The notes beneath the pieces were generated by a model. That model did not search any database. It had not been told where the DNA came from and was given only the letters and a program-made list of their open reading frames with translations. Below, in pieces: positions 1 through 56,092 of a DNA stretch of 56,092 nucleotides. Every line of letters begins with the position of its first letter. Within the stretch, counting starts at the first letter, position 1. This DNA comes from a virus. Position numbers and translations under genes: made by a program. Location of the stretch: IMG/VR virus record IMGVR_UViG_3300027839_000010, positions 1 to 56,092 of that record; one strand, written 5' to 3'.

Positions 1-398
1 AGCCAAAAAGGATCAGTTCCAAGAATACCACCCTTCTTGTTATACTCTTTAGTAACATTTGCAACACGTCTATGACAATTAAAGCATAAACGAATGTTAA
101 TTTGTTCTAAACCAAACTTGTAAGCGTTACAAAAATAACAAAGACCATAATGCTTTACTTTAACAACTGTTAGTAATGCTTCTCTACCTTTCTTGCCTGC
201 ACAGTCTCCACATATGTCTGAAACAGTTGCGTTAGATGCCTTGTTTGATAGACAGCCAAAACATAATGCCTCTTTATATTCGTTAACTCTAGTATATTCG
301 TTCTCTTGATGTTTTTCCCAAAGTTTTTTTGTGTGGTCGTTTGCGTTCTTGTTAGTATCTAGTTCGGTGGGCAAAATCCAGTCAACCTCTTTAAGCAT
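1..398 (-). CDS. Truncated Cys-rich zinc-binding protein (3' end outside window)
   Basis: The frame is open from an ATG at 398 to the window edge (132 codons, no stop). Four paired-cysteine knuckles are visible in order (CFGC, CGDC, CYFC, CFNCH), so it probably binds two zinc ions, perhaps as an HNH-like or tandem zinc-ribbon protein. The start overlaps the end of the upstream 85-aa gene by 40 bp, so it continues the portal transcript. No catalytic residues can be assigned because the C-terminus is missing. The coding call is firm; the function is unknown. Confidence 0.7.
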   Translation of the reverse strand, partial: MLKEVDWILPTELDTNKNANDHTKKLWEKHQENEYTRVNEYKEALCFGCLSNKASNATVSDICGDCAGKKGREALLTVVKVKHYGLCYFCNAYKFGLEQINIRLCFNCHRRVANVTKEYNKKGGILGTDPFW

Positions 399-616
399 TG
401 ATCCAGTGCGGTAAAAGTGTAGAACTCTATTTGCTCAGTACCTTTTTCACATTTGGTTGTCATTTTAATTATATCTTGAATAACATTTTCACAACGTGTT
501 TTCTTAACTTGAATCTTTACAGTCTTCACAACTACAACTTTTTTTGTTTTTTCTCCATATACTTTCTCCACGTTCGCCTTCCTCTTTATTTTTTTTCCTA
601 CACTCTTCACAGTCAT
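359..616 (-). CDS. Small basic protein coupled to the portal gene
   Basis: 85 aa. Its ATG overlaps the portal stop codon in an ATGA junction, indicating translational coupling. The N-terminal half is very rich in Lys and Val; the C-terminal half contains four scattered Cys. I recognise no family. Its position directly after the portal suggests a head-assembly or DNA-binding accessory role, which is only inference. Confidence 0.6.
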   Translation of the reverse strand: MTVKSVGKKIKRKANVEKVYGEKTKKVVVVKTVKIQVKKTRCENVIQDIIKMTTKCEKGTEQIEFYTFTALDQCLKRLTGFCPPN

Positions 617-2589
617 GATTCTTGTATGTCATCCTTCTCCCAACTATTTAAACCTTCGAACTCATTCTTCACAATATCTCTGGCTTGTCTAACTGTCATC
701 ATTCCAGCCTTGCGAAGTTCGTCTACTGTTTTAGTTTTATTCCATCCAAAGTCTACGGATGTTTGTAATGTTGTCTTAACTATTTCAAAGTTGGCTGGGG
801 TAATGCCGTCTGGGAAAGATTTCCTGGACATACTTGTTCCTTGTCCTGATGCAGGGTGTCCTTGTGCAACTCCGCCTGTGTCGGACGGTCTTTGCTTGCC
901 TGGTTCGCCTTGCATTCGTTGTTGCTCCTCCTTTGGGGCGGCTGTGCCGCCTCTTCCTCCTGGGTTCTTCACAGTTCCACCGTTGTTCTCTTCGGCATCT
1001 ATCTGTTCTCTTAATGTTATGACAGGATCTTTTGATACAATAAAGTCTCCAGTGTGAGTTCTTGTAACTTCGAATCCCATTGATTGGTATGCTCTCATGT
1101 TTTCTATTTCAACTCCTTCTATTTGTAAGTTTCTAAGTTTGTCGGTTTCTTCTCCAATCTTTAATTTTAATTCCCAGTCATCTACATTTAACATAAATGC
1201 AATCTTTCGTAAAAAGCCTTTGTACAAAAAGTCCTGACCCCATTTGACTGCTCTGTTTGTAATTGTAACTTGCAAACCTTCTTGAGACCAACCAGTAGGA
1301 AGTTCTCCAAAGTAAAGGGGGAGGACACCATATGTTGCTCCTATAATCATACGTAGTTCTCTTCGTATTGTAGTAAATTCTAATTCTTTAAGTGATCCAG
1401 TAAAGTCTATCCATTCTGCCATGTTACCTGCGTTACCACCTCTGTCGTTTTCAACAAGTAGGGGGTGTATTCTGTATGGATCTTCTGCGGCAGACTCTTC
1501 AAGTGCATCCCAGGACTTTCTAAAAGTCTCATAGTTTCTTGATGCAATAACTAACATACCTCGTGGAGGTCTCATCTTGTCGAAATACTTTCTAATGTAT
1601 TCGTCCATGTGGGATAGTGCCATTACTTTACTCCAGATGGAATAAATCGGGGAGAAACCATAAACCAAGTCTGGTCTATACTTGCCTGCTTTCCAAATAA
1701 CTTCGCCTTCAGCATAAACAAATCGTTTTGGGTTTGGAATACCTAGCGAATAGATGGAGTTGACTTCGCAGATGGCTTTCAGAGCCTTCAAGGGCATGGA
1801 GTGCTTTCCGTCTTGTACGATTTGACAGTAGTCATCATCCAGAATTCGGTGCTCTCTGTGCTCAGAATGGGGGCAAACACGTACTTTATGACCTTTATCA
1901 TCGTATCCTATACGTCCATCAGAGTCTGCAATCATTGCAATCTGTGCTGGATCAGCTCGTATCATTTCTTTTATTTTCGTGTTTTTGAGCATAATTTCGC
2001 CTTTATCGTTAAAAACATAGGATTTTAGAGTTAAAACGTATGCATTATCAGCAATTTCGAGGTCTCTTTCAATCATTCTCATAACATCTTCTAATGTCTG
2101 TTCGTTACCATTTACAGGGTTAATCATTAAATCTTCTAAAACCTTACGATGTTCAGGTATTGGTCTAATTAAATTGGTTCCACCACAGGTATCACACATC
2201 AATGTGTTGTTTTTAGTCTCTCTTTGTTCCATTATTGTGAGTGCTGTGTTCTCTGTTGAGTTATCTTTCTCTGCTTCAGGAGACAATGGGGGGTATTCAA
2301 ACTCTTTTGAGCAGTCTGTACATTTGTATTTGAACTTTTCAACGATTTCAAATCCATTTTTGAACATTTCTCTGTTGATTGTTTCGATAGGAATACGTAA
2401 AGCATCTATGTTATTGGCTAACTCATAGATCATTATGAGTGGGAATGGGAAAATTGGTAGTTTAGCACCTGTATCGGTACTCATGTATGGTTGTGTTATG
2501 CTTGGTCGGACTGTTTTACCTGTCTCCCCTGCTTGAGCTTTAGTGATTAACCCATTTAAAGAGGTTTTAATACTGTTAACTAAGCCCAT
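613..2589 (-). CDS. Phage portal protein with an embedded zinc ribbon
   Basis: 658 aa, longer than typical HK97 portals of about 420-500 aa. The portal is the dodecameric DNA-translocation ring at one capsid vertex and the docking site of terminase. Portal features include an N-terminal segment anticipating the wing/stem, a central stretch with PPRGMLVIAS and the IIGATYGVLPLYFG region, and a polar low-complexity C-terminus. Unusually, two cysteine pairs (KCTDC near residue 90 and MCDTC near 132) form a probable zinc ribbon inserted in the N-terminal domain, separated by an acidic linker. A TATA element lies 20-29 bp upstream of the ATG. The Gly/Pro/Gln-rich tail (about 555-600) is probably disordered. 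Confidence 0.88.
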   Translation of the reverse strand: MGLVNSIKTSLNGLITKAQAGETGKTVRPSITQPYMSTDTGAKLPIFPFPLIMIYELANNIDALRIPIETINREMFKNGFEIVEKFKYKCTDCSKEFEYPPLSPEAEKDNSTENTALTIMEQRETKNNTLMCDTCGGTNLIRPIPEHRKVLEDLMINPVNGNEQTLEDVMRMIERDLEIADNAYVLTLKSYVFNDKGEIMLKNTKIKEMIRADPAQIAMIADSDGRIGYDDKGHKVRVCPHSEHREHRILDDDYCQIVQDGKHSMPLKALKAICEVNSIYSLGIPNPKRFVYAEGEVIWKAGKYRPDLVYGFSPIYSIWSKVMALSHMDEYIRKYFDKMRPPRGMLVIASRNYETFRKSWDALEESAAEDPYRIHPLLVENDRGGNAGNMAEWIDFTGSLKELEFTTIRRELRMIIGATYGVLPLYFGELPTGWSQEGLQVTITNRAVKWGQDFLYKGFLRKIAFMLNVDDWELKLKIGEETDKLRNLQIEGVEIENMRAYQSMGFEVTRTHTGDFIVSKDPVITLREQIDAEENNGGTVKNPGGRGGTAAPKEEQQRMQGEPGKQRPSDTGGVAQGHPASGQGTSMSRKSFPDGITPANFEIVKTTLQTSVDFGWNKTKTVDELRKAGMMTVRQARDIVKNEFEGLNSWEKDDIQES

Positions 2590-2608
2590 AACAAATCATT
2601 AACATATG

Positions 2609-2618
2609 TATATTTAAA
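2609..2618 (-). promoter_or_regulatory. TATA element of the portal transcript
   Basis: Read on the minus strand this is TTTAAATATA, centred about 25 nt before the portal ATG. That is the archaeal TATA-box distance for a leaderless transcript. It overlaps the end of the small divergent-side gene at 2614-2733. Confidence 0.6.
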
Positions 2619-2733
2619 CTTTGTCTATTTTTGTCACGGTTTTGTTAACTTTTTGGACAGGTTTAGGATTGTCTCCATGTGTATCGCACTTTGAATCTCT
2701 ATATTCTTTATCGCATTTGCAAGCCATAGACAT
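2614..2733 (-). CDS. Tiny Cys-rich protein
   Basis: 39 aa from ATG 2733 (a second in-frame ATG lies two codons later). It starts with a CKC motif and has another Cys and a His (CDTHGD), a compact possible metal-binding knuckle, followed by a Lys/Val-rich tail. It is divergent from the plus gene starting at 2764, with only 30 bp between the starts, so the promoters must overlap. Function unknown. Confidence 0.5.
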   Translation of the reverse strand: MSMACKCDKEYRDSKCDTHGDNPKPVQKVNKTVTKIDKV

Positions 2734-2763
2734 AATTATATAGGTATACTATTAAAGATTATC

Positions 2764-2988
2764 ATGGAATACCCATCTATACCTGAAGACATGGATAAAG
2801 AGTCAGTTATTGATGCCTGTATTTATGTTAATGACTGTTTTCAATTAAAAGATAATTTTCGTTTAAAGAATGATTTTGGTATGACGTTAACAGGTTTGTT
2901 AAGAGGTATATCTTCAATTGTAAAAGAACATGATAATAGATTACACAGAAACATACTTGAATCACTAAGTATATTAGCAAACAAATAA
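2764..2988 (+). CDS. Small acidic protein of unknown function
   Basis: 74 aa, mostly predicted helical, with no cysteine pair apart from isolated Cys near residues 19 and 25. First gene of a short plus operon ending 10 bp before the HELLH peptidase gene. AT-rich TATA-like sequence precedes the ATG. No family recognised. Confidence 0.6.
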   Translation: MEYPSIPEDMDKESVIDACIYVNDCFQLKDNFRLKNDFGMTLTGLLRGISSIVKEHDNRLHRNILESLSILANK

Positions 2989-2998
2989 CTGATTTAAT

Positions 2999-3550
2999 AT
3001 GATTCATTTCTTTACAAAGAATATAAACGAGAGAGTTTACAAAGATATTATTTGTCGTACGATTATGCTTAACGGTCATGATGGTAGGAGCAAGTCTTCA
3101 TACGAAGTATGGAAAAATTTTGAAGACAATTGGGAACTTAACATTATTCCTGTTACAGATCAAGAAGATTTTAAAGTATATTATAAACATTTGAACGTAG
3201 AAACCAGCGATGGAATCGCCTGGGGCGTGACTGGAAGCAAGGTAATTTATATGTTTGTTAATGATTCGAAGAATCCATTTATACTTCGATCTAATGTGAT
3301 GCCTCTTGCTCATGAGTTGCTTCATGCTGTTTATCAGGATAGGATTGGTACTTTTCATGTTACTAGGAAATTTAACTCCCCCGAAGGTAGAGCAGGCACG
3401 AAAGGAGCAGCTGCTACGGTTATCGTACATGACAACTGGTATGGTACAAAGAAAACTATCAAGTTTTGGATAAGACATAGTTTTATGTGGCTCCCAATTA
3501 CTATACCTTTCATCCCAATTAGTCAAGCAAAGAAAGATTATCCTATTTGA
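2999..3550 (+). CDS. Putative zinc metallopeptidase (HELLH motif)
   Basis: 183 aa. Residues 105-109 are HELLH, the zinc-binding and catalytic signature of gluzincin/metzincin-like peptidases, preceded by a hydrophobic strand. No signal peptide is seen, so it would act in the cell. A third zinc ligand is not obvious; the HVTR/HD residues downstream are candidates. The C-terminus is hydrophobic and Pro/Ile-rich and may associate with a membrane or tail. It follows the 74-aa gene after 10 bp. Possible roles are virion maturation, lysis or host-protein cleavage; none is shown by the sequence. Confidence 0.6.
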   Translation: MIHFFTKNINERVYKDIICRTIMLNGHDGRSKSSYEVWKNFEDNWELNIIPVTDQEDFKVYYKHLNVETSDGIAWGVTGSKVIYMFVNDSKNPFILRSNVMPLAHELLHAVYQDRIGTFHVTRKFNSPEGRAGTKGAAATVIVHDNWYGTKKTIKFWIRHSFMWLPITIPFIPISQAKKDYPI

Positions 3551-3555
3551 TAACA

Positions 3556-3563
3556 TTTAAATC
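3556..3563 (+). promoter_or_regulatory. TATA element TTTAAATC
   Basis: TTTAAATC centred 25 nt upstream of the ATG at 3585, fitting a leaderless archaeal promoter. The same octamer occurs after the hairpin at 7183-7206. Confidence 0.5.
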
Positions 3564-3584
3564 AAAGTAATTTTATATAAAACC

Positions 3585-3674
3585 ATGACTGAAGATAAGA
3601 AAAAGAAGAAACGAACCGAATGTTCTGATGGAGTATGTAGGATAGTTGACGATCTGGATGAAATGAACTCTTGA
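3585..3674 (+). CDS. Tiny Lys-rich protein with a Cys pair
   Basis: 29 aa: a run of Lys residues, then Cys at 13 and 18, then an acidic tail. Its TGA overlaps the TTG start of the next gene (TTGA), and a TATA element lies at the right distance upstream. This arrangement supports it as a real translated leader gene of a three-gene unit. Confidence 0.5.
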   Translation: MTEDKKKKKRTECSDGVCRIVDDLDEMNS

Positions 3675-3874
3675 CTATATCTAATAACGATTTTAAAAAG
3701 ACTATATGTATAGTATGTTATGATAAATTTGGACAGCATAGTAAGAATGGCTGGATGAAGTGTATGTTTAGGCTTCAAGGTACTATTGCTATGAATGATA
3801 TTAATGGTACTACTGCTGAGATTGATGGTGCCCCCTCATTAAGTGGTGGAGGTAATCCTTCAAATGGCAGTTAG
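3671..3874 (+). CDS. Small zinc-knuckle protein
   Basis: 67 aa starting at TTG, coupled to the previous stop by a TTGA overlap. CIVC near residues 13-16 and KC further on suggest a metal knuckle in the N-terminal half; the C-terminus is Gly/Ser-rich and probably flexible. It overlaps the next gene by about 11 bp. Function unknown. Confidence 0.55.
   Translation: MTISNNDFKKTICIVCYDKFGQHSKNGWMKCMFRLQGTIAMNDINGTTAEIDGAPSLSGGGNPSNGS
3848..3853 (+). promoter_or_regulatory. Shine-Dalgarno GGAGGT deciding the 3864 start
   Basis: GGAGGT lies 10 nt before ATG 3864. This favours that ATG over the in-frame GTG at 3843, which would place the motif inside the gene. Confidence 0.6.
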
Positions 3875-4052
3875 AGAATCCATTCGTAATTTCTGTAGAG
3901 GATTAAAAAAATCTTTTAGTGGAGAAGACTATCTTCGAAACATTAATCATTGCACTAAATGTGGTAAGGCTAGTTTCTTTGGTAATACTTGCCTACAGTG
4001 TGAAACAGATAATGCGTTCGGAACTTTTAACAAGAAAGAAGGATACGATTGA
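3864..4052 (+). CDS. Small zinc-ribbon protein
   Basis: 62 aa. A basic N-terminal helix is followed by a CTKC ... CLQC zinc ribbon (the two pairs are about 13 residues apart). The start is chosen because a strong Shine-Dalgarno motif precedes it. It is the last gene of its unit, followed by a T-run at 4063. Likely a nucleic-acid or protein-binding adaptor; target unknown. Confidence 0.65.
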   Translation: MAVRESIRNFCRGLKKSFSGEDYLRNINHCTKCGKASFFGNTCLQCETDNAFGTFNKKEGYD

Positions 4053-4062
4053 ATCCGATTAG

Positions 4063-4070
4063 TTTTTTTT
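4063..4070 (+). terminator. T-run terminator
   Basis: Eight consecutive T just after the stop at 4052, with more T-rich sequence near 4100. Archaeal transcription commonly stops at such U-runs. It separates the plus unit from the convergent gene at 4199-4426. Confidence 0.5.
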
Positions 4071-4198
4071 GTAGCCCCCCAGAAAGCCAAAAAACACAAT
4101 TTTTTATCTGAGTACTTAGCTGACTAATGACGGTTTCTGAACTTCGTGAAAATACTTTTGAAATAAAATAAAAATAAAAAAGAAAAAAAAGAAGATTA

Positions 4199-4426
4199 TT
4201 AATCTTCGATTTTTATATTCAAGCGTTTACAAGCTTTAGATATTTTTTCGTATAAATATCCGTTGCCTATAAATTCGCTGTCTTTGTGGGTCATGATTTC
4301 TTTAATGGCACAAGCTAAAAGATAAGCTCCTGTCATTCTGTCATCATTACCCTCGAGGCATGGTGTTGAATAGATATCATTTATAACTACTTGATATCTT
4401 TCGTCCATGCTTTGAATTTCTGACAT
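4199..4426 (-). CDS. Small protein of unknown function, own palindromic promoter
   Basis: 75 aa, mixed helical, no motif recognised. It stands alone on the minus strand between convergent and divergent plus genes. Its promoter has a TATA box (TTATATAC on the minus strand) within a palindrome at 4444-4458, so it may repress its own transcription. A small transcription regulator is plausible from this arrangement but no HTH is clear. Confidence 0.6.
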   Translation of the reverse strand: MSEIQSMDERYQVVINDIYSTPCLEGNDDRMTGAYLLACAIKEIMTHKDSEFIGNGYLYEKISKACKRLNIKIED

Positions 4427-4443
4427 AGTTTCTCTTACATGTC

Positions 4444-4458
4444 GTAGTATATAACTAC
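4444..4458. promoter_or_regulatory. Palindromic operator over a TATA box
   Basis: GTAGT-ATATA-ACTAC, with partial symmetry continuing outward. The centre contains the minus-strand TATA element, about 25 nt before the ATG at 4426. Binding of a dimeric repressor here would block TBP. Confidence 0.5.
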
Positions 4459-4564
4459 TATGTGAGTTTATAAAGAAAGTTGTTTTTCCTAAACACTTAT
4501 AATACTAGAAAACAAGGGGTTGAAAATTAAAATAAAAATAAAACGTGTTTTTGTTAAAGTCCAC

Positions 4565-4581
4565 ATAGTAAGTAATACTAT
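4565..4581. promoter_or_regulatory. Second palindrome, same geometry
   Basis: ATAGTA-AGTAA-TACTAT: six-base half-sites with a 5-base spacer. It resembles the palindrome at 4444-4458 (shared CACATAGTA context), but sits on the side of the plus operon starting at 4649. The two sites may co-regulate the divergent units. Confidence 0.45.
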
Positions 4582-4648
4582 AATCAAAACGTCAAAAATA
4601 TAGTAATAGTGCTAAAAATGGTCGTTCTTTTATTAAGTAGTATATCTA

Positions 4649-5122
4649 ATGATATCTATGTGGAAAATCACTAAAGCATTAGACACATTAGAAAACAAAA
4701 TCACGACTAGAAAAGACAGAAAACTAGCCTTGAAAAATGCCAAAACTGAATATAAAAATTTAGTAAAGGCTATCAAAAAATCCCAAAATCCAGCTGATTT
4801 TTTAAATGCTGACGATATACCAGCACAAAAAGAAACCGTAACAGAAAAGGTTTCTAGAATGTCAAAAACAAAAGTTGAAGAAAAATATGGAAAAACCATA
4901 ATTTTTAAACCAACTTCAAGAAAAACAACATACTATGCAGATAAAGGAAGCATAGACGGAAAATTTACAGCATGGTCAGAATTGACAAATTGGTTAATTG
5001 TCAGTCCAAACCCAAAAAACAAAACTGAAAACAGAATCTTTTTTAATTTCTGTGATGAAAAAAACATCAAAAATTTTACAAAACAAGCACATAAAGATGG
5101 TTTTGAGGTTGAATTTCATTGA
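4649..5122 (+). CDS. Lys-rich protein of unknown function
   Basis: 157 aa. Residues 1-60 form a strongly basic helical or coiled-coil segment; residues 85-157 look like a small alpha/beta domain with several aromatic positions (TAWSELTNWLIVS, IFFNF). First gene of a four-gene coupled operon (4649-5683). Two ATG codons lie at the start (residues 1 and 4). A DNA-associated role is suggested by charge only. Confidence 0.6.
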   Translation: MISMWKITKALDTLENKITTRKDRKLALKNAKTEYKNLVKAIKKSQNPADFLNADDIPAQKETVTEKVSRMSKTKVEEKYGKTIIFKPTSRKTTYYADKGSIDGKFTAWSELTNWLIVSPNPKNKTENRIFFNFCDEKNIKNFTKQAHKDGFEVEFH

Positions 5123-5343
5123 CCTTAAACCTTCTTTCTTTATTTCCTTATGTCAAGGAATTAGAAAAACAAACTAAAGATTCAAAAATCATAATTGACT
5201 TTTTGGACTTTACTATTGTAGAGATGAAAAAAGAGATGGTAGAAAGGGAAATATCACAAAAAAGATATTTAGCAAAAATTGACCAATTAGAAAAAATGGA
5301 CAAACTAGAAAAACTAAACGAGGAGATGTTTAGGAAATATTGA
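5119..5343 (+). CDS. Small coiled-coil protein
   Basis: 74 aa starting at TTG in a TTGA overlap with the previous stop. From about residue 14 it is charged and heptad-like (KELEKQTKDSK, DQLEKMDKLEKLNEEM), so a coiled coil is likely. The next gene also starts by TTGA overlap. Function unknown. Confidence 0.55.
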   Translation: MTLNLLSLFPYVKELEKQTKDSKIIIDFLDFTIVEMKKEMVEREISQKRYLAKIDQLEKMDKLEKLNEEMFRKY

Positions 5344-5447
5344 CAAATATAACAAAAGTTTCAAAAGAAAATCTAAAATCCATAGAGGCTTTAATCGAGC
5401 TTATGACATGGAATTTGGAAATTCCAAAAGAGGATAAAGAAAAATGA
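5340..5447 (+). CDS. Tiny acidic helical protein
   Basis: 35 aa, TTG start overlapping the preceding TGA, and its own TGA overlapping the next ATG (ATGA). The double overlap is the main evidence that this short frame is translated. No motif. Confidence 0.45.
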   Translation: MTNITKVSKENLKSIEALIELMTWNLEIPKEDKEK

Positions 5448-5683
5448 TTAAAAAATTTATTTCTAAAAAAGAAATTTCAATTATTTCCTCAATTAGAAAT
5501 AGAAATAAAACTAAGTGTTTAAGAAACCATGATTTTGATTTAATCAGAATTGTAAAAGGTAGAAAAGTGAGATATTGTTCAAAATGTATTTTGATAAGAA
5601 CAAAAAGACAAAATGATAAAGTACAAATTGAAAAATATAATTTACAAAAAAATAAATTTCAATTCTTTGGAGTTATCCAATGA
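5444..5683 (+). CDS. Small basic zinc-ribbon protein
   Basis: 79 aa, highly basic. A Cys-x(3)-His element (KCLRNHDF) and a CSKC pair about 20 residues later form a possible C-H-C-C zinc site. Last convincing gene of the 4649 operon, coupled by ATGA. Probably nucleic-acid binding. Confidence 0.6.
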   Translation: MIKKFISKKEISIISSIRNRNKTKCLRNHDFDLIRIVKGRKVRYCSKCILIRTKRQNDKVQIEKYNLQKNKFQFFGVIQ

Positions 5684-5690
5684 TTATCAT

Positions 5691-5716
5691 TAACGTTTAT
5701 CATCAACGTTTATCAT
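5691..5716 (+). repeat. Two tandem 13-bp repeats
   Basis: AACGTTTATCAT with a one-base linker occurs twice in tandem, and a partial TTATCAT copy flanks it upstream. The pair lies at the edge of the non-coding control region and could be iterons or operators. Confidence 0.5.
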
Positions 5717-5732
5717 TGAAATTACCTAACCA

Positions 5733-5774
5733 TACCGTACCATATATAAGGGAGTACCGTACCAGTACCGTACA
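5733..5774 (+). promoter_or_regulatory. Three TACCGTAC repeats around a TATA box
   Basis: TACCGTAC starts at 5733, 5755 and 5766. The spacings are 22 and 11 bp, so all copies face the same side of the helix. ATATATAAG (5742-5750) lies between copies 1 and 2. The layout looks like a cooperative operator on a promoter firing rightwards into DNA with no convincing gene, or like origin iterons. Confidence 0.5.
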
Positions 5775-5879
5775 AAAAAGTACAAAAATCGTCAGAAAAA
5801 TTCAAAAAATTTCGGGAAATCTGAGAAAAATGAAAAATCTGAAATTTGAAAAAAGGATTTATGAAAGAAATAAGTAATA

Positions 5880-6376
5880 AGTTTAAGTACAAGTAATAAT
5901 AATAATCAATAATATAGTAATAATAATAATAATGATATTATAAATGTAATGTTATATAATTAATGTTATATAAGTTATATAAGTATCTATTTTATTCTAA
6001 GTAATTAGTAATAAGTAGTACACGCATATGTACACGTAAGTATAAGGGTGTAGGCATACAAACAATGGGGTAAGTAGTTGGTATTTGTTTATATAATAGG
6101 TTGTCCTAATAGAAGTATCTGATGATGGTGGATAACCTGAAGATGAATAGGAATGAGAGGTAAAGAACGTAGATACGTCATACCTCTTATTTCCGTACAC
6201 TAAGTAAGTAAGTAAATAAGTAGTAAGTATTAAGTGTACACTTAGTATAGTGTATAAGTATAGTCCATACTGTGGGTATATATAGTATATATAGTATATA
6301 TAATACAGGGCGACCAACAAAAAATGGGGGGAATCGTAGGGAAAGTTTTATATCAAATCGTGCCGTAACTACCACA
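5880..6376. other. AT-rich non-coding region, left half of possible origin
   Basis: About 500 bp without a convincing gene: TAATAATAA runs, TAAGTAAGTAAG repeats, a perfect 14-bp palindrome TAAGTGTACACTTA at 6231-6244, and three TATATATAG repeats near 6278-6302. The TGTACACTTAGTA element recurs on the other side of the 103-aa gene. This could be a replication origin or a regulatory/ncRNA locus. Confidence 0.45.
6346..6354 (+). promoter_or_regulatory. TATA element of the 6377 gene
   Basis: TTTTATATC centred about 27 nt before ATG 6377, matching leaderless archaeal promoter spacing. This decides the start, as the open frame continues upstream into TATATAG repeats. Confidence 0.6.
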
Positions 6377-6688
6377 ATGACCTCGAAAAGAGAACTAGAA
6401 GAACAACTTGAATTGCAAAAAGAAATTAATGCAAAACAAGAAAAACTTCTAGGTATGAAAAAAACTGTAACCGACAAAATACAAGCAGGAACAAATTTTG
6501 TTCCTATCTGTAAAGTAGCAGGTATTACAGCAAGCTTCATGCCTACCAGCGATAAATATCCAGTACCTAGTATTTGGATATCTAAAAATGGTAGACAAGG
6601 TATGGCTATACCAGCAACAAAAGCAGGAATGGATTCCCTTGTTGCAATAGTAGCAGAAGTATTAGAAAAAGCAGAATTAACAGCATAG
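6377..6688 (+). CDS. Small protein encoded inside the repeat region
   Basis: 103 aa. Residues 1-30 form a charged helix or coiled coil (KRELEEQLELQKEINAKQEK); residues 40-90 are a more globular, Ala/Ile/Pro-rich domain; the C-terminus is a helix rich in Ala/Val/Glu. It is a lone gene flanked on both sides by about 500 bp of non-coding repeats with shared motifs, and followed by a long T-run. A role in binding the adjacent repeats (replication initiation or partition) is a reasonable guess from position only. Confidence 0.6.
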   Translation: MTSKRELEEQLELQKEINAKQEKLLGMKKTVTDKIQAGTNFVPICKVAGITASFMPTSDKYPVPSIWISKNGRQGMAIPATKAGMDSLVAIVAEVLEKAELTA

Positions 6689-6723
6689 AATAAACATCTA
6701 TGTGAAAAATTCTCTTTACTCTC

Positions 6724-6732
6724 TTTTTTTTT
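6724..6732 (+). terminator. T-run terminator
   Basis: A run of about nine T roughly 40 bp after the stop of the 6377 gene, consistent with archaeal U-run termination. Confidence 0.5.
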
Positions 6733-7182
6733 ATTTAACTTATTTAAAAAACGCTTTCCTGTCCTGCCCGAAGGGCTTAAGTACTTACTTACTTAAGTAT
6801 AAGTTGTACACTTAGTAAGTCTTAAGTATACTTAGTAATATATATGTTTGGTCGTGACTATTAGGCGTAATTTGTATCATATTTATTTAAAATTTCGTAG
6901 ATAATGACATGATCGGCAGGTATAGGGCGTAATATACAGGCGTATAGGGTAAAACAAAACAAAAGGATATATGTCTATTAATAAGGAATATTGTATGTAT
7001 TATGGTGTATGTTATGGTGTAGGTAGTGTAAGAGTTATTATTGGTGGTTTTTCCCCCCTCATTATATTATATTAGTCATGTATTATATGTTATATCTTAT
7101 ACGCACACGCATGAGTAGTATTGTTATGTGTATTGTATATGTTATTGATATTGTATTACCCCCCCCTATATTATAAGTATTA
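6733..7182. other. AT-rich non-coding region, right half of possible origin
   Basis: About 450 bp with no credible gene. It has overlapping TAAGTA/TACTTA palindromes (TAAGTATACTTA at 6823-6834), another TGTACACTTAGTA copy, three GGCGTA elements (around 6862, 6927, 6940), and two runs of C near 7053 and 7159. It leads directly into the hairpin at 7183. Confidence 0.4.
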
Positions 7183-7206
7183 TTTCCAACAAATCCCCGT
7201 TGGAAA
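7183..7206 (+). repeat. Hairpin element, copy 1
   Basis: TTTCCAAC, an 8-nt loop and GTTGGAAA form a perfect 8-bp stem. It is followed by GAAAGATTTAAATCA, which contains a TATA-like TTTAAATC (7219-7226). The whole arrangement recurs at 10161-10199, so it is a repeated regulatory element and not a chance stem. Confidence 0.6.
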
Positions 7207-7209
7207 AGG

Positions 7210-7779
7210 GTGGAAAGATTTAAATCAGATGTTCGATTTAGTCACGACATCTTGAAAAATTCAAATCATGACTCAAGAAATAGATTACAATCAGGTACTA
7301 CTTTTGAATGTGCTATTGTAAAAAGAGATGTCCAAAGGCAAACATCTCAACGTAAAGTATCTAGAAATACAATACAAAAATTACAGAACGAACGTTATGT
7401 AAAGAGTGTGTTGAGAAGATACAATAAATTAAAACCATTCGTAGCCAATGGTGTTACTGATGTAGATAGAATGAACTACATGACAAGACATGGCATACCT
7501 ATTGTCAAACAAGGTCAAAGAATATACAGCAAAGAGTATATCATTAGATGTTACGACCAACTAATGAAGTTCATCAAGAATCACAAGAGTGATAATCCAA
7601 AAAGCGTTACTAGAAGTATAGCCGATAGACTATCTGCAATAGTATATAAAGAGAGCAGATATAATAACCCAACCAAAGCACAAAGATATGGGTTACACAT
7701 ACCTAGAACTATAACAGTTGAGCCTGTTATGTATAATGGAGAACGTACTAACATTCCATTGAGTGAGGTATTAAATTGA
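7210..7779 (+). CDS. Basic protein of unknown function, first gene of the small-gene array
   Basis: 189 aa from a GTG at 7210. If the TATA-like TTTAAATC at 7219-7226 is used, the true start would be the in-frame TTG at 7252 (175 aa, leaderless). Residues 35-75 are strongly basic (KRDVQRQTSQRKVSRN, VLRRYNKLK), suggesting nucleic-acid binding. The rest is mixed alpha/beta without known motifs. Its end overlaps the next TTG start (TTGA). Function unknown. Confidence 0.6.
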   Translation: MERFKSDVRFSHDILKNSNHDSRNRLQSGTTFECAIVKRDVQRQTSQRKVSRNTIQKLQNERYVKSVLRRYNKLKPFVANGVTDVDRMNYMTRHGIPIVKQGQRIYSKEYIIRCYDQLMKFIKNHKSDNPKSVTRSIADRLSAIVYKESRYNNPTKAQRYGLHIPRTITVEPVMYNGERTNIPLSEVLN

Positions 7780-8015
7780 TAATACATCATCAACAAGACC
7801 TCAAAAATGAGTGGCAAGTTAGGCATAAATTCCTTGCAAGAGCTCATGAAATTAGTAATGAATGGCGTGTTATCAACGGCATGATTACTCTTGATGAGGA
7901 AACAAGTAGAATCATATACAATGATTCTATGCCTCAAGAGTTTCAACCCACTCTTAACAAGGCACACAATTTCAACAAATACATCAAGGAATTAAGAGAG
8001 AGGTATATACAATGA
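7776..8015 (+). CDS. Small protein of unknown function
   Basis: 79 aa, TTG start overlapping the preceding TGA. Helical and charged, containing three Trp/His-rich positions in residues 2-30. Its TGA overlaps the next ATG. No family recognised. Confidence 0.55.
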   Translation: MIIHHQQDLKNEWQVRHKFLARAHEISNEWRVINGMITLDEETSRIIYNDSMPQEFQPTLNKAHNFNKYIKELRERYIQ

Positions 8016-8167
8016 CAGAAAAAGTGAAAGCATACTGTAATATGTGTGGGTTTGATACATATCGTGATAGAGGACAAGATTGTCCTTATCATCAAAAGGT
8101 TATGCAAAGTGAAGAAGGATCTTATCTATTATATGATGAGTTCAACCAAGATGGAGAGGAACTATAA
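8012..8167 (+). CDS. Mini zinc-ribbon protein
   Basis: 51 aa. CNMC near residue 9 and CPYH about 15 residues later give a C-C-C-H zinc site; the C-terminus is acidic. ATGA overlap upstream and TAATG overlap downstream place it firmly in the coupled array. Confidence 0.6.
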   Translation: MTEKVKAYCNMCGFDTYRDRGQDCPYHQKVMQSEEGSYLLYDEFNQDGEEL

Positions 8168-8526
8168 TGGATCTATCTAATAGTGGTGGATCATTAACCT
8201 TTGGGTATAGGGAACAAATGTATCTCATGGATTTCATGCAAAGCATTGATGACATGAAAAGGTATGTAAAATTCCTCGAAGATTATGATCGGATCAATAT
8301 TGATATGAAAGAACATGATGACGAATCATTCGAGATAGATTTAGATGACACACAATCATTTTGGCATAATAATGATGGCGACCTAATCATGTGCCTGTCA
8401 GGTATTGCATACGAAACTAGATGTTATGCCTACTTTGGTATAAAAACATTTAGCAAGAAAATAGTATTGCTTCAGGTATGTGATTCATCTACTGATCAAC
8501 CATACTATGAGAGGGCAGAAGAATGA
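8167..8526 (+). CDS. Acidic protein of unknown function
   Basis: 119 aa, rich in Asp/Glu (for example residues 40-62), with an aromatic Gly-rich start and a beta-rich C-terminal half. DNA mimicry is conceivable from the charge but not supported further. Coupled by overlaps at both ends. Confidence 0.6.
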   Translation: MDLSNSGGSLTFGYREQMYLMDFMQSIDDMKRYVKFLEDYDRINIDMKEHDDESFEIDLDDTQSFWHNNDGDLIMCLSGIAYETRCYAYFGIKTFSKKIVLLQVCDSSTDQPYYERAEE

Positions 8527-8723
8527 CTATGATATGCCAAACATGTGAAACTAATAAGACATTAGATTTTCAGATGTTAGTCAATAAATGTATAGAAGCA
8601 AAATTCAATGAGAAATACATACCAATCAGGAAATATTTTGAACAAGATATATGTTTTGAATGTTATGAATCAGAAGTTGAGGGTATATCAAGAGTATTAT
8701 ATGAGGTTGAAAATGACCTGTGA
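8523..8723 (+). CDS. Small zinc-ribbon protein
   Basis: 66 aa. CQTC at residues 5-8 and CFEC near 43-46 form a two-knuckle zinc ribbon separated by a helical insert. Joined to its neighbours by short overlaps. Confidence 0.6.
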   Translation: MTMICQTCETNKTLDFQMLVNKCIEAKFNEKYIPIRKYFEQDICFECYESEVEGISRVLYEVENDL

Positions 8724-8814
8724 ATGTAATCATTGTAGGAGTGAGAAAACAAGGGCACATCTTATAAACATAATGTATTTTCCTGAAATTGCATTGAAGG
8801 TATTAAGACCATGA
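8713..8814 (+). CDS. Tiny Cys-rich protein
   Basis: 33 aa from ATG 8713, overlapping the previous gene by 11 bp. The N-terminus is CECNHC, a dense metal-binding cluster; the rest is a short hydrophobic helix. The stop is in an ATGA overlap with the following gene. Confidence 0.5.
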   Translation: MTCECNHCRSEKTRAHLINIMYFPEIALKVLRP

Positions 8815-9050
8815 CCAATAAGATAACAGTAGTCGTGGACATAGATGATACAGAATCATTAACTGAGCATGGATCTCTTGATGGTGGTGTGTATGGTATG
8901 GATCGTGATGGTGTGTATCATATGTGGTATGGTAGTAGGTCTTATCTTGTTAGATTTTCCCCCCCTTGTGAATACTGTGGGGAATTGATCTGTAACTGTG
9001 AGGAAGTAATAGATAAAAACATACAGGCACAAGAGAGGACAGAACAATGA
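8811..9050 (+). CDS. Small protein with a C-terminal Cys cluster
   Basis: 79 aa. A beta-rich N-terminus (KITVVVDIDD) is followed by Gly/Tyr-rich residues and a CEYC...CNC cluster near residues 53-62. Likely a metal-stabilised fold. ATGA coupling on both sides. Confidence 0.6.
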   Translation: MTNKITVVVDIDDTESLTEHGSLDGGVYGMDRDGVYHMWYGSRSYLVRFSPPCEYCGELICNCEEVIDKNIQAQERTEQ

Positions 9051-9223
9051 AATCTGAACAAAATATTAGATTAGAATTATATCTAGAACAAGGTAACTTG
9101 GCAGTTGCAGAAGAAGATATACCAAATGATTGGTATGATGAGGGAGATGTTAGGTGTTACGTTGAAAACATTGCAAGAATAGAGGGAAAAATAGAATCTT
9201 ATGAATGGGTGTTAGAACAATGA
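9047..9223 (+). CDS. Small acidic helical protein
   Basis: 58 aa, rich in Glu, with one Cys. No motif. It is defined by ATGA overlaps with both neighbours, which argues that it is translated. Confidence 0.55.
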   Translation: MKSEQNIRLELYLEQGNLAVAEEDIPNDWYDEGDVRCYVENIARIEGKIESYEWVLEQ

Positions 9224-9723
9224 AGCAATCAATAACACTATCAGAAGTATATAAATTCATCAATGAATCATACTGTAAGATTAATAAAAATGGATTGTAT
9301 ATAGATTCAATAGTTGATAGATTTAGAGGAGTTAGATATAATAATGGTGGTTTTGCTGAATACATTGAAGAAGATTATCATCATTATTGTGAAACATATT
9401 GTGAGGAATTGTCGCAAGAAAGTAAAGATTTACATGAACAGATAAATATATTAATGAAACTGTTTGAAATTGATTACAATCTAGAAAATGAGTATCAAGA
9501 TTGTATGTGGGAAGAAACAAAAATGAATTGTTCTAATCATAATAAAAATACAATAATGTTATGTCTTTCTAAACATGGAGATTGTAATGATACAAGAACT
9601 ATCTTAAATAAAGAAGCAGAAGAATTTGCACATAAAATGTATGATGAAGATTATGATGTTCAAAATTCTTTGTATCGTGAGTACAAAAAGGAAATGATAT
9701 ATTCAGGAGATTATTATGATTGA
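9220..9723 (+). CDS. Acidic Cys-containing protein of unknown function
   Basis: 167 aa, starting at ATG 9220 in an ATGA overlap (an upstream in-frame ATG at 9205 is less likely). Very rich in Tyr, Glu and Asp, with Cys spread along the chain (near 13, 61, 65, 97, 105, 118). No zinc-ribbon spacing is evident. No family recognised. Confidence 0.6.
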   Translation: MKQSITLSEVYKFINESYCKINKNGLYIDSIVDRFRGVRYNNGGFAEYIEEDYHHYCETYCEELSQESKDLHEQINILMKLFEIDYNLENEYQDCMWEETKMNCSNHNKNTIMLCLSKHGDCNDTRTILNKEAEEFAHKMYDEDYDVQNSLYREYKKEMIYSGDYYD

Positions 9724-9829
9724 TGACAAAACCCTAATGAAACATGTCAGATTATGTAAGGATAGTGTCATGCTTAGACAACAAACTCTTATTTGTAAGC
9801 AACATGATATGGTATTAGAACTACCATGA
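9716..9829 (+). CDS. Tiny helical protein
   Basis: 37 aa, two Cys about 13 residues apart with neighbouring His residues, so a small metal site is possible. Its TGA overlaps the next ATG. Modest confidence because of length. Confidence 0.4.
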   Translation: MIDDKTLMKHVRLCKDSVMLRQQTLICKQHDMVLELP

Positions 9830-9945
9830 TTAATATAAAATGTGCTGATTGTGATATGGATTGTGAAGTTCCATCTAAAGAACTCATATATTGTGTAAGA
9901 TGTTTCCAAAATCATAGAAATGACATACAAGATGATTACTATTGA
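9826..9945 (+). CDS. Mini zinc-ribbon protein
   Basis: 39 aa. CADC ... C ... CVRC (two CxxC knuckles about 14 residues apart) is a classical zinc ribbon, making up almost the entire protein. Coupled by ATGA upstream and TTGA downstream. Confidence 0.6.
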   Translation: MINIKCADCDMDCEVPSKELIYCVRCFQNHRNDIQDDYY

Positions 9946-10091
9946 TAGTATTCGTATGTGATTTATGTAATGCTGAGTTACCTGATGAACTAACTAGATT
10001 AGAAAGACATACTGAATGGCATAGTAAGGCACACATACAACACAGGAATACTACTCAAGGTGTTCCAAACTATAAAAAGAAGGAGGTATGA
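9942..10091 (+). CDS. C2H2-type mini zinc-finger protein
   Basis: 49 aa from TTG 9942. CDLC, 13 residues, then HTEWH reproduces C-x2-C-x13-H-x3-H spacing, a C2H2 finger, followed by a basic tail. Likely DNA or RNA binding. TTGA overlap upstream. Confidence 0.6.
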   Translation: MIVFVCDLCNAELPDELTRLERHTEWHSKAHIQHRNTTQGVPNYKKKEV

Positions 10092-10099
10092 TATAAAAT

Positions 10100-10156
10100 A
10101 TGGAAGAAGAATATGAAGAAAGACCTGAATGGTCATGGATAGATAGAAAGAAATAA
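10100..10156 (+). CDS. Possible 18-residue peptide
   Basis: Starts 12-13 nt after an AAGGAGGT ribosome-binding site inside the end of the previous gene. Acidic N-terminus, WSW motif and basic C-terminus. It ends 4 bp before the second hairpin element. The ribosome-binding site is the best argument; it may be a leader peptide. Confidence 0.35.
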   Translation: MEEEYEERPEWSWIDRKK

Positions 10157-10160
10157 CACC

Positions 10161-10188
10161 CTTTTCCAACGGTGTTTCGTTGGGAAAG
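10161..10188 (+). repeat. Hairpin element, copy 2
   Basis: CTTTTCCAAC, 8-nt loop, GTTGGGAAAG: a 10-bp stem with one G-U pair. Followed immediately by ACTTAAATCA. Stem core, loop length and following TATA-like motif match copy 1 at 7183-7206, in the same orientation. Confidence 0.6.
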
Positions 10189-10196
10189 ACTTAAAT

Positions 10197-10302
10197 CAAA
10201 CCCTTGATGATAGAGTTTGTCTTGAGAGATCAAGCAAACGTCAATCAAAGATTGATATGTTACAAGTATCTAACGCTAGTGTGACGGTATGAAGATTCAC
10301 AC
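10197..10302 (+). ncRNA. Candidate structured RNA or 5' leader
   Basis: Four consecutive stems between the hairpin-TATA element and the next gene: CAAAC/GTTTG (10197-10219), CTTGA-GAGA-TCAAG with a GNRA tetraloop (10221-10234), TCAATC/GATTGA (10241-10255) and GTGTGA/TCACAC (10279-10302). No convincing protein frame. It could be an independent ncRNA or a structured leader of the 10371 gene. Confidence 0.45.
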
Positions 10303-10356
10303 AGTTATTCCATACATTGTAACCACATATATATATAAAGCCAAGTGCTTTATAAA

Positions 10357-10363
10357 AGGAGGT
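10357..10363 (+). promoter_or_regulatory. Shine-Dalgarno AGGAGGT
   Basis: AGGAGGT 7 nt before ATG 10371, one of the strongest ribosome-binding sites of the window. It shows that this mRNA has a leader, unlike many genes here. Confidence 0.7.
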
Positions 10364-10370
10364 AATTAAT

Positions 10371-10625
10371 ATGACATGCGACAATAGATTACTAACTACC
10401 AAAGATGTTAGTACATTGCAAAAGAAAAACCTAGTAAAACTCAGTAGTATATTGAGTGACTCTGATAAAATACAAGCAAGTAAATTTGCTGTATTATTAT
10501 TAGATGTTGATGGCGAAATGTTTAGAACAGGAAACCAACTAGGACAATTAGTTCCACAAGAATCCACTATCGTAAGAGATAGAACAGGACAGATTGTGGG
10601 TATTCCAACAGTATCTGGTGGCTAA
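10371..10625 (+). CDS. Small protein of unknown function with strong ribosome-binding site
   Basis: 84 aa, no Cys pair; beta-rich C-terminal part (AVLLLDVDGEMF, IVRDRTGQIVG). It begins a new transcription unit after the structured leader, with its own TATA-like run (10329-10340) and an optimal Shine-Dalgarno, so it is probably expressed strongly. Function unknown. Confidence 0.65.
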   Translation: MTCDNRLLTTKDVSTLQKKNLVKLSSILSDSDKIQASKFAVLLLDVDGEMFRTGNQLGQLVPQESTIVRDRTGQIVGIPTVSGG

Positions 10626-10642
10626 CCACCCCTTATATTTTT

Positions 10643-10840
10643 TTGAGTCCACATAGAAAATTCGTTTGCTATCTTTGTTACAAAACTTTCGGTGGAAGAA
10701 AACTAGGATCTTCAATAGGTTCTGGTAAATTTATTGAAAACATCTGTAAGAAATGTACAAAAGAAAATTACGTTTGGGATCACGATCTTAGACCTAATTA
10801 TAGAGCAATCGAAAGACAATTAAAGGAATCACAAGTATAA
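10643..10840 (+). CDS. Small zinc-ribbon protein
   Basis: 65 aa from TTG 10643. CYLC near residue 9 and CKKC near 37 form a zinc ribbon with a basic Gly-rich linker. It lies one base before the GHKL ATPase gene (stop 10840, ATG 10842), so the two are almost certainly co-expressed and may work together. Confidence 0.6.
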   Translation: MSPHRKFVCYLCYKTFGGRKLGSSIGSGKFIENICKKCTKENYVWDHDLRPNYRAIERQLKESQV

Positions 10841-10841
10841 A

Positions 10842-13283
10842 ATGTCCAAAGAAGAATACTATAAACCAACACTAATCGAGCCAAAGGATTTAGATATTGA
10901 AGGAACGGATTATAATGCTGACCTTAATGTTATAAAAGAGGGCAACACTATCAAGGTTACTATGGATCAAGATGTAATGATACAGCGTGTATCACATGAG
11001 ATTTATAGTAATGCTGAATCAGGTATAAGAGAACTCATCAACAATGAGTATCGTGCCTGTCGTCAAGCAAGAGATAACTATAATGCCAAGCCTAGAATAG
11101 AGATAACTATTGATGCACGTACTAGAGAACTAACCATAGAGGGTATTGATTCTCTTGGTATATCAGTTCGTGTGTTTGATAAAGTTCTTAGACGTCTAGG
11201 TGTATCAGGTAATGTTGATGGTGGTAAAGAGATTGGTCAGTTTGGTATGGGATTCGCAGCTTATACTACACTTTCAGAATTGATTACTGTCGAAACATAT
11301 AGTAGAGAGGACAACCAAGAGTTTGCTTTCTTAGGAGATAGAGGTATTGATTTCAAGATACTTCCTAAACCTGAACGAGAAACATTTGGAACTAAGATAC
11401 TATTAACCTGTAAAGAGAGTGTAGATTTCAAAGACATTAGGGATAAGGTAAAAGCATGTGCCTTGTTCTCAACCATACCAACTGTTATCACAATATTAGA
11501 TGACGGTAAAACAGATGATTCTTATAGGTATGATAACGATCTTTCAATAGGAACAGAAGTTCTACCTACATATAGTTCAGGAAAAGATTGGTGTATCTCA
11601 GAATATCGAGAGAAAGTTCCACAACAATATACTCATTTAGATGAATCCACTAGAGGATTATGTGATCATGGTTTTGCAGTAGGTTTTTACAAAGAAGTTC
11701 ACATCAACAATGATGACTACGAGTTCTTTGGTATTATATCTATTAATAAGAACGGATCATTAATGAGTTTAGAGGGTGGTAATAGATATGATTCAGGGGA
11801 TAACCATGCGTTGTTAGTGAACACACCTATACAATCAAGCATAAAACCAAAAGGTAAATGGACAGTATGGTATCTTAATGTAAAGAACGAAAGAGATTAT
11901 GTTCCAACAGCAGATAGAGATAGATTAAAAGATGAATCATCTGCCAAAATTAATATGGTATTAGGTATAGAATTACAAGAAAGATTCACAGGCACAGGTC
12001 TTGCGATAAATAGTATTGCAGATTTCAATGCTTCAATCAATAAACCTGTGTTGAAAAACCTTTGGAACTTTACTGAACTTATGAATAGTAAGGAATACAT
12101 TAGCAGTAAGAGAGTAATGGATATATTAGATAAACGATACCCAACTATTAATCAAAGACGATTAGTCATGAGTGATATGATTTCCAGCAACAATACAATA
12201 GTTGTATTGAAAAGTCTTAGAGCAGATATGATGTCAAGATTAACTGGATCGTTAGGTAAGAAAAAGTCACTTACATTTATCAGGTGGCGACCAATAGATG
12301 TGTATGGAGATGATAGTCTTGAAACTGTAATAGCATTGATGAATGAATGTAATGTAGTATGGGGAGAACAATATCTGAAAGACAATAAGGTCAAGGGTAT
12401 TAAATCTACTAACCTTGCTAAATCTGTTGCAGAAGAAGCAGGTTGTGTATTATATCACAAAGGAAACAACAGATATTCTAGTGTCTTTGGAACTGAAACA
12501 AGATACTATGTAGAGAAATATTCTACTACTGTTGGAGAGGTTAATGAACAAGCAGATTTGAAAGACAATACAAACCATAGAAATAATATCATGCAGGTTA
12601 CCAAAGAAGATTGGCATGAGTTCTATGAAAAAACATTGTATAATCATAGTGGTATTGGATTCTGTATTATGAAACCTCGTAAAGGTATTAGTGATAACAT
12701 TGAATGTTACACAGATTACAAGGAAGCATACAAGACAAGAAAGTTCCTAACATTAGGAAGTGAAAGGAAAACAATAAAGGAATTGTTCCCTGAAGATAAT
12801 GGTAAAATAAACAATGGATTTGAAGATGGTGTAATACAACTTGTAGTATGTCCTAAGAAACATGCTGAAACAATATCTGAACTATTTAAACCAGAAGATA
12901 TACAATTCAAAGAAACTTATAACAACAATTCTGTGAATGTAATATTCTGTAATAGTAATAAGGAATTGATATGTCTTACAACATACATTAATCAAACATA
13001 TAAAAATTCATATACTATATGTACAAGCCATGCTAGTACATTTAAAAAGTTGTTTGATAAAGATAGTAACTGTGGAAATACCTTAATGACAAGTTCTAAA
13101 GAAACTGATTGGCAACAAGTTATAAAGATGGAAAACTTTAGAAGATCAATTCCTGACAGTATGTATCAGTTGTTTTTGAACGCTGTTAATAATGAATCAG
13201 ATAGAGGACAGGAATTTATGCAATCCATATATGATTATGGAGATGAGCAAAGATTAGCAGGAGATAAATTTGACAAGCCTTGA
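10842..13283 (+). CDS. Large GHKL-fold ATPase (Hsp90/MutL/rIIA-like)
   Basis: 813 aa, the largest plus-strand protein. Residues 55-200 carry the Bergerat ATP-binding fold: N box with E64 and N67/N68 (RELINN), a G1-like loop GIDSLGIS (101-108), the glycine lid GQFGMGF (132-138), and GTKI in the later Thr position. Residues from about 380 on look like transducer and C-terminal domains without known motifs. Relatives with this fold include type II topoisomerase B subunits, MutL, Hsp90, MORC and phage rIIA; the G1 motif is atypical (D-x-LG). No topoisomerase partner (SPO11/TopVIA) is visible. I favour an rIIA- or MORC-like viral ATPase. The ATPase fold is secure; the role is not. Confidence 0.75.
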   Translation: MSKEEYYKPTLIEPKDLDIEGTDYNADLNVIKEGNTIKVTMDQDVMIQRVSHEIYSNAESGIRELINNEYRACRQARDNYNAKPRIEITIDARTRELTIEGIDSLGISVRVFDKVLRRLGVSGNVDGGKEIGQFGMGFAAYTTLSELITVETYSREDNQEFAFLGDRGIDFKILPKPERETFGTKILLTCKESVDFKDIRDKVKACALFSTIPTVITILDDGKTDDSYRYDNDLSIGTEVLPTYSSGKDWCISEYREKVPQQYTHLDESTRGLCDHGFAVGFYKEVHINNDDYEFFGIISINKNGSLMSLEGGNRYDSGDNHALLVNTPIQSSIKPKGKWTVWYLNVKNERDYVPTADRDRLKDESSAKINMVLGIELQERFTGTGLAINSIADFNASINKPVLKNLWNFTELMNSKEYISSKRVMDILDKRYPTINQRRLVMSDMISSNNTIVVLKSLRADMMSRLTGSLGKKKSLTFIRWRPIDVYGDDSLETVIALMNECNVVWGEQYLKDNKVKGIKSTNLAKSVAEEAGCVLYHKGNNRYSSVFGTETRYYVEKYSTTVGEVNEQADLKDNTNHRNNIMQVTKEDWHEFYEKTLYNHSGIGFCIMKPRKGISDNIECYTDYKEAYKTRKFLTLGSERKTIKELFPEDNGKINNGFEDGVIQLVVCPKKHAETISELFKPEDIQFKETYNNNSVNVIFCNSNKELICLTTYINQTYKNSYTICTSHASTFKKLFDKDSNCGNTLMTSSKETDWQQVIKMENFRRSIPDSMYQLFLNAVNNESDRGQEFMQSIYDYGDEQRLAGDKFDKP

Positions 13284-13392
13284 GAAAACAATAACATATT
13301 ACAGATGTAACTACTGTAATAATCTAAGGATTCATTGGTCAGATGAACAAACCGATACGCATTTATGTAAGCCTTGTTATGAATCAACATGA
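13270..13392 (+). CDS. Mini zinc-ribbon protein, tandem paralogue A
   Basis: 40 aa from TTG, overlapping the end of the ATPase gene. CNYC ... IHWSDEQ ... CKPC. It is clearly related to the next gene, sharing RCN-C, the IHWSD core and C-x-x-CY, so the two arose by tandem duplication. Zinc-ribbon fold likely. Confidence 0.55.
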   Translation: MTSLEKTITYYRCNYCNNLRIHWSDEQTDTHLCKPCYEST

Positions 13393-13541
13393 CTAGATAC
13401 GAACACACCATTGTTATGATCAGATGTAATATATGTGATAGCCCAAGAATACATTGGTCAGATAAACAAGATGATTTAGATTTGTGTAAGAAATGTTATT
13501 CAGAACGTTGGGATAAAAAAGTGCGTGGAGATGAATCATGA
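13389..13541 (+). CDS. Mini zinc-ribbon protein, tandem paralogue B
   Basis: 50 aa, ATGA-coupled to its paralogue. CNIC ... RIHWSDKQ ... CKKC, followed by a basic tail. The shared IHWSD core between the two CxxC pairs marks the duplication; conservation of this loop suggests it is the functional surface. Confidence 0.6.
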   Translation: MTRYEHTIVMIRCNICDSPRIHWSDKQDDLDLCKKCYSERWDKKVRGDES

Positions 13542-13705
13542 ATAGAAAAGAAATACATTATGTGCAAGAGGCATTTCGTGAATTGATTAAGAATATAGAC
13601 GAACAACTTAAGGTTAAATTTTTATGTGAAGATGAAAGTGTATATCTTACAGGTGTTCTTCAAGGTTATCAACATGGATATGAGTTAGTGAGGAAATTAA
13701 AATGA
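13538..13705 (+). CDS. Small helical protein
   Basis: 55 aa, two amphipathic helices, single Cys, no motif. ATGA overlaps on both sides are the main support. Confidence 0.55.
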   Translation: MNRKEIHYVQEAFRELIKNIDEQLKVKFLCEDESVYLTGVLQGYQHGYELVRKLK

Positions 13706-14391
13706 AAGTTTCATTCTTAGATGAACGAGATGGATTGTATATTATTATGATCGAGGGTAAAGTCAAGACCATAGTAAGAGATGCCTACTCACAACTCAAG
13801 TATAAAACATATAATGGTAACAGAATTTTCTATGATTTCGGAGATGGTTTAAAGATACAGGAAACTTATGATGATAGAATCTTTAACTGTTACATAGGAG
13901 AGGCAGTAATTAATATCAGAAATGGTAAGAAGATTGCCGAGTATATCATAGATGAAAACAAATCAGGCTATGAATTATTCGTCAAAGAACATTACCTTGA
14001 ACAGCACAGAACTGAACTATTAGATAAGATCATTGATACATATAATAATAGAGTGGTCAAAGTTAAAGATGGTTATGTGGTTGATGACATATTCAAGGTA
14101 GATAACAAAGGAACAAGTTATTGTAAATCTGGTGTTGTAAAATTACCTAGTGCAAAACATGGTAATTGGAAATTCCTTTGCACAGTAGCACAAGGAAATA
14201 TAAGAAAGATGTCAATAGATAGTGAAGTTGGTTTGCTAGAATTAGATACAACATGTATGACTGTACTAGCAAAGATTGGATTCTTCTGTAATCCAAACGT
14301 TCATGATAAAGTATTCATGAATCAACTACCACAGAAAATACAAAAATTACTTGTCGAACAAGACAAGGTAAAAGGAGGTAATTTAATATGA
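13702..14391 (+). CDS. Protein of unknown function
   Basis: 229 aa, beta-rich in residues 1-85 (alternating hydrophobic strands such as YIIMIEGKVKTIV) and mixed in the rest. No signal peptide, no recognised catalytic motif. It ends with an internal ribosome-binding site AAAGGAGGT for the next gene, with which it overlaps by 4 bp. Confidence 0.65.
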   Translation: MKVSFLDERDGLYIIMIEGKVKTIVRDAYSQLKYKTYNGNRIFYDFGDGLKIQETYDDRIFNCYIGEAVINIRNGKKIAEYIIDENKSGYELFVKEHYLEQHRTELLDKIIDTYNNRVVKVKDGYVVDDIFKVDNKGTSYCKSGVVKLPSAKHGNWKFLCTVAQGNIRKMSIDSEVGLLELDTTCMTVLAKIGFFCNPNVHDKVFMNQLPQKIQKLLVEQDKVKGGNLI

Positions 14392-14576
14392 AATTAGAAA
14401 AACAAATAACTGAAAAGTTATTAGAAAAATTAGACCAAGCAACAGTAATAGATTACGTTGCTAACAATTACTCTTGTGAGATAATAGATATATTACAAGA
14501 TGATATATATGATATGGTTAGAGAACAATCAGATAGTTTTAATGATCCTGATTCTGCATGGAACGATAGAGATTGA
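14388..14576 (+). CDS. Small acidic protein
   Basis: 62 aa with a basic helical start and an Asp-rich C-terminus. A strong Shine-Dalgarno (AAGGAGGT) lies 10 nt before the ATG, inside the previous gene, suggesting higher output than its neighbours. No family recognised. Confidence 0.6.
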   Translation: MKLEKQITEKLLEKLDQATVIDYVANNYSCEIIDILQDDIYDMVREQSDSFNDPDSAWNDRD

Positions 14577-14671
14577 CTAACAAAGATTTTGAAAATGGAG
14601 ATTTTTGTTTAGAATGTGGTTGTCATTATACAGAAGGTTGTCCTTGTGATAAAGAGGAAGAAGATAATTGA
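14573..14671 (+). CDS. Mini Cys-rich protein
   Basis: 32 aa, TTG start in a TTGA overlap. CLECGCH ... CPC gives five Cys and a His within 15 residues, so metal binding is almost certain if translated; acidic tail. Its stop overlaps the next TTG start. Confidence 0.5.
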   Translation: MTNKDFENGDFCLECGCHYTEGCPCDKEEEDN

Positions 14672-15144
14672 CCGACATGAATGATACTGCTGATGTTAGA
14701 ATACATTATTGCAAATCAAAAAAGCATACAGGCAAACCAATCGTAGTTAATCCAATAGATTCAGATGAATATGATACAGATAATTTTGAGATGAATGATG
14801 TTAATGTTCGTGTCAAATTTAATAACGCTGTATCAAAAGAAAAATCTAGTGGAGCTACTAGCATACTAGAGGTAAGGAAGCCCAAACCCATTGAAGATAA
14901 TAATACTTTAATGTATAAGGCAATAAGAACAAGAGAGAACGCATATAATAGTTCATGTATATCTTGTAGTAAAGACTTTGAAATAGGTGTAAAGAGAATA
15001 CATTGGAGATTAAAATTACAGGCTTCATCATGGTTTCATAACGGATCATTTACTACAGATCAATGTCAAGAATGTGCATTAAGAACATGCGAACTTTGGA
15101 TAGATAGTATGAGACAGATGAGAGAGAACATTAGAAATGAATGA
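14668..15144 (+). CDS. Protein with C-terminal PARP-like zinc finger
   Basis: 158 aa from TTG. Residues 1-90 are polar and probably disordered. Residues 95-145 contain CISC, a conserved-looking EIGVKRIHW strand, a WFH and a CQEC, in the order C-C-H-C typical of PARP-type or related single-zinc fingers that bind DNA ends. The protein ending at 18667 has a similar pattern. Confidence 0.6.
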   Translation: MTDMNDTADVRIHYCKSKKHTGKPIVVNPIDSDEYDTDNFEMNDVNVRVKFNNAVSKEKSSGATSILEVRKPKPIEDNNTLMYKAIRTRENAYNSSCISCSKDFEIGVKRIHWRLKLQASSWFHNGSFTTDQCQECALRTCELWIDSMRQMRENIRNE

Positions 15145-15382
15145 TAGAGAATTATGTATTCATACTGTAACATCTTTAACAGGATTCTTTAGGAGAGATA
15201 GTAATGTTGAGCCTGATTATGAGATGTATAAATATCTGTTAGAATCAAGTAGAGTTGCATTGTTTTCTAAAATATCCTTAGAAGAAATGTATAAGATTGC
15301 AGAAGAATGTGACGAACAAGATAAAGAGGTAGTTAAACTAACTGAAAAGATGGTTAAATATCTAGAGGCTCAAAGAGAATGA
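15137..15382 (+). CDS. Small helical protein
   Basis: 81 aa, mostly helical and acidic, overlapping the upstream gene by 8 bp and the next by ATGA. No motif. Confidence 0.6.
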   Translation: MNDRELCIHTVTSLTGFFRRDSNVEPDYEMYKYLLESSRVALFSKISLEEMYKIAEECDEQDKEVVKLTEKMVKYLEAQRE

Positions 15383-15804
15383 GCCACAGTTACGCAGGAT
15401 TCTATGGTCATGGAACTATAACTAAAAGCATAAGTGATGTATGTGGTAGAGGAAATCTTGTAGATCCTACACACATAAGACTTCACTCATACATGGGTGG
15501 AGATAAGAACGACAACAGATGTACTATTATGTCATTAGGAAAAGGACACAGTTATGAAACATTTAATGAGGCAGAAGTATCTATATGTATGAACAAGAAA
15601 GATGTGGCTCTACTTATTAGAGAGATGTCAGCATGGTTGGCAGGAGATGAGGGTAGTGACGATTACGGAACTATGCCCGAGATAACCTTTAGCCATATAT
15701 CACATGAAGATAATCATTTGTCAGAAGAAGAATACGGAAAGGTATTAGATGAGAGAGCAAAAACATTTGGGTGGACAAAAAAAATGAGGGATAACCACCA
15801 ATGA
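15379..15804 (+). CDS. Protein of unknown function, His/Gly-rich start
   Basis: 141 aa. The N-terminus is rich in Gly, His, Tyr and Ser; the rest is beta-rich with an acidic stretch around 90-125. No catalytic motif identified. Coupled by ATGA on both sides. Confidence 0.6.
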   Translation: MSHSYAGFYGHGTITKSISDVCGRGNLVDPTHIRLHSYMGGDKNDNRCTIMSLGKGHSYETFNEAEVSICMNKKDVALLIREMSAWLAGDEGSDDYGTMPEITFSHISHEDNHLSEEEYGKVLDERAKTFGWTKKMRDNHQ

Positions 15805-16091
15805 CTAAAGAAGAAATAGATTGCGAAGAATTTCCTGAGCATGAAGAATGTAAATGTTCTGATCCTAATGATGGAGATGCTTTATATGATGCATGGGCAG
15901 ATGATAGAGTGATAGCATTTTATGAGGCAATAGAATCAAGGGAAAAATTGTACAAGAAACTATTGTTGTGTGACTATAGTGGAAAGAGTGATGAACGAGA
16001 TGAACTAGAAAAGGAACTCGTTTATAATCTTACAGGTCAAAGAGGATTATGGTTGAACATGAATAATCTTCATGAGTGGGTTCAAGAATAA
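15801..16091 (+). CDS. Acidic protein with N-terminal Cys residues
   Basis: 96 aa. C8 and the CKC at 17-19 near acidic residues could bind metal; the remainder is helical and strongly charged (SDERDELEKELVYN). TAATG overlap with the next gene. Confidence 0.6.
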   Translation: MTKEEIDCEEFPEHEECKCSDPNDGDALYDAWADDRVIAFYEAIESREKLYKKLLLCDYSGKSDERDELEKELVYNLTGQRGLWLNMNNLHEWVQE

Positions 16092-16252
16092 TGGTCATGA
16101 ACTGTAGAAACTGTGGTATAAAATGTGGAGCAGTAGATGGATTTGATCCACCATACTGTTGTGATTCTTGTAACGAAGAATGGCACATTAAACTAGAGAA
16201 GAAACTAAGACAGTATGATGAAGATGTATTGTCAGGTAAAAGAAACAAATGA
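16091..16252 (+). CDS. Mini zinc-ribbon protein
   Basis: 53 aa. CRNCGIKC ... CCDSC gives a compact zinc ribbon in the first 30 residues, then a charged helix. Coupled by TAATG upstream and ATGA downstream. Confidence 0.6.
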   Translation: MVMNCRNCGIKCGAVDGFDPPYCCDSCNEEWHIKLEKKLRQYDEDVLSGKRNK

Positions 16253-16506
16253 TCTGTAGAAAAACTACTTCAGTATGTATGGAATCCTATGCTACGAGAG
16301 GTAGATATAAAATACGATCGAGGTATGGCTCTATAGTACAGAAAAATTGTACTAGATGTAACAAAGTTTTACTTTGTAATACAAGGAAAAAATATTGTAG
16401 TAACTGTAAAGTTATAAACCATAGAGAAGAATCTAAACTCTATCAAAGAGAGTTAAGATCACATATAAAAAAATCCCAACTCGCTTGGGCAAAAGGAGGA
16501 ATATAA
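16249..16506 (+). CDS. Basic zinc-ribbon protein
   Basis: 85 aa, very basic. CTRC near residue 34 and CSNC near 50 form a zinc ribbon; the flanks are Lys/Arg-rich, favouring nucleic-acid binding. The end of the gene contains a ribosome-binding site (AAAGGAGG) for the gene at 16508. Confidence 0.6.
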   Translation: MICRKTTSVCMESYATRGRYKIRSRYGSIVQKNCTRCNKVLLCNTRKKYCSNCKVINHREESKLYQRELRSHIKKSQLAWAKGGI

Positions 16507-16507
16507 T

Positions 16508-16711
16508 ATGAATAGAGACGATATGTATAAAGATACATATGATGAATTGATTGTAGACATACTTCAAAGAGTAGAAGTATTAGAAGAAAGAGTTTCAAGA
16601 CTTCCATGTGATCATATCGAATTTCCATTAGATGAGGGATATGAATTAGATGAGGATAACAATGAGGTAAGAGTTTTGTATTGTAGAAACTGTGGAGAAG
16701 TAGTAGAATGA
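16508..16711 (+). CDS. Small coiled-coil plus zinc-ribbon protein
   Basis: 67 aa with a strong Shine-Dalgarno 8 nt upstream. Residues 10-33 form a heptad-like helix, then CDH, and CRNC at the C-terminus complete a possible C-H-C-C zinc site. ATGA overlap with the GP88-like gene suggests joint function. Confidence 0.6.
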   Translation: MNRDDMYKDTYDELIVDILQRVEVLEERVSRLPCDHIEFPLDEGYELDEDNNEVRVLYCRNCGEVVE

Positions 16712-17382
16712 AAACTAAAGAAGCAAAAGACATTGTAGGTGGGCTAACCTACACAAGTAAAATGCCCTGCCCTAGTTTATCTATACCATCTAGTGCCTGT
16801 ATAACAGGGGCTAAGTTAGTAAAGATTAAGGGATCTACATGTGAGGGTTGCTATACATTTAAGGGAATGTATAACTTTCCTATTGGAAAACTGGCTAGGG
16901 ATAAAAGACTAGATAGTTTATACAAACTTAGATGGGTTGAGGCTATGGTCACACTCATTAAATCTAGGAGAGATTATAAGAAAGGAGAGGATTGGTTTAG
17001 ATGGCACGATAGTGGAGACATACAAGGTATGATCCACCTGTGTAACATTATGCAGGTTGCAGAACTTACGCCTGATTGTGATCATTGGTTGCCTACTAGA
17101 GAGAATGCTTTTCTTAAGGCTTATGTAGAGAGTGGTAAGGTTGTTCCTAGTAATATGTATGTTAGAGTTTCTGCTACTATGATTGATGGTATGCCCCCCA
17201 CCGAGTTTGTTAATGAACTTAACAAGTATGATAATGTTAAGGGATTCATAGGCACAAGCACAGTACATAAGGACAAGGAAGCCATTGGTGTCAGTTGTAT
17301 TGCATATGATCAAGGTGGAGAGTGTAAGGATTGTCGTACCTGTTGGTCAACAGAGTTAAATGTATCATACCCTAAACATTAG
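16708..17382 (+). CDS. GP88-like Cys-rich phage protein
   Basis: 224 aa. The pattern MPCPS ... C ... TCEGCYTFKGMYNF near residues 20-55, then FRWHDSGDIQ, LPTREN, VRVSAT and a C-terminal CKDCRTCW, resembles a phage protein family I know as gene product 88. The conserved Cys and the His/Asp in WHDSGD suggest a metal or iron-sulfur site and a TIM-barrel-like enzyme; its reaction is unknown to me. The family assignment is from memory of the motif order and needs a profile search. Confidence 0.55.
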   Translation: MKTKEAKDIVGGLTYTSKMPCPSLSIPSSACITGAKLVKIKGSTCEGCYTFKGMYNFPIGKLARDKRLDSLYKLRWVEAMVTLIKSRRDYKKGEDWFRWHDSGDIQGMIHLCNIMQVAELTPDCDHWLPTRENAFLKAYVESGKVVPSNMYVRVSATMIDGMPPTEFVNELNKYDNVKGFIGTSTVHKDKEAIGVSCIAYDQGGECKDCRTCWSTELNVSYPKH

Positions 17383-17383
17383 T

Positions 17384-17722
17384 ATGTCACACAAGACAGA
17401 TTATAGAACACAGAAACAGAAAGCATTAGAGATACTTGAACATGAACAAATCAAAGTTGTAATGAAAGGGTTGTGGGAAATAGAATCATTAACTGAAGAT
17501 CAAAAATATGAGATTGAGTTAGTTGATACAACACAATCTATTAGTGGTTACACCTGTGGTTGTAAGGCATGGAAGTTTTCTGAAGATAAGGAATGCAAAC
17601 ACGTTGTTGCAGTAAAGATATTCGATAAAGGATATACTCCAAAGCATATTGTGTTTGATGTTGTGTCATTAAATTCTACTGATTTATCAGTAGAACAAAT
17701 CTATGAACTTATTAACAGATAA
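17384..17722 (+). CDS. SWIM zinc-finger protein
   Basis: 112 aa from ATG 17384, directly after the previous stop (an in-frame ATG at 17360 would overlap it). CGC near residues 58-60 and CKH about 15 residues later give the CxC-x(n)-CxH signature of a SWIM domain, which binds DNA or proteins and is known in archaeal recombination accessory proteins and transposases. The N-terminal part is a charged helix. Confidence 0.65.
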   Translation: MSHKTDYRTQKQKALEILEHEQIKVVMKGLWEIESLTEDQKYEIELVDTTQSISGYTCGCKAWKFSEDKECKHVVAVKIFDKGYTPKHIVFDVVSLNSTDLSVEQIYELINR

Positions 17723-17768
17723 CGTATTTACGAAAAGACTTATTAAGAAGTAGTATAAATACTGTTGT

Positions 17769-17954
17769 GTGGACATAGATGATAATTTTCTCGGAGATGA
17801 CAGGGAAAAGTATATTACTATGTTAGTAGAAATAGAAAAAAAGATTTGGATTCCTATACACAGGGAAGAAAAATCACATTGGGAATCCTTAACGGATTCT
17901 GAAATCATACAGAGTTTGAAACGTCTTGAAGATGTTGAGAACAATCCTGTATAA
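17769..17954 (+). CDS. Small acidic protein
   Basis: 61 aa from GTG 17769. A TATA-like GTATAAATA lies just upstream (17752-17760), so a new transcription unit may start here, though the spacing to the GTG is short. Helical, with three Trp. No family recognised. Confidence 0.5.
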   Translation: MDIDDNFLGDDREKYITMLVEIEKKIWIPIHREEKSHWESLTDSEIIQSLKRLEDVENNPV

Positions 17955-17990
17955 AATAAATAATAGCCAATAGGCTAGGAGGAATATAAT

Positions 17991-18077
17991 ATGACAGAAA
18001 AGAAAAAGAAATCGTGTGATGAATGTTGGAGCCAGAAACAATACTGTGAAGAATGTTCAATGGAGAATGCACAATGA
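17991..18077 (+). CDS. Mini zinc-ribbon protein
   Basis: 28 aa with Shine-Dalgarno AGGAGG 10 nt upstream. CDEC ... CEEC within 13 residues, after a Lys run: a minimal zinc knuckle. ATGA overlap with the next gene. Confidence 0.5.
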   Translation: MTEKKKKSCDECWSQKQYCEECSMENAQ

Positions 18078-18223
18078 ATAAATATACTGACACCTCAAAA
18101 TCTTCTCCTCAAATTGCAAACGAATTAGCAGAAATGAACAGGCTAAAGAGATTGGAACTGAAATTAAAATATCAGATACCTGATTTTGATTTAGAAGATT
18201 GGGGAGTAGTAGATAAGGCATGA
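18074..18223 (+). CDS. Small helical protein
   Basis: 49 aa, charged helix (residues 15-35) and an acidic Trp-containing end. ATGA-coupled to both neighbours. Function unknown. Confidence 0.5.
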   Translation: MNKYTDTSKSSPQIANELAEMNRLKRLELKLKYQIPDFDLEDWGVVDKA

Positions 18224-18426
18224 GTGATTATACTGCTGAAGATATTAACAACGCCATACTCACAGGTATTGTCAAGACACTAGGGATAATGAAAGATGTC
18301 AAAGCACAAGGAGATGATCTTAATGAGGTAGACTTTGATGAGATCATTGAAATGCGAATGAGAGATATGACAGATAGACATATCTATGAAGAAACCAAAG
18401 AAGCAGATGATGAGGATAACGAATAG
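18220..18426 (+). CDS. Small acidic protein
   Basis: 68 aa, no Cys, highly acidic helices and a Glu/Asp tail. ATGA overlap upstream; overlaps the next gene by about 20 bp. Confidence 0.55.
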   Translation: MSDYTAEDINNAILTGIVKTLGIMKDVKAQGDDLNEVDFDEIIEMRMRDMTDRHIYEETKEADDEDNE

Positions 18427-18667
18427 GTATGAGAACAAATGTGAGAACTGTAGTAAAACTATTACAGTTGGAACAGAAGTAGAGTGGGAGAAGGGTAATG
18501 GTATCCGACATATTAAGTGTCCTAAACTCCGTAACTATTCTTATAAGAAACTACTCACTCTCAAGAAGTGTCAAGAATGCAAAAGACTTTTAAGTGGAGA
18601 CACTTTTATATCTGACATGAATAGATTATGTATTGCCTGTTGGCATAAAACATTAGGAGGTAAATGA
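18407..18667 (+). CDS. Double zinc-knuckle protein
   Basis: 86 aa from ATG 18407 (an earlier in-frame ATG at 18386 gives more overlap). CENC with a following IKC resembles the PARP-like finger of the gene at 14668; CQEC and CIAC then form a second zinc ribbon. Probably two metal sites and nucleic-acid binding. Confidence 0.55.
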   Translation: MMRITNRYENKCENCSKTITVGTEVEWEKGNGIRHIKCPKLRNYSYKKLLTLKKCQECKRLLSGDTFISDMNRLCIACWHKTLGGK

Positions 18668-18834
18668 ATATGAAAAAATATACAAAAAGAATAAGCAATG
18701 AATGGCTACATGATAAACACACAGAAAATAATTGTGATTGTAATGGTAGAGAAACAGCAACAATGGAATCAGATGGGGCAGGAGATATGGAAATATGTCT
18801 AAAATGCTTCGGAGCAAAAGGATGTGTTTATTAA
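18664..18834 (+). CDS. Mini Cys-rich protein
   Basis: 56 aa, ATGA-coupled. CDC near residue 22 and CLKC plus a last Cys near the C-terminus give a possible C4-C5 site, with a basic N-terminus. The next gene starts at the following base. Confidence 0.55.
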   Translation: MNMKKYTKRISNEWLHDKHTENNCDCNGRETATMESDGAGDMEICLKCFGAKGCVY

Positions 18835-19068
18835 ATGAAATGTAATAACTATCTATGTGAAAAAGAATCACAAGGAAAGAAAGGTTATTGTTTAAGATGT
18901 TTGCATTCAACTGCGAACGTTGTAAACATATGTGAGATGTGTAGAACTACATTTAATATTACTATAGGTATTAAGAAAAAATACTGTTCTAGTAAATGTA
19001 GAGCAAGAGCATATTACATACGAAAGAAATTAGACATGGTAAAACATAGAGGTATGTTAAATGTTTGA
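18835..19068 (+). CDS. Double zinc-ribbon protein
   Basis: 77 aa. C3, C8 with CLRC near 19-22, then CEMC and CSSKC, followed by a basic helix (RARAYYIRKK). The CSSKCR-RA end is similar to the gene at 19778 (CSHYCKDRA), so the two share a domain. Likely nucleic-acid binding. Confidence 0.6.
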   Translation: MKCNNYLCEKESQGKKGYCLRCLHSTANVVNICEMCRTTFNITIGIKKKYCSSKCRARAYYIRKKLDMVKHRGMLNV

Positions 19069-19207
19069 CATCTTCATTGAGATAAACAAAACTCTTATAG
19101 AGATGCGTGACCTCATGGTCAAGATGGAAAAACATTTAGATGATCTTACTGTTCCACCCAATATGAAAAATTGGGCTAGAGCATTGAAAGAGGTAGAAGA
19201 AGAATGA
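19061..19207 (+). CDS. Small coiled-coil protein
   Basis: 48 aa, nearly all helix with heptads (INKTLIEMRDLMVKMEKHL). ATGA overlap downstream, 8-bp overlap upstream. Probably dimerises; function unknown. Confidence 0.55.
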   Translation: MFDIFIEINKTLIEMRDLMVKMEKHLDDLTVPPNMKNWARALKEVEEE

Positions 19208-19416
19208 ATGTTTGTCATGATAAGTGTGATAATTATCCATCACTAATTCACTTAGCACATAAGTATGTAGATGGAGAACTTGCCTATTGTAAGACTTGTT
19301 CTAAAAGATTCTACCTAGAAGATTGTAATGGCTACAGATGTTTCTGTTGTAATCAAGTAGTTAGAACTCATGCAAGATGGCGTAGTAAATACATGGAGCA
19401 TACTACAGTTGACTGA
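19204..19416 (+). CDS. Double zinc-knuckle protein
   Basis: 70 aa. C4 and C8 with nearby His, CKTC, and CFCC near residues 45-48; basic C-terminal half. Two metal sites are likely. Confidence 0.6.
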   Translation: MNVCHDKCDNYPSLIHLAHKYVDGELAYCKTCSKRFYLEDCNGYRCFCCNQVVRTHARWRSKYMEHTTVD

Positions 19417-19666
19417 CAAATGTAAAAGACATGCATATACAGATTGGGCATTTCCATTCTTTGATTCAGTAGAAGATTATCCTAGAGAGACTTGTTCAAG
19501 ATGTGGAAAAGTAAAAGGATTGAATCTATATTATCTTGGTAGAGATAAAGATGGTAGAAGAGAATTAGCATACGACCATAGAAAACCAATATCAAGAAAG
19601 ATAAAACCTTGGAGTTATTCTTATGGTAGTGAACTGGTTTTTGACTTGAGGGATATGAATGACTGA
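19409..19666 (+). CDS. Zinc-knuckle protein with HNH-like flavour
   Basis: 85 aa from TTG 19409 (8-bp overlap with previous gene). C4, CSRC near residue 31, then a Tyr/Asp/Arg-rich stretch with YDHRKPIS. CxxC followed by a DH recalls the HNH nuclease layout, but a second Cys pair and the final His are not visible, so I do not call a nuclease. Confidence 0.5.
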   Translation: MTDKCKRHAYTDWAFPFFDSVEDYPRETCSRCGKVKGLNLYYLGRDKDGRRELAYDHRKPISRKIKPWSYSYGSELVFDLRDMND

Positions 19667-19781
19667 TATTGATCCCTGCACAAAGTGTAAGAAGCGTAAT
19701 GGTTGGGTATGGCATTGGGGAAAGAATGATGGTAAGAGTAGTGGTTATGCAGAATGTAAAAACTGTGGAGCAGAGTTTTGA
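19659..19781 (+). CDS. Mini zinc-ribbon protein
   Basis: 40 aa. CTKC and CKNC at the two ends with a Trp/Gly-rich hairpin between them, a textbook minimal ribbon. Coupled by an 8-bp overlap and a TTGA junction. Confidence 0.6.
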   Translation: MTDIDPCTKCKKRNGWVWHWGKNDGKSSGYAECKNCGAEF

Positions 19782-20239
19782 CTGAATGCTATGATGTAGT
19801 TTGTCATAACGAGGCAAGTGGAAGCAAAGGATTTAGAGGAAAGTTATGTAGACAATGTAAGCTTAGTGGAGAGCCGTTTACATTACCATGTATAAATTGT
19901 AAGAAACCATTTACAAAGTCAACATTACATAGTACGATGCCATTGTATTGTTCTCACTACTGTAAAGACAGAGCAAATTATTTAAAGGCTAGAAATAAAA
20001 GATATGATAAAGGTTTAGTAAGACCTAACACATCTTTTAATAGTGTACTTAGTGTACTGTTAGTAAGACGTTGTAATGCTAAGATGTTATGTGAACATAC
20101 AGGATATACAAGGAAAGCGTTACCTGCTATAATAACTAGGCTAAGAATTAAAGATGGTTGGAACATTAAAATGTATCATGGCTACTATGAATTAGAAGAC
20201 GGATTATATAAGAAGTATAGATTTAAAAAAGTAGTCTAG
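19778..20239 (+). CDS. Zinc-ribbon plus winged-helix-like protein
   Basis: 153 aa from TTG. Residues 1-70 hold CxxxxC, CRQC, CINC and CSHYC knuckles; residues 85-145 look like a winged helix (LLVRRCNAKMLCEHTGY, then a basic recognition helix and a YYEL wing). This is the best transcription-factor candidate of the array, and it closes it. Its 3' end overlaps the convergent gene 20223-20441 by 17 bp. Confidence 0.6.
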   Translation: MTECYDVVCHNEASGSKGFRGKLCRQCKLSGEPFTLPCINCKKPFTKSTLHSTMPLYCSHYCKDRANYLKARNKRYDKGLVRPNTSFNSVLSVLLVRRCNAKMLCEHTGYTRKALPAIITRLRIKDGWNIKMYHGYYELEDGLYKKYRFKKVV

Positions 20240-20441
20240 GTATTATAAAGTGGTCTTGCTTCTCTTTAGTTACCTCTCCTGTTTCTTCTATACATCTGTG
20301 TAATTCTTCATGGAGTATAGTAGATATCAGTTCATAGGGGGAGTCTATTAATGCTAGGTTTATTATAACCGTACCATCATGTGACCAATACTCTCCAAAA
20401 TTACATTCAGTTTCTTGGTCAGGCTCTATTATGAAGTGCAT
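20223..20441 (-). CDS. Minimal HExxH metal-dependent protein
   Basis: 72 aa. HEELH at residues 44-48, preceded by a hydrophobic helix, is the zinc-binding motif of small SprT/WLM-like or phage metallopeptidases, but the domain is very short for a full peptidase. Convergent with the plus-strand array. Could be a degenerate or mini-peptidase. Confidence 0.55.
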   Translation of the reverse strand: MHFIIEPDQETECNFGEYWSHDGTVIINLALIDSPYELISTILHEELHRCIEETGEVTKEKQDHFIIPRLLF

Positions 20442-20516
20442 ATATTGCTCTAGGTTATAGTATTATTAATGTTTTTGATATGTAATTGCCACCCATTACG
20501 CACGAATATAGTGTTT

Positions 20517-20903
20517 CTAAACTGAAATTCCATTGTCTTTATATACTTCCTTAAGTTCACTTATACTTAAATCGTTGTATTTATCTGCGAATAATTTTGG
20601 GCAGTCTCCATACCATATGTCTATTACCTTACAGTCATAGAACTCTAGGGTTTTCTTTTGGACAGCATCAACTCTCTGCATACCTAATCCATCATGGTGT
20701 GGATCTTGCACTCTAACAACATAGGTTTTACCTTTTAGTATATATACTATGTCAAGAGTTTCTTTCTCTTGCCTTTCAGATAATCCCCATTCCTTATCTA
20801 CCAACTTACTTAGTAGGCATTGGGTTATAAACTCTGCTTCAGGGTATAAGGACTTAAGTATACTTAGACATGTGCGTTCGCCTCTGCCTATGATCTCAGT
20901 CAT
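20517..20903 (-). CDS. Putative restriction-like (PD-(D/E)XK) nuclease A
   Basis: 128 aa from ATG 20903 in an 8-bp overlap with the previous gene. An alpha-helix with Glu, then ETLDIVYIL and the strand YVVRVQD, resembles the core of Vsr/EDxHD or VRR-type nucleases (acidic residue on one strand, D/E-x-Q/K on the next). The usual Lys is replaced by Gln, as in some families. Sits next to a second nuclease-like gene. Confidence 0.5.
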   Translation of the reverse strand: MTEIIGRGERTCLSILKSLYPEAEFITQCLLSKLVDKEWGLSERQEKETLDIVYILKGKTYVVRVQDPHHDGLGMQRVDAVQKKTLEFYDCKVIDIWYGDCPKLFADKYNDLSISELKEVYKDNGISV

Positions 20904-21264
20904 CACTTACCTCTAAATCTGTACACTTATACTCCCTAAGTAAAACTTCATGAGTTCGCTCCTTGTATTTAACATTTATAACTAAGACTTTTACGCCTCT
21001 TACTTTCTTTAACCATTTAAGTATAGGTTCTTTTGATGCCCATGCGTTTGTTTTTATTTGTAAGAATGTTATTATTCCCCCCTCGTCAATGCAGATTCCA
21101 TCAAAGATATTCCACAAGTCTAAGGCTCTGTACCATGCTCCTTGACAGTAAGTTAAGTCTTGTCTACGACCATGTGCCTTTAACCAAATCTCATCATAGC
21201 CATGTTCAAGGAGATAATTTACTGCTTTCCTGTTACTCCACCTCATTCTTTGTCTTGGATTCAT
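20896..21264 (-). CDS. Putative restriction-like (PD-(D/E)XK) nuclease B
   Basis: 122 aa. The ATG at 21264 overlaps the stop of the previous gene (TAATG), so it is preferred over the upstream in-frame start at 21282. FDGICIDEGG followed by ITFLQIKTN is a good D ... Q-x-K nuclease core. Likely acts on viral or host DNA in recombination, resolution or host-DNA breakdown. Confidence 0.6.
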   Translation of the reverse strand: MNPRQRMRWSNRKAVNYLLEHGYDEIWLKAHGRRQDLTYCQGAWYRALDLWNIFDGICIDEGGIITFLQIKTNAWASKEPILKWLKKVRGVKVLVINVKYKERTHEVLLREYKCTDLEVSDD

Positions 21265-21362
21265 TATTGAACATACCCACATATCTCACAGATTAGTATC
21301 CTACTTGATGATTCTGTCTCTACGACATTTGCTCCACACTTCATACAGTCTTTAGTATCCAT
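21264..21362 (-). CDS. Mini zinc-ribbon protein
   Basis: 32 aa: CMKC ... CEIC, a minimal ribbon. First gene of the nuclease operon; a TATA-like AGTATAAATATG lies about 100 bp upstream, so the mRNA would have a leader. TAATG overlap with the next gene. Confidence 0.55.
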   Translation of the reverse strand: MDTKDCMKCGANVVETESSSRILICEICGYVQ

Positions 21363-21488
21363 AGTTAATCATAATAAGTGATGGCATCAATGAAGGAAAA
21401 ATTCAAGAAACCTTTGCCCAGCTTTTCAAATGACTGAGTTCTAGCCACCACATATTTATACTAAGTATATTAAGTATTTAAGAGTTAT

Positions 21489-22109
21489 TCATGAACGTCT
21501 AAATCCTATATGTCCGTTTATGGTTTTTCTTTCGCCTTTAGTGACAGGTTTAACCCTGTGCCACATATTAGATGGTATTATAACTAGAGTATTTTTTTTG
21601 GGAATTATTACCAAGTCAGCTAATGGTTCAGATACATGTGTAATATCCCCATAATCTATATCATTTATAAATGATAGTTCTAATTCTCCACCTTCAAAAT
21701 CATCATTTAGATAATAAATATAATTAGCTATCCTATGTGAAGTTAGAGTTGAACCTGAATCAATATGCCATTTAAATCCTGCACCTTTTTTATATACTGT
21801 ATATTGACAGTCTGAATAAGTCGATGATGGTATAAGTTTTAATAATAATTCTATGACTGGAATTTTATTATATACCGACTCTACAAACATATTAGAATCT
21901 ATTATTCTTAATATATCAGAATTAATTAATGTTCTATCATAAAATTCATTAATATATACTCTAGAAAAAGATGCCATTGGTGTTCCGTTATTATATTCAA
22001 TACCCTCATCTTTTAAAAATGGATTTAATCTTAACAACTCTTTATCGATAAGAGATATTTTATCATTAGTTAAAAAATTATCTATTTTTATTATATCTCT
22101 TTTAATCAT
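21489..22109 (-). CDS. 2-oxoglutarate/Fe(II)-dependent oxygenase
   Basis: 206 aa. Prolyl-4-hydroxylase-like double-stranded beta helix with all ligands visible: H115 and D117 (FKWHIDS), H184 (MWHRVKPV) for iron, and R194 (GERKTI) for 2-oxoglutarate. Such enzymes hydroxylate proteins, nucleobases or small molecules; the substrate is not evident. ATGA-coupled to radA, an unusual position, so DNA modification or repair is one possibility. These oxygenases are common in marine phages. Confidence 0.85.
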   Translation of the reverse strand: MIKRDIIKIDNFLTNDKISLIDKELLRLNPFLKDEGIEYNNGTPMASFSRVYINEFYDRTLINSDILRIIDSNMFVESVYNKIPVIELLLKLIPSSTYSDCQYTVYKKGAGFKWHIDSGSTLTSHRIANYIYYLNDDFEGGELELSFINDIDYGDITHVSEPLADLVIIPKKNTLVIIPSNMWHRVKPVTKGERKTINGHIGFRRS

Positions 22110-23140
22110 TCAGGAACGTCTATTCCTTTAGCGTTTAAGGAAAATTGTATGTCTTGAGTAGGATCTTCAGGACTATCAACCATTCTAGCAATTCTTTTCT
22201 TGCCTGATTTCTTAAAGTAGATTCTGTAAGTAGAAGCATGTCCTACAACATTTCCACCAATCGGCTTGATAGGATCTCCAAACATTATACTTGGATCAGT
22301 CTGCACTTGATTGGTAAACAATATCACGCATGAGAAATAGAATGTTATATTTTTTAAGTGTGTCATAAGTCTAGCAATTTGATTCTGTCTAGCGGCTAGT
22401 GTTCCTCTGCCTAGATACTCTTCACGGAACTGTCCTATCGCTCCATCAAGAACTATAAGTTTAGGTCTATCATCTAGCATTAACTTTGTCAAATTGTTGA
22501 CAGTTCCCATCAAGTTCTCAGTGTTGGGTGTGTATAAGTAAGTAATATTATCAAGTAAGTCTATTGCTGTCTCTTCATCTGGAACAAGTTCTCTTGCCAA
22601 GAGAATTTCAACAAGTCGTTTTGGTTTGAATGTATCTTCACAGTCAATCCAAATTACCTTGTCATTCTTTGCTATAGTCTCTGCTGTTAGACTGTAACAA
22701 AACTGTGTCTTACCTGATCCAAATTCTCCATAAATTTCATAGAGTGATTCAGGCTTAAGTCCACCACCAAACATTGCATCAATGTCTGGAACGTTGATCT
22801 TGAGCATTTCATAATTCTGTTGATATCTCATAAGTTCTGATACTTTCATATTTGTTTTTCTAATGTAACCTTTACTCTCTAACATTGTCTTTGCTTTGTA
22901 AACCCATTCATCTGCTTTCTCTTTAGTTGCTCCTGTTAATTGTTGAATCTCATAAGATCCTCTTACACATAAATCATAAAGTGTTGATACTCCAAATGCC
23001 ATAAGTTTCTTTTCTGTCACAGCACCAAGTCCATCTAATTGTTTTACAGAATAATCTAAAGTCTCTTCGATAGCACTTCCAACTCCTGACTGTATTGATT
23101 CTTCAACCTCTTTAAATACAGCATCAATTTCTTCAGTCAT
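22106..23140 (-). CDS. radA: RadA/Rad51-family recombinase
   Basis: 344 aa, full length for archaeal RadA. N-terminal helix-hairpin-helix DNA-binding domain (residues 30-95), a linker, then the RecA core: Walker A GEFGSGKT (138-145), Walker B LIVLD (228-232) and the L2 region near GNVVGHAS. Forms filaments on ssDNA for strand exchange, supporting replication or repair of viral DNA. Located between mcm and the 2OG oxygenase; archaeal origin is clear since bacterial RecA lacks this N-terminal domain. Confidence 0.93.
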   Translation of the reverse strand: MTEEIDAVFKEVEESIQSGVGSAIEETLDYSVKQLDGLGAVTEKKLMAFGVSTLYDLCVRGSYEIQQLTGATKEKADEWVYKAKTMLESKGYIRKTNMKVSELMRYQQNYEMLKINVPDIDAMFGGGLKPESLYEIYGEFGSGKTQFCYSLTAETIAKNDKVIWIDCEDTFKPKRLVEILLARELVPDEETAIDLLDNITYLYTPNTENLMGTVNNLTKLMLDDRPKLIVLDGAIGQFREEYLGRGTLAARQNQIARLMTHLKNITFYFSCVILFTNQVQTDPSIMFGDPIKPIGGNVVGHASTYRIYFKKSGKKRIARMVDSPEDPTQDIQFSLNAKGIDVPE

Positions 23141-23181
23141 ATATAAATAAAGAATGGGTAGAATAAAAACCTATGTGTTAA

Positions 23182-25146
23182 TCACACAGTCTTTTCCCAA
23201 CTACCATCTTTGTTCTGTTTGATCTGACATTCCTTTACCATGTTGTTCCACATCTTCTCTGCTGAACTTGCATCAAACTTTGCGTGTTCTGACAATGCGT
23301 TAATATAATCTCTATACATTAACTTCTTTTCTATCCCTGCTACATTATCCCATGTCTGTTTTGCTACATAGTCTTTTGAAGAGTTCTCTGTTATCATGTG
23401 TTGTGATGTTCCTTCCCCTTTGTCTAAGTCTATTCTAAGTGAACGATAACTTGACTTTAACAACTCGGTTACTGCCAACACATCATCTTCATCAACTTCG
23501 GACTTTAACAAAAGTTTGGCTCTTGCCATTGAAAACCTGACCAATGCTTCAAGTTGTCTCACTCCCACTGTGATTGATTCTGATGTTGATTTACTTCTCA
23601 TGTTGTTGTAGACAGAGATCAGTTTCAAATGTGTGGACTTTGACAAAGTCGGCTTCAACTGTCTTGCATAGTTCAAGTAAGCCATAAGTTTCTCTTCTGA
23701 CATACCTGTGTTTTCATATACAGTATTGTATGATGAAAGTATATGTTGTGCCTTGTTAGTATCATCTTTTGAATTAACCACATCTACCAACAACCAAATG
23801 AAATCAAACCTTGTCAAGAGTGGAGGTGGAAGATTCAAATTTTCTGCCAAGTTTCTCTCCAAGTCGTATTTTCCATAGATTGGATTGGCAGCTGCCATGA
23901 CTGAGGTCTGAGCAGGTAGTGTTAAGTTGATACCTGCCTTTGCAATAGATACTGTTTGCTGTTCCATTGCTTCATGCATTGCACTTCTATCAGATGGATT
24001 CATCTTATCAAACTCGTCTATCATTGCATGACCACCTGAACATAATGCCATTACCCCTGCCTGTGCAACCTTGCGACCGTTAGGTAATTCTACTATGCCT
24101 ATTGTTAATCCTGCGGCTGATGCTCCTCTACCTGATGTGAATATTGATTTTTGTGTAAGTCGTCTTGAGGCTTTGAGTAGTTCTGACTTTGCCATGCTTG
24201 GATCTCCTACTAGTAGTTGGTTTATGTCTCCTCTTTTTCTTGTTTTTACCCCCCCTACCAACTGCAATAGTATACTAAGTTTGATGTCTTTGTACAAATC
24301 GTCAGCGTAAATCTCTGGAGCAAATGAATCAACTAACTTGTTGATGAACTTACCGCCATCTGATGTGAGTTGTTTTTTGTAATCCTGTATCTCAGTATCA
24401 TTTGGTAGAAGTGTATCACACAAGTCCAAGTCTTCCATTGATATCAACTGTATCACAATATCATTCTCCTCATCTTTAGTCACTATTGATTTGAATATAC
24501 CTGTGACTCTTTTCTTCTGACCAACAAACACTCTTCCTATATGACTACCATATATCTTTGCTGTGAATATAACAGGGGAATTGTTTAATGCCTGTTCTAG
24601 TGGTTCCTGAATTAAAACGGTTTGAATATACTCTGTTTTAGTTCTATTCATATCAGATTCCATTAATTGTTTTTTACAAGTTGGATTAGAACAATATCCT
24701 TTTTGTATTTTTTTGTAAAAGTCTGCAACTAACTTCACTTCATTGTAGCATTTTGGACATACTACAAAAGTCTCTATTATATGAGATTTTCTTTCATCCA
24801 TGCCTATAACTTCACAAACAAATTGTATTGGACTGTTCTCATGTTTTGGAGATAGGTCATGTAACAACACACTTTCATCAACTGTAAGTTCTACAGTTAG
24901 TTTTTGAAACTCGAATGCAATATCAATTCCTGGGAATGCCTGTTGCTTTATTTTTATAATGGCATTCTTTAGTTCCTGTGCAAATATCTCACTGTTGTTA
25001 ATGAACAAGTCAACAACTCCTGACTCAGAGGCATTGAATCTGAATACACTTGTAGGTGTTAGATTGTCTATTATATCCAAATATCTTGGAGTGAATAGAT
25101 AATCTTTCAATGCATCATGTAATGCAGAATTTGTGTGAGTTACCAT
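23182..25146 (-). CDS. mcm: MCM replicative helicase
   Basis: 654 aa. N-terminal domain with a zinc site (CPKC at 130-133, C152 and C157), OB-fold hairpin region, AAA+ core with Walker A GDPSMAKS (314-321), Walker B MIDEFD (375-380), sensor 1 AAANP (418-422) and arginine finger R446, then a C-terminal winged helix. Encodes the hexameric 3'-5' unwinding engine, so this virus replicates its DNA with its own archaeal-type helicase. Overlaps the upstream regulator gene by 7 bp. Confidence 0.95.
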   Translation of the reverse strand: MVTHTNSALHDALKDYLFTPRYLDIIDNLTPTSVFRFNASESGVVDLFINNSEIFAQELKNAIIKIKQQAFPGIDIAFEFQKLTVELTVDESVLLHDLSPKHENSPIQFVCEVIGMDERKSHIIETFVVCPKCYNEVKLVADFYKKIQKGYCSNPTCKKQLMESDMNRTKTEYIQTVLIQEPLEQALNNSPVIFTAKIYGSHIGRVFVGQKKRVTGIFKSIVTKDEENDIVIQLISMEDLDLCDTLLPNDTEIQDYKKQLTSDGGKFINKLVDSFAPEIYADDLYKDIKLSILLQLVGGVKTRKRGDINQLLVGDPSMAKSELLKASRRLTQKSIFTSGRGASAAGLTIGIVELPNGRKVAQAGVMALCSGGHAMIDEFDKMNPSDRSAMHEAMEQQTVSIAKAGINLTLPAQTSVMAAANPIYGKYDLERNLAENLNLPPPLLTRFDFIWLLVDVVNSKDDTNKAQHILSSYNTVYENTGMSEEKLMAYLNYARQLKPTLSKSTHLKLISVYNNMRSKSTSESITVGVRQLEALVRFSMARAKLLLKSEVDEDDVLAVTELLKSSYRSLRIDLDKGEGTSQHMITENSSKDYVAKQTWDNVAGIEKKLMYRDYINALSEHAKFDASSAEKMWNNMVKECQIKQNKDGSWEKTV

Positions 25147-25481
25147 TGTAAGTAAGTCTCCACTTTCTTACTAATCATGTTTGCAATCTGTGCATTTCTA
25201 CTTTGAAGTTTTTTAAGTTCTTCAGGATTCAAAGATTCTATGTATTTTATCCACACGTTAATCTCTGAATAGAACTGTGGCATTAATACCATATTCTCGT
25301 TAGTGAACTCATCTATCTTCATTGCCCCTTCTGCATGGTTACTAACGTATTCGTTTGCGGCTTGACCTAACATACCACTAAAAGAAACGTGGTTAGGTCT
25401 TAATTTATCAAGTTTCTGAAAATACTCTCTTGTACTTTTTGAGACTGATACTGATATTATTGTTCTGTCAAATTTACTCAT
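25140..25481 (-). CDS. Ribbon-helix-helix-like regulator leading the mcm operon
   Basis: 113 aa. Residues 5-30 (RTIISVSVSKSTREYFQKL) match the beta-strand plus two-helix start of ribbon-helix-helix DNA-binding proteins; the C-terminal half is helical. It is the first gene of the mcm-radA operon, under a TATA-like element at about -26, with direct repeats just upstream, so it may autoregulate the operon. Confidence 0.55.
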   Translation of the reverse strand: MSKFDRTIISVSVSKSTREYFQKLDKLRPNHVSFSGMLGQAANEYVSNHAEGAMKIDEFTNENMVLMPQFYSEINVWIKYIESLNPEELKKLQSRNAQIANMISKKVETYLQW

Positions 25482-25520
25482 GATGTTTTATTTCAAACCA
25501 TGTACTTAAAGCTTATTGAA

Positions 25521-25552
25521 ACTTGTATAGCTTATATAACATTACTTGTATA
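25521..25552. promoter_or_regulatory. ACTTGTATA direct repeats upstream of mcm operon
   Basis: ACTTGTATA at 25521-25529 and 25544-25552, with AGCTTAT also twice (25510 and 25529). They lie 40-70 bp before the first gene, upstream of its TATA box (about 25503-25511): a likely binding site for an activator or for the RHH-like protein. Confidence 0.45.
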
Positions 25553-25604
25553 AGTTTAGTTTAATGGAAACACTTTGCGGACTTTGATAAAAAATGAAAA
25601 AAAA

Positions 25605-25826
25605 TTATCCTTTGTCTGGATAAGTTCTCTTTGGTTTTGCATCACTTGGTAAAACATGACTTTGTTGATAAACACCTAAAATTCTTTTGAATAATGCTGA
25701 ATCACTTTCATTCATTACTCCATTCTTTGTGTCTTTGATTGCTTGTGCATATTTTCTGAATAATTCTTTATCTTCCCATCGTATGCTTATTGTTGTATGT
25801 GTGTTTGATTGCTTTCTCCCCACCAT
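25605..25826 (-). CDS. Small ribbon-helix-helix-like protein
   Basis: 73 aa. HTTISIRWEDKELFRKYAQ is a plausible RHH strand and helix. The gene has its own TATA-like element (TTTTATATTC) and is divergent from the plus operon at 25913, with 86 bp between the starts, so it could regulate both sides. Confidence 0.5.
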   Translation of the reverse strand: MVGRKQSNTHTTISIRWEDKELFRKYAQAIKDTKNGVMNESDSALFKRILGVYQQSHVLPSDAKPKRTYPDKG

Positions 25827-25912
25827 GAAGATAGGTATATATGGTAGAATATAAAAGTTGTTGTAATATGTTTTTGGATCATGTTTATATATTTGTAATA
25901 TGATTTAATGTC

Positions 25913-26290
25913 ATGACAATCAAAGCAAAATTTGCAGGAACATGTAAGTTGTGTGGAGAGGAATGGTCGAAAGACTTTGACATCCACTACAGCAGAGAGC
26001 CAAGAGCAATCTGTATCAACGAAAAATGTTTCAACACACAAAAAGGAAATGCACCACAATCAAGCAGTGGGTATCAACGAAACCAAAGTATAGTAACTAT
26101 CAAACCTGAAGTTAAAGTATCAACTGCTGTCAAACATTGTGAACCATTACTTAAAATGTCTATAGCAAAAGCACATGATATGACCGTAGAGTTGTACCCA
26201 GAGCTTGACGTTAACAGTCACACCTTTGGACAAATCAGAAGTAAGTTTACAGACCAAGTATTATCTATATACTTTTTCGAAAACTCTTAA
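25913..26290 (+). CDS. Zinc-finger protein of unknown function
   Basis: 125 aa. CKLC near residue 11, then HYSREPRAIC and C39: an N-terminal zinc ribbon. The C-terminal half is helical and beta-mixed without motif. TATA element TTATATATTT about 25 nt before the ATG. First gene of the plus unit leading to the phosphoesterase. Confidence 0.6.
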   Translation: MTIKAKFAGTCKLCGEEWSKDFDIHYSREPRAICINEKCFNTQKGNAPQSSSGYQRNQSIVTIKPEVKVSTAVKHCEPLLKMSIAKAHDMTVELYPELDVNSHTFGQIRSKFTDQVLSIYFFENS

Positions 26291-26317
26291 GTATATCATT
26301 ACTTTTATTTTTTTATT

Positions 26318-26674
26318 ATGAAAACTTGTAACAGATGTGGAACACAAAATCTTGAATGGGATATGCATTATCATGAAGTAACTGGTAAGTGGAAATTACT
26401 AGAACATAAATCATCTAAAGGAAAAGTATGTGGAAGGGTAAAACAAGAAGTGTTTTCAAAGACTTCTAAAAAAGATATTATTAAATGTCCTCTTTGTATA
26501 GATAGTTCTTTTGGATGGTGTAATAATACAGAGATGTTTGAAATACATCTGGATCAATTTCATCCTAAAGGAGAAATGTTAACAGATTTAGATTATGTAG
26601 TTGAACATCAATCAGAGTATACAACCAAAAAATTCTGGAAACATGATAAAAATTATAGTCGGTATGTCGATTAG
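26318..26674 (+). CDS. Zinc-finger protein
   Basis: 118 aa. CNRC near residue 4, later CPLC ... C and two His (EIHLDQFH), which reads as a ribbon followed by a C2H2-like finger. Precedes the metallophosphoesterase by 37 bp; an accessory role in the same process is possible. Confidence 0.6.
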   Translation: MKTCNRCGTQNLEWDMHYHEVTGKWKLLEHKSSKGKVCGRVKQEVFSKTSKKDIIKCPLCIDSSFGWCNNTEMFEIHLDQFHPKGEMLTDLDYVVEHQSEYTTKKFWKHDKNYSRYVD

Positions 26675-26711
26675 TATACAGGTTTATATGCTAGTATAGT
26701 GTGATTATTCC

Positions 26712-27512
26712 ATGTTCAGCAAAAAAGTAACTATTCAGTTACAAAAACAAGATGACATAATTCATCTTGAGCCGTTAAGCGATATTCATGTAGGTCATGC
26801 AGGTTTTGATGAAGCACTCTACAAGAGTAGAATTAAAGCTATAACGAGAGATAATAATAGATACACCTTATTTATGGGAGACCAGTTAGATGCAATATCA
26901 GTATATGATAAAAGATTCAATCCTGATATGTCAATAGAACATGATATTGATAACCAAAGAAAGACTTGGCAAACACTAACACAGCCTTTAATAAACAAAC
27001 ATAAAGATACAGATAATGAAAAAGTTTGGGGGTTGCTACATGGGAACCACGAATACAAAATTCCTGCAATTACTAGAGCCTATATAGAGAATCATTTTTG
27101 TGAACCAAACGACTTTACATTTTTAGGAAGTCGTGCAATGATAGGATTAGAGATAAAATATAAGAAACAAATTTTACAGCAGTTAACCATACTAGCAATA
27201 CACGGTAGTGGTGGTGGCAAACCTGAAAGAATGTTTGATCAAATGAAGAAGAACAACTATGCAGATATTTTCATCTGTGGTCACTTGCATCAAAAAAGAT
27301 ACCAACCTGAAGTAGCAAACGACTTTGATTTTGAAACAGGTCTAAGATGGGAGAGAGATATTCATCTTATCAATGGTGGTACATTCTGTCATACAGTAGT
27401 AGAGAACACTGATGGATACATGGATAGAAAGAATGAGATAGTATATTCACATCCTGGAACAGCAACATTAAGCATAAACGCTTATCAGGGGAAAATAGTT
27501 GGTCATATCTAA
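26712..27512 (+). CDS. Calcineurin-like metallophosphoesterase (Mre11/SbcD-like or phage type)
   Basis: 266 aa with the full two-metal set: DIH (24-26), GDQLD (56-60), GNHE (111-114), IHG (about 183) and GHLH (about 210). Mre11/SbcD relatives process DNA ends; phage single-domain versions may be exonucleases or phosphatases. The absence of a Rad50/SbcC partner in the window and the short length argue against a classical Mre11 complex. Overlaps the next gene by 14 bp. Confidence 0.8.
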   Translation: MFSKKVTIQLQKQDDIIHLEPLSDIHVGHAGFDEALYKSRIKAITRDNNRYTLFMGDQLDAISVYDKRFNPDMSIEHDIDNQRKTWQTLTQPLINKHKDTDNEKVWGLLHGNHEYKIPAITRAYIENHFCEPNDFTFLGSRAMIGLEIKYKKQILQQLTILAIHGSGGGKPERMFDQMKKNNYADIFICGHLHQKRYQPEVANDFDFETGLRWERDIHLINGGTFCHTVVENTDGYMDRKNEIVYSHPGTATLSINAYQGKIVGHI

Positions 27513-27774
27513 ACCGATTAGGGTGGGTAAAACACTTGTATCTTACAAGGAACCTGATCCAATACCAAAGAGATTGAACATAAAGGATAAGATTATGATA
27601 TTTATAAATAAAGAAAAGAAACCTATTTTACTCAATGATTTCATACCATCAAAATTAAATCACTGTACTTCAAGACGACCTGTTGAAAGAGCATTTGAAG
27701 AATTAAGCGAACAAGGATTATTGAAAAGAGAGAAATGTATATGTAACTGTTCTTATATATACCGTCTAGTTTGA
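27499..27774 (+). CDS. Small winged-helix-like protein
   Basis: 91 aa from TTG 27499, overlapping the phosphoesterase gene. Residues 35-85 fit a winged helix (LLNDFIPSKL, RPVERAFEELSEQGLLKRE), ending in CICNC, which may add a metal. Probably a DNA-binding partner of the phosphoesterase or a regulator. Confidence 0.55.
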   Translation: MVISKPIRVGKTLVSYKEPDPIPKRLNIKDKIMIFINKEKKPILLNDFIPSKLNHCTSRRPVERAFEELSEQGLLKREKCICNCSYIYRLV

Positions 27775-27849
27775 TATTTAACTATTAGCTTTATATGAAT
27801 CATATATTCAATTAACTTTATATTTACTAATTACATAGAAGTTGTTACT

Positions 27850-27978
27850 TTGTTTATAGAATTATACATAGAAGGACTGGAGAAACCTCATTTAGTTGAG
27901 ATTTCAAAAGCAGGTAGATTTAGTCAAGAATTAGAAAAGGCAGGAAAGAAATTTAGACTCGGAAAAACTATTAATTAA
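27850..27978 (+). CDS. Tiny basic protein
   Basis: 42 aa from TTG 27850 with a TATA-like CTTTATATTT about 28 nt upstream. Single predicted helix rich in Lys and Gly, no Cys. Stands alone between the winged-helix gene and the secreted protein. Confidence 0.4.
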   Translation: MFIELYIEGLEKPHLVEISKAGRFSQELEKAGKKFRLGKTIN

Positions 27979-28027
27979 TATCCCATTTTTCATAAAGCTT
28001 TATTATATACATCTACAAACACCATAT

Positions 28028-28774
28028 ATGCTAAAAGAGATATTTGTATTATCTTTAATGTTAGTTATACCATTAAGTGCTAATGCTCAAATAGTAGGCG
28101 ATGGTACAGACAATGTAATTATACATGATTATCCTTTTGATATAACAATATTAGAGGGTGGAAGTTTCACACTTTACAATTATAATGGAACAGGTAGTAT
28201 TAACATAGTCAGTTATGGATGGTTTGAGGAACACGAAGCATTGGAGAACAACATAGTAACAGTTAGACTATTACCTGAAACGATTCCTGGTACGTACATT
28301 GTTAATGATGTTTACAATAACAGCACTATCAGCACTGTTACAGTTGTTGCACCATATGTTCCTGTATCAAGTATTGATGAAATGTTTGTGTCAAATGATG
28401 TAGGTAACTCATATGTAAGAATGATTGGAACTACTTCATATCAAAGCGAAGAAATAACTTTTGTATTCTATGATTTAAATAACAATGTGATTGATCAATA
28501 TACACATATAACAAATTATGATGGAAGTTATGAAGCCATTTGGAGAATATTGGATTATTTACCAGATGGAGTTTACTATGTTGAATTGGATAACCAAGTC
28601 AGACAGTTTGAGTGGAAATCAATTGAACAGTTCAGTCCAAGTATTCCTATAGAAAGTACGATTGTAGATGAACCTATAGAGTCTGTTACAGAATCATCTG
28701 ATATAGAAGTATTAGACTTGAGACTTAGAATACTTCAAGTTCTTGAAAGTATATTCAAGATAATATTAGGTTAA
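28028..28774 (+). CDS. Secreted beta-sandwich protein
   Basis: 248 aa. Residues 1-20 are a signal peptide (hydrophobic core, ANAQ cleavage-like site). The rest reads as two Ig-like beta-sandwich modules (20-110, 125-200) with several N-glycosylation sequons, an acidic linker and a C-terminal hydrophobic helix (LRLRILQVLESIFKIILG) that may anchor it. Candidate surface, receptor-masking or superinfection protein. Own TATA element at about -22. Confidence 0.6.
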   Translation: MLKEIFVLSLMLVIPLSANAQIVGDGTDNVIIHDYPFDITILEGGSFTLYNYNGTGSINIVSYGWFEEHEALENNIVTVRLLPETIPGTYIVNDVYNNSTISTVTVVAPYVPVSSIDEMFVSNDVGNSYVRMIGTTSYQSEEITFVFYDLNNNVIDQYTHITNYDGSYEAIWRILDYLPDGVYYVELDNQVRQFEWKSIEQFSPSIPIESTIVDEPIESVTESSDIEVLDLRLRILQVLESIFKIILG

Positions 28775-28817
28775 TTTTTGATAAGCTTTATATCAAAGTT
28801 CTTTCCTTACTAAACTA

Positions 28818-29156
28818 ATGAACGTAACCGAAGTTCTTGATATAGAAACAACTGAAGGTAACTCTAATTCCATTGCTTTAAAAGCAGGGGATAAAATTAC
28901 CGTACAAGGCTTTAGCACTAAATATGTTGAAGGCGTTGGTTCTGATATCGCAGAAATAGAGACTACAGAAGGTCTAAGACATTCTTTTGGTAAGACTGTA
29001 ATTGGTCAAGCTAAGAGTGAGTACTGGAATGATGTAGTTTCAAAATGTTTGGAAAAAGATTCAGACGATGGACTTGACATTTGGGTTGTTGAAAAAACAG
29101 CAGAAGGCACAGGACGTGCAATGTTAGCTCTATCTATGTTTGCTCCCAAACAATAA
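28818..29156 (+). CDS. Small beta-rich protein (OB-fold-like?)
   Basis: 112 aa with a clear TATA element (CTTTATATC) about 30 nt before its ATG. Alternating strands and an acidic C-terminal region with Trp (DGLDIWVVEK). The size and pattern would fit a small single-stranded DNA-binding OB fold, but no diagnostic motif is seen. Confidence 0.45.
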   Translation: MNVTEVLDIETTEGNSNSIALKAGDKITVQGFSTKYVEGVGSDIAEIETTEGLRHSFGKTVIGQAKSEYWNDVVSKCLEKDSDDGLDIWVVEKTAEGTGRAMLALSMFAPKQ

Positions 29157-29168
29157 CTTTTTTTTATT

Positions 29169-29591
29169 ATGGATACTTTCAAACGTGATTTAGCAGGAGG
29201 AAAATTGATAGAGGAAAAACACCTATCAATCATACAAGAGAAATATCCTGATGCACATATTATTGACGGGTATTGCAAGGAATGGGATATTTTTATTCCA
29301 AGTAAAAATATGGGTGTAGAAATTAAAAGTGATAAAATGTCACAGTCAACTGGAAATATAGTTGTTGAAATTAATTTTAATAACAAACCTAGTGCATTAA
29401 GCACAACAAAATCAAAATATTGGATATTTGATACAGGATTAAAAAGTATAACAGTTGAAGTAAACGATTTAAAAAACCTTGTAAAACAGTTTAAAACAAG
29501 ACATTTTACGGCAAGAGGAGATACAAAACAAAAAGAAGCCTACTTGATTAAACAAAAATTTATAGAAGATATAAGTACTAATATTGTTTAG
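29169..29591 (+). CDS. PD-(D/E)XK nuclease-like protein
   Basis: 140 aa. An N-terminal helix with Glu, then EWDIFIP and GVEIKSD: D on one strand and E-x-K on the next, the classic restriction-endonuclease/Holliday-junction-resolvase core. The basic C-terminus could bind DNA. Third nuclease of this fold in the window, here with all core residues. Confidence 0.6.
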   Translation: MDTFKRDLAGGKLIEEKHLSIIQEKYPDAHIIDGYCKEWDIFIPSKNMGVEIKSDKMSQSTGNIVVEINFNNKPSALSTTKSKYWIFDTGLKSITVEVNDLKNLVKQFKTRHFTARGDTKQKEAYLIKQKFIEDISTNIV

Positions 29592-29593
29592 TT

Positions 29594-29701
29594 ATGCCCT
29601 TTCTTTTTTGTTTTAAATGTTTCAAGTTCTACAATGTTAGAACTGGTAGGCATATACACAATAATTCTAACGACTGTAACGCTACTTCAGAGAATGTTTA
29701 A
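29594..29701 (+). CDS. Tiny zinc-knuckle protein
   Basis: 35 aa, starting 3 bp after the nuclease gene. CFKC ... H ... H ... C gives a C-C-H-C metal site. Its end overlaps the convergent RNase H gene by 20 bp. Length limits confidence. Confidence 0.45.
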   Translation: MPFLFCFKCFKFYNVRTGRHIHNNSNDCNATSENV

Positions 29702-30047
29702 TCTTTTCAAGGTGTCTACCTGCTTTATTCTTATCTCGTCTAATCCAGCGTATTTGTACACCACAACATCTTAGCATTTTTTGGATAGTTTTTCTATGTA
29801 AAGCCTTCAGATTATCTGTAGTAACACGATATGTACCGTTAACTTGTCTTACTATGAGTCTAGAGTCGCTGTATATCTTGATGTTCTTTAGGTTATTAGT
29901 GTCTATGTATTCTAGTGTGTATATAAGGGCGAGGTATTCGAGTTCGTTATTGGTAAGTTCTCCCCCCCTTGTTTTGACTATAATCTTATCATCATGAACT
30001 AAACAGATAGCGTTACCTCTTGTACCGCCATCACAATATATGATCAT
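29682..30047 (-). CDS. rnhA: Ribonuclease HI
   Basis: 121 aa, short archaeal/viral type without the handle region. Catalytic residues D6 (YCDGGTRGN), E35 (NNELEY), D61 (YSDSR) and a terminal D105 (RRDKNKAG) are present. Removes RNA from RNA-DNA hybrids, for example primers or R-loops at an origin. ATGA-coupled to the upstream membrane protein gene. Confidence 0.85.
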   Translation of the reverse strand: MIIYCDGGTRGNAICLVHDDKIIVKTRGGELTNNELEYLALIYTLEYIDTNNLKNIKIYSDSRLIVRQVNGTYRVTTDNLKALHRKTIQKMLRCCGVQIRWIRRDKNKAGRHLEKIKHSLK

Positions 30048-30253
30048 TTATATTCACTTTTAATTTCTTCAGAAAATTCATTAGGTTTAAATTCCTTTTC
30101 CTTAACTTGCTTTTCTTCTTCTACTTCTTCAACATCCCCATTAAGCATAAAGAATATCTCTCGTAGTATAACAATACCTAATAATAGTATGCCTATTGGC
30201 ATGAACATAACTAACATTACAGCAGTAATAATCCACCATAATCCTCTACTCAT
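30044..30253 (-). CDS. Small membrane protein
   Basis: 69 aa from ATG 30253. One long or two close transmembrane helices (about residues 5-37), then a charged Glu/Lys-rich cytoplasmic-like tail. Could be holin-like or a membrane anchor; no dual-start or lysis partner is evident next to it. Confidence 0.55.
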   Translation of the reverse strand: MSRGLWWIITAVMLVMFMPIGILLLGIVILREIFFMLNGDVEEVEEEKQVKEKEFKPNEFSEEIKSEYK

Positions 30254-30287
30254 ATTATCTACAAACAATTGATAGTTATATACTTTT

Positions 30288-30437
30288 TTAAGAAATCTTG
30301 AATGTATTTAGTAGGTTATCACATGATTTAACACGTCTTTCATACCATGATTTTTCATCATCTGAAATGTCAGATTCTAATAAATCAGTGTAATATGATT
30401 TAGTTTTCAACCACATTTTCTCATGTGCTTTATCCAT
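30288..30437 (-). CDS. Small helical protein
   Basis: 49 aa, charged helices, three Trp/Tyr-rich positions, one Cys. Overlaps the upstream zinc-finger gene by 8 bp. No family recognised. Confidence 0.5.
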   Translation of the reverse strand: MDKAHEKMWLKTKSYYTDLLESDISDDEKSWYERRVKSCDNLLNTFKIS

Positions 30438-30537
30438 TAGTATGTTCCTTTTCATGATCAATTATTCTTTTAAAATCATATGTTGTAACATAATCCGTAT
30501 CAATTGTAAATCCACAATCTTTACATTTATAATTCAT
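30430..30537 (-). CDS. C2H2-like mini zinc finger
   Basis: 35 aa: CKDC, about 19 residues, then HEKEH, an elongated C2H2 arrangement. Overlaps both neighbours by 8-11 bp. Confidence 0.5.
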   Translation of the reverse strand: MNYKCKDCGFTIDTDYVTTYDFKRIIDHEKEHTNG

Positions 30538-30673
30538 TATTTTTTACCTTTGGATGTTTTGTTGTATATGCTTTTCTACAAAGATTACCACAATAGATTC
30601 TTTGTCTTCCTTTATATCTAGACGGTAATTCTGATTTACATTCGATACAGTAAAATACCTTGTTGTTTTTCAA
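30527..30673 (-). CDS. Mini zinc-ribbon protein
   Basis: 48 aa from TTG 30673. CIEC and C-x3-C (CGNLC) separated by a basic hairpin, similar to zinc fingers that end in CxxxCR-KA. First gene of a three-gene unit of tiny proteins. Confidence 0.55.
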   Translation of the reverse strand: MKNNKVFYCIECKSELPSRYKGRQRIYCGNLCRKAYTTKHPKVKNNEL

Positions 30674-30698
30674 CTATTTACTATAAAAAGGGTACTAT

Positions 30699-31772
30699 TT
30701 AAGACTTTGTGTACCGTGTCCAATAATCATTATGAGATGATTCTGGAACACCTACTTTTTTCTCAGTTGGTTTTATGAAATCTTTCATATTTTGCTCTTC
30801 ACAAGCATCTTTCTCAACTGGTTTCTTTTCTGGTTTCTTTTCATTATGAACTTCATTGAATCCACCTTGAGTTGCAGTTGTCATTGATTCTTTCTCAGTG
30901 TTATCGTTCATATCTTCTATACCTTTTTTCTCGTCTGAAATCATTGCATTATATTCTGCTTCTACATCTTCTTTAGTTTTATCAGATACTCCACCCACCA
31001 TTGATCTTGAGTGATCTAATTTATATTTTGGTTCTTCTTTATGATCTTCTTCATAATCATCATCAGCATCGAATGAAGTGTCAGTTGAAACGTTTCCATA
31101 GACACCATGTTCTACATCAGATTTTACAAAATTAACTTTAGATATGTATACTCTTGCTTCTTCAGGAATTTCTAACCAATTTCTTGTAATATATGATAAA
31201 GGGCATCTTGCTTTAGTCAATGCTTCTGCTCTATCTTCAGAAGATAATTTGTTCCAAGGCTTTCCTTTTACAATTTCAGACACATGGAACGTATCATTTA
31301 TATGTATTTCTTGAAAATATCCACTTGATTTTAGTAATGTAATATATGAACCTGACATTTTAACAACAGTTCCATCTCCTTCAATACCATTATCAAAATA
31401 TTTTATCTTATCTCCTAACTTGGTATCTGCAAGCTTATCCATATCTGTTTTACCTTGTGTTCCTATATAAGTTTCACTCTCTACAGCATCTCCTCTTGTT
31501 CCTCTATATGTTTCATCTGGTCTAGGATCAGAACCATCATTTGGTCTACCATATCCATATGTATTCTTATCTTTTTCTTCAGTTTCATCGTCTTTAAATG
31601 AAGGTGCAGGATGTTCCCATCTTTCCAATTCTTTATCTCCTATTTCACTAGGTTCTTGTTCTCCTGAAGGCTCAAAAACATGTCTACCTTGAACTCTACG
31701 AAATTTTCCTGATTCTCCAGTCTCAGGATTGACTATAGCAGGTCGTTTTCTAGGCTTTGATACTTCTACCAT
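30699..31772 (-). CDS. Charged protein downstream of terminase
   Basis: 357 aa, rich in Glu, Lys, Asp and Thr, with long low-complexity parts (1-110 and 260-357) and a small folded segment around 120-240 (GDKIKYFDNGIEGDGTVV, a KOW/SH3-like strand set). No Cys pairs. Lies just after the terminase genes and could be a scaffold, internal head or portal-associated protein; this is only positional. Confidence 0.6.
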   Translation of the reverse strand: MVEVSKPRKRPAIVNPETGESGKFRRVQGRHVFEPSGEQEPSEIGDKELERWEHPAPSFKDDETEEKDKNTYGYGRPNDGSDPRPDETYRGTRGDAVESETYIGTQGKTDMDKLADTKLGDKIKYFDNGIEGDGTVVKMSGSYITLLKSSGYFQEIHINDTFHVSEIVKGKPWNKLSSEDRAEALTKARCPLSYITRNWLEIPEEARVYISKVNFVKSDVEHGVYGNVSTDTSFDADDDYEEDHKEEPKYKLDHSRSMVGGVSDKTKEDVEAEYNAMISDEKKGIEDMNDNTEKESMTTATQGGFNEVHNEKKPEKKPVEKDACEEQNMKDFIKPTEKKVGVPESSHNDYWTRYTKS

Positions 31773-31804
31773 GTATATATTTGGTACTTTAATACTTATA
31801 AAGA

Positions 31805-33202
31805 TTAACCAAATAAGGTTTCTTGTAGTTTTTTAGACATTGTGATAACGTGCCATTGATCTCCAGATGCTATTGCTTGACAGGCTATGGCTAATGAATC
31901 AGCATGGTCGTCTTTATAATCTGATTTGATTTTCATCAGTTTTGTCTCTGTATATTCTCTTGTTAACATTCCTAATTGTTTTGCTAATTCTTGTCTTCCC
32001 CCGATTTTTATACGTTTTTGTTCAAATAATATTCTCAAGTTCTTGTATATAAGTTCTTTTTCTTTTAATGAAAATACGATACCTCTTACGATTAATGACC
32101 TTTCTTGTAACAGATCAAACAATCCAGCACCTAATCCAGTCTCATCAACATAGATCATCTCTGCATTAAATTTTTCTGCTAATTCCTGCGTTCTACCTGC
32201 AACATCAACTATATTTGATTGACCTTCTTTTTCTTGAAATACTACAAAAATTATATCATTCTCATCTTTAGATATAACAGTGAATACGGTTTCATCCATA
32301 CCACTTCTTGCAACGTCTACTCCAATATAATATTTTACATTACCATATGGCTTACCATCTATCATTGCATCCTGTAAAAGATTCTGTGGGAAAAGTGCAT
32401 TACCTATTTCTAAGAACTCTCCTAATACTTCCAATGCATAACTTTCTCTAGTTTGATTTTCTAAGAATTTAATATAATCTGGATCTTTTGCAATCATTGG
32501 GTTTTCAGTAGATTTTACATGGAACTGTGTCCATTGACCATCTGATGAAACAGGTTTTCCGTTAAGTGTCTTTGAATTTTGACAAGCACTGTAAAAATAT
32601 CCCATCATGGAAAACGGTGTAGATGTTAACCATACCTTTGCTCTTGTTGCGGCTCCTGCTGGAAACAATGCGGTAAGAATATCTTCTTTGATAAATGAAC
32701 ATTCGTCCACTATGATTACATGTGGGGAATAACCTCTTAATCCAGTACCTGTCTCTCCAGTTGCTCTTGTTACAATCTTTGTAGTTCCTTTGTCATCAAG
32801 CCATCTTAACCACATTTCTGTTTGTGTATTTCTTACTATGTAATCTCCAAGAATATCACTTCCTATTACTAATTCTCTTATTCTATCATACATGATGCTA
32901 GCCTGGTTTTGTGTAGGGGCGACAATCAAAATAGTACATTCTCTATTAACAGTCTCAGATAACATAGGTGCAAAGAAAGCAAAATGTATAGCTTTGACGG
33001 CAGTTGACATGGTTTTACCCACCTGTCTACCGCTTCTATATACTATGAATCTATCAAGACAGTCAACATATTTCTTATTATATGGAAATAGTTTATGATT
33101 TAAAAATACGTCAGAAAATACTGAAGGTTTTTGAGCACACTCTACAAACGTTTTGACAAAATCTTCACGTTTACCAATGTCTTCCTCACTTATTCGAGCC
33201 AT
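31805..33202 (-). CDS. terL: Terminase large subunit
   Basis: 465 aa. ATPase domain with Walker A SGRQVGKT (57-64), Walker B VIIVDE (162-167) and coupling motif STPF (194-197); RNase H-like nuclease with D296 (GVDVA), D353 (YVDE) and D435 (HADS). It powers DNA packaging through the portal and cuts concatemers. The 17-bp overlap with the upstream small-subunit gene fits joint expression. The portal is not adjacent but at the far left of the window. Confidence 0.92.
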   Translation of the reverse strand: MARISEEDIGKREDFVKTFVECAQKPSVFSDVFLNHKLFPYNKKYVDCLDRFIVYRSGRQVGKTMSTAVKAIHFAFFAPMLSETVNRECTILIVAPTQNQASIMYDRIRELVIGSDILGDYIVRNTQTEMWLRWLDDKGTTKIVTRATGETGTGLRGYSPHVIIVDECSFIKEDILTALFPAGAATRAKVWLTSTPFSMMGYFYSACQNSKTLNGKPVSSDGQWTQFHVKSTENPMIAKDPDYIKFLENQTRESYALEVLGEFLEIGNALFPQNLLQDAMIDGKPYGNVKYYIGVDVARSGMDETVFTVISKDENDIIFVVFQEKEGQSNIVDVAGRTQELAEKFNAEMIYVDETGLGAGLFDLLQERSLIVRGIVFSLKEKELIYKNLRILFEQKRIKIGGRQELAKQLGMLTREYTETKLMKIKSDYKDDHADSLAIACQAIASGDQWHVITMSKKLQETLFG

Positions 33203-33716
33203 CTTCCATCATAGATTTCTTTGCTGTCATTTCTTTAAATATACTTTTCATAATATTCTTCTCATCAAACACCTGAGTTTCTTTAATTTCTACTTTACCT
33301 GATAATTCAACCATGGTATTAATAATTTTTAGTAATGAGTTTAACTGGGCATTAGTATTTCTATCTGGTATATTACCATCCATCTTTGATTCTCCTAATG
33401 CTACAAATATCTGTTCTGTGTATAGTTTAACTAGATAGTCTAATATTCCTTTTAGTTGTTCTGGATCTCTTGTATCCATGTCTCCTATTACTTTTTGTAT
33501 ATCTTCTCTTATTGCACATGATGCATCTAATTCGTATTTTGGACATTTTCCATTGCCCCCACTATCAACTGATCTATATATACAGTCATTACATAAAGCT
33601 GGTAGTTCAGCAGAACGTAAATGTTTAGCGGCATTAAATGCACTGACAGATTTTCTCTTATCTATATTGCCTATCATTTTACCTTTATCTGATTTAATTA
33701 TAATTCCATCTGCCAT
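33186..33716 (-). CDS. terS: Probable terminase small subunit
   Basis: 176 aa, overlapping terL by 17 bp. Residues 35-70 contain CNDC ... C ... C (probable zinc site); residues 85-150 are helical and suited to oligomerisation. No sequence signature of a known TerS family, so the assignment rests on position and size. Divergent from the metzincin gene, with TATA elements facing both ways in 33717-33796. Confidence 0.6.
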   Translation of the reverse strand: MADGIIIKSDKGKMIGNIDKRKSVSAFNAAKHLRSAELPALCNDCIYRSVDSGGNGKCPKYELDASCAIREDIQKVIGDMDTRDPEQLKGILDYLVKLYTEQIFVALGESKMDGNIPDRNTNAQLNSLLKIINTMVELSGKVEIKETQVFDEKNIMKSIFKEMTAKKSMMEDGSNK

Positions 33717-33796
33717 ATAAACAAATTAATAGAACGAGTATTTAAAGTTACATTTACAAATGAATAATATAAATAGTATTACATTACTATTTAAAC

Positions 33797-34582
33797 ATGA
33801 AGTATATTGCCATAATAGTTATATTTATGGTTTTATTTATGAACATACCTATACATGCTGAAATTGAGTCAAATAGTAGATATGATACATTAAAATTAAA
33901 ACATGTTACTAATCCTAATGTTTGTTTATTTGAAGTAAATCCTGAGTTGTATGATGATTGGGAGGGGTTGAGAAATATAACAATATCTGCAATAGAAGAA
34001 TGGATAATAAAATTAGAATATGCTTATCCTAATGGAGATTGGAGTGTTCCTATAGAAACAATATCTTGGGAAGATCATAAAACTGCAAGTGCATTAGATT
34101 ATCCTCAATGTAATATTATGATAAATTATGACAAGTCTTCAAATAGTAAAACATTAGGAAACACAGGTTTAAATTTTAATCAGTCTTGGCATAAATTTAT
34201 GTTCATTAATATATTTTTAGAAAGTCAAAAGAATATAACTAAAATTGTTATAGGTAGTAATATGTCTAATTCTACAATTAACATGATACAACAAAGTTAT
34301 CCTTTATCAGAAAATACAATAAAAAATATCATATTACATGAATTTGGGCATGGTTTAGGTTTAGCACATTTTAATACAAATAGGTCAATGATAGATTATA
34401 CACAATCTGTAATGACACCAACAATAAAACCATTTGATGAAAATCAGTTTTTATCTGTCACATATATAGATTTAGTCATGATTGGTAAAATATATGGAGA
34501 AAATGGATGGAATAAACCATCACCAGTATTTCATATTAAGGGATGTCATATATCAGATAGTTATATTTTTAGATGTTTTTAA
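33797..34582 (+). CDS. Secreted metzincin metalloprotease (matrixin-like)
   Basis: 261 aa. Residues 1-21 are a signal peptide (IHAE cleavage-like). HEFGHGLGLAH at 181-191 is the complete HExxHxxGxxH metzincin zinc motif, and M206 (SVMTP) fits the Met-turn. No clear cysteine-switch propeptide is visible, though C43 in the N-terminal region exists. Leaderless TATA (ATAAATAG) upstream. A secreted zinc protease encoded by an archaeal virus could cleave S-layer or surface glycoproteins for exit or entry. Followed directly by a hairpin-rich region. Confidence 0.8.
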   Translation: MKYIAIIVIFMVLFMNIPIHAEIESNSRYDTLKLKHVTNPNVCLFEVNPELYDDWEGLRNITISAIEEWIIKLEYAYPNGDWSVPIETISWEDHKTASALDYPQCNIMINYDKSSNSKTLGNTGLNFNQSWHKFMFINIFLESQKNITKIVIGSNMSNSTINMIQQSYPLSENTIKNIILHEFGHGLGLAHFNTNRSMIDYTQSVMTPTIKPFDENQFLSVTYIDLVMIGKIYGENGWNKPSPVFHIKGCHISDSYIFRCF

Positions 34583-34673
34583 TTCCCAAAGGGAAGGAAT
34601 AAGTCTTACGTGCTTATTCACTATCGACCTGATAGAACGGGTTTAAGAGGGCTACCGTTTAAGGGTAATCCCT
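34583..34673 (+). ncRNA. Candidate structured RNA between convergent genes
   Basis: Five stems follow one another directly after the metzincin stop: TTCCC/GGGAA (34583-34595), GAATAAG/CTTATTC (34597-34619), CTATC/GATAG (34621-34635), AACGG/CCGTT (34636-34659) and AGGG/CCCT (34662-34673). Locally richer in G+C than the surroundings. No ORF. It may be a 3'-UTR/terminator structure or an independent RNA; it is not a tRNA by arm pattern. Confidence 0.5.
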
Positions 34674-34710
34674 GACAACCTATATTTATTTAGTATAGTT
34701 GTATATAAAG

Positions 34711-35475
34711 TTATTTGAAATTCGCATCATAAATGTTGAAAGATTTACACATAGGCATGAATAATACTGCAAAAGGTAGTTTTAAAAGAGCATTATACTC
34801 ATTATCTAACACCTGTTGTTTTGTAATTCCTATGATTTCTAAATTCTCTTTATATTTTTCTAAATAATATTGAAGTTGTGAAACCATTCCCTTACCTTTG
34901 TTTCCAAAATACATTGATATAGTACTGTTATTCATCCATATTTCTGTCTTCTTAGATACTGCGGCTGATATCCATGCTGATGTGTCTATTGATTCAAACA
35001 TTTTATTTCTTTTGATAAAGTTTCCTTTTGCTAGACCGTGGTATTTTAGTGGTGGTAGTTTCTTTATTTGATCTTCCATTTCTATTCTTCCTTTTATCTC
35101 CCCCAAACAAACATAGTCATCTCTTTTTGGTTTCAATCTAGAAATATGTTGTAGGTAGTTTTGTTGTAAAACTGGTATAGTCCAATCTATTCCCATATCT
35201 CTTTCTTCTTTTAGGCATTTTATAGTGCCTTCCATATCATAATATATATCAAACTGTGTAGCATAGTCATATTTTAACTTGTTTTTTATCAGCCATTCAC
35301 GATATTTTTCTTTATTTCCCTTCACACCTGCTACTACAAACAAAGATTCAAAATTGTCACGATATGAATCAATACTAGCATATGCATATTTATGAGCAAC
35401 CATTACATTTTTTACTCCACAGTCTATCAACGCCTGCCTGGTTGCTTTATTATTAGCATTGAAATATACTTTCAT
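34711..35475 (-). CDS. DpdA/TGT-like TIM-barrel protein
   Basis: 254 aa. KYHGLAKG followed by FESIDTSAWIS (about residues 144-170) resembles the phage family related to tRNA-guanine transglycosylases and the DNA transglycosylase DpdA, which swap guanine for 7-deazaguanines. It is shorter than tRNA TGTs, and no zinc-site cysteines are obvious. If active it would modify viral DNA using archaeal host preQ0-type precursors, as no deazaguanine synthesis gene is seen here. Convergent to the metzincin gene; ATGA-coupled upstream. Confidence 0.55.
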   Translation of the reverse strand: MKVYFNANNKATRQALIDCGVKNVMVAHKYAYASIDSYRDNFESLFVVAGVKGNKEKYREWLIKNKLKYDYATQFDIYYDMEGTIKCLKEERDMGIDWTIPVLQQNYLQHISRLKPKRDDYVCLGEIKGRIEMEDQIKKLPPLKYHGLAKGNFIKRNKMFESIDTSAWISAAVSKKTEIWMNNSTISMYFGNKGKGMVSQLQYYLEKYKENLEIIGITKQQVLDNEYNALLKLPFAVLFMPMCKSFNIYDANFK

Positions 35476-35552
35476 AAGTCTTCAACAAATAACTTTAATA
35501 ATTCAGCTTTACGTTTACATCTTCTACAGTCTTCACTTATTGGTATTTTCAA
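35472..35552 (-). CDS. Tiny Cys-pair protein
   Basis: 26 aa from TTG, TTGA overlap upstream and ATGA overlap with the DpdA-like gene. CRRC followed by a helix. The double coupling is the reason for calling it. Confidence 0.45.
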   Translation of the reverse strand: MKIPISEDCRRCKRKAELLKLFVEDL

Positions 35553-35755
35553 TTCCAAACTCCTGTAGAGGTTGGATTTTTTTCAACAGTTATTTGAGAA
35601 TTTGTAAACTCCCATATATGACCATCATCTAATATACAAGTAAATAATTTTGAAGTCTCCATACCATATTCAGTTACTAACCAAATTCTTGCTTTACCTT
35701 TTGGCGTATTAACTCTTATACTGTTTACTGGCTCAAAAATCTTTATGACATTCAC
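35549..35755 (-). CDS. Small beta-rich protein
   Basis: 68 aa from GTG 35755. Alternating strands (ARIWLVTEYGM, HIWEFTNSQITVE), SH3-like length, no Cys pair. Overlaps the upstream mini Cys gene by 23 bp and couples to the next by TTGA. Confidence 0.55.
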   Translation of the reverse strand: MNVIKIFEPVNSIRVNTPKGKARIWLVTEYGMETSKLFTCILDDGHIWEFTNSQITVEKNPTSTGVWN

Positions 35756-35831
35756 ACCTACAAGGTTCTAATCCAGCATACTGTTTTGGGCAAGTTTTAT
35801 GTTTACTGTCTTTACAAGCAGGATATATCAT
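35733..35831 (-). CDS. Mini Cys/His protein, tandem paralogue A
   Basis: 32 aa: PAC ... KH-x-x-CP ... C-x-C-x-CHK. A ribosome-binding site (AGGAGA) precedes it. The same pattern is found in the next gene upstream, so they are tandem duplicates with a compact C5H2 metal site. Confidence 0.5.
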   Translation of the reverse strand: MIYPACKDSKHKTCPKQYAGLEPCRCECHKDF

Positions 35832-35832
35832 A

Positions 35833-35940
35833 TTATTCTCCTGATATCTTATGACATAAACATTCGCATTTTATATCAATTCTTATTATAGGACAGTCAA
35901 AGTGTCTATGAGTATGGCATTCAGGAGATATTATTTTCAC
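35833..35940 (-). CDS. Mini Cys/His protein, tandem paralogue B
   Basis: 35 aa from GTG in a TAGTG overlap with the Cas4-like gene. PEC ... RH-x-x-CP ... C-x-C-x-CHK, matching its neighbour. Probably binds one or two zinc ions. Confidence 0.5.
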   Translation of the reverse strand: MKIISPECHTHRHFDCPIIRIDIKCECLCHKISGE

Positions 35941-36701
35941 TAGTCTTCTCCAAACGTAGAAAAGCACTTACTTGCATACTCACACATTCCATCACATAAG
36001 TAATTTCTTTGTCGGTCAGGTAAGTCTCCAGATGTTAAGGAGTCTTTTATTACATTTGAATTGATTATCATTGCTTTTAATGTCTCTTCAGGTTTCTTTA
36101 ATACGAATGATATTGGTGTAGGTTTATCTCTTTTCTCTTTTGATACAGAATTAGATACATAAATAACACATCCTTTCTTTGCATCCATATCATAGCATTT
36201 ATTTAGTAAAACTCTGTAACAATTAATCTGTGCCATATGTGAATCAGAAGCGTTTGAATTATGTTTCTGAAAATATTCTATTGAACCAGTAGTTTTTTTA
36301 TCACAGATGATATATTCTCCATCAACTTCTATTAAATCATCTATACTTCCATAAATTATATCCAATTGTCTAGCATCGTCTTGTGGAATCTTTTTTGCTT
36401 CTTCGTATGTCAATGCTACATCTTTAACATAATCATATGCAAGGAACATTTCATGTTTATCTTCTTCTGCAACATCACTTGCAGAATGTAATATCTGACC
36501 AAAATAAAGTGATTTCATGTTTTCTGTATCCATAGTTTTGTATTCATCAGGGGTGTTTTTACTATACATGACATTTCTCATACAAGGTTTAATTAAATCT
36601 GAAACGTGTATTACACCTAATCTTTCTGTATGCATTGCTTTCATTTGTGATTTTCTAAAAGCAAAATATGCATTATCTTCAACTGTTTTATTTAATACCA
36701 T
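35940..36701 (-). CDS. Cas4/RecB-like exonuclease with probable Fe-S cluster
   Basis: 253 aa. H72, GSIDDLIE (118-125, D121), ICDKKTT (132-138, D134 and K136) and QINCY (158-162) form the RecB/Cas4 PD-(D/E)XK core. C40 (KPCMRN) and a C-terminal CDGMC ... C trio supply four Cys, as in the Fe-S cluster of Cas4/AddB/Dna2. Without cas1/cas2 in the window, a role in end processing or recombination is more likely than CRISPR adaptation. TATA element near the start. Confidence 0.8.
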   Translation of the reverse strand: MVLNKTVEDNAYFAFRKSQMKAMHTERLGVIHVSDLIKPCMRNVMYSKNTPDEYKTMDTENMKSLYFGQILHSASDVAEEDKHEMFLAYDYVKDVALTYEEAKKIPQDDARQLDIIYGSIDDLIEVDGEYIICDKKTTGSIEYFQKHNSNASDSHMAQINCYRVLLNKCYDMDAKKGCVIYVSNSVSKEKRDKPTPISFVLKKPEETLKAMIINSNVIKDSLTSGDLPDRQRNYLCDGMCEYASKCFSTFGED

Positions 36702-36737
36702 GTGATATAAATACAGGTATTGTTAATAAATGTTAGC

Positions 36738-37091
36738 CTAATATGACTCTAATAATGTAAAAGTGAATGTAGTTGACTGTATTGTCATAACTGAAGAATC
36801 ATCTAATATCTCAACTTCTCCTTCCCAGACACCTGCATTTGCTATGACTGTATTGGCGGCAGTTAAAGTATAAGAAACAAGACCAGCAGACCTAGTAACA
36901 AATGTAAGAGTACCATCTATTAAGAGTGTACCATCTGGCTTCCATACCTTCCATTTACCTGAATTATATGATGTAGTTGATGACATATCTACTACTGTTC
37001 CTGTGTCATCTGTTAGTGTTAGTGTTAATGTTCTTCTACTCCCCACTTTTTCAACAAATTCTATGTCTCTTTTACGCATAAACATACTCAT
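36738..37091 (-). CDS. BppU-like baseplate/tail N-terminal domain protein
   Basis: 117 aa, single beta-sandwich domain: DDTGTVVDMSS, KWKVWKPDG, GLVSYTLTAA and VWEGEVEI strands resemble the N-terminal domain of phage BppU-type baseplate proteins and the capping of tail fibres. Lies downstream of the 14-residue-repeat fibre gene, so it probably belongs to the tail tip. Confidence 0.6.
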   Translation of the reverse strand: MSMFMRKRDIEFVEKVGSRRTLTLTLTDDTGTVVDMSSTTSYNSGKWKVWKPDGTLLIDGTLTFVTRSAGLVSYTLTAANTVIANAGVWEGEVEILDDSSVMTIQSTTFTFTLLESY

Positions 37092-37113
37092 AATATTACA
37101 ACTATGTTGTATC

Positions 37114-38598
37114 TTATAAAGATTTTACATTCTTTGAGGAGCGAGTAGTGCGAACTCTTCTTGATGATGAAGACATAGTTCTAACTATTCGTGTATTACT
37201 TAACAAGAATTTTATATGGAATATGGCTGTTAATGTATTTGAAGCAGTTAAAACCATTTGGAATCTACCTATTGATATATCAGTAACTGCATGTCTAAGA
37301 TCAAATCTACCTGTTAAAATATCAGATATTAGGTGTCTTATTATAAACTGGTTTGTAAGAGTATTAGATAATTTTTCTCTTAGATCAAATCTGTTAGTAT
37401 CAGTTTTTGTTATTGCCTGTCTAAGATTAAATATATTTGTAAGAGTTTTAGATAACTGTGTTGCAAGACCTATTCTAATACTTAAAACATCAGTTATTGC
37501 CTGTCTTAAATCAAATCTGTTAGTTACTGTATCAGATACTGATTGTCTAATATGGAATCTAAATGTATTTGTTTTTCTTGCAAGAACTGCTACAACATCA
37601 AATAAAGATGTTAATTGAGGTATAGTTCCATTTGTTAACGTAAAGGATGTAGTTGAAAATCCAGTTGAAACGAAAGAAGGTAATCCTATAATAATTTGTC
37701 TTATATCAAACCTGGTAGTAAGAAGTCTTGTAACTATTTCTTTAAGACCTACTAATACAGTTAATGTGTCAGATACAGTTTGTCTTAATATGAATCGGTT
37801 TGTTAATGTTTTTACTGGTACTATAGTTGTTATACGGAATCTGTTAGTTAATGTTGATGTTGCTTGACCAATTAAATCAAATCTGTTTCTAAGAATGTTT
37901 GATACTGTTTGTAAAATACCTACTCTAACAGTTAATGTATCTATTATTGCACTTCTTATATCAAATAGACCACTTAATGATTCTGAAATCTGTGAAATTA
38001 AATTAAATCTACTTGTAGACGTTTCTGTAACTTTCTCTCTTATAACAAAATTAAATCTTTTAGATAAATCTGATATATTATATGAATTTGTAGTAAATGA
38101 CGTATTAATATAACTTCCTAATTTTCCAACTATAGTTCTTATATCAAATCTGTTAGTACCAGTTTTTGTTATTGCCTGTCTAAGATTAAATAAGTTTGTA
38201 ATGGTATTTGATATGGTAGTTGCAATACCTACTCTTACTGTTAATGATTTTAATATCTCTCCTACTATGGAAATATTACTTGTTAATGTACGAATAACTC
38301 CTCCTTTTAAATCAAAGCGTGAAGTAAAATGTGCATTAATATTACCAGCTCTGATAGAGAATCTGAAAGTTTTATCCGCAGTTGTTATATCAGTATTTAA
38401 GAATGTATCTGTATCAAATGAAGTAGAAGTAAATGATGTATTCTCGTGTGCTATTTGTCTAATAGAAAATCTTAATGTACCTAATCTTTCTGCAATATGT
38501 GCTCTTACATCAAATCTTTCAGTACTGGTATTTGTGACTAGTGCTCTTGTGTTAAAACTCGTGGTTGTAAATGATGTTGGTCTATATGTTCCTACCAT
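37114..38598 (-). CDS. Tail-fibre-like protein built of 14-residue repeats
   Basis: 494 aa made almost wholly of a degenerate 14-residue repeat, best seen as FDLRQAITDTLTNR: aromatic/Val, x, Leu/Ile, Arg, x2, Ile/Val, x3, Leu, Thr, x, Arg. Four longer inserts with TSF/TTSF motifs (start, ~72, ~180, ~310) interrupt it. The C-terminus is Ser/Arg/Lys-rich. Regular spacing suggests a beta-solenoid or trimeric fibrous shaft. TATA element (TTTATAC) upstream starts its own unit. Probably a fibre; not similar to anything I recognise. Confidence 0.6.
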   Translation of the reverse strand: MVGTYRPTSFTTTSFNTRALVTNTSTERFDVRAHIAERLGTLRFSIRQIAHENTSFTSTSFDTDTFLNTDITTADKTFRFSIRAGNINAHFTSRFDLKGGVIRTLTSNISIVGEILKSLTVRVGIATTISNTITNLFNLRQAITKTGTNRFDIRTIVGKLGSYINTSFTTNSYNISDLSKRFNFVIREKVTETSTSRFNLISQISESLSGLFDIRSAIIDTLTVRVGILQTVSNILRNRFDLIGQATSTLTNRFRITTIVPVKTLTNRFILRQTVSDTLTVLVGLKEIVTRLLTTRFDIRQIIIGLPSFVSTGFSTTSFTLTNGTIPQLTSLFDVVAVLARKTNTFRFHIRQSVSDTVTNRFDLRQAITDVLSIRIGLATQLSKTLTNIFNLRQAITKTDTNRFDLREKLSNTLTNQFIIRHLISDILTGRFDLRHAVTDISIGRFQMVLTASNTLTAIFHIKFLLSNTRIVRTMSSSSRRVRTTRSSKNVKSL

Positions 38599-38654
38599 GT
38601 ATTGTGTATAAAAGTATATTATTTAAAGTAACTATTCAAATATGTGAGTTATTC

Positions 38655-39941
38655 TTATCTGACCACATCTAATCCCCTAAACAACGCCCACCATCCATCT
38701 ATCCCGTAAGGATTCTCCTCTACATATACATGGTTAAGAAATTTTAAATGGGTGTGGTTTTGTTTATAATATTCTAATAAATCTGCACCTATACCATTTT
38801 GTAATAATCCTGATTTACTTCTATATTCTTTCCAATACTCTGTATCAAGTTTCTTATTGAAAGCAAAATGTATGAATATAAAATCTCTTATTGTATCAAG
38901 ATAATTATTCACAAATATATTATATTTTTTTATTAGATTATATTGATTTTTACCATAAGTAATAATATCTATAATATCTTTAGATAATTTCAAAATTACC
39001 ATAATAGATGATGCTTCTAAAGGTTCTACAAATCCATCTGAGTTACCCAATGTTATTACGTTACCTATCCAATGTTCTTTTAACCTGCCTGATTTAAATT
39101 TAATAATTCTAGAGTTATCTATTGTGATGTCAAGTTTTGATTCTGCTTCTAACTTTGCTTCTTCATCAGTTATATGGTTTGATGAATATACATATCCACA
39201 AGCTGTTTTATCATTATGATCAATCTCCCATAACCACCCATTATTCATTGTGGTTCCTTTTGTATAAGGTCTTATAGAATTACCTAAACGTTTTTGAAAA
39301 AACAAAGCCCTGTCATTTATTAACATATTATTATATGAATACCACTCTGAATTACTGAGGATTGATTTAAACCCTGAACAATCTATGAAGTAATCTGCTT
39401 CATATTTATTATTGAGTAATTGTATTATATTGCCATCTTTTTTAATATCTGTTATTTCTTCTGAAATTATTTTAACACCTCTAATCAATAATACTTTTTC
39501 CAAGTAATCTAAGAATAAAGAATTTTCTATATGATATGCAGTTGACTCTGGATTAGGGTGTGCATTTATTTTCTCAATCATATATTTAGATAACTTACTG
39601 TTTCCATAATTACCACCCTTGAAATTAAATCCATTTGGTAGGTTACTTTTATAATCTATCACATCAAATGCATAGTCGAATGTGTAATGAAATGGTGTAT
39701 AACCAAAGTCAAGTTCTATACCATATTTTGTTATAGGTCTAACATAAAAATTAAATTCATCCATATTAATTCCACAGTGATCTCTTAATGTTTCAATAAA
39801 ACTACCTACTGTACTTTCTCCTACACCTATTGTTGATATATTAGGACTCTTAATTATTGTGATATTATAATCAGTTTTATTGCTTAACATTAATGCAGAT
39901 AAATAACCTGCTGTTCCTCCACCGACTATTATTATATTCAT
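38655..39941 (-). CDS. Flavin-dependent (tryptophan-type) halogenase
   Basis: 428 aa, ATG 39941 in an ATGA overlap with the previous gene (an upstream in-frame start would overlap 45 bp). N-terminal FAD-binding GGGTAG, the GVGESTVG motif and NGWLWEI, close to the GWxWxI signature of flavin halogenases. The catalytic Lys of this family (around residue 75-80) probably lies in RPITKYGIE. Halogenase genes are known near tail genes in marine cyanophages; the substrate is unknown. A decoration of tail proteins or host metabolites can be imagined. Confidence 0.8.
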   Translation of the reverse strand: MNIIIVGGGTAGYLSALMLSNKTDYNITIIKSPNISTIGVGESTVGSFIETLRDHCGINMDEFNFYVRPITKYGIELDFGYTPFHYTFDYAFDVIDYKSNLPNGFNFKGGNYGNSKLSKYMIEKINAHPNPESTAYHIENSLFLDYLEKVLLIRGVKIISEEITDIKKDGNIIQLLNNKYEADYFIDCSGFKSILSNSEWYSYNNMLINDRALFFQKRLGNSIRPYTKGTTMNNGWLWEIDHNDKTACGYVYSSNHITDEEAKLEAESKLDITIDNSRIIKFKSGRLKEHWIGNVITLGNSDGFVEPLEASSIMVILKLSKDIIDIITYGKNQYNLIKKYNIFVNNYLDTIRDFIFIHFAFNKKLDTEYWKEYRSKSGLLQNGIGADLLEYYKQNHTHLKFLNHVYVEENPYGIDGWWALFRGLDVVR

Positions 39942-40321
39942 ACATACTCTAAAATATCCCACTTTAATAAATCTTCGTTCCATAAATAATTTACATCAGT
40001 TCTAGGATAGTCTACTGGTGCTTCCCAATTACAAGTAGTTTCATTTAATATCCATGAATCATAAGGTTTAGGAGCAATAAAAGCATCTAATACTGAATCA
40101 TAACTGAAACCTATACCAGCAAAGTTTTTTCTTAAAGCCTTTGTTTGATCTTCACTAGGGGTATGTGTATTAGGAATATGATGAATACCTAAATGTGTAT
40201 TATATGATGTTTGTATCCAATTTTCAAGGTTTCCCCAATTACCATTATCTAATACTTCTTGATCAATAACTAAAACTCTAATCACTATATTGTTTTCATC
40301 AATTTCTGCAAAATGACTCAT
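39938..40321 (-). CDS. Marine-phage-type tail-associated protein
   Basis: 127 aa. SHFAEIDENN at the start, WIQTSYN, NFAGIGFSYD and DAFIAPKPYDSW follow the order of a small protein I know from many cyanophage and pelagiphage tail regions. Function unresolved there; thought to be a fibre or chaperone part. ATGA-coupled to the halogenase and the glycine-rich protein. Confidence 0.7.
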   Translation of the reverse strand: MSHFAEIDENNIVIRVLVIDQEVLDNGNWGNLENWIQTSYNTHLGIHHIPNTHTPSEDQTKALRKNFAGIGFSYDSVLDAFIAPKPYDSWILNETTCNWEAPVDYPRTDVNYLWNEDLLKWDILEYV

Positions 40322-41271
40322 TGGAATTTATACCTCAATATAACGATACCAGACCCACCTGCACCTGGGGGTGTTAAGGTTGAATTACCTACCTGTGTAG
40401 TTCCTCCAGTTCCACTTCCTGTGTTTGCATCTCCTGCACCTGAAGCACTACCACGATGACCAGCAGATCCTCCTCCATTTCCACCAGCACTAGCAGTTCC
40501 ATTCCAATGGCTTCCTCCACCTCCACCTCCACGCTGAAGAGAAGTACCATCGATTGAGGAAGTCATACCATGTCCACCCCTTCCAGATATTCCATTTCCA
40601 CCAATACCACCACTTACACCATGTTCTCCTGTTCCACCACCTCCACCACAACCAGTTGCACCACCATATACATGGCTTCCTCCACCATTATAACCTCCAT
40701 CATTAGATAAACCTCCAACTGAAGCAGATGAACCACCATATCCACCATTTCCTCCACCACTTCCTCCTGTTCTACCTTCATTCGTACCAGTTCCACCCAT
40801 TCCACCACCACCACCACCTTTGCATCTAATTACATCAGTAGTTGAAGCATCTTTAATATGTGAATCATTTCCATCAGTTCCCATAGTTCCATTTGTATTA
40901 TTTTGTGCAGCTCCAGCACCAATCGTTACAACGTAAGTTTGAGCTGTTAAATCAATAGCTGTTCCTTCATAATTTGTTTTGGCTCTTCCTGCTCCACCTC
41001 CACCCCCAACAGAATGTGCTCCACCTGCACCTCCAGATATAATAAGATATTCGGCTTCTCCTCCTTGTGAAACAACAAAATTACCTGTTGAATTAAAAGT
41101 ATGATATTTGTAATCTGTAGAACCAATTTGTGTTCCTGCATTTACAGCTCCTCCTGTTGCTATTAGGTATGAAGCTCCTGCACCAGAACTACTAACTACA
41201 CCAAAACCAATACCTGTATGAGGTTCTTTTAATTCTTTATATTTATTTATATGACTATCTAATTTTTCCAT
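40318..41271 (-). CDS. Glycine-rich tail protein
   Basis: 317 aa from ATG 41271 (TAATG overlap with the preceding gene). After about 70 residues of beta structure (YKYHTFNSTGNFVV), residues 75-300 are dominated by Gly runs (GGGGGAG, GGTGTNEGRTGGSGGG), then a C-terminal ILRYKF strand. Such Gly-rich domains form polyglycine II sheaths at phage fibre tips and determine host recognition. Confidence 0.7.
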   Translation of the reverse strand: MEKLDSHINKYKELKEPHTGIGFGVVSSSGAGASYLIATGGAVNAGTQIGSTDYKYHTFNSTGNFVVSQGGEAEYLIISGGAGGAHSVGGGGGAGRAKTNYEGTAIDLTAQTYVVTIGAGAAQNNTNGTMGTDGNDSHIKDASTTDVIRCKGGGGGGMGGTGTNEGRTGGSGGGNGGYGGSSASVGGLSNDGGYNGGGSHVYGGATGCGGGGGTGEHGVSGGIGGNGISGRGGHGMTSSIDGTSLQRGGGGGGSHWNGTASAGGNGGGSAGHRGSASGAGDANTGSGTGGTTQVGNSTLTPPGAGGSGIVILRYKFQ

Positions 41272-43196
41272 TATGTTAAAGCACCAATCACTTGCCATGT
41301 ATTTGTTGCAATTTTAATAGCTGTTGCAGAGTTATGTTGGGCTGTGATGATTGGAGCTGTTGCTGTTCCACCTGCACTAGCTATTGTAACACCTGATCCT
41401 TGAGCAAATGTAGTTAATCCTGCACCTATTGATATGAATGTGAGGCTACTGCCTGTTGGATATGCAACTGATGAATTTGGTGGAATTGTTAATGTTATTG
41501 CAGATCCGTTATTTAATGTTACAATTTTACCTGCATCTGCTAATACTGGAGTATAAGTTGTTCCAGTTTGTGCATTTATTGAAAATGTTAAAGTTGGATC
41601 TGGTATAGTATGACCAGAAGCCATTGTTCCTGCTGTTACCTGAGCAGCTGGTAATGCTGTACAACTACTTAATACTCCACTTGCAGGTGTTCCTAAAGCA
41701 GGTGCTACTAAAATCATTCCAGAAGCCATTGTTCCCTGAGACACCTGAGCAGCTGGTAATGCTGTACAGTTTGTTAATGCTCCTGATGCTGGTGTTCCTA
41801 AAGCAGGTGCTACTAAAATCATACCTGAAGCCATTGTTCCTTGTGCTACTTGAGCTGCTGGTAATGCAGTACAATTTGTCAATACTCCTGATGCTGGTGT
41901 TCCTAATACTGGAGCTACCATAACCATACCTGAAGCCATTGTTCCTTGTGCTACCTGAGCTGCTGGTAATGCAGTACAGTTGGTTAATGCTCCTGATGCT
42001 GGTGTTCCTAATACTGGAGTTACTAAAGTTGGACTTGATGATAATACAACATTTCCTGTTCCAGTTTTTGCTGTTACACCTGTACCACCACTTGCTACTG
42101 CTAATGTTGCAGATAGACCTGATGCATTACCTGTTAATGCTCCTGTTACATCTCCTTCTATATCTGCTACTATTACTGCTTTTGCATAACCTGTTGCAGT
42201 TTTATCTACAGTAGTTGTTGGCTCTGTTTGAAGATCTTTAAATGCTATAAATTTACCACTGTCACTTGCATCTCTGACTATTCCTGCATATTTGTCTGTA
42301 CCACCTACGTCATACAAACCATAAAATCCAACATCCACAGAATCTGCGGCATTATTTCCACTGGCTAATTTAATCAATGGATCTTCAACTGTTAATGTGG
42401 CAGTATCTACAGTTGTAGATGTTCCGTTTACTGTAAGATTTCCTGACATTGTAAGGTTTACTGCTGTTGCAGTACCTGTTAATGCAGGATCAGCTGATAA
42501 AACTGTACTTCCTGTACCTGTGCTTGATGTTACACCTGTACCTCCTTGATTAACTGCTACTGTTGTGCCTTGCCATGTACCTGATGTGATTGTACCTACA
42601 GTTGTTGCAGCTGCGGCATTAACATTTGTTGTGTCTGTTACATCTGCACTTGCTTCGATAGCGTTTAATTTAGTATGATCAGCATCTGTAAATGTGTTTG
42701 AGTCACTACCTGCTTCTACGGCAGCTACAATTTCTGCATTTGATTGGTCAGCAGTTGCACTTGCTTCTATTGCGTTTAATTTAGTATGATCTGCATCAGT
42801 GAATGTGTTTGAATCAGTACCTGCTTCCACGGCAGCTACAATCTGTGCATTAGTTTGATCTGCGGTTGCACTTGCTTCTATTGCATCTAGTTTAGTTTTG
42901 TCTGCGGCTGACATAAGTCCTGCTACAGATGAACTTGCGGCTGTTGTGCTTGCTAGTGTTATGTTTGCATCTGGTATTGTTATTACTCTTGTATTTGATG
43001 ATGTTATCCCCACCGCATCGAATCTAACTTTTTTAGAAGTATCTGCTGGGTCTACGATTAAAAGATTTTCATCTTTGATATTAATTGGATCAGTTTGTGT
43101 TTCTGCGTTAAATGTTAAAGAAATTTTATCTACGTCGTCTCCACCAAAGTGAGTGGAATCTCCTGCATCTGAATTAGTTACTTTCTTCCATACCAT
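41271..43196 (-). CDS. Repeat-rich tail fibre
   Basis: 641 aa. Residues about 90-190 contain a 37-residue repeat (KLNAIEASATADQ...), 2.3 copies; residues 390-535 contain four copies of a 35-residue repeat (GTPASG, LTNCTALPAAQV, QGTMASGM). Both repeat types are common in marine phage fibres and make trimeric shafts. The DNA repeats (41.62-42.01 kb and 42.65-42.90 kb) are recombination-prone. The N-terminus likely attaches to the tail. Confidence 0.7.
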   Translation of the reverse strand: MVWKKVTNSDAGDSTHFGGDDVDKISLTFNAETQTDPINIKDENLLIVDPADTSKKVRFDAVGITSSNTRVITIPDANITLASTTAASSSVAGLMSAADKTKLDAIEASATADQTNAQIVAAVEAGTDSNTFTDADHTKLNAIEASATADQSNAEIVAAVEAGSDSNTFTDADHTKLNAIEASADVTDTTNVNAAAATTVGTITSGTWQGTTVAVNQGGTGVTSSTGTGSTVLSADPALTGTATAVNLTMSGNLTVNGTSTTVDTATLTVEDPLIKLASGNNAADSVDVGFYGLYDVGGTDKYAGIVRDASDSGKFIAFKDLQTEPTTTVDKTATGYAKAVIVADIEGDVTGALTGNASGLSATLAVASGGTGVTAKTGTGNVVLSSSPTLVTPVLGTPASGALTNCTALPAAQVAQGTMASGMVMVAPVLGTPASGVLTNCTALPAAQVAQGTMASGMILVAPALGTPASGALTNCTALPAAQVSQGTMASGMILVAPALGTPASGVLSSCTALPAAQVTAGTMASGHTIPDPTLTFSINAQTGTTYTPVLADAGKIVTLNNGSAITLTIPPNSSVAYPTGSSLTFISIGAGLTTFAQGSGVTIASAGGTATAPIITAQHNSATAIKIATNTWQVIGALT

Positions 43197-43205
43197 TTAA
43201 AACAC

Positions 43206-43727
43206 CTAAGCTGCGGTGTCTCCTTGGACGGATAGTACAAATGTTACGTTGTCTACAGCAGTTGCACCTGCGGCAATAGTTCTTCTAATCCATATTGGAT
43301 AAGATACACCATAACCTAATCCAGTACCTCCACCATCAAGTGAAAGACCACTTGAATATGCTGATGGGTTTGAGAATGTTTCTCCAGTTGGTGCAGTACC
43401 TTCATCTGTTTCTGTTTCTGCTGTTCCACCTTTACCTGCACCGTCTAATGCTATTGCAATGACGTTTGCTGGGGATGAAGTATTAGTTGAAATCCAAATC
43501 TTTGCTAATTCTAATTCTAATGAAGCGTGAGTATTTTTGACGTATATACATCTGTATTCTATGTCTCCTGCTGTTGATTCTGTACCTAATGTTTTATCGA
43601 ATAAGTTGTGTAAAGAGTTATCTGTTACTTCTGTTGTTGATATTGCTCCCCCTAATGAAGCGTTTACGTTAGAATTTGAAGTTCCACCACTTAGATAGAA
43701 CTTGATGTTTGACGATGTTATAGCCAT
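43206..43727 (-). CDS. Tail/fibre-associated beta protein
   Basis: 173 aa, beta-rich, Ser/Thr/Gly-rich, with SNVNASLGG and a DGGGTGLGYG loop; the domain resembles structural decoration modules of marine phages. Own TATA-like sequence upstream (TTATAAG region 43748-43755). Probable virion protein between fibre and tail-tip genes. Confidence 0.6.
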   Translation of the reverse strand: MAITSSNIKFYLSGGTSNSNVNASLGGAISTTEVTDNSLHNLFDKTLGTESTAGDIEYRCIYVKNTHASLELELAKIWISTNTSSPANVIAIALDGAGKGGTAETETDEGTAPTGETFSNPSAYSSGLSLDGGGTGLGYGVSYPIWIRRTIAAGATAVDNVTFVLSVQGDTAA

Positions 43728-43763
43728 ACTACAATATCTGATATTCTTACTTATAAAGATTTT

Positions 43764-45785
43764 CTACAATGTTTTACTGACATTACCGTCTTCTGTTACC
43801 TGCCTAACCTGAGCGGCAGTAAATTTATCTATATCAAATGAGTCAAATTTATGCTCTCCTGCATTAATTATAGTCCTACCTTCTGGATAAAACCATTCTA
43901 TAGACTTAATTTGTATGCTAGGATTTGATTGACCTGTAGTTATATTAATCCCTATTATATCATTCTTTACTTGTATTTCATGATTTATTCTTATAGAATT
44001 TAGTAATAATGGAGCACGTATTGAAATTCTTTCATTTGCTTCTTTATTATCATCTTTAAAATTAGTAACTATTAATGATAAATTACTAGTTCCATGAAGA
44101 CCCATAGGAGATATCTGTTTTGATTTTCTACCATATTTTGCTATACTAGATGCATCTGTGCTTGGAGCAAGATATAATGAACTGTCTGAATAAGTATATT
44201 CTATACTTACGGTACCTGATGCGGCAGAATTCAAATTTACAGTTTTAGTAAAATGATCATATGTATATGAAGGACTTCCTGAACCACTAGCTACATAATT
44301 TAAAACCGTTGTTCCATCTAAAACTCTTGTTATTACAGCTGGTTCTTTTGTTAAAACATAATCATTTGTTCCTGTTGCAGTTGGAGATTCAGTACGTGTC
44401 CTAAAAGAATCTGTTGTTTTTAAAGTTATATCATTAAGAACAGTTGAATCATCTGTTCCTGATGATGATATTTCATAACCTTTTCCATGAACAAATATGT
44501 AGTTTGTAGTAGTGTTTACTGGATCAATCATTATTACTTTTCTTGGAAGAGTGTAGAATTGATTATTATCACGAAGTAACATTACTTGTAAGTTTGCCAA
44601 AAGATTTCCATATGCTATAAAATTACCCATTGTGTTAGGAGCAGAATCCTTATCAGTTACTAAATACCCTGGATCTATAATATCTAATATCTGCTGTAAT
44701 ATTTCAGACAAACCTAAACCCATAAAAATATTATCTGATCCATTTGAAGTTGAAGATTCATCTCTTGATTCAAGAACTTGTTTACTTATAATTGTTTCAG
44801 TTAATATTTTATTTACTCCTTTACAGTGTATTCTTTTATTTTTAATTTTATTTTCTATCTTCCAAACTGTTCCTTCAAATTTCATAGTAAATGCGTGTCT
44901 AAAATGATTTAATAATATGTCAGCATCAGAATCAGATAAATTATCTTTATATATTCTTAACATTGCAAGATGTAGTTCGTCTCCAACACCGTTTCCCTGA
45001 TAATCTGCTCCAAAAAATCCGTTACTTGTAACTGTAAGATCTGTTGTATTTGTTATTGCAGTACCTTCTTCTACTCCATTTACAAATAATTGTACAAGTC
45101 CTGCGGCATTACGTCTGATTCTAACCAAAGGCATTGTTCCTTCAGTGTCAGTTGTTCCTGTAATTGTAGAGGTTGATGAAGAAGAAGTTATATGTACAAG
45201 AATATGATGACTTGCATCATATGCTATCTCTATTCCTGTTGTTGCACTTCTTTTACTAAAAATAAATTCAATATTATCTGGAACACCTGAATTTTCAAAT
45301 CTTAAAAAAATATCAAACATTCCTGAAAAATTTAATACATTAGGATTTCCAGTTACTAAATGTGTTTTGTTCGGTATTGTTACAAACTCACTATTACCAT
45401 TTATTATTAACACAACTTTATTATCTCTTGTATATTCGTTATACAATGCTCCTGAAGAAGCCGCATCATTATTATATGTATTTGTTTCATTTAATGTAGC
45501 AGTATGAGTTCCATCATTACCATCATTGTCATAACCTGACTCGTCTCTTGTACTGCCGTTAAAATTCCACAGACCTATTAACGATGTTGTATCAACATCA
45601 TCCTGAATATATTTTATAACATCTCCTTCATTGACTTCAGATGAAATAGGAATTAAAAATTCAGCAGAATCTACTGCTCTGTCTCCGTCATTCTTTACAT
45701 GAGCAGTTATAATCTTAGCAGGAAATCTTTCTGTTACCCCTCCAGAAGAATTTTTTTTTTCAACTAATAACTTTGCTTTGCTCAT
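43764..45785 (-). CDS. Tail-tip protein with LamG/concanavalin-like domain
   Basis: 673 aa. Residues 75-300 look like a lectin-like jelly roll (SLIGLWNFNGSTRDESG, VTIPNKTHL, MLRIYKDNLSDSDADI), inserted in a protein whose flanks (1-70, 310-480, 570-673) resemble a tail hub or tube-like baseplate protein. Probably binds host surface glycans. ATGA-coupled to the fibronectin-domain protein. Confidence 0.65.
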   Translation of the reverse strand: MSKAKLLVEKKNSSGGVTERFPAKIITAHVKNDGDRAVDSAEFLIPISSEVNEGDVIKYIQDDVDTTSLIGLWNFNGSTRDESGYDNDGNDGTHTATLNETNTYNNDAASSGALYNEYTRDNKVVLIINGNSEFVTIPNKTHLVTGNPNVLNFSGMFDIFLRFENSGVPDNIEFIFSKRSATTGIEIAYDASHHILVHITSSSSTSTITGTTDTEGTMPLVRIRRNAAGLVQLFVNGVEEGTAITNTTDLTVTSNGFFGADYQGNGVGDELHLAMLRIYKDNLSDSDADILLNHFRHAFTMKFEGTVWKIENKIKNKRIHCKGVNKILTETIISKQVLESRDESSTSNGSDNIFMGLGLSEILQQILDIIDPGYLVTDKDSAPNTMGNFIAYGNLLANLQVMLLRDNNQFYTLPRKVIMIDPVNTTTNYIFVHGKGYEISSSGTDDSTVLNDITLKTTDSFRTRTESPTATGTNDYVLTKEPAVITRVLDGTTVLNYVASGSGSPSYTYDHFTKTVNLNSAASGTVSIEYTYSDSSLYLAPSTDASSIAKYGRKSKQISPMGLHGTSNLSLIVTNFKDDNKEANERISIRAPLLLNSIRINHEIQVKNDIIGINITTGQSNPSIQIKSIEWFYPEGRTIINAGEHKFDSFDIDKFTAAQVRQVTEDGNVSKTL

Positions 45786-46606
45786 GTTGCCTGACCTGTT
45801 ACAGTATTTGATACTCCTCCTACATGTGTAGTTCTACTTGCAACTTTTACAGAATAATATTTTTGGTATTCTAAATTAGTTAATATGTATTCTGTACCAG
45901 TGTTAGGATCAGTTGGTGTAACACCTAAGTTAGTCCATATAGCACTACCTTCTTTTTGATATGAAACTACAGATCCGCTTAATGTTCCATTTGAAATTGT
46001 TGCAGGATCCCATATAACTTTTATACTTGCTGTATTAACATCTGAACCGTTGTATGTTGCTCCAGATGTAACACCAACACCTGTTGGTGGTTCTGGTATT
46101 TTTGCTTCATAAGAAGTAATTACATTTCCAACAATAAATGATGCTTGAGCACTCCATGTTACAGGGGCACTACCTTGCATACTTAATGTAAATTTTGTAA
46201 AGAATCCTAACTTTTCCCATAAAACAGTAGATCCATTTTTTAATTGTATTCTATAATTATCTGCTACACTGTGTGGCTGGAAAGAACCTTCTCCTGGCTC
46301 GTTTGTAAAGTATCCTACCTGTTGTAATGCTGTTAATATATCTGAAGCTCCACCACTTTCCGTTACTGTTACTGGTGTTGATGTTTCATCTTTTATTATC
46401 CAGTTTAATGACATTGTTGCAGAGTTTCCTTCTATTTTTACTAATATGTTACTATCTGCCCCCTCTTCAGGTAGGGGCATTGGGGATACAGGAGCGTTTA
46501 AATCAATACTAAAACTGTTAACATTTTGTAATTTATATTCTTTTTTAACTGTAAATCCTGTGTCAGTTGAATTTGGAACTACTTTTTGTATGTAAATATC
46601 GGTCAT
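45782..46606 (-). CDS. Distal-tail-like protein with fibronectin type III domain
   Basis: 274 aa. Residues 1-175 have the size and beta content of a distal tail protein; residues 180-274 form an FN3 module (IKVIWDPA, YQKEGSAIWTNLG, YYSVKVASR). It follows the tape measure gene, as Dit does in siphophages. ATGA overlaps on both sides. Confidence 0.65.
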   Translation of the reverse strand: MTDIYIQKVVPNSTDTGFTVKKEYKLQNVNSFSIDLNAPVSPMPLPEEGADSNILVKIEGNSATMSLNWIIKDETSTPVTVTESGGASDILTALQQVGYFTNEPGEGSFQPHSVADNYRIQLKNGSTVLWEKLGFFTKFTLSMQGSAPVTWSAQASFIVGNVITSYEAKIPEPPTGVGVTSGATYNGSDVNTASIKVIWDPATISNGTLSGSVVSYQKEGSAIWTNLGVTPTDPNTGTEYILTNLEYQKYYSVKVASRTTHVGGVSNTVTGQAT

Positions 46607-47805
46607 AGTCTACCTCTCCTACTGTTTGCATTTTCTAATATATCCATTACTCTTGTTTCAAAGTTTCTCATATCTCCCTCACTTGATATGTTACCAACAC
46701 TTATGTTTAAAGTTACTCCGCTACCAGCACTCTCTCCGTTTGGTATTACTGTTTCTGATCCTTTTTCTCCAAATGAATACATTTGACCTGATCTACCAAT
46801 ACCCATTATAGGTTCATTTATTTGACCACCATTAGCAAATCCAAATGTACTTCCTATTGCACCAGCGGCAGCTTGTAATCCATTCCATATCCAATCTTTA
46901 ATCCATTGCCAAAGATCACTCCATGAAGTTGTTATACTATTTAGTCCGTTCCAGAACCAGTCTCCAACCCATGTAAATAACTGTAACCAAGATGCAGTAA
47001 TACCATTTATTCCGTTCCAGAACCAGTCTCCAACCCATGTAAAGAATTTATAAAATTGATCTTGTATACCATTCAATCCATTATTAAACCATGTACCTAT
47101 TGCGGCTCGAATATTTTTTCCTACTTGATCCCATGAAGCATTTATAGAACTCCAATCCATTAACTTAAATGCATCTCTAAACATAACTCCAATATGATAA
47201 CCTGGATTCCAGTCTGTAAATATTAAAATTATTCCAGCAATAAGATCCTTTCCTAGTTGAGCCCAATCCATTTTTTCTGAAAGTAAAAAGTTTATTCCAT
47301 CTGAAGCCCACTTACCTAAACTATTTAATCCATCTGCTATTGCTTGTGATGGGTTTGCAATAAATGATTCTAAATCAGCTGCAATTCTACCTCCAAAGAA
47401 AGCTCCTACACTTTGCATTATTGGCATTGCATATGTGTACCAAGGGATAATAAAGTTACGTAAAAGTAATACTATTATAGGTCTTAACATAAATCCAATG
47501 AAATCTCCTATAGGTCTAAATATCATCATTATACCGAAATTCATTAACTTAAACATTTGTTTTAACATTGGAGATGAACCTGCTATTGCTTTAATTGATC
47601 CCATTATTGCAGTTATTGCTAATCCTATTAGACTTAATTTTAACATTCCCTTCAATCCTATTTTTTTTAAATCTCCTAATCCTGCTAATGAACCTCCTCC
47701 TCCACCTTTTCCACCTTTATTTCCACCCATAGCTTTTGCTAATGCGGCTATAGATCCACTACTTAATTTTACCTCAATAATATCATCATCCATTACAGAA
47801 GACAT
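46603..47805 (-). CDS. Tape measure protein (short)
   Basis: 400 aa. Hydrophobic segments around residues 50-135, then a Trp/Gly/Asn-rich section (about 225-320) with three repeats of the FTWVGDWFWNGLN kind, and a C-terminal beta region. Position after the frameshifted chaperone is diagnostic. At roughly 1.5 angstrom per residue it would imply a tail of about 60 nm, short for a siphovirus. TAATG junction to the chaperone extension. Confidence 0.75.
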   Translation of the reverse strand: MSSVMDDDIIEVKLSSGSIAALAKAMGGNKGGKGGGGGSLAGLGDLKKIGLKGMLKLSLIGLAITAIMGSIKAIAGSSPMLKQMFKLMNFGIMMIFRPIGDFIGFMLRPIIVLLLRNFIIPWYTYAMPIMQSVGAFFGGRIAADLESFIANPSQAIADGLNSLGKWASDGINFLLSEKMDWAQLGKDLIAGIILIFTDWNPGYHIGVMFRDAFKLMDWSSINASWDQVGKNIRAAIGTWFNNGLNGIQDQFYKFFTWVGDWFWNGINGITASWLQLFTWVGDWFWNGLNSITTSWSDLWQWIKDWIWNGLQAAAGAIGSTFGFANGGQINEPIMGIGRSGQMYSFGEKGSETVIPNGESAGSGVTLNISVGNISSEGDMRNFETRVMDILENANSRRGRL

Positions 47806-48289
47806 TATTTACCTCCAAATATGTTCTTTAATGACTCTTCGATCATATCTTTTGATATATGTATTGTGTCTTTTAAATATTGCGTAGGCTGTCTATCTGT
47901 TTGTGCTTTATCCCAACCAAATACTAAGGCACAATACGCGTAGATGGATCCAGAGACTCTATCGTACTCTGACCTGTTGCCGCTATTATCATCGGTGCTA
48001 CTAATCTCTCTAAAGGGAGTGCTTGCATTAATCTATTTAAGATCCCTAATGCACTATTTGTTGGTAATTTGGCAAACTCTGTAGCGTTCTTATGATTGAA
48101 TGGTGCTTTTGTAATTACTGTTTGCAAAATCATTTGTTGATATAATTGTAAGTTTATTTTAGGACTTTGAATATCAGATAAATCAATACAACTTTTTAAT
48201 ATTTGTTGCATTTCTCCAAATGGAGGATCATCATCAAATTCTATAGTTTCATCCTTGTCATTTATTTTAACAGTAAATGATTGAATCAT
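47805..48289 (-). CDS. Tail assembly chaperone, -1 frameshift fusion (gpGT-like)
   Basis: The 0-frame gene (47924-48289) carries the slippery heptamer C-CCT-TTA. A -1 shift there joins residues 1-93 to 68 residues of the overlapping frame (ending at 47805), giving 161 aa that include YAYCALVFGWDKAQ. The -1 frame is open over its full length and stops in a TAATG junction with the tape measure. This is the gpG/gpGT arrangement of lambda-like tails, which sets the ratio of two chaperone forms around the tape measure. Confidence 0.75.
47924..48289 (-). CDS. Tail assembly chaperone, 0-frame form (gpG-like)
   Basis: 121 aa, acidic N-terminus and a helical middle (EMQQILKSC, IVLQ-type helices), ending 87 bp after the slippery site. 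Located between tail tube and tape measure, where siphophages keep the chaperone. It is the short product; the long one is the frameshift fusion. Confidence 0.75.
   Translation of the reverse strand: MIQSFTVKINDKDETIEFDDDPPFGEMQQILKSCIDLSDIQSPKINLQLYQQMILQTVITKAPFNHKNATEFAKLPTNSALGILNRLMQALPLERLVAPMIIAATGQSTIESLDPSTRIVP
48011..48017 (-). promoter_or_regulatory. -1 ribosomal frameshift slippery site CCCTTTA
   Basis: X-XXY-YYZ heptamer in the correct register: the first C is the third base of codon 91 of the gene starting at 48289, followed by CCT and TTA. Slippage to CCC-TTT retains pairing. No stop interrupts the -1 frame for 68 codons. Confidence 0.7.
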
Positions 48290-48325
48290 ATGTGATTTAT
48301 GAAATAGATATATTTAAACCTATGT

Positions 48326-49318
48326 TTAAGGTACTGTTGCAACACTATTGCTTGCTGTAACCTTAACATTTCTCATTTGGAATGTCAAATCTTCAAATAC
48401 TGGTTCATTTGGAACTATTGATAAACTATGTTCTGATAGACCAACACCTGCAAATTCCACTAATATTGTTTTTTCACTTGTTCCTGTAAGACCATTAGTA
48501 AATACAATAGTTAATGTTGCTAACTCAGTTCTATCAAATACTCTTTGTAATTGTGTTTTATCAATAAATGATGCATTAAATTTACCAGTCATTTCAAATA
48601 ATTTTCTGAATCCACCTACTGCATTTGCACTTCCTTGTTCATACAATAATTCAGTATTAGATGTAAATGAAATGTCAAAGTCTTGAACTTCTGCAATTAG
48701 ATTTGCGGATCTATTTGGATGATTGGTTGTACTGTTTGGAATCTGCAATAATGCATGAGAGAATGTATATGGGAAATCAACACCGTCTGCTATTGGAGAT
48801 CCTATACTGGTTGTAATAGTGTCAGTTATTCCATAAATGAAATCTAATGCACCAGTAACTGTTTCTCCTATTGATGATTTAATGTTTAATGAAGAGAATA
48901 AAGTTCCTTTCAAATGTCTAACAACATCAGTAGATGTTTTTGTATCAAATCCTACTTCTATATCAAAAGATTTTGGGGATGCTATTCCTGTATTGTCTGC
49001 TGTTAAGTTTCCGCTACCAGAATCCCATATATGATTAAAATCACTACTTGATCCAGATGTATCAACTCCACCTAGAATTGCATCAAATACCCAGGGGGAT
49101 GATAAAACAAAGTCTACTGATCCGCTTCCTTCATTCTTTCCATATGCATATGATGCTACTTCTATGTTATTTAGTTGTGTTAATGCTATTTGATTGTTCT
49201 TAAATGATAATGAGTTTATTGCTTGTTGTAATCCAAATGGTCTTGTTGCTGTAGCTCCCCCACCAAAAGATGACTCTTCGCCATATTTTAAAGTACCATG
49301 AGCACCTGTTCGAACCAT
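48326..49318 (-). CDS. Major tail tube protein
   Basis: 330 aa, beta-rich, Ser/Thr-rich, GSVDFVLSSPWVFDAILGG near residue 60-80 and a C-terminal beta domain with VEFAGVGLSEHSL. Size and position (between tail terminator and chaperone) fit the tail tube, perhaps with an extra Ig-like domain. Leaderless promoter likely (CTTATAAATA upstream). Confidence 0.7.
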   Translation of the reverse strand: MVRTGAHGTLKYGEESSFGGGATATRPFGLQQAINSLSFKNNQIALTQLNNIEVASYAYGKNEGSGSVDFVLSSPWVFDAILGGVDTSGSSSDFNHIWDSGSGNLTADNTGIASPKSFDIEVGFDTKTSTDVVRHLKGTLFSSLNIKSSIGETVTGALDFIYGITDTITTSIGSPIADGVDFPYTFSHALLQIPNSTTNHPNRSANLIAEVQDFDISFTSNTELLYEQGSANAVGGFRKLFEMTGKFNASFIDKTQLQRVFDRTELATLTIVFTNGLTGTSEKTILVEFAGVGLSEHSLSIVPNEPVFEDLTFQMRNVKVTASNSVATVP

Positions 49319-49349
49319 ACTAAACTACCATGTTATTCGCTTATAAATA

Positions 49350-49772
49350 TTATGGGTCTAATTTTCTATAGGTAACTTCGAATATATGCCTAAACATGTT
49401 ACGATAATCCTGAGAAAGTGACTTTGATTGGGTCAGTCTTAAATCTATGAAATTTTCTCTTCTAATTTGATTCTTGATAATCTTGTCTGCTTGGTCTACT
49501 ATTGATCTAAATCTATCCTCATTATATGATCTTATATCTATTATAACTACTGTAGTATGAAGGTGGTTTTCTCCATAAAGATTGAAATAATCTACCTTTT
49601 CTGAGCCAGGAGTTATAACTACAGTGTCTTCCAAGTCATCTATTATACCTACTGCTTTCTCTTCCCATACTTTTGTGAATCTTGGTTTGGGAATATCATC
49701 ATTATCATAATTCCATTGAGTATTAAACATAGATATTACGTCATCTATAGAGTCATAAATTGCTACTCCCAT
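49350..49772 (-). CDS. Tail terminator/completion protein
   Basis: 140 aa with alternating strands and helices (VVIIDIRSYNEDRFRSIVDQADKIIKN), like the gpU/gp17 tail terminator fold. One-base overlap with the upstream gene (TAATG). Position between head-tail joining and tail tube genes supports the role. Confidence 0.6.
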   Translation of the reverse strand: MGVAIYDSIDDVISMFNTQWNYDNDDIPKPRFTKVWEEKAVGIIDDLEDTVVITPGSEKVDYFNLYGENHLHTTVVIIDIRSYNEDRFRSIVDQADKIIKNQIRRENFIDLRLTQSKSLSQDYRNMFRHIFEVTYRKLDP

Positions 49773-50356
49773 TATCTCTTATTTCTCCAAGTTTTACCTG
49801 ATTTTTTATAGTGTATCTCTTCAGTATTATCGTCTTCATCAAATGTTGCAGTTGCATTAGGTTTTAAACCATATTCTGCAATGTTCATTCTTACACCATA
49901 TGATATAGTTCTCATCATATATTTTTTTCTTGTTCCAGAAACACCATCTATCTTAGCTTTCAATTTTTTTCGTTTAGGATGTTCCAAAAATACATTCTCT
50001 AACCACAATCTGAATTTAGTTTTACCAGCCAAACCCCTATCTCCTCCTATTGCTCCTGAATCATAAGTAATTTTTTTTGCTGATCTAGGTTCTTTAACTT
50101 CTTCATCTTCTTCATATCCTTCTTCCTTATCTACTACTTCTGCTCCTGCTGGTATTCCATATTTTTCTATATCTGATTTAGATTTTAGTTTTTTTATCCA
50201 CTTTTCATATGCAGGTTGCTCTTGTATTACTCTTTCTTCTATTCTTCTTATTCTTTGCCCCCTTTCTCCTGCCGTTCTTGCTTCTTCAGGATACATTTTA
50301 TCATACGTACTTGTTACTATATCAGTAACTGTTTGATATATTTTAGCAAGGGTCAT
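49772..50356 (-). CDS. Head-tail joining (gp10-like) protein
   Basis: 194 aa, strongly charged with an acidic linker (residues 75-90), followed by a basic helix-strand core. Size and location fit the HK97 gp10/neck family. The ATGA and TAATG junctions bind it to the connector and terminator genes. Confidence 0.55.
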   Translation of the reverse strand: MTLAKIYQTVTDIVTSTYDKMYPEEARTAGERGQRIRRIEERVIQEQPAYEKWIKKLKSKSDIEKYGIPAGAEVVDKEEGYEEDEEVKEPRSAKKITYDSGAIGGDRGLAGKTKFRLWLENVFLEHPKRKKLKAKIDGVSGTRKKYMMRTISYGVRMNIAEYGLKPNATATFDEDDNTEEIHYKKSGKTWRNKR

Positions 50357-50973
50357 CGGCAGACAAATACTTCCATCCTATCGGAAATAGTTCTATCAAT
50401 GTCTTCTTGCCATTTTGCTGTAGAAGTTTGCATACTGATTCCGCTTCCACCCATTGGCAATTTATCCATTCTAAAACTGGTATTGATAATTTCAATAGCA
50501 ACCATTTTTATAACAGCATCTGTAATATCCCCTGGAACTACAGTGTCTCCATATCGATAAGTAACTCTGACTCTGTGTTTTCTAAGAATTGAAAATATGA
50601 AACCTCTTAAGAATAATTTACCATAAACACCTTCAATATTATGCCAACTAGTATTTGCTAAAATATCAGTAAAATTATCCTGTGAACCTTCCCAAATTTC
50701 TATCTTATCTCCTAATGCTCCGTTCATATCTTTTATCATTCTGTGGTGTAAAAATACTGGAGTACCCCAACCAAATGAATAAACTAATGGTAAGTCGTGA
50801 ACTTCTTCTGTAATGGTTCTTGTTGTCCAAGCATGACCTATTCTTCTTTCGATTTCTGCTTCTTTCCTATTGATAAGTTTCTCGACCTGAGCCTTGTTTG
50901 GAGTAGTAGTAGCAGTGATAGAAACACGTAGAAAATCTGATACATCTGCAACCGTACAATATGTAACTACCAT
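50353..50973 (-). CDS. Head-tail connector protein (gp6-like)
   Basis: 206 aa. N-terminal helices (VADVSDFLRV, KAQVEKLINRKEAEIERRIG) typical of head-tail adaptor gp6/gp15 family, followed by a beta segment and a helix with TDAVIKMVAIEI. Usually forms the ring below the portal. Confidence 0.7.
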   Translation of the reverse strand: MVVTYCTVADVSDFLRVSITATTTPNKAQVEKLINRKEAEIERRIGHAWTTRTITEEVHDLPLVYSFGWGTPVFLHHRMIKDMNGALGDKIEIWEGSQDNFTDILANTSWHNIEGVYGKLFLRGFIFSILRKHRVRVTYRYGDTVVPGDITDAVIKMVAIEIINTSFRMDKLPMGGSGISMQTSTAKWQEDIDRTISDRMEVFVCR

Positions 50974-51012
50974 GCTTAAATAGTATGTCCTTGTCTTTTA
51001 AAGTTTTGCGTT

Positions 51013-51282
51013 CTACTCATATAATACTACTATTTCGCCAGTACTACCAGAGGCAACTACTATTCTGATACCTGTCTTGAATGGAGTATTAATGATTGGT
51101 GCTGAATTACCTGCATTTGCAGTAAATGAGAATTTTGCTGTTGTTCCTGTAGTATTGTCTATTATTGAGAATACTCTATCCCCCGATGTTGTAGTATATA
51201 TTGACTTTACTAATCCGTGACCTGTCTTGGCTTGAACTGTTGCAGAGTTAATAACTGCTAGTTGACTAGTTTGTCCTACCAT
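51013..51282 (-). CDS. Small beta-rich virion-like protein
   Basis: 89 aa, Thr/Ser/Gly-rich beta protein with one all-beta domain (possible decoration or capsid-cementing protein). Own TATA-like CTTATAAAG before it on the adjoining strand segment. Lies in the head gene block. Confidence 0.55.
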   Translation of the reverse strand: MVGQTSQLAVINSATVQAKTGHGLVKSIYTTTSGDRVFSIIDNTTGTTAKFSFTANAGNSAPIINTPFKTGIRIVVASGSTGEIVVLYE

Positions 51283-51312
51283 GAAATGTATAATATATCT
51301 ACACTTATAAAG

Positions 51313-51325
51313 TTTTGTGAATAAA
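51313..51325 (-). terminator. T-run after the capsid-associated gene
   Basis: On the minus strand CCC is followed by about nine T, just past the stop of the 130-aa gene: a likely archaeal terminator that splits head genes into separate messages. Confidence 0.5.
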
Positions 51326-51334
51326 AAAAAAGGG

Positions 51335-51727
51335 TTAGAAACCTGTTATACGAACGCGAATAGTCATACTATTCACTGCTGTATCAGCGTTATCTAGTTC
51401 TTCAAATGCAACTACTGTACTTGTAGAACTTGTTGGGGTATGACCATAAGCTTTAAATTTTCCTGTGGCAGATGCACCAGCTGCGGCTGGTACATATTGT
51501 AAAAGTAGTCCTGCACTGGTATGGATTACTTCTGCTCCAATAACAGTACTGATTCTACCGCCCATAGAAAGGTCGACTGTATTACCGTTAGTTGCGTAAT
51601 TATCTGAGCCACCGTAAGTGACGTCTACAATTGCTGTTCTTAACCTTGAGGTTAATTGTGACTGAACGGTTAAAGTTTTTCCTGTTAGACTCTTATGGTC
51701 TGAATTCTGTGCGACTGTGATAGCCAT
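51335..51727 (-). CDS. Small beta-rich capsid-associated protein
   Basis: 130 aa, Ala/Thr/Val-rich, sandwiched between the capsid and connector genes. Beta-strands throughout; might be a head decoration protein. Followed by a T-run (minus strand) at 51313-51325 that may terminate transcription. Confidence 0.55.
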   Translation of the reverse strand: MAITVAQNSDHKSLTGKTLTVQSQLTSRLRTAIVDVTYGGSDNYATNGNTVDLSMGGRISTVIGAEVIHTSAGLLLQYVPAAAGASATGKFKAYGHTPTSSTSTVVAFEELDNADTAVNSMTIRVRITGF

Positions 51728-51762
51728 AATACTATCTGAATATACTTATATATAAAGATAAG

Positions 51763-51873
51763 TTACCAGAAACTTCCTTTATCTGAACAATCTAAATGAG
51801 CCCCACAATTTGGGCATATTAAATGACATGCTGTCATTTTTTTCATTTCTGCGTAGCAACGTGGACATTCCAT
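51763..51873 (-). CDS. Mini zinc-ribbon protein next to the major capsid
   Basis: 36 aa. CPRC and CPNC with nearby Cys and His form a zinc ribbon comprising the whole protein. It lies 33 bp after the capsid gene, behind a T-run (51881-51898). A capsid-linked zinc protein beside the portal's ribbon is notable. Confidence 0.55.
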   Translation of the reverse strand: MECPRCYAEMKKMTACHLICPNCGAHLDCSDKGSFW

Positions 51874-51880
51874 AATCAAA

Positions 51881-51898
51881 AAAAATAAAAAAAGGGTC
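51881..51898 (-). terminator. T-run after the major capsid gene
   Basis: CCC followed by seven T, one A and eight T on the minus strand, right after the capsid stop at 51906. Could end or attenuate the capsid transcript. Confidence 0.5.
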
Positions 51899-51905
51899 GG
51901 TTAAT

Positions 51906-53129
51906 CTAGAGTTTAATATCTCTGATTTTACCTTGGGATTTAAAGTGACGACAAACGGTTTCTCCCATTGTTCTGAATAGTCCTTTCTCAACAAATGCAT
52001 TGTTGATGAATGGATATCCTGGGGATCTTCGTGTTGCTTCGTAGTACTCTGTTGGAATTGCTACTTGAATTCCTAATCTTGGATAACCATATCCTTCTGA
52101 ATCAGATGTATCCAAAGCAAATAGTCTTCCGACTTCACTGGCATCGCCAGAATCACTTGGTGCATCCTTACTTGGGATGAATGGGATTCCATATAGAGAA
52201 TCTACGTGTAGACCTACTCCTGTTCCTTCAAAGGTTTTAATTCCGTTTACATCGATTTGAACTACTTGTTCGCCATATGGATTCTTTACACGCACTTGAG
52301 GTGTGTAAATACCTTGGATTTCGCTGTAAACTTCGTGGGAACCTAAAAGTACATTAGGATCTTTACCACCAGCAATTCTTATTTTACGTAAGAACGTTCT
52401 GACGGTATCGTCGGTCAAAACACCATTAGTTCCAATTGTACCGCTTGCAGATTCGACTGTTGCATCATAAGTGGTGCCACTGTCTCTGTCTACTGTTGCG
52501 TTAGCTGCCCATGGATCATAGTAACCAGTTGTTGAGGCTCCGAGTGCAGTTTCTTCAGCACCACTTGAAATGATTCTGTCGAGACTCTCAAAGTCTTTAG
52601 TACCTGTAAAGGTACCTGAACCTGTTACTGTTCCTTCGACGTCAGCCAATAGTGCTCTGTTAAGGAGCTCTTTGTGCTGAACTGCCATGTACAATCTTAG
52701 TGAACCTAGTCCGCCCCAAATATCATCTTTGGAGTGAGTTGACAACCATTCCATAACTTCAGATGCTGAGAAGACTAAAGACATTGTCTTTGGTCTTACA
52801 TCTAATTCTGCCACTGTTGGCACAATTTCGTCTGGAATTGTTCCACCTTCTGAGACTCCACCCAAAGCAGTATTGCCTTGTGTAGTATCGACAGTTGGTT
52901 TTGCTGTTATAACCCTCCAACCAGATTTATCCCATGGATATTTTGGGAGAATACCAAATGCGTTAGCCTCAAGGTTGAGTTGAGCCCAAGCATATGCTCC
53001 GAAAATAGCATTGAATACGCCTGCTGTTGATGTTGTGACGGGTGTGTCTGCTTTTCTAAGGAAGTTACGGTTATATCCGTAATACTGTGCCTCTAATTCA
53101 TCAATTGTCTTAATTGAAGGATTGGACAT
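51906..53129 (-). CDS. Major capsid protein (HK97 fold)
   Basis: 407 aa. An N-terminal arm region (residues 1-30), a P-domain-like long helix and beta sheet (VMEWLSTHSKDD, LRLYMAVQHKELLNRAL), a Gly/Ser/Thr-rich loop near 165-230 and an A-domain with PRLGIQVAIPTEY. Size, order after protease and scaffold, and helix layout match HK97-type capsids. Overlaps the scaffold gene by one base. Confidence 0.8.
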   Translation of the reverse strand: MSNPSIKTIDELEAQYYGYNRNFLRKADTPVTTSTAGVFNAIFGAYAWAQLNLEANAFGILPKYPWDKSGWRVITAKPTVDTTQGNTALGGVSEGGTIPDEIVPTVAELDVRPKTMSLVFSASEVMEWLSTHSKDDIWGGLGSLRLYMAVQHKELLNRALLADVEGTVTGSGTFTGTKDFESLDRIISSGAEETALGASTTGYYDPWAANATVDRDSGTTYDATVESASGTIGTNGVLTDDTVRTFLRKIRIAGGKDPNVLLGSHEVYSEIQGIYTPQVRVKNPYGEQVVQIDVNGIKTFEGTGVGLHVDSLYGIPFIPSKDAPSDSGDASEVGRLFALDTSDSEGYGYPRLGIQVAIPTEYYEATRRSPGYPFINNAFVEKGLFRTMGETVCRHFKSQGKIRDIKL

Positions 53130-53731
53130 TAGTAATTCACTCCCTCTTCAGTACCAAATTTACCAGCTAAGATTTCTCTTGCTAATACATCCATGTATTG
53201 ATTACCTCTAGATCTAGCGGCTTTCAAAACTGGGTTCAATGCTGATTCTTGACCAGACACTGATTTGGTCACATTTGCAGATGGTCTTGGTGTTTCTGTT
53301 GTAAAGCTTTGTGCTTCAGGCAAAACGGATTTCTCTTGCATAGAGAGATTTCCTTTGTCTCCTTCTGGTTTCTTTTCCCCTGTTTTATCATCGTGCAATC
53401 CAGCTTGGATTGAGTTACTTTGATATGTGTTAGGAACTTTTACCTCTGCACCTATGTCATCTTTATCAGAGACTTTTGGGGTCAAAGGAAGATCAGTTGG
53501 AGTCTCGAGTGCTTTAATTCTGCTGTCTAATGATTTTACAGTGTTAGAAACTGATGTGATAGATTCTGCTACTGATTTCATAGAGACTGCTAAAGAATCA
53601 AGAACTGCTTTGTTTTTGTCTTCTGCTTCTTCTTTATCGTCGGCTTCTGCTTTTTTCTCTTCTTGAGGTTTTTCCTCAATTAGAGATTCAGCTTTGTCAT
53701 GTTCTTTCGAACAATTACATTCTTCTGCCAT
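53129..53731 (-). CDS. Scaffold-like protein
   Basis: 200 aa, highly charged. A Cys-x-Cys near the N-terminus (ECNCSKEHD), an Ala/Glu/Lys helix, a coiled coil (about 45-75) and a Lys/Thr/Ser-rich tail. Sits between protease and capsid, where scaffolds lie; the long disordered-looking sequence fits removal by the protease. Own weak TATA element. Confidence 0.6.
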   Translation of the reverse strand: MAEECNCSKEHDKAESLIEEKPQEEKKAEADDKEEAEDKNKAVLDSLAVSMKSVAESITSVSNTVKSLDSRIKALETPTDLPLTPKVSDKDDIGAEVKVPNTYQSNSIQAGLHDDKTGEKKPEGDKGNLSMQEKSVLPEAQSFTTETPRPSANVTKSVSGQESALNPVLKAARSRGNQYMDVLAREILAGKFGTEEGVNY

Positions 53732-53756
53732 GTATTAAGTTTATATAACATTTAGT

Positions 53757-55085
53757 TTATATAGTTTTTGTTTTACCACATTTGGAACATTTCATTGATG
53801 ATGGTCTGTCTTGTGTTATATCTGAGTTTCCAGGCTTCTTTAATTTGTCAGGGTTTCCCAATGATTCTGCTGTTATTCCTTCATCATCTTTCTTTTCTTC
53901 TGATATTTGTGCTGAGTGTCCTGCCCCCTGTATTGATGTGGCTCCTGCCCCTAATCCTCTAATTCCTCCTCCTCTTGGAGGATTTACATCCTTGTTACAA
54001 GGACATCCTTCTTCATGTTCTTTTGCAATACTAATTTCTTTAATATCTTTATCGTCTTTTGGTTTTGTTAAACCTTCAGATTGTTGCCATTCTGTTCCTT
54101 TACTACAAGGACAATCTTTTTTATGTTCTTTTGCTTGTTTAATTTCTTTAATATCTTTATCGTCTTGAGCATTAGTTGTAGATCCTGAATCATTATGATT
54201 TTTTGCAGTAGGAATATCTTTTAAATCTTTATCCTCAATAGGATTTACTCCCAATGGTTTTTGTGAACTAAACTTATCATCCTTATGTGCATTCTCTTTT
54301 ACCTCTGCTACAATATCATCAGTTTTATTTTCTACTGTGAAATCTGCTGATCTATTTTCTGTTCTATCTTGAATTGAACCACAATATCCTTCTGGATTTC
54401 TAATATCATCATCGTTTCTTGCTCTTTCTTCACATCCTTCAAATTCCAATCCACCCCATTTGGTAGGTAATGGTTTAGTTACATTTGATTTTGAAATGAA
54501 ACAACCTTTCTCTTCACATTTAATTATAACATCATTGTCTTCTTCCTTTACCACATAGTCATCTCCTGTCTCGGTTGATTTTGCTATATCGTTAGTTGCT
54601 GTAATTAATGCAAATGGAACTGCTGGATCTTCACATACTGCAATTTCATACATTTCTATGTCTTTTAAATGGAAAGCGATGCTTCCGTCTGATTGTTGTA
54701 CTGGTGTCGCATCCGACGTTGTTGCTCCACCAAATGAAAGTCCTCTGTATTCTCTCGATTTTATCTTCTCCCATATCTCATTATCTAGTTGTGTATGGTT
54801 AAATATTTTACCAATAATTTTTAATGCAGGTAATTCACTTCCATCCTCTGTAGTTAGTGTTGTTTTAGCATAATTGATTCCTTTTCCTACTATTCTGTTT
54901 GAATGTGTGTCTGATATTGCTCCTCCCCTATCCATCCATATTGGAAGGCATTTGTATAATGAATCTACAACTGTAACCTCGCCTTGTTTATCAACCATCT
55001 CTACTGTCAATAATCCTTCGAAAAATCGTTCTCCAGATTCTTCTTTGAAAACTAGACTTTTAGTTACAAAATTATTCGAAATCAT
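53757..55085 (-). CDS. Prohead protease (S78/HK97 type) with long acidic C-terminal extension
   Basis: 442 aa, about twice the usual protease length. Residues 1-165 hold the herpes/HK97 protease core, with H61 (SDTHSNR) and S117 (YRGLSFGG) as catalytic residues. Residues 170-442 are acidic, Asp/Lys/Glu/Asn-rich, with three DKDIKEI-type repeats, two of them ending in CPC, and a terminal CSKC. The extension probably acts as a scaffold cleaved in maturation. The Cys motifs may bind zinc. Confidence 0.85.
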   Translation of the reverse strand: MISNNFVTKSLVFKEESGERFFEGLLTVEMVDKQGEVTVVDSLYKCLPIWMDRGGAISDTHSNRIVGKGINYAKTTLTTEDGSELPALKIIGKIFNHTQLDNEIWEKIKSREYRGLSFGGATTSDATPVQQSDGSIAFHLKDIEMYEIAVCEDPAVPFALITATNDIAKSTETGDDYVVKEEDNDVIIKCEEKGCFISKSNVTKPLPTKWGGLEFEGCEERARNDDDIRNPEGYCGSIQDRTENRSADFTVENKTDDIVAEVKENAHKDDKFSSQKPLGVNPIEDKDLKDIPTAKNHNDSGSTTNAQDDKDIKEIKQAKEHKKDCPCSKGTEWQQSEGLTKPKDDKDIKEISIAKEHEEGCPCNKDVNPPRGGGIRGLGAGATSIQGAGHSAQISEEKKDDEGITAESLGNPDKLKKPGNSDITQDRPSSMKCSKCGKTKTI

Positions 55086-55153
55086 CTATATATGAAAAGG
55101 TTTTATTTGTTTATAAAGTTTTAGAAAAGAAAAAAAGGAGTTTTAGTAGTGTT

Positions 55154-55417
55154 TTATGCTACTTTCTTTGCTTTGGAAACAGCGAAATCTATTGTGAATC
55201 CTGCTGTAAGACCGATTAAAACCAGTCCTAATGTGTCAATTCCTGACAAAGATATTGTTTGTGCGATAGCGAGTCCTGCAAATCCTGATACAATAACTGC
55301 ACCTAAGCATTTCTTGATATCATATTTAGTCTCAGATGAACCAAGAAATCCTCTAATGGTATTGAGTATTGCACCTGATACGGTTGCTAGAACTACTGCA
55401 AGTAATGGATCTACCAT
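55154..55417 (-). CDS. Small membrane protein, holin-like
   Basis: 87 aa, two transmembrane helices (about 2-22 and 38-77 with a Gly-rich middle), Lys tail. Two such proteins in a row, next to virion genes, could be the pinholin or antiholin pair of an archaeal virus. A T-run follows (55126-55136 on the minus strand). Confidence 0.5.
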   Translation of the reverse strand: MVDPLLAVVLATVSGAILNTIRGFLGSSETKYDIKKCLGAVIVSGFAGLAIAQTISLSGIDTLGLVLIGLTAGFTIDFAVSKAKKVA

Positions 55418-55453
55418 GTTAAAAATCTGATTCGCGTTCTATTTAAAGTTACT

Positions 55454-55534
55454 CTAATCTTCATCTTCTTCTGAGCACAGTGGGCATAGATGTTCACACA
55501 TTTTTTGTAAAAATGTTTTATCTTGTCTTACCAT
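55454..55534 (-). CDS. Tiny Cys-rich protein
   Basis: 26 aa. CEHLCPLC within ten residues, then an acidic tail: a metal knuckle. Overlaps the upstream membrane-protein gene by 17 bp. Confidence 0.45.
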   Translation of the reverse strand: MVRQDKTFLQKMCEHLCPLCSEEDED

Positions 55535-55718
55535 ATTTCTCCAACTCTCTAGATATTGTCAATCCTGTTACAAATATTGACGAAATTAATGCAATAATTA
55601 ATGTCTGTTCAAAAGTTAAACCTATTTCAAAAACAGTTTCAGCAATGTTACCTGATACAAGTGGAGAGAAAAATGATACCCCGAAATTACCAAAGATTCG
55701 TGCGGCTATTTTTTTCAA
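55518..55718 (-). CDS. Small membrane protein
   Basis: 66 aa: an amphipathic helix followed by one clear transmembrane helix (TLIIALISSIFVTGLT) and a charged tail. Pairs with the 87-aa membrane protein. Own TATA (TTTATATAC) upstream. Confidence 0.5.
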   Translation of the reverse strand: MKKIAARIFGNFGVSFFSPLVSGNIAETVFEIGLTFEQTLIIALISSIFVTGLTISRELEKYGKTR

Positions 55719-55751
55719 TATAAGATTGTTATATAACCAACGTATATAAAT

Positions 55752-55955
55752 TTAATTTATAGGCACTAACTCTTCGTCTTTAATCATGTCTAATGCTATC
55801 ATAGGATCGTCATATATGTATTCTACTAACTCTAATTCTTCTGCACTCCCTTCGTAGTAACCACACGGTGGACACAACCAAAATATTAACTCATCATTCA
55901 TGTATCCATACATCTTTTTCTTACATACGTCACATGTAATTGTTGGTATATCCAT
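55752..55955 (-). CDS. Small zinc-ribbon protein
   Basis: 67 aa. CDVC and CPPC, about 17 residues apart, form a zinc ribbon; acidic C-terminus. First gene of the virion block on the minus strand, divergent from the truncated plus gene. Confidence 0.6.
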   Translation of the reverse strand: MDIPTITCDVCKKKMYGYMNDELIFWLCPPCGYYEGSAEELELVEYIYDDPMIALDMIKDEELVPIN

Positions 55956-56002
55956 ATTAAAGGTTTAAAAGGGTTTATTAATAAGGTTTTGTTTACACTA
56001 TT

Positions 56003-56092
56003 ATGGCATCGTCAATCTATATATATCCTGATTTTAATCAATATTCTAGATTTTATGGTAGAGAACAAAATGACTTAACATATGAAGCAATA
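56003..56092 (+). CDS. 5' end of a plus-strand gene cut by the window edge
   Basis: 30 codons, Tyr/Asn-rich N-terminus (SIYIYPDFNQYSRF). Preceded by a T-rich promoter-like stretch (TTTAAAAGGG). Too short to assign a function. Confidence 0.5.
   Translation, partial: MASSIYIYPDFNQYSRFYGREQNDLTYEAI

Follow-up and report, generated by a model that had tools for sequence, protein, structure and literature searches.

A predicted -1 frameshift at an invariant CCCTTTA heptamer in the tail assembly chaperone genes of marine archaeal tailed viruses

The window (the whole stretch of DNA analysed, a single virus record of 56,092 bases, IMGVR_UViG_3300027839_000010) contains a short gene, G, between the genes for the tail tube and tape measure proteins, and a second open frame, T, that overlaps the end of G in the -1 frame. 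This locus raises two questions: whether G and T are joined into one protein by programmed slippage of the ribosome at a CCCTTTA heptamer in the overlap, and which elements of the mRNA could stimulate such a shift. The features of the locus are the following.

48326-49318, minus strand: tail tube protein, directly upstream of G (PF18906, E 7.9e-17)
47924-48289, minus strand: G open reading frame, frame 0, tail assembly chaperone, 121 aa (ORF call; predicted fold; homologues in 74 haplotypes)
48011-48070, minus strand: 20 codons ending with the heptamer, with synonymous change suppressed in the window clade (comparison with L007)
48011-48017, minus strand: predicted slippery heptamer C_CCT_TTA (X-XXY-YYZ), codons 91-93 (sequence; invariant and in register in 74 of 74 haplotypes)
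47805-48011, minus strand: T extension, -1 frame, 68 codons plus TAA (sequence; T domain conserved in relatives)
47811-47816, minus strand: ribosome-binding site (GGAGGT) for the tape-measure gene, within the last part of T (sequence)
46603-47805, minus strand: tape measure protein, 400 aa, its start codon overlapping the T stop in TAATG (phrog_305, E 1.2e-5)

G starts with the ATG at 48289, ends with the stop at 47924 and encodes 121 aa. The heptamer runs from 48017 to 48011 and begins with the last base of codon 91 (CTC); CCT and TTA, codons 92 and 93, supply the other six bases. In the -1 frame there is no stop from 48032 onward, through 68 codons past the heptamer, until a TAA at 47807-47805 that shares bases with the tape-measure ATG in a TAATG junction (47807-47803); the predicted G-T fusion product comprises 161 aa. 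The register of the heptamer, the length of the open -1 frame, the junction and the size of the fusion had all been given in the initial annotation, and each of them proved exact on the sequence.

The heptamer alone means little: the minus strand of the window has three copies of CCCTTTA (the plus strand none). We therefore counted all in-register heptamers of the form X-XXY-YYZ with X different from Y, and found 60 in the 80 window ORFs (47,238 coding nt). The -1 frame following these 60 sites has a median of 5 open codons; only the G/T heptamer is followed by 68, and the runner-up by 48. The overlap of G and T at CCCTTTA is therefore not due to chance.

Further genes in the window encode a capsid protein, a prohead protease, a terminase, an MCM helicase and a Rad51/RadA-type recombinase. 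Over 99% of its length as query, the capsid protein shares 25-26% identity with its counterparts in HVTV-1, HCTV-1 and HCTV-5; the terminase matches HGTV-1 best, and the matches of RadA and MCM in the phage collection are archaeal viruses. The tape measure protein corresponds in position and approximate size to that of HVTV-1, in which the chaperone is annotated ahead of the tape measure as a CDS joined from two pieces. Druskavirus capsids have been placed among marine archaeal viruses by Liu et al. (PMC8651126). The assignment to an archaeal virus, already proposed from the initial reading of the sequence, is therefore well supported by the capsid, the terminase, RadA and MCM, the synteny with HVTV-1 and the placement by Liu et al.; the capsid, the replication genes and the gene order fit a Druskaviridae-like marine archaeal tailed virus. 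A pattern scan of 84,980 genomes for the host yielded no provirus and no RadA relative, an AmoC search gave no signal (the controls were equally silent), and no tRNA genes were found in the window.

The proposed identity of G and T as a tail assembly chaperone pair stands on their position between the tail tube and tape measure genes, on the synteny with HVTV-1 and on predicted folds. The model of G (pLDDT 84.5) consists of a beta hairpin followed by helices. Its leading Foldseek match is a tail assembly chaperone of a Bacillus phage (E 4.9e-4, probability 1.00), and other matches include an uncultured archaeal virus protein and several chaperones, two of them haloviral (from Haloarcula hispanica tailed virus 2 and from ChaoS9). 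For the top match the TM score is 0.50, against a longer target, and a fold search of the PDB with G matched no solved structure; the modelled resemblance of G to known tail assembly chaperones is thus moderate. The T model (pLDDT 81.6) contains three helices, and it matches a protein of an uncultured archaeal virus best, though weakly. Conservation of the T domain extends to every relative that reaches it, with invariant Y24, A28 and W33 and an FGWDK motif. Weak matches to phrog_9001 (tail assembly chaperone) were obtained for 7 of 33 T members, with a best E of 0.0036. A Pfam search with G and T returned no chaperone family match, and profile comparison with the HVTV-1 chaperone detected no sequence homology. 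Since tail assembly chaperones are poorly conserved in sequence, a match to a curated sequence family was not taken as defining. The synteny and the fold matches support the classification of G and T as a gpG/gpGT-type pair.

To compare the locus among relatives, we used the following scans: (i) a scan with the chaperone only, which returned four distinct relatives at 76-100% identity, (ii) a scan with the capsid protein, which returned 80 loci, (iii) profile searches with the G and T halves, which gave 33 distinct haplotypes carrying both halves, and (iv) an additional scan with the G alignment, which extended the set to 74 distinct haplotypes. In all four close relatives CCCTTTA is in register and the -1 extension is conserved. 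Among the 33 haplotypes, none departs from the -1 frame for T or from the register of CCCTTTA (33/33 for each), and the identity of the fusion to that of the window falls to 28%. The full set of 74 haplotypes from the same virus group shows both features without exception. Three further loci (L039, L075 and L133) have G without T; their contigs stop at the end of the G stretch, and they are no counter-examples. The G/T pair is present at every capsid-bearing locus that extends more than 4 kb downstream.

The conservation of the heptamer extends to silent positions. In the codon alignment of the 33 haplotypes, pairs that share the residue at any of the three heptamer codons always share the codon as well (100%; 243/243, 528/528 and 528/528), whereas 31-55% identity is expected from codon usage, and this conservation has a sharp upstream (5') edge. 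The codon preceding CCT is NNC in 74 of 74 haplotypes, whichever residue it specifies (Tyr, Phe, His, Leu or Ile); about 17 are predicted from usage. Third-position changes between close relatives track frame 0 upstream of the heptamer and the -1 frame downstream of it, a pattern from which we conclude that both frames are under purifying selection. The frame-0 stops vary in position, from 55 to 157 nt past the heptamer, and the T frame and the heptamer stay fixed. Between the window and L007, the 20 codons ending at the heptamer show no differences, whereas the 73 codons before them differ at 22 third positions.

These data bear on three explanations that dispense with slippage at this site. 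A -1 discontinuity in a single contig may be an indel error, or the mark of a decayed gene. The same architecture recurs in 74 distinct haplotypes from many metagenomes, and the architecture is considered real because it is identical in all of these independent haplotypes; assembly error is excluded by the comparative data. Purifying selection in both frames, together with the varying frame-0 stops, speaks against a pseudogene as well, and we assign practically no weight to this whole explanation. The second explanation places the shift elsewhere in the overlap and attributes the retention of CCCTTTA to the Pro-Leu dipeptide, which is indeed invariant in G. Selection on the dipeptide would permit four Pro and six Leu codons, but no synonymous codon was seen in 528 pairs; the preceding codon ends in C for Tyr, Phe, His, Leu and Ile alike, and other heptamers occur in few sequences only. 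We regard this explanation as highly improbable.

The third explanation does without a frameshift and makes T an independent gene, whose translation would begin at a start codon of T or by re-initiation once ribosomes have terminated at the G stop. The T frame does overlap G and run to the next gene, and TTG, GTG or ATG is present at +24 in the T frame in 15 of 33 haplotypes. However, nearly all of these start-like codons lack a Shine-Dalgarno (SD) sequence; the window clade and 18 of the 33 haplotypes have no start codon (ATG, GTG or TTG in the -1 frame) before the conserved T domain. The G stop sits inside T-coding sequence, 55-157 nt past the heptamer, and a separate T gene leaves the invariant in-register CCCTTTA unexplained. 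Independent initiation of T thus appears very unlikely, if slightly less so than the other two explanations. The initial annotation had named two observations that would speak against a programmed shift, namely relatives devoid of both the heptamer and the open -1 frame, and an extension encoded as a gene with its own start; the relatives retain both in 74 of 74 cases, and T has no start in the window clade. The comparison of related genomes for a kept slippery site and synonymous constraint, which it had called for, thus supports its central claim of a programmed -1 frameshift.

We infer the following mechanism for slippage, slip rate and chaperone roles in a presumed archaeal host, and on the comparative data we are strongly confident of its outline: G and T encode a gpG/gpGT-type chaperone pair, -1 slippage at CCCTTTA yields the 161-aa fusion, and the slip rate sets the G:GT ratio. 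Most ribosomes would read G through to its own stop. In a minority, the Pro-tRNA on CCU and the Leu-tRNA on UUA would slip back by one base onto CCC and UUU, and these ribosomes would go on in the -1 frame to produce the G-T fusion. By analogy with lambda, G may coat the tape measure and the T part may recruit tail-tube subunits; with the roles so divided, the slip rate would therefore set the G:GT ratio required in tail assembly. In 57 of the 74 relatives, the window not among them, an internal SD-like element is predicted to pair with the 16S anti-SD and would probably raise the slip rate.

The SD-like element was detected with an assumed archaeal anti-SD, AUCACCUCCU, from which the 3' end of the host 16S rRNA may differ. 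With this sequence, the GGAGGT ribosome-binding site of the tape-measure gene (47811-47816) has a duplex energy of -10.7 kcal/mol. The duplex-energy profile of G has a sharp peak 7-13 nt ahead of the heptamer. In 57 of 74 haplotypes (L162, L174, L184 and L186 among them) the heptamer is preceded by an element with an energy of -8.5 kcal/mol or lower, with a best gap to CCCTTTA of 7-10 nt; the background is 1.35% of equal-length spans elsewhere in G. The element takes the forms GGAGGTGAT, AAGGAGGT, AGGAGTGAT and GGGGGT, and its extreme is the perfect GGAGGTGAT carried by site L162. Within the element, Glu is encoded by GAG in 35 of 35 cases (22% elsewhere) and Lys by AAG in 22 of 23 (27% usage), and the encoded residue switches between Glu and Gly with the purines retained. 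Judged by these codon choices, the element is selected at the nucleotide level. Four changes suffice to explain its distribution on the protein tree.

The same element is relevant to a further explanation, in which the frame is changed by the polymerase rather than by the ribosome. Transcriptional slippage would deliver the same two products from one gene. Polymerase slippage requires long homopolymer runs, however, and CCCTTTA offers only two runs of three; the conservation of the site respects the reading-frame register, and the constant distance of an SD-like element from the site implicates the ribosome. The chance that transcription accounts for the frame change seems to us minute. In the case of ribosomal slippage, the SD-like element is a candidate stimulator of archaeal -1 frameshifting and probably raises the slip rate.

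At the right distance, the SD-like element is absent from the window clade (4 haplotypes) and from a clade of 10 haplotypes. The nearest candidate in the window, AGGGATC, lies 23 nt away and scores no better than synonymous shuffles, and it was rejected as an internal SD. An upstream SD stimulator is found 9-14 nt before bacterial -1 sites (PMC5009743); the window clade departs from this rule, but an SD is not obligatory for this class of -1 site. A broader reading of these data is that the 16S anti-SD of archaeal ribosomes samples the mRNA during elongation, as in bacteria, and that a selected internal SD (GGAGGTGAT at its fullest), 7-10 nt before the invariant C_CCU_UUA, drives the -1 shift in a large group of marine archaeal viruses, with two clades, including that of the window, doing without it. 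We lean towards this reading by a small degree. If true, it would be the first comparative evidence, within the literature searched, that an SD stimulates a -1 frameshift in Archaea.

RNA structure was considered as another stimulator. A search for downstream stem-loops, confined to pseudoknot-free folds, gave z-scores near zero and no covariation, and no such stimulator is claimed. Small inverted repeats flank the SD-like element, about 6-30 nt upstream of the heptamer, in four haplotypes (L063, L162, L036 and L044), and their stem sequences differ between clades. Examples of such upstream hairpins with the SD in the loop are UCAUG-AAGGAGGU-CAUGA (L063) and AUUCUAG..CUAGAAU (L036). The upstream hairpin is attractive on visual inspection but is not claimed as a stimulator either: its median p was 0.30 when codons were shuffled synonymously and 0.14 with dinucleotide shuffles. 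Within the window clade, silent sites at 48018-48070 (minus strand of the window) are conserved well upstream of the heptamer, with neither a correctly spaced SD nor a significant hairpin in this segment.

Comparison with known systems revealed both shared and distinct features. Conservation of a tail-gene frameshift in bacterial phages was described by Xu, Hendrix and Duda (2004), as cited in PMC7911831. The lambda gpG/gpGT genes resemble the window pair in their location before the tape measure gene, in the short G and the longer -1 GT fusion, and in an extension that ends near the tape-measure start. Unlike lambda, the window represents an archaeal-type virus with a pyrimidine heptamer and no detectable sequence similarity, and its pair is known here from sequence. 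Closer in organization are the Druskaviridae HVTV-1, HCTV-5 and HCTV-1, which share with the window the order capsid, connectors, tail tube, chaperone pair and tape measure; their G and -1 extension are annotated as a joined CDS, for which a -1 frameshift has been proposed (PMC5009743). These viruses have hypersaline hosts and GC-rich genomes, their heptamers are GGGAAAG or GGGAAAC in contrast to CCCTTTA in the window group, and their G and T are not recognisably homologous to those of the window. A GGAGG also stands 10 nt upstream of GGGAAAG in HVTV-1 and HCTV-5 (L106 and L190), but SD-like 10-mers are frequent in these GC-rich genes (6.5%). The chaperone pair of Hardycor1, an archaeal tailed virus like that of the window, has the heptamer G GGA AAT, and its frameshift was predicted from two sequences only (PMC7911831). 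For the HF1 group and HSTV-2, a +1 shift has been suggested (PMC7230728, PMC5009743).

Outside the archaeal viruses, three systems are informative. In Saccharolobus solfataricus fucA1, archaeal -1 slippage was shown experimentally, at about 10% in vitro; this is a cellular enzyme gene, unlike the window locus, and its A-AAA-AAT site is accompanied by rare codons and a stem-loop (PMC8211752). A 2021 review lists one experimentally proven archaeal -1 frameshift and a few predicted in haloviruses (PMC8211752). The window heptamer itself, as CCCUUUA, was first proposed for a -1 shift in Giardiavirus, a eukaryotic dsRNA virus for which the -1 mechanism is disputed (PMC8230311). E. coli dnaX has an internal SD 9-14 nt before its -1 site (PMC5009743), about the distance of the SD-like elements in the relatives; it differs from the window, which has no such SD, in its bacterial ribosome and an added 3' stem-loop.

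Predicted -1 frameshifts in archaeal-virus chaperones are thus already known from HVTV-1, HCTV-1/2/5 and Hardycor1. For the fixed pyrimidine heptamer and the split into SD-plus and SD-minus versions, we found no earlier report in the literature searched, though one may exist elsewhere. At a single fixed heptamer, an entire group of marine archaeal viruses displays a near-textbook comparative signature, and the natural SD-plus and SD-minus versions are ready test constructs for slipping by archaeal ribosomes and for the action of the anti-SD in elongation. The T half would escape automated gene calling, and the fusion deserves annotation in these genomes.

Several other genes of the window were noted by eye. 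The ORF at 38655-39983 (minus strand) begins with IIVGGGTAGYLSALML and resembles FAD-dependent tryptophan halogenases, an unusual virus cargo. The ORF at 33797-34582 (plus strand) has a zinc-metalloprotease-like HEFGHGLGLAH motif and an apparent signal peptide. Internal repeats (LGTPASGALTNCTALPAAQV; T.RFDIRQ) were seen in the ORFs at 41271-43196 and 37114-38598 (both minus strand), which probably encode tail fibre or appendage proteins.
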